DNA from: Akkermansia sp.
Lineage (GTDB): Bacteria > Verrucomicrobiota > Verrucomicrobiia > Verrucomicrobiales > Akkermansiaceae
DNA: 14,888 bases
Direction: 5' to 3'
NCBI GenBank assembly: GCA_020047775.1
Contig: JAIFNK010000027.1
Coordinates: 1-14,888 of the forward strand
How positions within the stretch are numbered: the stretch's first letter is position 1; the number at the start of each line of letters is the position of its first letter. This document shows positions 1 through 14,888 of the stretch, piece after piece. The notes beneath the pieces are model-generated. The model did not search any database. It worked only from the letters and a program-made list of their open reading frames with translations, and had not been told where the DNA came from. The translations under genes and the position numbers were made by a program.

Positions 1-2091
1 ACCCCCCGCAGCCTTGCCAACTCCAACGCCGCAGGTGGCCAGTTCAAGACCCGTTACCACCACAACGACATCTCCTACTTCGGCATCCAGGACTGGGATG
101 TCGGCGGTTTTTACGTAGCCTTCTACGACGGCCAATTCGTGCGCATCGACCACAACCTCATCTCCGAGGGACGCGGCTTCATCTCGGCCGGCATCTATCT
201 CGATTACACCAAAAACTACATCATCCACCACAACGTGGTCTGGAACGTCGAGTGGGGCATCAAAGTCCACGGCGAAAGCGGCGGTGTCAACAACACCCTC
301 GTTTACAACAATACCTCCAGCGTCCGCAACCTCTCCTCCACCCCCTACGGCCCCTTTGCCATCGGCAACGGTGCAGGCGTGAACAACGGCACCGTCCTGC
401 GAAACAACCTGCTCACCCTCGTCACCCCGCCCGCCGCCAACGGCTACAACGCCATCTCCAGCGGCACATTTTCTGCAGCCGAGATCACTGCCAATCTCGC
501 CTGGGACGGTGTGGCCAACTCCGCCACCGATCCGCGCTTCGCCGCCGCCGCCGCCATCCTCGATGCCACAGTCGTCGATTACCAACTCCAGTCGGGATCC
601 GCCGCCATTGACGCGGGCACTCCCGTCGGCTCCTACGTCCGCGACGGCATCACCATTCCGGCCTTTCCCGATATCGTCACCGGCTCGGCACCGGATGCGG
701 GTGCTTATGAATTTGGTGTCGCCCGGTGGGCGTCCGGAGCCAATTCCACCATCCCGCCCACCGCCGCATCAGACTTGGCCGTCACCGCCAATTCCTCCAC
801 TCAGATCACCCTGGCTTGGACCGACAACGCAAGCAATGAAACGGGCTTCAAGGTCGAACGTAGTCCCAACGGCTCCAACGGATGGACTCAGATCGCGACC
901 CTCGCCGCCGATGCAGTCACCTACGCCGATAGCGGTCTCGCCTCCTCCACGACCTTTTACTACCGCCTCCGCGCCACCAATGCGACCGGTGACTCCGCCT
1001 ACTCCTCCATCGCCAACGCCACCACTCACGCGGCACCTCCTATTGTTTCCGTTGCTCGTTGGAGCCTCGACAACACCCTAGTCGCCGTGCCCACCACCTA
1101 CAACGGTACCACTTCTGGCACCCTCGCCTACGCCACCGGCCAAGTCGGCACCCATGCACTCTCGCTCGTCGGCACTAACCACGCCTCCACACCCTTCGTC
1201 GTCAATCCCACCTCCAACTTGACCCTTACCGCTTGGGTTCGTCTCACCGGCACCGGATCCACCAACCCCACCATCGTTCAACAACAAGATGGCAGCGGCA
1301 CCGGTCGCGGCTGGCTCTACCGCAACAGCACCAGCGGCAAACTCTGCACTTACCTAGGCAACGCCGAGACCGCCTCCTCCGGCACCGTGCCCCTCGACAC
1401 CTGGACCCACGTCGCCCTGGTCAACACCGGCGGCACACTCCAGCTCTACCTCAACGGAGTCGCCGACGGCTCCGCCTCCCGCACCATCGAGTCCTGCGTT
1501 GGTGCCATGCGTTTTGGTGCCCACAAATCACTCACCACCAACAACTGGATCGGTATGCTAGACGATGTCCGCATTTACGACACCGCTATCAGCGCCCCCC
1601 AACTCGCCGCCCTTTACGCAGAAACCTCGACCCGGCCCTCCGCACTCGTCACCTTCCGAGCCACCTACGGCCTCGCAGCCGACGGCTCCCAAGACACCGC
1701 CACCCCCGGCGGCGACGGCGTCGCGAACCTCTTCAAATACGCCTTCAACATGCTCGGAGGCGGCACGGGCCAAGCCTCCAGCCTCGCCACCCCCAACTCC
1801 TCCGTTCTCGCCCCCGCTGGCTCCGCCGGACTTCCCTTCGCATCCGTTGACACCAATGGCAATTTCCAGATCACCTACATCCGCCGCAAAGCCTCCTCCT
1901 CGCCCGCGCCCGGCATCTCCTACGCCGTCCAGTTTTCCAACGACCTCGGTGTCTCCCCCCCCTGGGTTGTCAACCCCTCCGCCACCGAAAGCGTCACCAG
2001 CCTCGACGGCATCTTCGAGCGCGTGACCGTCACCGATTCTGCCGTCGCCCCCGCCAAACGCTTCGCCCGCGTGAAAATCACCAATCCGTAA
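1..2091 (+). CDS. Secreted right-handed beta-helix protein with FN3, LamG and C-terminal module (5' partial)
   Basis: The frame is open from the first base, so the true start lies outside the window; the GTG at 139 is internal. Counting codons from base 1, residues 1 to about 240 have short Asn/His/Gly-rich repeats typical of right-handed parallel beta-helices (HHN, DHN, YNN and RNN turns). They close with SAAIDAG and DAGAYEFG, a motif pair common at the end of such domains. Residues about 252-345 form a fibronectin type III domain (ITLAWTDNASNETGFKVER). Residues about 351-539 form a LamG/concanavalin-like sandwich (LTAWVRL, WTHVALV, LYLNGV, DDVRIYD). Residues about 548-696 are the C-terminal module shared with the next two proteins. 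Beta-helix proteins of this kind are often polysaccharide lyases or epimerases, but no catalytic residues can be assigned here, so the activity is unknown. The next gene starts 66 bases downstream in the same direction. Confidence 0.9.
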   Translation, partial: TPRSLANSNAAGGQFKTRYHHNDISYFGIQDWDVGGFYVAFYDGQFVRIDHNLISEGRGFISAGIYLDYTKNYIIHHNVVWNVEWGIKVHGESGGVNNTLVYNNTSSVRNLSSTPYGPFAIGNGAGVNNGTVLRNNLLTLVTPPAANGYNAISSGTFSAAEITANLAWDGVANSATDPRFAAAAAILDATVVDYQLQSGSAAIDAGTPVGSYVRDGITIPAFPDIVTGSAPDAGAYEFGVARWASGANSTIPPTAASDLAVTANSSTQITLAWTDNASNETGFKVERSPNGSNGWTQIATLAADAVTYADSGLASSTTFYYRLRATNATGDSAYSSIANATTHAAPPIVSVARWSLDNTLVAVPTTYNGTTSGTLAYATGQVGTHALSLVGTNHASTPFVVNPTSNLTLTAWVRLTGTGSTNPTIVQQQDGSGTGRGWLYRNSTSGKLCTYLGNAETASSGTVPLDTWTHVALVNTGGTLQLYLNGVADGSASRTIESCVGAMRFGAHKSLTTNNWIGMLDDVRIYDTAISAPQLAALYAETSTRPSALVTFRATYGLAADGSQDTATPGGDGVANLFKYAFNMLGGGTGQASSLATPNSSVLAPAGSAGLPFASVDTNGNFQITYIRRKASSSPAPGISYAVQFSNDLGVSPPWVVNPSATESVTSLDGIFERVTVTDSAVAPAKRFARVKITNP
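1642..2088 (+). other. Shared C-terminal module, copy 1
   Basis: This encodes the last 149 residues of the beta-helix protein. The order is a TFRATYGL lead-in, a GGDGVANLFKYAFNMLG motif, a variable Ser/Ala-rich linker, FQITYIRRKASSSPAPGISY, VQFSNDL, and an ending KRFARVKITNP. Copies 2 and 3 keep the same order. Over the 41 bases that encode the GVANL-KYAFNMLG core, copies 1 and 3 differ at about six positions, so homology is visible at DNA level too. Related modules are widespread at the C-termini of exported Verrucomicrobiota proteins. A role in sorting or anchoring is inference. Confidence 0.8.
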
Positions 2092-2157
2092 ACATCGCCC
2101 GCTCCGTCACGACCCAATTTCCGATCCCACCAATCCAGAATTTCAGAAAACCACTAA

Positions 2158-5100
2158 ATGTCATTAAGAGCCCGTCTCACTTCCGTCTTCGCGTTGTTGC
2201 TCACCGCCCTGCCTGCCACCGCCCAAGTTGGCGGAGGTATCACCGGAGGCTGCCTCGTCGGCGAGTATTTTGCCAACGCCGATCTCGCCGGCTCGCCGGC
2301 CTTTAATCGCCGCGAGTTGCGCCTCGACTTCGACTGGGGCACCGTTCTCCCCATCGGCGGCTCGAACGATCCGCGCTTCAAATCCGTGCCGACCGACAAC
2401 TTCTCCGCCCGCTACACCGGCAAGGTCATCGCCGCCTTCACCGAGACCTACACCTTCAAGGTCGTCGCCAACGACGGCGCACGCCTCTTCATCCGACCCG
2501 AGGGCGGCTCCTCGTGGACGACCCTCATCGACCAATGGTCCGCCGCCGGCACTTACACCGCCACTTCCGCGCTGGTCAAAGGCACCCGCTACGAGATCAA
2601 GGTCGAATACCGCGAACTCACCGGCACCGCCGCGCTGCGCCTGCTGTGGTCGAGCGCGAGCACGCCCGAGGAGATCATCGACCCGATCATGAACCAGGGT
2701 TTCAACATCACCTTTTGGGGCCAGCTATACGCCGACACCGCCAAGAGCATGCGCAACACCTGGGACGCCAATGGCAACGGCCCCGTGACCACGGATGTCA
2801 ACGGTTGGCCGCAGAACGACGCTGCAATCTATATTCAGGAATCCATGAACGTCGGGCTCGATTTTGACCCGCTGACGGCCGGCACCACCCACTTCTCGTT
2901 CAAGGGGCGGGGCGAAGTCTCGTTGCAGGGCAATTTCTCCAGCAGCTCGGCGGTGGTCACCTACAATGCCGCCACCAACACCTCGTCCGGCACGTTTACC
3001 ATGGCTTCAAATGGCTGGAACGCATCCAACATCAGGTTCACCAACACCGACCGCGACGGCCAGCTCCCCGTCCGGAAAAACGGCATCACCGACCTCAAAA
3101 TGATGCGTCCCACCGTCCCCGGCGGCTCCACGCCTTACCCCGCCGGCACCATTTTCATCGACCAGGCCCGCGCTGCGGTCGGCAAGTTCACCAACCTGCG
3201 CGTCAACCTGAACAACGCCAACGCCGAACGCCACTGGAGCGACCGCACCTTGCCCACCTATTTCAACCAATCCGTCGGCAAGAGCACCAAGAACTACTAC
3301 ACATACTCCGGCGGCGTGGACCCGAATCCCGGCGACAACAACAACTATCAATCGTGGGAATACTCGGTCATGTTGGCCAATGAGACCGGAGCGGATCTGT
3401 TCATCAATATCCCCGCCATGGCTTCCGGTTGGTCGCCGGCCGACACCACCAGCTACGTTTACAAGCTCGCCCAGCTCATCCGCTACGGCTCCGACGGCGT
3501 GAACCCCTACAGCGCCCCGACGGCCAACCCCGCCTATCCGCCGCTCAACCCGAACCTGCGGGTTTACGTCGAGATTTCCAACGAACTCTGGAACTCCTTC
3601 GGTGCCGCCTTCCGCCAGTATTTCGACATGAACGAAATGATGAAGGTGGATGCCCGCACCGCCCTTGGCAGCCCGACGGCCGACGATCTCGTGGACACCC
3701 ACGCGCGGCCTGCCGATTTTTCGATTCTCAATTTCGACAACCTGTCCACCGCCGTCGATGGCAATGGCAACTTCGTCAGCGGCAACGACTGGCGCATGCG
3801 TAAGATCATCCTGCGCGCCATCCAGGCCAGCAACATCTTCCGCAGCGTCTGGGGCGACGCCCAAATGGGCACCCGCGTCCGCCCGCTCTACCAGTGGCAG
3901 TATGAGAATGCCAATAACACCGCCAGCTCGCCGATGAAGTTCGCCGACGACTACTTCAACAACGGCGACGGCGGCAACCACGTGGCCACCCCGCATCCCC
4001 TGAACTACTTCATCTGGGGCGGCGGCGGCGCTTCCTACTACGGCGCGGTCAATGGCTACGGCGTCACCGACCAGCTCACCAACCCTAGTTTCGAGACCCC
4101 CGTCCGGCCCACCGGCTACAGCGCCGCCCCCGCCGGCTCCGGCTGGACCTTCACCGGCACCGCCGGCATCGCCCGCGACGCCGGTGCCGGCGACGACATC
4201 CCGCCCGGCTGGGCGGGTTCGCCCCAGTGCGGCTACATCGCCGGCACCGGCTCGATGTCCATGCAGGTCACCATCCCCGCCACCCAGACCTTCAACAGCT
4301 ATGCCTTCGTCTTCAAGGCCTTGAACCGCCTCAAAAACGGCGCAACCACCCCCGACACCCAGAAACTGCGGCTTTACGTCAATGGCGTGCTCACGGAGTG
4401 GAGATCCTTCAACCAGTCCAGCGGCTACACTCCCACCGCCTACGACGCCGGCAACCCCTGGAATTCCCTGGTCGTCTTTTGGTCGCCATCGACCCCGTAT
4501 TACTCCTCCGGCACCTTCACCGCCGCCCCCGGCACCACCATCACCTTGCGCATCGAAGGCAGCGCCGCCGCCGATCAAATCGCCTTCCTCGAAGACGTCC
4601 GCCTGGCCTCGGTGGACCGCACCTTCGCCGACGGCATGCCCGGCGGTGGCGAGGCCAACGGCCAGCCCGCCGGCTCCGGCTATCAGAGCGGGCTCAACGT
4701 CCAGGCCTCGTGGGCCTTCGCCTACGGTTTGAAATACACCACCTACGAGGGCGGATGGTCGCTCGGTGGCGACACCGGCGGCACCCCGTTGCAGAATACC
4801 GGGAAATTCCAATCCACGGAAGCCGCCGTGGCCAACACCAAGGCGATCAACATGTTCCACCAGGCCGGCGGCTACCTGAACACCTTCGGCACCTACAGCC
4901 TGTGGCCGCAATGGGGCGAAGCCGGCAGCGAAGAGGGTCTGCTGAATGTTTCCCAGTATCCGCTCATCTATTCCCAAGACGAGCGCATGAACAACCTGCG
5001 CGCCGAGCCCGCCAACGGCGTGTTCCTGCCCAACCATCTCGTCCTCGGCAACGCCTCCCTGGCCGACGGCGTCAGCGGCAACGTCACCGGGCGCAACTGG

Positions 5101-6639
5101 GTGAGTTGGAATGCCATCACCACCACCAGCAGCGACTACAACATCACCATCAACACCGGCACCGGCGGCAGCGCCCAGCTCTGGGTGGACGGTCTGCCCG
5201 TGGGTGCCGCGTTTACCACCGGTAGCGCCGTCACCCGCTCCGCCCTCCTGCCCAAAGGCATCCACAGCGTCCGGCTTCAGGGAATCAGTGGCAGCTATGC
5301 CCTTCAATCCATCTCTCTGGCCATTCCGGGCGCACCCGCCGCACCGGCCATCACGAGCATCACGGACGGCAGCGGTTCCAAAACCATCACCTGGTCCGCC
5401 GTCTCCGGAGCCACCGGCTACATCATTCGCTGGGGTGTGGACAAAGGCATTTACCTTGAGAGCGCGGACGTGACGAGCGGCACCACCCGTACTCTCACCG
5501 GCCTGAGCCACGACCAGACCTATTACTTCACCGTCGCCGCCTATAACGCCAACGGCCTCGGCCTGCCCTCCGCTGAAGTAGGCAGCACCTCCCTGGTGGA
5601 CGGCCAGTCCGGCCACCTCGCCCGCTGGGAGTTTGCCGGAACTACCGGCAACGAGGCCACCATGCCGCCCACTGCCAGCACCTCACGCCTAGTCATCGGG
5701 AGTCTCGCCCGCGGCCCCGGACTGGTGCTTTCCGGATACGGTCTCACCTACACCGCCGACAGCTTCGCCTACCAGCAGTCCGGCTCCACCGGCTCGACCA
5801 CTGCGGCAGCGGCCTTGAGCCTCGGTCACTACACGCAATTCACGGTCACCCCCGTGTCCGGCACCACCGTGAGCATCAGCAGCCTGCTCTACGCGCCCTA
5901 CTGGCAGAACACCGCCCCGGCCCTGGCGAACATCGGCATCGCCTACAGCATCAACGGCGGCGCGTTCACCATTGCCCCCGTCACCGGCACGCCGGGTTCC
6001 AACAACGGCACCCCGCTCACCGGCACGTTCACTGGAATCGCCGCGTTGCAAAACCTCACGGTGCCCGTCACCTTCCTCCTGCTTCATCCCAGCCTCGGCG
6101 AATATTCCTTCGCAGGCATCGGCCGCAACACGAACCTCGATGACATCGTTCTGTTTGGCAGCGTGAACAACTCGTCTGCGTCCACCGCTCTAGCTTCATT
6201 CCGCACGGCAAACAGCTTGGCCGCAAATGGCTCTCAAGACATGCTCACCCCTGCCGATGACGGTGTGGCCAACCTGCTCAAATATGCATTCAACATGCTC
6301 GGTTCCGGGGCAGGACAGGGGAGCACGCTCGCCACGCCCAACGCCGATACTCTCACGGCGTCAGGCACAGCAGGCCTGCCGCTCGTCGGATTGGAAGCCG
6401 GAACGGACAAGCTCCAGATCACCTACATTCGCCGCAAGGCGACCGCCTCCCCTGCACCCGGCATCACCTACACCGTCCAGTTCTCCAACGATCTCGGCGA
6501 GTCTGATTCCTGGGCGGCCAACCCTTCGGCAACCGGGAGCGTCACCTCCCTCGACACCACATTCGAGCGCGTTTCCATCACCGACTCCTTCACCCTAGCC
6601 AGCCGGCGTTTCGTCCGGGTCCGCGTCTCAACCCTTTAG
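2158..6639 (+). CDS. Secreted PA14 / clan GH-A-like glycoside hydrolase with inserted beta-sandwich, FN3 and C-terminal module
   Basis: The protein has 1493 residues. The ATG at 2158 is chosen because it starts a clear signal peptide (hydrophobic residues 10-20, cleavage near ATA|Q at 22/23). A PA14 domain spans about 33-172 (GEYFAN, YTFKVVANDGARLFI, LRLLWSS). The region from about 175 to 1055 looks like a divergent TIM-barrel glycosidase. VEISNELWNS places Glu476 where clan GH-A enzymes have the acid/base, and YTTYEGGW places Glu864 where they have the nucleophile. About 388 residues separate the two, because a beta-sandwich (about 640-820, starting NPSFETP and ending LEDVRLAS) appears to be inserted. 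FN3 follows at about 1058-1145, an unclassified sandwich at about 1154-1335, and the C-terminal module at 1344-1493. I cannot assign a GH family, so the substrate is unknown. It is probably exported to act on a polysaccharide. No clear Shine-Dalgarno sequence precedes the start. Confidence 0.88.
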   Translation: MSLRARLTSVFALLLTALPATAQVGGGITGGCLVGEYFANADLAGSPAFNRRELRLDFDWGTVLPIGGSNDPRFKSVPTDNFSARYTGKVIAAFTETYTFKVVANDGARLFIRPEGGSSWTTLIDQWSAAGTYTATSALVKGTRYEIKVEYRELTGTAALRLLWSSASTPEEIIDPIMNQGFNITFWGQLYADTAKSMRNTWDANGNGPVTTDVNGWPQNDAAIYIQESMNVGLDFDPLTAGTTHFSFKGRGEVSLQGNFSSSSAVVTYNAATNTSSGTFTMASNGWNASNIRFTNTDRDGQLPVRKNGITDLKMMRPTVPGGSTPYPAGTIFIDQARAAVGKFTNLRVNLNNANAERHWSDRTLPTYFNQSVGKSTKNYYTYSGGVDPNPGDNNNYQSWEYSVMLANETGADLFINIPAMASGWSPADTTSYVYKLAQLIRYGSDGVNPYSAPTANPAYPPLNPNLRVYVEISNELWNSFGAAFRQYFDMNEMMKVDARTALGSPTADDLVDTHARPADFSILNFDNLSTAVDGNGNFVSGNDWRMRKIILRAIQASNIFRSVWGDAQMGTRVRPLYQWQYENANNTASSPMKFADDYFNNGDGGNHVATPHPLNYFIWGGGGASYYGAVNGYGVTDQLTNPSFETPVRPTGYSAAPAGSGWTFTGTAGIARDAGAGDDIPPGWAGSPQCGYIAGTGSMSMQVTIPATQTFNSYAFVFKALNRLKNGATTPDTQKLRLYVNGVLTEWRSFNQSSGYTPTAYDAGNPWNSLVVFWSPSTPYYSSGTFTAAPGTTITLRIEGSAAADQIAFLEDVRLASVDRTFADGMPGGGEANGQPAGSGYQSGLNVQASWAFAYGLKYTTYEGGWSLGGDTGGTPLQNTGKFQSTEAAVANTKAINMFHQAGGYLNTFGTYSLWPQWGEAGSEEGLLNVSQYPLIYSQDERMNNLRAEPANGVFLPNHLVLGNASLADGVSGNVTGRNWVSWNAITTTSSDYNITINTGTGGSAQLWVDGLPVGAAFTTGSAVTRSALLPKGIHSVRLQGISGSYALQSISLAIPGAPAAPAITSITDGSGSKTITWSAVSGATGYIIRWGVDKGIYLESADVTSGTTRTLTGLSHDQTYYFTVAAYNANGLGLPSAEVGSTSLVDGQSGHLARWEFAGTTGNEATMPPTASTSRLVIGSLARGPGLVLSGYGLTYTADSFAYQQSGSTGSTTAAAALSLGHYTQFTVTPVSGTTVSISSLLYAPYWQNTAPALANIGIAYSINGGAFTIAPVTGTPGSNNGTPLTGTFTGIAALQNLTVPVTFLLLHPSLGEYSFAGIGRNTNLDDIVLFGSVNNSSASTALASFRTANSLAANGSQDMLTPADDGVANLLKYAFNMLGSGAGQGSTLATPNADTLTASGTAGLPLVGLEAGTDKLQITYIRRKATASPAPGITYTVQFSNDLGESDSWAANPSATGSVTSLDTTFERVSITDSFTLASRRFVRVRVSTL
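6187..6636 (+). other. Shared C-terminal module, copy 2
   Basis: These are the last 150 residues of the PA14/GH-A-like protein. The lead-in is SFRTANSLAANGSQD, then DDGVANLLKYAFNMLG, a variable linker with the conserved TAGLPL, LQITYIRRKATASPAPGITY, VQFSNDL, TFERVSITDS, and the ending RRFVRVRVSTL. It aligns end to end with copy 1 without needing large gaps. Confidence 0.8.
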
Positions 6640-6768
6640 CCCGCATTTCTCATGGGATCCGCAGCGCGAGCAGTTCATTGGCAATGACGAGTCCAACCGT
6701 CTGCGGCGGCGGCCTATGCACAACGGCTGGCATATCTAACCTATTTGATCAAACAACCCGATGTCCCT

Positions 6769-8325
6769 ATGAACCGATTGATCCTACCCCTATGCGCGGC
6801 CATCTGTCTGGTCATTCCGGCGCACGCACAGTCCACCTCGCTGCCTGCGGATCGTGGACGCGTCACCGTGGCCAGCATTCCGGACCCATACGGCGGTTCG
6901 AACTTGAAAGTGCTCCGCACAGATTCCAATACGCCGCTGCGGGCGGGCACCGCGTGGATTTGGGAAAAGCAGGGGCAGGAGGAGCCGGCGTCCTATTACG
7001 TCTCCATGCGGGCGAAAGGCTTGAATGCTGTGCGCATGATTCTCTTCGATACCTGGGAGGTGGAGGCATACACACCGGGTCCGCTCTTTACGCCGACCGA
7101 CTGGAATGACGCTGCTTATCGCACGCGGCAACTGGCCCGCATGGAGCGCGCGGTGAACTATGCATCCGCAAATGGGATGTATATCATCATCAATTCTCAC
7201 AACAAAATCCCCAACTACAACGAAACTTACGTCAATGCGCTTTGGACTCATGTCGCGCCCTATTTTGCCAACCGCACGCACGTCCTTTACGAATTGTCCA
7301 ATGAACCGATGAGCGGCATCGGTACCGACGGCGACATGGATATGGGAGGCAATGCTCAAAATTCGCCGCGTCTTCAAGCGCTCAAGCGCGGTTACGATAT
7401 CGCACGTGCCGGAGCGCCGAATACACACCTCATGATTCTCACTCCGCCAGGTATCAATGACAGTGCTCGCGGCACGGGTATGGGAAACCTCGCTGCCAGC
7501 TTTGCCGCTCTGCCCGGAACGACAGTGGATTGGACGAAGACCTCCGTGGCCTATCATCTTTACAACAATGACGCCGCCTACGGTGTCGCCAACAATGCCG
7601 CCAATCTTCGCAACCTCCACTCGCGCTTTCCTGCATGGCCATCCGAAAACGCTTTTCCGCCTGGCAATTTTCCCAGTGCCAACGGACTTGATCAATGGCG
7701 CTCCACGCCCTTTCCCATCAATGGCGTGAACGATCTCTGGGTGAATCAAACGTGCGAGCGGCTCGGGCTGGGCTGGGCGATGTGGTTCATGAATGGACAG
7801 AGCCAACTGGATACCAACTGGCCGATCATGATGGCCGATGCCAATGCCAAGGGCTGGAACTGGACGCCCGACCCTCTCACTGCGGCACCCTCAGCCTCTC
7901 CTGCTGACGGCAACATCACGGGTCCTGTTACCGTCTCCCTGAGTTCTTCCACACCGGGAGCCAGCATTCGCTACACCCTCGACGGCAGTGCTCCGTCGCC
8001 CACGCTCGGCACGCTTTACACCGGCACGCCGATCTCCATTTCCGCCACCACCACGCTCCGCGCCATGCCTTCGGTAGCAGCCTCCCGACGAGCGCCACGA
8101 GCACGTTTGTCTACACCCTCGTCATTCCGGTGTCCAACGTGCGGGTCAACGCCGGCGGCCCCGCCGTGGGCGTTTTCGCGGCGGACAGCGGGTTTTCGAC
8201 CAGCAATATCCAAGGCACGGGTGCGACCGTCACCACGGCGGGAGTCACGAACGCCGCCCCGGCTTCGCTCTACGATACCGAGCGCTGGAACTCGGGTTCT
8301 CTCACTTACACCAGTCCCGTACTGA
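6769..8325 (+). CDS. Secreted GH5-family-like endoglycanase, 5' part of a frameshifted gene
   Basis: The in-frame TTG at 6745 lies 24 bases upstream, but the ATG at 6769 is preferred because it begins a compact signal peptide (MNRLILPLCAAICLVIPAHA|Q). The catalytic domain spans about residues 25-370 and carries GH5 signs: MYIIINSHN, HVLYELSNEP with the acid/base Glu179, and WAMWFMNG on the last strand. Glu293 in FPAWPSENAFP is the likely nucleophile. Residues from about 372 begin a CHB_HEX_C-type module (GASIRYTLDGSAPSP). The natural frame is lost after Met433 (ATG at 8065-8067). The remaining 85 or so residues to 8325 are Arg/Pro/Ser-rich out-of-frame translation. The true continuation is in the +2 frame (8070-9059), giving an ancestral protein of about 763 residues. 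The catalytic domain is complete, so a truncated active enzyme is possible. It probably cleaves beta-linked glucan or mannan; the substrate cannot be told. Confidence 0.85.
   Translation: MNRLILPLCAAICLVIPAHAQSTSLPADRGRVTVASIPDPYGGSNLKVLRTDSNTPLRAGTAWIWEKQGQEEPASYYVSMRAKGLNAVRMILFDTWEVEAYTPGPLFTPTDWNDAAYRTRQLARMERAVNYASANGMYIIINSHNKIPNYNETYVNALWTHVAPYFANRTHVLYELSNEPMSGIGTDGDMDMGGNAQNSPRLQALKRGYDIARAGAPNTHLMILTPPGINDSARGTGMGNLAASFAALPGTTVDWTKTSVAYHLYNNDAAYGVANNAANLRNLHSRFPAWPSENAFPPGNFPSANGLDQWRSTPFPINGVNDLWVNQTCERLGLGWAMWFMNGQSQLDTNWPIMMADANAKGWNWTPDPLTAAPSASPADGNITGPVTVSLSSSTPGASIRYTLDGSAPSPTLGTLYTGTPISISATTTLRAMPSVAASRRAPRARLSTPSSFRCPTCGSTPAAPPWAFSRRTAGFRPAISKARVRPSPRRESRTPPRLRSTIPSAGTRVLSLTPVPY
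8065..8072 (+). other. Frameshift site splitting the GH5 gene
   Basis: The upstream frame reads TTLRAM and the downstream frame reads AFGSSLPTSATSTFVYTL, which together continue one CHB_HEX-type module. Adding one G after the ATG at 8065-8067 (GG instead of G) restores a single open frame from 6769 to 9059. No slippery heptamer is visible, so this is a one-base deletion or a sequencing or assembly error rather than programmed frameshifting. Confidence 0.85.
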
Positions 8326-9059
8326 CCCCAGGCCGCACCTACACCGTACGCCTGCATTTTGCCGAACGTTATGTCGGGGCCGCCAATCAACGGCGTTTCA
8401 ATATCGGCATCAACGGCGCGACCAGCGGGCCCAACTACGTCGCCAACTTCGATGTGTTTGTCGCCGCCGGCAATGCGATGAACAAAGCCGTCGTTCGCGA
8501 TTTCTCGGACATTACCCCAGACGCGACCGGGTGCATCACCGTCACGCTTAGCCTCGGCAGCATACAACTTCCCATGCTCAACGGCCTCGAAATCCTCGCG
8601 CAACCCATTGGCTGGGAACTTTGGCAAGGCTCGAACTTTTCGCCCAGCCAACTCCTCGACCCATCCATCAGCGGACCGGACGCCGCCCCCGCCGGAGATG
8701 GCGTCGCCAACCTGCTGAAATACGCCTTCAATATGCTTGGAAATGGCCCTGGCCAAATGGCCACTGTCGGATCGCCTAACGCGGCCGTGCTCACCGCAAA
8801 TGGTTCAGCCGGACTTCCGCTCCTCGGTGTCGAATCTGCCAGCGACAAACTCCAACTCTCCTACATCCGCCGCCGAGCCTCCTCGAATCCCGGCATCACC
8901 TATACTGTCGAATTCAGCGACGCTCTAACATCATGGCGGATCAACGCCTCCGCCACCGAATCCACCACCGCCATTGATCCCACCTTCGACCGGGTCACAG
9001 TCACCGACTCGATCAACCCCGCCAGACGCTTCGTCCGTGTGCGCATCACAATGCCATAA
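8130..9059 (+). CDS. Malectin domain plus C-terminal module, 3' part of the frameshifted GH5 gene
   Basis: The coding frame is open back to about 8043 and its sense reading picks up at the frameshift near 8068; the GTG at 8130 is only the first possible start in this frame. There is no signal peptide and no credible ribosome binding site, so this is not an independent gene. From the GTG, about residues 4-155 form a malectin-like carbohydrate-binding domain (VRVNAGGPA, YTVRLHFAERY, RRFNIGING, VVRDFSDI, LNGLEIL). The last 148 residues are the shared C-terminal module. Malectin modules bind glycans and commonly accompany secreted glycosidases. In the intact protein this part would follow GH5 and the CHB_HEX-type module. 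The reading frame beyond the shift is undamaged to the stop, which points to a recent mutation or a base error. If real, translation of the first half ends at 8325 and the enzyme loses its binding and sorting parts. Confidence 0.8.
   Translation: MSNVRVNAGGPAVGVFAADSGFSTSNIQGTGATVTTAGVTNAAPASLYDTERWNSGSLTYTSPVLTPGRTYTVRLHFAERYVGAANQRRFNIGINGATSGPNYVANFDVFVAAGNAMNKAVVRDFSDITPDATGCITVTLSLGSIQLPMLNGLEILAQPIGWELWQGSNFSPSQLLDPSISGPDAAPAGDGVANLLKYAFNMLGNGPGQMATVGSPNAAVLTANGSAGLPLLGVESASDKLQLSYIRRRASSNPGITYTVEFSDALTSWRINASATESTTAIDPTFDRVTVTDSINPARRFVRVRITMP
8613..9056 (+). other. Shared C-terminal module, copy 3
   Basis: These are the last 148 residues of the frameshifted GH5 protein: WELWQGSNFSPSQLLD lead-in, GDGVANLLKYAFNMLG, SAGLPLLGVE, LQLSYIRRRASSNPGITY, VEFSDAL, TFDRVTVTDS, and ending RRFVRVRITMP. 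The lead-in is less like those of copies 1 and 2, but the order and the core motifs are kept. Confidence 0.8.
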
Positions 9060-9085
9060 TCATTTTTTCTCAAGAAACGCCTTAC

Positions 9086-9331
9086 ATGTTCACACAATGC
9101 AGATTCCAGCACACCGTCCTATTCTTACTCTTGCTCGCGCTTGGTTGCTCAGGACTCACCTGCGCCCAATCACCTCGACCTATTCCTATTCTTACTGAAG
9201 ACGAGGTGGTCCACTTGCAACAAAGCATTCCGGCAGTGGCAACTGCCAAATCCGCCGCGCCCCTCCAAGTCCACACAGGTCCGCCCATGAGGGTGCAGTT
9301 CAAAAACCTGAGGCTGAGGGAATACAAATGA
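9086..9331 (+). pseudogene. Internally deleted ThuA-like / DUF1080-like protein remnant (81 residues)
   Basis: A short open frame starts 26 bases after the frameshifted GH5 gene. Residues 1-28 are a signal peptide (LFLLLLALGCSG, likely cut at TCA|Q; the ALGC is a poor lipobox). Residues about 33-58 (ILTEDEVVHLQQSIPAVATA) resemble the segment just before the ThuA-like fold in Verrucomicrobiota and Planctomycetota proteins. Residues about 60-81 (LQVHTGPPMRVQFKNLRLRE) match the typical last strands of DUF1080 (3-keto-disaccharide hydrolase) domains. Fusions of these two domains are known in these phyla. I infer an in-frame loss of essentially the whole middle of such a gene, with the junction near 9260-9266. 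The product cannot be an enzyme. A genuine small exported protein is possible but less likely. Confidence 0.6.
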
Positions 9332-9361
9332 TTTTGATTCAAAGCATCGTCGCCCTGCGTC

Positions 9362-9604
9362 ATCATTGATTCAAATTCAGCCGATGCTCACTGCGCTCCA
9401 TTCGAGGACATCAGCTTCAAGCAAGAAGTCTTGACCAGCAACATGATCTGACTCTGAATCGGCATCACAACCATCGATATGGAAAAGTTGCAAGCCTTGA
9501 AAATGACAGTGAAGGACGACCACCTCTTCATCAAGGTCGGCGGCTTCAGTCAGAAGAACCCTGTGGGTTGGAAATCGCCGCTGATCGTGATGAAGAAGAA
9601 ATAG
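9362..9604 (+). pseudogene. C-terminal tail of a degraded exported protein
   Basis: In one frame, the stretch after the 81-residue frame reads PFEDISFKQEVLTSNM, then two stops close together (near 9450), then IDMEKLQALKMTVKDDHLFI and GGFSQKNPVGWKSPLIVMKK to a TAG at 9602-9604. The tail from the ATG at 9479 is 41 residues, has no signal peptide, and looks like the end of a larger protein. I recall similar endings in exported Verrucomicrobiota proteins but cannot name the family. The stop sits one base before the next start, the spacing expected within an operon, which suggests the lost gene was cotranscribed with the one at 9606. Confidence 0.5.
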
Positions 9605-9605
9605 A

Positions 9606-10427
9606 ATGAAGAAACTTCTCAGCAGTGTGTTGGCGATCTCCATGATCGCGCCTGCGGCGGCAGATGTTTCTTCTCCACACATCAAGGCTTACTACACGCG
9701 GCTCCCGTATGACGATCACGGGTTCACCGGAAAGTATGCGGACATCGTCGTGGAGTTGCCGCAGCGCGGGCAGGTTGTTTTCAGCCGGGAGTTTGGTTAT
9801 CACCCGTATTGGTTGCCGGTCGGTCGAGAAATAGAAGGAGTTGCGAGGCTTATTCCGCGCAAAAGCATCAACCCGGAGGAACGTCCGGACGCTCACAACA
9901 TCGCATCCAACGCCGCCATCATTGCGCGGACGGATTCTAGCGTCACCGTCCGCTGGCGTTATGCGCCGGACATCACGAAACTTTCGTTCACGGATTTCCG
10001 CGCGGCTTACAACGAGGTCGGCAATCCTGCGCATTTCTACGCCGACTACGCCGACGAATACTTTGTCATTCACGCCGACGGTCAAGTGGAGCGCGTCGTG
10101 AAGGACGGCAGCGAACGTCTCGCTGACTGGAACGATCCGGCCAACCAAATCGAGCAAACTTTGCAGCTCGCACCCGACGGTATCCGCGAAACCGCGTTTC
10201 GCCCTGCGCGACATTCCAAGACTTCGGAAAGCCCGGTCGCAGGTTCACCGGTGAAGTCTGGCCGCGCCGGGAATCTGGTCTGTCACTGGCGTTTTGACGA
10301 AGGCGCGGGCTTTGCGACCACGGAAAAGCAATCCGGCACGGCCTGCAGCATCGGCGGCATTGAAGCCTACTGGCGGAAGGGGGTGTCCGGCACGTGTTCG
10401 TTTGAGATAGAAGGAAAGTCATCATGA
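9606..10427 (+). CDS. Truncated N-terminal part of a large exported LamG-type protein
   Basis: The ATG at 9606 begins a signal peptide (MKKLLSSVLAISMIAPAAA|D) and follows purine-rich GAAGAAG. Residues 22 to about 200 form an unnamed beta-rich domain with well-kept blocks (YYTRLPYDDHGFTGKYADIV, VFSREFGYHPYW, SVTVRWRYAPDITKLSFTDF, ADYADEYFVIHADGQVERVV). As I recall, this domain occurs at the start of long LamG-containing proteins of Verrucomicrobiota and Planctomycetota. From about 228, CHWRFDEGAGFATTEKQSGT starts a LamG-type fold. It stops after about 35 residues, at GVSGT, where a full fold would continue with a Leu-x-Phe-Asp-Gly strand. The final residues CSFEIEGKSS appear to be the translated leader of the next gene, and the TGA at 10425-10427 overlaps its ATG. 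I read this as a 3' deletion junction near 10392-10400. Any function is unknown, and it may be a pseudogene. Confidence 0.7.
   Translation: MKKLLSSVLAISMIAPAAADVSSPHIKAYYTRLPYDDHGFTGKYADIVVELPQRGQVVFSREFGYHPYWLPVGREIEGVARLIPRKSINPEERPDAHNIASNAAIIARTDSSVTVRWRYAPDITKLSFTDFRAAYNEVGNPAHFYADYADEYFVIHADGQVERVVKDGSERLADWNDPANQIEQTLQLAPDGIRETAFRPARHSKTSESPVAGSPVKSGRAGNLVCHWRFDEGAGFATTEKQSGTACSIGGIEAYWRKGVSGTCSFEIEGKSS
10410..10416 (+). promoter_or_regulatory. Shine-Dalgarno sequence for the gene at 10424
   Basis: AAGGA at 10411-10415 lies eight bases before the ATG at 10424. It is the clearest ribosome binding site in the window and supports that start. It also supports reading the last codons of the upstream truncated frame as the native leader of this gene. 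Confidence 0.65.
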
Positions 10428-12052
10428 AACCATCCAAAACAATCTTCTCCCGGTATCACCGTCTGTTGCCGCTTGTGGCCTGCCTCGTTGGCCTTGCCGC
10501 CTTGCCGGACGCCCGGGTCCGCGCCGAACCCGATGCCGCGCAGCAGGCCATCAAGTCCTACTGCCTTGACTTCAATTGGCAGGGCCATGGACGCCGCAAA
10601 TCCCTCGCGACACCCGGCAATTGGAATGCCGCCGACCCCGCCGCACACGTGGCGTGGCACAAGAGCATCGGCTCGAATGTCATCCAGACCTTCTGTGTCT
10701 CCACCAATGGATATGCCTGGTACAAGAATGGAGTTGTCCCCGAGCAACCGGGGCTGAAACACGATTTCCTCCCCGAGGTCGTGAGACTCGGCCACAAGGA
10801 GGGCATGAAGGTTTTCGGCTATTTCACCATTTCCTGCAACCCACGCTGGGGCGCGGAAAATCCTCAGCTCAGCTACGGCACGCCATCGACCTATCACATC
10901 CCCTACACCGACGAGTATCTGGATTTCCTCGCCAAATCGATCACCGATGCGGTGAAGAAAACCGGCATCGACGGATTCATGGCTGACTGGCTTTGGATGC
11001 CGAAGCGCACCGCCACCGAGGGCAAGTGGCTCGACTGCGAGAAGAAACTCTATCAGCAACTCATGGGGGAACCATTCCCGGGTGAGGACAAACTGACCGA
11101 GAAGTCGCCGCAATACACCGCTTACAGCCGCAAGGCGCTCGACCGCTGCTGGAAAACCATCCGCAAGGCCGCCAAGGAGGCCAACCCGGACTGCATCATC
11201 TGGCTGACCGTCAATCAAATCAACCACCCGCACGTGGTGGACTCGGACATCTACAAGGAGGCCGACTGGCTGATGAACGAGGCGGGCAGCATGGACGCGA
11301 TCCGCAGGATCGAGGGCATGGTCGGCAAGCACACCCGCCTCATCACCTGCATGGCGCTGTGGAACGGACAGGACGCGGCGAAGGCGGTGCCGGAGTCTCT
11401 CGCCGCAGGCGTGGGGCTGTACGGTTTCACCGCGCCAGCAAACGCCCAGGGTTTCATCCCGCTCGACAGGATATTCAAACAGCAGGTATCCGAATTGACG
11501 GGTGATGATCGCAGCATCGCCGTGCTCGCCAGGACCTATCAGGGGGTGTCCGTGGACGCACTCTGGAAGGATGGAAAATTCGTGGAACCGGAAAATCCGC
11601 CTCCGTTCCGCATCACGTTCAAAGGCCGGGGCAGGGGACTAGCCGACCGTGCCTCGATTTCCCATGGTGAAGGCACTGCCTCCATCACGATCACGACGCC
11701 GCAAAACAAGGGCCGGGCCATGCTCGAACGCACGGGAAAACAATGGCCGGCCACGCTGACCATCCTGTTGCAGACGAAGCCCGGAGCATCCACCACCGCG
11801 AAGACATTGCGAATGGCTAACGGCCAAAGCGCGTTCAGCACCACGCTGGACGGAACCAACCAGGTCACCTCCGGGCCGATGGAAGGCGGCCTGGACCTCG
11901 GCGCGGAATGGGGACAGAAGTTCGCGCCCAATCCGCCATCCCCGTCGCCGTTCGCGGTCAAGGTGAACCAGAGCGCCGAAACAATCGCCATCACCGTGCC
12001 CCCGGATATCACGCGGTCCAATCCCCCATCACTGGTCTTCGAGTGGGATTGA
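10424..12052 (+). CDS. Secreted TIM-barrel glycosidase-like protein (GH29-related in style, family unassigned)
   Basis: The protein has 542 residues. The start is fixed by the strong ribosome binding site and by a signal peptide (hydrophobic residues 14-27, cut near VRA|EP at 34). The N-terminal two thirds look like a beta/alpha barrel: KSYCLDFNWQ, HKSIGSNVIQTFCVSTNGYAW, HKEGMKVFGYFTISCNPRWG, IDGFMADWLWMPKR, CIIWLTVNQI, EADWLMNEAGSMD and GVGLYGFTAP appear at strand ends. Asp188 in ADWLW and Glu286 in MNEAGS are the best candidates for catalytic acids; the DGFMADW strand resembles the nucleophile strand of GH29-like enzymes. The last 130 or so residues are a beta-rich C-terminal domain. It lacks the shared C-terminal module. 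The domain type is recognised only by pattern and no activity is established. It follows the truncated frame with a 4-base overlap and faces the GH29 gene across 136 bases. Confidence 0.82.
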   Translation: MKPSKTIFSRYHRLLPLVACLVGLAALPDARVRAEPDAAQQAIKSYCLDFNWQGHGRRKSLATPGNWNAADPAAHVAWHKSIGSNVIQTFCVSTNGYAWYKNGVVPEQPGLKHDFLPEVVRLGHKEGMKVFGYFTISCNPRWGAENPQLSYGTPSTYHIPYTDEYLDFLAKSITDAVKKTGIDGFMADWLWMPKRTATEGKWLDCEKKLYQQLMGEPFPGEDKLTEKSPQYTAYSRKALDRCWKTIRKAAKEANPDCIIWLTVNQINHPHVVDSDIYKEADWLMNEAGSMDAIRRIEGMVGKHTRLITCMALWNGQDAAKAVPESLAAGVGLYGFTAPANAQGFIPLDRIFKQQVSELTGDDRSIAVLARTYQGVSVDALWKDGKFVEPENPPPFRITFKGRGRGLADRASISHGEGTASITITTPQNKGRAMLERTGKQWPATLTILLQTKPGASTTAKTLRMANGQSAFSTTLDGTNQVTSGPMEGGLDLGAEWGQKFAPNPPSPSPFAVKVNQSAETIAITVPPDITRSNPPSLVFEWD

Positions 12053-12188
12053 GCCGGGAGGTGTGTTTCTCCTGTTCTTGTTCGATTTTTTTCTCACGCA
12101 AACTTCGCTGGATCACTTTCAGACGGACAAATCGCGCTCCGCATCATCCTCAACCGAGCGCCACGCGGGGTGAACTGGAATCAATCTT
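12053..12188. other. Intergenic gap between convergent genes
   Basis: The gap separates the ends of the TIM-barrel gene and the GH29 gene. It contains a run of seven T near 12086-12092 but no convincing GC-rich stem in front of it, so I do not call a terminator. Confidence 0.5.
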
Positions 12189-14009
12189 CTAACGAACGGG
12201 AGTGAAACGGATGGACTCGAGACTGGCTTTCGAGCCATCGCCCTCGACCAGGGATACGCTGACCTTGTGCTTGCCGGGTTTGGAAAACGTCAGCACGCCG
12301 GTGGGATAGGTGTGATAGACGTGGGATGCGCCCTGTTGGTTCTGGATTTTCGCGCCTTCCGTGGTGCTGACGGACCAGACCGGGCGGCCTTCGCCTGTGT
12401 ATGTCAGATCGATCTGATAGTCGCCGGCCTTGGCGACATCGACGTCCCACTCGACCACGCCGCCGGGCTGCCAGTTGCCGACTTGCAGCGAGAATTTCCA
12501 TTCGCCGAATTTCTCCATCCAGTTGATGCGTTGGTGTTTGGCGTTGTTTGCCTTGGCGAATTCGCAGGAAAGCTGGCTGGGGATGTTGGGATGAATGCCG
12601 AGGGTGGAGTCGATTTTCGGAGCGTTGTTGAATTTCACCTCAATGACCCCGGCGAGGTCGGAAACCGTGGCGGTGTCCGCAGCGGAGGCATCAAAGATCG
12701 TCCACGATCCGGAGTTTATTAGAGGAACCGGCTGGGTCTTGCCGTCTTTGCGGCGCAGCGTGGCGGTGGCTTCTTTGCCATCGATGCCGGGCAGGCAGAT
12801 CATGCGGTCGGCGGGCCAATCGAAGACCACGAGATTGAGCGTGTTGCCGGTGCGGGTGACATCGCCCCACGGTTGGGCGTGGCCCCAGGGCGAGGCGCTG
12901 GCACCATAGACGACGTCGGGATGTTGTTTCACCCAATTGCCAGCCTCGACCAGATAGGTTGCGGCCTTTTCGGGAATGCGACCCTTGCCGTCCGGGCCGA
13001 CGTTGAGCAGATAGGTGCCGCCACGGCCGACGGTGGAAACGAGGCGGTGGAGGATTTCCTTGGGCTCCTTCCAATTTTGGTCATACCAGGCGTAGGACCA
13101 CGAATCGTTGGTGGTGTCGCAGGTTTCCCACAGGCCGTCCTGATTCTTCAAGGGCACTTCCATATCACCGAGGCTGAGGTAGTCACCCATGCCGTGGCCG
13201 ATGCGCGAGCAGAGCATGGCGTTGGGTTGTTTCTTCCTGATAAGTTCCGCCAGAGCCTTGACGTGCTCGACCGGCATCCTGCCCGGTGTGTCGAACCAAA
13301 CATAGGCAAGCTCGCCATAGTTCGAGCAGATTTCATCGACCTGCGGATAACACTTTTCCTTGAAGTATTGATCGAATGACGCGGGCGAACCGTCGGCATT
13401 CTTGTCCGGCCCACCGTTGCCGCCGGGTGCGGTCCAGTCTTGATAATGCGAGTAATAGAACCCAAAACCGAGGCCAGCGGCGCGGCAGGCGTCGGCGAGC
13501 TCTTTCATCGGATCGCGCTTGAAGGGTGAGGCATCGACGATATTGAAGGGATGCTTGGATTTGAACATCGCAAAGCCTTCGTGGTGCTTCGAGGTGATGA
13601 TGATCCATTTCATTCCGGCTTCCTTGGCGACGCGGACGATCTCCTTGGCATCGAATTCGGAGGGGTTGAACTCCTTGGCAAGAGCCATGTATTCGTCGTT
13701 GGGGATCTGCATCTGGCGCAGGATCCACTCGCCGATGCCGTAGAATGTCTTGTCCTTCCATTGGCCACCGAGGTGGGAGTAGAGGCCAAAGTGGATGAAC
13801 ATGCCGTAGTTGCCATCGCGGAACAGGGCGGCGCGCTCGCTACTCTCGACGCCGTCCTTGACGGATTTGTCGCCCCACATTTTGTCCATCGATTCCTCTG
13901 CTGAAACCGGAAGCGCAAGGGATGCGAACGCAAGCGTGGAAAGAAATGTGGCAGTGAGTTTCAATGCTGGGAATTTTCTTTTGAGATCAAGGCTGCTGGG
14001 AAGGCTCAT
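12189..14009 (-). CDS. Exported alpha-L-fucosidase, GH29
   Basis: The protein has 606 residues. The start at 14009 gives a signal peptide with a basic N-region (LDLKRKF), a hydrophobic core and a likely cut at VSA|EES near residue 37; the ribosome binding site is weak. The catalytic barrel, about 45-370, has the GH29 signature blocks: GMFIHFGLYSHLGGQW, EWILRQMQIPNDEY, FNPSEFDAKEIVRVAKEAGM, ITSKHHEGFAMF, GFYYSHYQDWTAPGG, and AYVWFDTPGRMP with the catalytic nucleophile Asp240. GDYLSLGDMEVP and WETCDTTNDSWSY follow, and TVGRGGTYLLNVGPDGKG closes the barrel. A beta-domain follows, and the last 120 or so residues (WQPGGVVEWDVDVAKAGDYQ onward) look like a CBM6/35-type binding sandwich. GH29 enzymes release alpha-linked L-fucose by a retaining mechanism, here probably in the periplasm or outside the cell. 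It lies downstream of a LacI-type regulator remnant with a quasi-palindrome between them. Confidence 0.93.
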   Translation of the reverse strand: MSLPSSLDLKRKFPALKLTATFLSTLAFASLALPVSAEESMDKMWGDKSVKDGVESSERAALFRDGNYGMFIHFGLYSHLGGQWKDKTFYGIGEWILRQMQIPNDEYMALAKEFNPSEFDAKEIVRVAKEAGMKWIIITSKHHEGFAMFKSKHPFNIVDASPFKRDPMKELADACRAAGLGFGFYYSHYQDWTAPGGNGGPDKNADGSPASFDQYFKEKCYPQVDEICSNYGELAYVWFDTPGRMPVEHVKALAELIRKKQPNAMLCSRIGHGMGDYLSLGDMEVPLKNQDGLWETCDTTNDSWSYAWYDQNWKEPKEILHRLVSTVGRGGTYLLNVGPDGKGRIPEKAATYLVEAGNWVKQHPDVVYGASASPWGHAQPWGDVTRTGNTLNLVVFDWPADRMICLPGIDGKEATATLRRKDGKTQPVPLINSGSWTIFDASAADTATVSDLAGVIEVKFNNAPKIDSTLGIHPNIPSQLSCEFAKANNAKHQRINWMEKFGEWKFSLQVGNWQPGGVVEWDVDVAKAGDYQIDLTYTGEGRPVWSVSTTEGAKIQNQQGASHVYHTYPTGVLTFSKPGKHKVSVSLVEGDGSKASLESIRFTPVR

Positions 14010-14058
14010 ATGGGGTCAGGTTGCGGGAAAAGGATTAGGTGAAAAAGAGGGGGGAATG

Positions 14059-14097
14059 AAGTGAAATCAAACCACTGCTTGAGTGGAACAATCACTT
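14059..14097. promoter_or_regulatory. Nested quasi-palindrome upstream of the GH29 gene
   Basis: Outer arms AAGTGA (14059-14064) and TCACTT (14092-14097) are exact reverse complements. Inner arms CCACT (14072-14076) and AGTGG (14082-14086) are too, and their centres differ by only one base. The element sits between the regulator remnant and the GH29 start, about 50 bases upstream of that ATG. It could be an operator or a hairpin in the leader. It lacks the central CG typical of LacI-type operators, and no U-run directly follows on the minus strand. Confidence 0.35.
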
Positions 14098-14115
14098 GGG
14101 CGGCGTTACGGCGAC

Positions 14116-14493
14116 CTACATTCCCGGCCTCAAGAAATACCTGATGTGCGTCTCGCGCCGGTCCTCACGGCCGTTCGCGACGTTATCCGCCCACTGCACC
14201 ACCCTGGGCACCCAGCGCCGGGTGTCGTTGTGGATGCGGGAAACCTCCGGTTTGAACCATTCAAAAGCGGGATGATCGTCGAGGGAGATCAGCGAAACAT
14301 CGCGCGGCACCACGAGTCCTCTCCCTAGCAGATACTGCTGCGTGGCGAAAAACAACGCCGGTTCGCCCGGTAACAGCACGGTTGGCGAGGTGTGACGGAA
14401 CAACGAATCCAGACACCGGTGGAAGCCCTGTGAGTCGTCCTCCCAATCCGGCAGGTTGTATGCGTCGGTTTCGATGCCCAGACGTTGCCCGCT
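14116..14493 (-). pseudogene. LacI-family transcriptional regulator, C-terminal fragment
   Basis: About 125 residues of a LacI/PurR-type effector-binding domain run from LGIETDAYNLPDWEDDSQGF to the TAG at 14116. Typical signs are the segment SPTVLLPGEPALFFATQQYL followed by LGRGLVVPRDVSLISLDDHP, the late-subdomain strand pattern of LacI-family proteins, and the closing RIHNDTRRWVPRVVQW helix. The helix-turn-helix and the first half of the periplasmic-binding-like fold are missing. The open frame continues upstream to 14643, but that part (MDEMLGAIVHAVVVVIVTAV and on) is the antisense of an exported-protein C-terminus on the plus strand, not regulator sequence. The fragment cannot bind DNA in the usual way. 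In intact form it would be a natural regulator of the downstream fucosidase gene, which lies in the same direction 106 bases away. Confidence 0.7.
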
Positions 14494-14888
14494 ACCTTCA
14501 GTCTTGATGGCAGCGGCTTCCTCGTCTCCGGCGGCGGCCCGGTTGGCTTCGCCGCTTGGCAGGCTGCCAACGGCACTCTCGGCGACCGCAGTGACGATCA
14601 CGACAACGACGGCGTGGACAATGGCACCGAGCATTTCATCCATGGCACGGTAGCCAACTCCGGCTTCACCGCGCTGCCCGGTGTGGACAAGGCCCTCGAT
14701 GGCACGCTCAACGTCACCTGGACCAAGGCCGGCACCTACACAGGTTCATACCCCACGCACTACGTGGTGGAAACTTCGACCACCCTTGCAGGCCCCTGGA
14801 CCATCGAGACCTCACCCGGAAACGTCAGCTTTCCATCGGCAAACGAGGTGAAATACACCTTCCCTGGAGGCCCTGGCTACAGCGGTAA
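14494..14888 (+). CDS. C-terminal part of an exported protein with a related C-terminal module (5' missing, runs off the window)
   Basis: On the plus strand the frame is open from 14434 to the last base, but sensible sequence begins near 14494. It reads TFSLDGSGFLVSGGGPVGFA, then AAWQAANGTLGDRSDDHDND, GVDNGTEHFIHGTVANSGFT, VTWTKAGTY, HYVVETSTTLAGPWTIETSP, and ends at GPGYSG with the codon cut by the window edge. The order (aromatic lead-in, DxDxDGVxNG calcium-type loop, YxVExSxxL strand, and presumably a Phe-x-Arg ending outside) matches the general plan of the three C-terminal modules in this window. It is more distant from them than they are from each other. There is no start codon, ribosome binding site or signal peptide, so the 5' part of the gene was lost at the junction with the regulator fragment. 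Confidence 0.6.

Follow-up and report, generated by a model that had tools for sequence, protein, structure and literature searches.

The C-terminal domain (CTD) of proteins exported by type IX secretion (T9SS) is an Ig-like beta-sandwich, and the exosortase system (PEP-CTERM/exosortase) is linked to exopolysaccharide. These are among the closest described systems to a module that bears on the way in which large enzymes for the degradation of polysaccharides and mucin reach the outside of Verrucomicrobiota cells. In the accessible part of a 2025 Akkermansia study, enzyme localisation rests on SignalP for all but one (PMC11790493). The module ends many exported enzymes of Verrucomicrobiota, including those of Akkermansia-like gut bacteria, and is undescribed in the titles and abstract openings covered, which come mostly from outside the subscription literature. 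Its anatomy suggests, with about an even chance in our judgment, that in this phylum it is a folded domain which, from the C-terminus, sorts proteins or retains them at the surface.

The window, the whole 14,888-nucleotide stretch analysed here, encodes three consecutive proteins that a sequence-only reading had described as exported enzymes with unrelated catalytic parts and a common C-terminal module of about 150 residues (Table 1). The module is present in all three, at 53-59% identity with 61 invariant columns over approximately 155 residues (copy 1 versus copy 3, BLASTP E = 2e-46), and each copy runs up to the stop codon. The catalytic parts are indeed unrelated, and the upstream regions differ, comprising FN3 and LamG in the first protein, PA14 and a GH-A-like domain in the second, and GH5, CHB_HEX_C and malectin in the third. 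The description of the proteins themselves holds less completely: the first is cut at its 5' end by the contig start, and the GH5 gene is not intact, because its catalytic and module frames overlap in different frames. The choice_anch_Q match of the first protein reaches 23.7 bits, just below the cut-off of 25, and the signal peptide and GH-A assignment of the second are read from sequence, Pfam naming only PA14 and FN3. The module DNA repeat blocks of the three copies are 67-84% identical, so the copies are diverged paralogous modules and not the product of recent copying.

Table 1. Positions of the module copies and of the frames that carry them
Feature	Coordinates	Strand	Remark
Module copy 1	1627-2088	+	Ends KRFARVKITNP, then stop codon
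Module copy 2	6172-6636	+	Ends RRFVRVRVSTL, then stop codon; sequence used for AlphaFold2 prediction
Module copy 3	8604-9056	+	Ends RRFVRVRITMP, then stop codon
Diverged module	14485..14886	+	Intact DxDxDGxxNxxE loop; cut by contig end
5'-truncated protein with module copy 1	1..2091	+	Beta-helix-like (sequence-only reading) / choice-of-anchor-Q-like, FN3, Laminin_G_3
Protein with module copy 2	2158..6639	+	Signal peptide, PA14, GH-A-like, FN3
GH5 catalytic frame	6745..8325	+	With CHB_HEX_C_1; overlaps next frame, gene frameshifted
Downstream frame of GH5 gene	8130..9059	+	Malectin and module copy 3

A fourth, diverged copy had also been proposed. It matches one window copy only weakly (E = 0.04) but scores 15.6 bits against a profile built from 84 members (E = 2.5e-6, in a search of 4 sequences); its C-terminal position cannot be seen, because the sequence runs to the contig edge. 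The same profile found no above-chance match in the GHL6 TIM-barrel protein, the GH29 protein or the 273-aa open reading frame at 9606, in keeping with the view that the TIM-barrel and GH29 enzymes lack the module. The module constitutes one homologous family, found in at least 110 of 288 Verrucomicrobiota genomes and in at least 102 copies in one of them. This survey scored up to 13 candidates per genome, and some genomes counted as lacking the module may hold one; in four further genomes where every candidate was also scored, the module was found both ways (10, 8, 6 and 9 matches in the survey versus 10, 8, 8 and 9).

The module end lies within 10 residues of the stop codon in 73 of 83 genes from three closed genomes, where random placement would give about 2.4 of 80, and the same holds for 48 of 53 genes at the species-collection loci. 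Among the database proteins listed, all 120 have the module end within 10 residues of the protein end, as do all 21 sialidases that have the module. Against the sorting reading, seven of the 83 modules are followed by at least 300 residues, and tandem double copies exist (4 of the 120 database proteins listed), neither of which a strict terminal signal would permit. Consistent with export, a signal-peptide heuristic was positive for 56 of 81 carriers versus 67 of 265 background genes (p = 2e-12), or 43 of 142 when the background was restricted to genes of at least 300 aa. Signal peptides were likewise called in 83 of the 114 listed database carriers that start with M, and some of the 25 carriers failing the heuristic at its 60-codon setting look by eye as if they have one.

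The carriers themselves are varied: 64 Pfam families were matched over 46 carriers, each family in at most 4 of them, and subtilases, a sulfatase, beta-propellers and Ig repeats are all represented, so that no shared substrate is apparent. The NCBI "choice-of-anchor" domains D and M occur in two carriers and one carrier, respectively. M36 peptidase models for T9SS, rhombosortase and myxosortase dependence each match one or two carriers (E ~1e-11) and were set aside as evidence of tail exchange, as their cut-offs were not shown and shared accessory domains may explain the matches.

AlphaFold2 predicts for copy 2 a helical part followed by an Ig/FN3-like sandwich, with the strand RFxRVxV as the final element of both the sandwich and the protein (pLDDT 95.2), and a second, distant member is also predicted with high confidence (pLDDT 91.2). 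The models point to one fold, in which the helical part resembles a DxDxDG-type loop and the chain ends with the basic last strand of the sandwich. The terminal motif is highly conserved among the 84 members (F147 in 81, R149 in 74, V/I152 in 84). If K is accepted at the last position, 52 of 81 carriers have an intact DxDxDG-type loop, and the full calcium loop is found in a minority of alignment members (17 of 84).

The structural neighbours of the predicted fold are of Ig/FN3 type, all of them weak, and include the carbohydrate-binding domains CBM21, CBM56 and that of Wzt. They raise the possibility, which we regard as rather doubtful, that the module is an unrecognised carbohydrate-binding domain, C-terminal by chance, whose ligand would be a substrate or the exopolysaccharide of the producing cell. 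Many carriers are glycan-active or have LamG, malectin, PA14 or BACON domains, as such a domain would lead one to expect, and one of the 84 members matches the galactose-binding domain F5_F8_type_C_2 (E = 0.033, for which no cut-off is printed). However, no entry of Pfam or NCBIfam, and thus no characterised carbohydrate-binding family, exceeded its printed cut-off in any of the 84 members, an outcome in favour of the sequence-only reading. Moreover, the subtilases, the sulfatase and the RCC1 and delta-60 propellers are carriers too, and the position of the module is stricter than we would expect of a binding domain.

The loop would also suit a calcium-loop-derived Ig-like end-cap that lends stability to long secreted proteins at their C-terminal end and has no part in targeting. 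The many carriers with an intact loop speak for this explanation, as do the often long, multidomain architecture of the carriers and the existence of internal copies. Yet the three window copies have lost the loop ligands and kept the terminal strand, the adjoining GH29 and GHL6 proteins manage without the module, and a cap would have no need to come from a single family in proteins of such varied architecture. We therefore consider an end-cap improbable.

The earlier suggestion of a co-occurring secretion gene set is borne out in part. Of the 110 genomes with the module, 109 have an exosortase, versus 107 of the 178 others, an association that is confounded by descent. Because exosortase might simply stand for a large secretome, Laminin_G_3 matches were counted, scoring up to 12 per genome: among 116 genomes with at least 10 such matches, none of the 24 without exosortase has the module, compared with 53 of the 92 with exosortase. 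Descent may nevertheless be the cause: the test within the Akkermansia-like genus g2 reached p = 0.06 (10 genomes with both module and exosortase, 1 with the module alone, 5 with exosortase alone and 6 with neither). At the level of families, counted by eye from the tables, the module occurs in 33 of 63 and exosortase in 53 of 63 (p = 2.4e-4). The presence in module genomes of a system tied to exopolysaccharide would also fit a domain that binds the cell's own polymer. The carriers lack a PEP-CTERM-like tail: none of 92 carriers (3 of them incomplete) and none of 120 database proteins showed a TM-like segment within 45 residues of its end, which contradicts a PEP-CTERM variant. The related closed genomes G254, G291 and G021 contain both module matches (46, 33 and 5, respectively) and PEP-CTERM matches (85, 52 and 26, counted at E <= 0.1), in line with the two export classes that had been surmised from the window.

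Two other kinds of partner were rejected. GspD-like secretins, which might have pointed to type II secretion, occur in 36 of 38 genomes with or without the module, none above the cut-off, and in G021, an Akkermansia-like genome with the module, the GspD-like matches are all partial. A conserved neighbour was sought among 232 genes at 41 loci, 55 of these genes being carriers, and the sole non-carrier cluster in at least 3 loci, encoding a metalloprotease-like protein, was found in 3.

The sequence-only reading had likened the module to T9SS tails and PEP-CTERM signals. A sorting or anchoring role is consistent with its C-terminal position and its enrichment in signal-peptide proteins; a T9SS-type partner is not supported. 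A true T9SS tail or PEP-CTERM variant would account for the position, for the Ig-like fold at the extreme C-terminus (as predicted for both modelled members), for the exosortase co-occurrence and for a swap of tails among ELWxxDGT proteins: those of the genome from which the window comes end in the module, and 5 of 120 listed homologues have the T9SS tail PF18962 instead. This swap also speaks for the sorting or retention reading. However, TIGR04183 and PF18962 are absent from the families listed for the 84 members, and the module shows no profile similarity to five T9SS tails (hhalign, probability 0.1). A search of 30 genomes for a C25 (PorU-type) peptidase gave matches at E <= 0.001 in 4, above the cut-off in 2 (G178 and G251), and 12 of 15 module genomes gave no match. 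The SprA translocon was found in 0 of 22 genomes, with the control genome equally silent. T9SS membership was rejected on the profile comparison and the C25 distribution; judged by its sequence, the module is neither a T9SS CTD nor PEP-CTERM, and we regard such an identity as highly improbable.

If the module is a sorting or retention domain, its carriers would cross the inner membrane by Sec and the module would fold last, in the periplasm, where it could serve as a handle common to all carriers, through which a component of the outer membrane or cell surface exports the protein or holds it outside. The module would then fill the role of the Bacteroidota T9SS CTD while being a different domain, and enzymes that lack it, the GH29 protein of the window among them, would be periplasmic. 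More tentatively still, and as a rather doubtful reading, the module might define an undescribed Verrucomicrobiota sorting pathway beside PEP-CTERM/exosortase, with the same envelope or exopolysaccharide dependence, by which each genome would send dozens of large enzymes to the surface; in Akkermansia-like gut bacteria these would include sialidases, sulfatases and GH18 enzymes. A shared, foldable and unannotated C-terminal handle on up to about 100 proteins per genome would make the placement of enzymes outside the cell testable, and in annotation it would mark out one class of exported protein.

Among described families, DUF3999 (PF13163) weakly matches one stretch of 8 of the 84 members (best 25.5 bits, over approximately 76 of 424 positions), and it was rejected as the module's family, the five members examined singly being all Akkermansia-like and below the 30-bit cut-off. 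With TSP3 and dockerin-type calcium loops (PF18884), many module members share a DxDxDGxxNxxE-like loop; unlike them, the module has a single loop joined to a sandwich, with the ligands lost in the window copies, and TSP3_bac matches 1 of 84 members (E = 0.0099). The module resembles PEP-CTERM/exosortase (TIGR02595/TIGR02602) in being C-terminal, in many copies per genome and in the same genomes, and differs in that its proteins end without a TM-like segment, both classes coexisting in one genome. With the T9SS CTD (TIGR04183/PF18962) it has in common the extreme C-terminal position, an Ig-like sandwich (predicted, for the module) and occurrence on many unrelated signal-peptide proteins, but it is about twice as long and has an N-terminal helical part.

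The same module, a predicted Ig/FN3-like unit of about 150 residues, closes three successive plus-strand genes of the window (contig C281 of assembly G000, which is 57% complete and comprises 3.06 Mb), and the upstream parts of these three carriers are unrelated. The copies are 53-59% identical in pairwise comparison, with 61 invariant columns in the alignment of the three; at the DNA level, identity between the repeat blocks is 67-84%. The 5' end of the first gene is missing, and the GH5 gene is frameshifted, such that its catalytic frame overlaps the frame encoding malectin and the module; this reflects either an assembly error or a real lesion. A profile search detected no module in the GHL6-type and GH29 proteins of the window. 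A fourth, diverged copy retains a calcium-type loop (DHDNDGVDNGTE). It adjoins part of a putative regulator, presumably of the LacI type; neither has a visible start region, and the two represent a contig-end chimera or gene remnants.

Module copies and associated genes in the window
Feature	Position	Strand	Place or state	Upstream part of carrier
Module copy 1	1627-2088	+	End of first gene	FN3 + Laminin_G_3
Module copy 2	6172-6636	+	End of second gene	PA14 + GH-A-like + FN3
Module copy 3	8604-9056	+	End of GH5 gene	GH5 + CHB_HEX_C + malectin
GH5 gene	6745-9059	+	Frameshifted	
Putative regulator	14116-14450	-	C-terminal part	
Diverged module copy	14485-14886		Stops at contig edge before last strand; 15.6 bits against the 84-member profile	

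Two peptide patterns drawn from the three window copies, run over the genome collection, gave 40 loci, 39 of them in records named Verrucomicrobiota; the exception, L026, lies in a metagenome-assembled genome labelled as a cyanobacterium. Family alignments of 36 and then 84 members followed. In the larger one the best conserved positions are D30, G31, N34, L35, A39, and F147, the last present in 81/84 members, with R149 in 74/84 and V or I at position 152 in all 84, giving the rough consensus PxGDGxxNLLKYAF ... YxxExSxDLxxW ... ERV ... RFxRVxV-end. Pfam-A and NCBIfam gave no match in the module of a window protein. Matches at E <= 0.1 among the 84 members came from 13 Pfam and 13 NCBIfam families, most of them seen in a single member; for the matches other than DUF3999, the alignment scan shows no family cut-offs. 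The commonest, DUF3999 (8 members), was rejected as the family, five of the 8 having been scored singly and all falling below the cut-off of 30 bits (best, 25.5 bits). The modules of five Akkermansia-like loci (L068, L073, L076, L079, and L080) match one stretch of DUF3999, which may be a distant relation. Overall, the module is real, widespread, and unannotated, a single homologous family with one predicted fold and an extreme C-terminal position.

That position was counted with the 84-member profile in three closed genomes (G254, G291, and G021), where 84 matches fell in 83 unique genes, 80 with their own stop and 3 extending beyond the sequence stretch taken. The stop follows within 10 residues of the module in 73/83 genes; in 3/83, all partial profile matches, 27-69 residues intervene, and in 7/83 at least 308 residues follow. 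Random placement would yield about 2.4 terminal modules among 80. The module is likewise terminal in 48/53 genes at the species-collection loci, and in all 120 proteins listed and examined of the 150 returned when copy 2 was searched against 5.8 billion proteins (approximately 820-2,610 aa only), 4 of which carry an extra copy. A terminal F-x-[RKHQ]-hydrophobic-x-hydrophobic motif occurs in 116/120 of these listed proteins and in 74/89 fetched carriers. Two proteins (L084 in G305 and L116 in G291) have two modules, one of them C-terminal. Seven others (L023, L030, L034, L148, L149, L157, and L170) have an internal module followed by approximately 270-420 residues. Since pairs of internal-module proteins end alike (PWNP/PWTP; GKALGDDMVDLL), they appear to have one or two C-terminal domains of their own; the end of L030 is one that we take to resemble a lamin-tail domain. 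Because the position is strict across carriers of many activities, sorting or retention is favored over substrate binding. The internal copies, the tandem copies, and the CBM-like fold neighbors keep alive the readings of the module as a binding domain or as an end-cap.

The cargo is diverse and enriched in signal peptides. Signal peptides were scored with a simple heuristic, which overlooks a number of recognizable ones and cannot replace SignalP. At a 60-codon setting it was positive for 56 of the 81 closed carriers (one from G000, the others from G254, G291, and G021), versus 67/265 background genes taken from 20 stretches of G254 that were picked by hand (p = 2e-12); for background genes of at least 300 aa the count was 43/142. 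Other settings gave 46, 62, and 63 of 81 carriers versus 54, 77, and 85 of 265. In 46 of 75 eligible carriers, chosen at random within a size limit, 64 Pfam families were found, each in at most 4 carriers; NCBIfam choice-of-anchor D and M domains also occur among carriers. The five carriers of the Akkermansia-like genome G021 are a sulfatase, a GH18 + LamG protein, a BNR sialidase, a PMP-repeat protein, and a short BACON protein. G021 is probably an Akkermansia, to judge by its family, its gene content, and large clusters of near-identical sialidases. Of 245 sialidase homologues found, 120 were listed; 21 of these carry the module, which in each case lies no more than 6 residues from the end of the protein. 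Some homologues lack it, and the module is therefore separable from the enzyme.

The module is present in 110/288 Verrucomicrobiota genomes, 63/151 genera, and 37/39 close relatives (G000 counted throughout), with 21 matches in the incomplete G000, 46 in G254, 33 in G291, and at least 102 in G305, where 102 of 234 candidates were scored. Four module proteins (P0027, P0104, P0108, and P0117) come from records labelled Burkholderiales; these and the cyanobacterium-labelled locus L026 are probably misbinned or misnamed, and otherwise reflect transfer.

Exosortase, the partner of PEP-CTERM signals, was found in 216/288 genomes, namely 109/110 with the module versus 107/178 without (Fisher p = 7e-17, the genomes being non-independent); stronger matches only, sorted by eye, gave 92/110 versus 57/178. 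The one exception, G113, belongs to a genus with exosortase elsewhere, and thus exosortase occurs in 63/63 module genera, compared with 118/151 of all genera (p = 8e-10). Among 30 selected genomes, each of the 15 with the module had at least 9 PEP-CTERM matches (E <= 0.1), and 7 of the 15 without it had none. No TM-like segment was found at the C terminus of any of 92 carriers or 120 listed database proteins, a result that sets module proteins apart from canonical exosortase substrates. The link between module and exosortase may reflect a common envelope or exopolysaccharide, or only common descent. C25 peptidases, SprA (for which the control genome was silent too), and secretins left the module distribution unexplained in the genomes searched. 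Two Verrucomicrobiota genomes (G178 and G251) gave strong C25 peptidase matches, and 26 of 30 tested genomes had none.

Judged from titles and the starts of abstracts, none of the papers listed by the literature searches describes such a module. Excerpts of papers on Akkermansia give 23 predicted PEP-CTERM proteins together with an outer-membrane proteome (PMC4960237), a SignalP-based localization of enzymes with one GH16 excepted (PMC11790493), and a mucin adhesin still not known, with mention of BACON domains (PMC11137150). No GH16 is among the five G021 carriers, which argues mildly against the module as the only surface route. We suggest that carriers would leave the cytoplasm by Sec export, that the module would fold in the periplasm, and that an outer-membrane or surface component would recognize it and then export or retain the cargo. 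On these tests, the module belongs neither to the type IX secretion C-terminal domains (T9SS CTD) nor to PEP-CTERM, the signals with which the sequence-only reading had drawn an analogy. With moderate confidence, the module works like a sorting or retention domain. In one repeat family it is interchanged with T9SS tails: an ELWxxDGT-repeat protein of G000 closes with the module, and among 120 listed homologues the T9SS tail PF18962 occurs in 5 and the module in three, the G000 copy counted.
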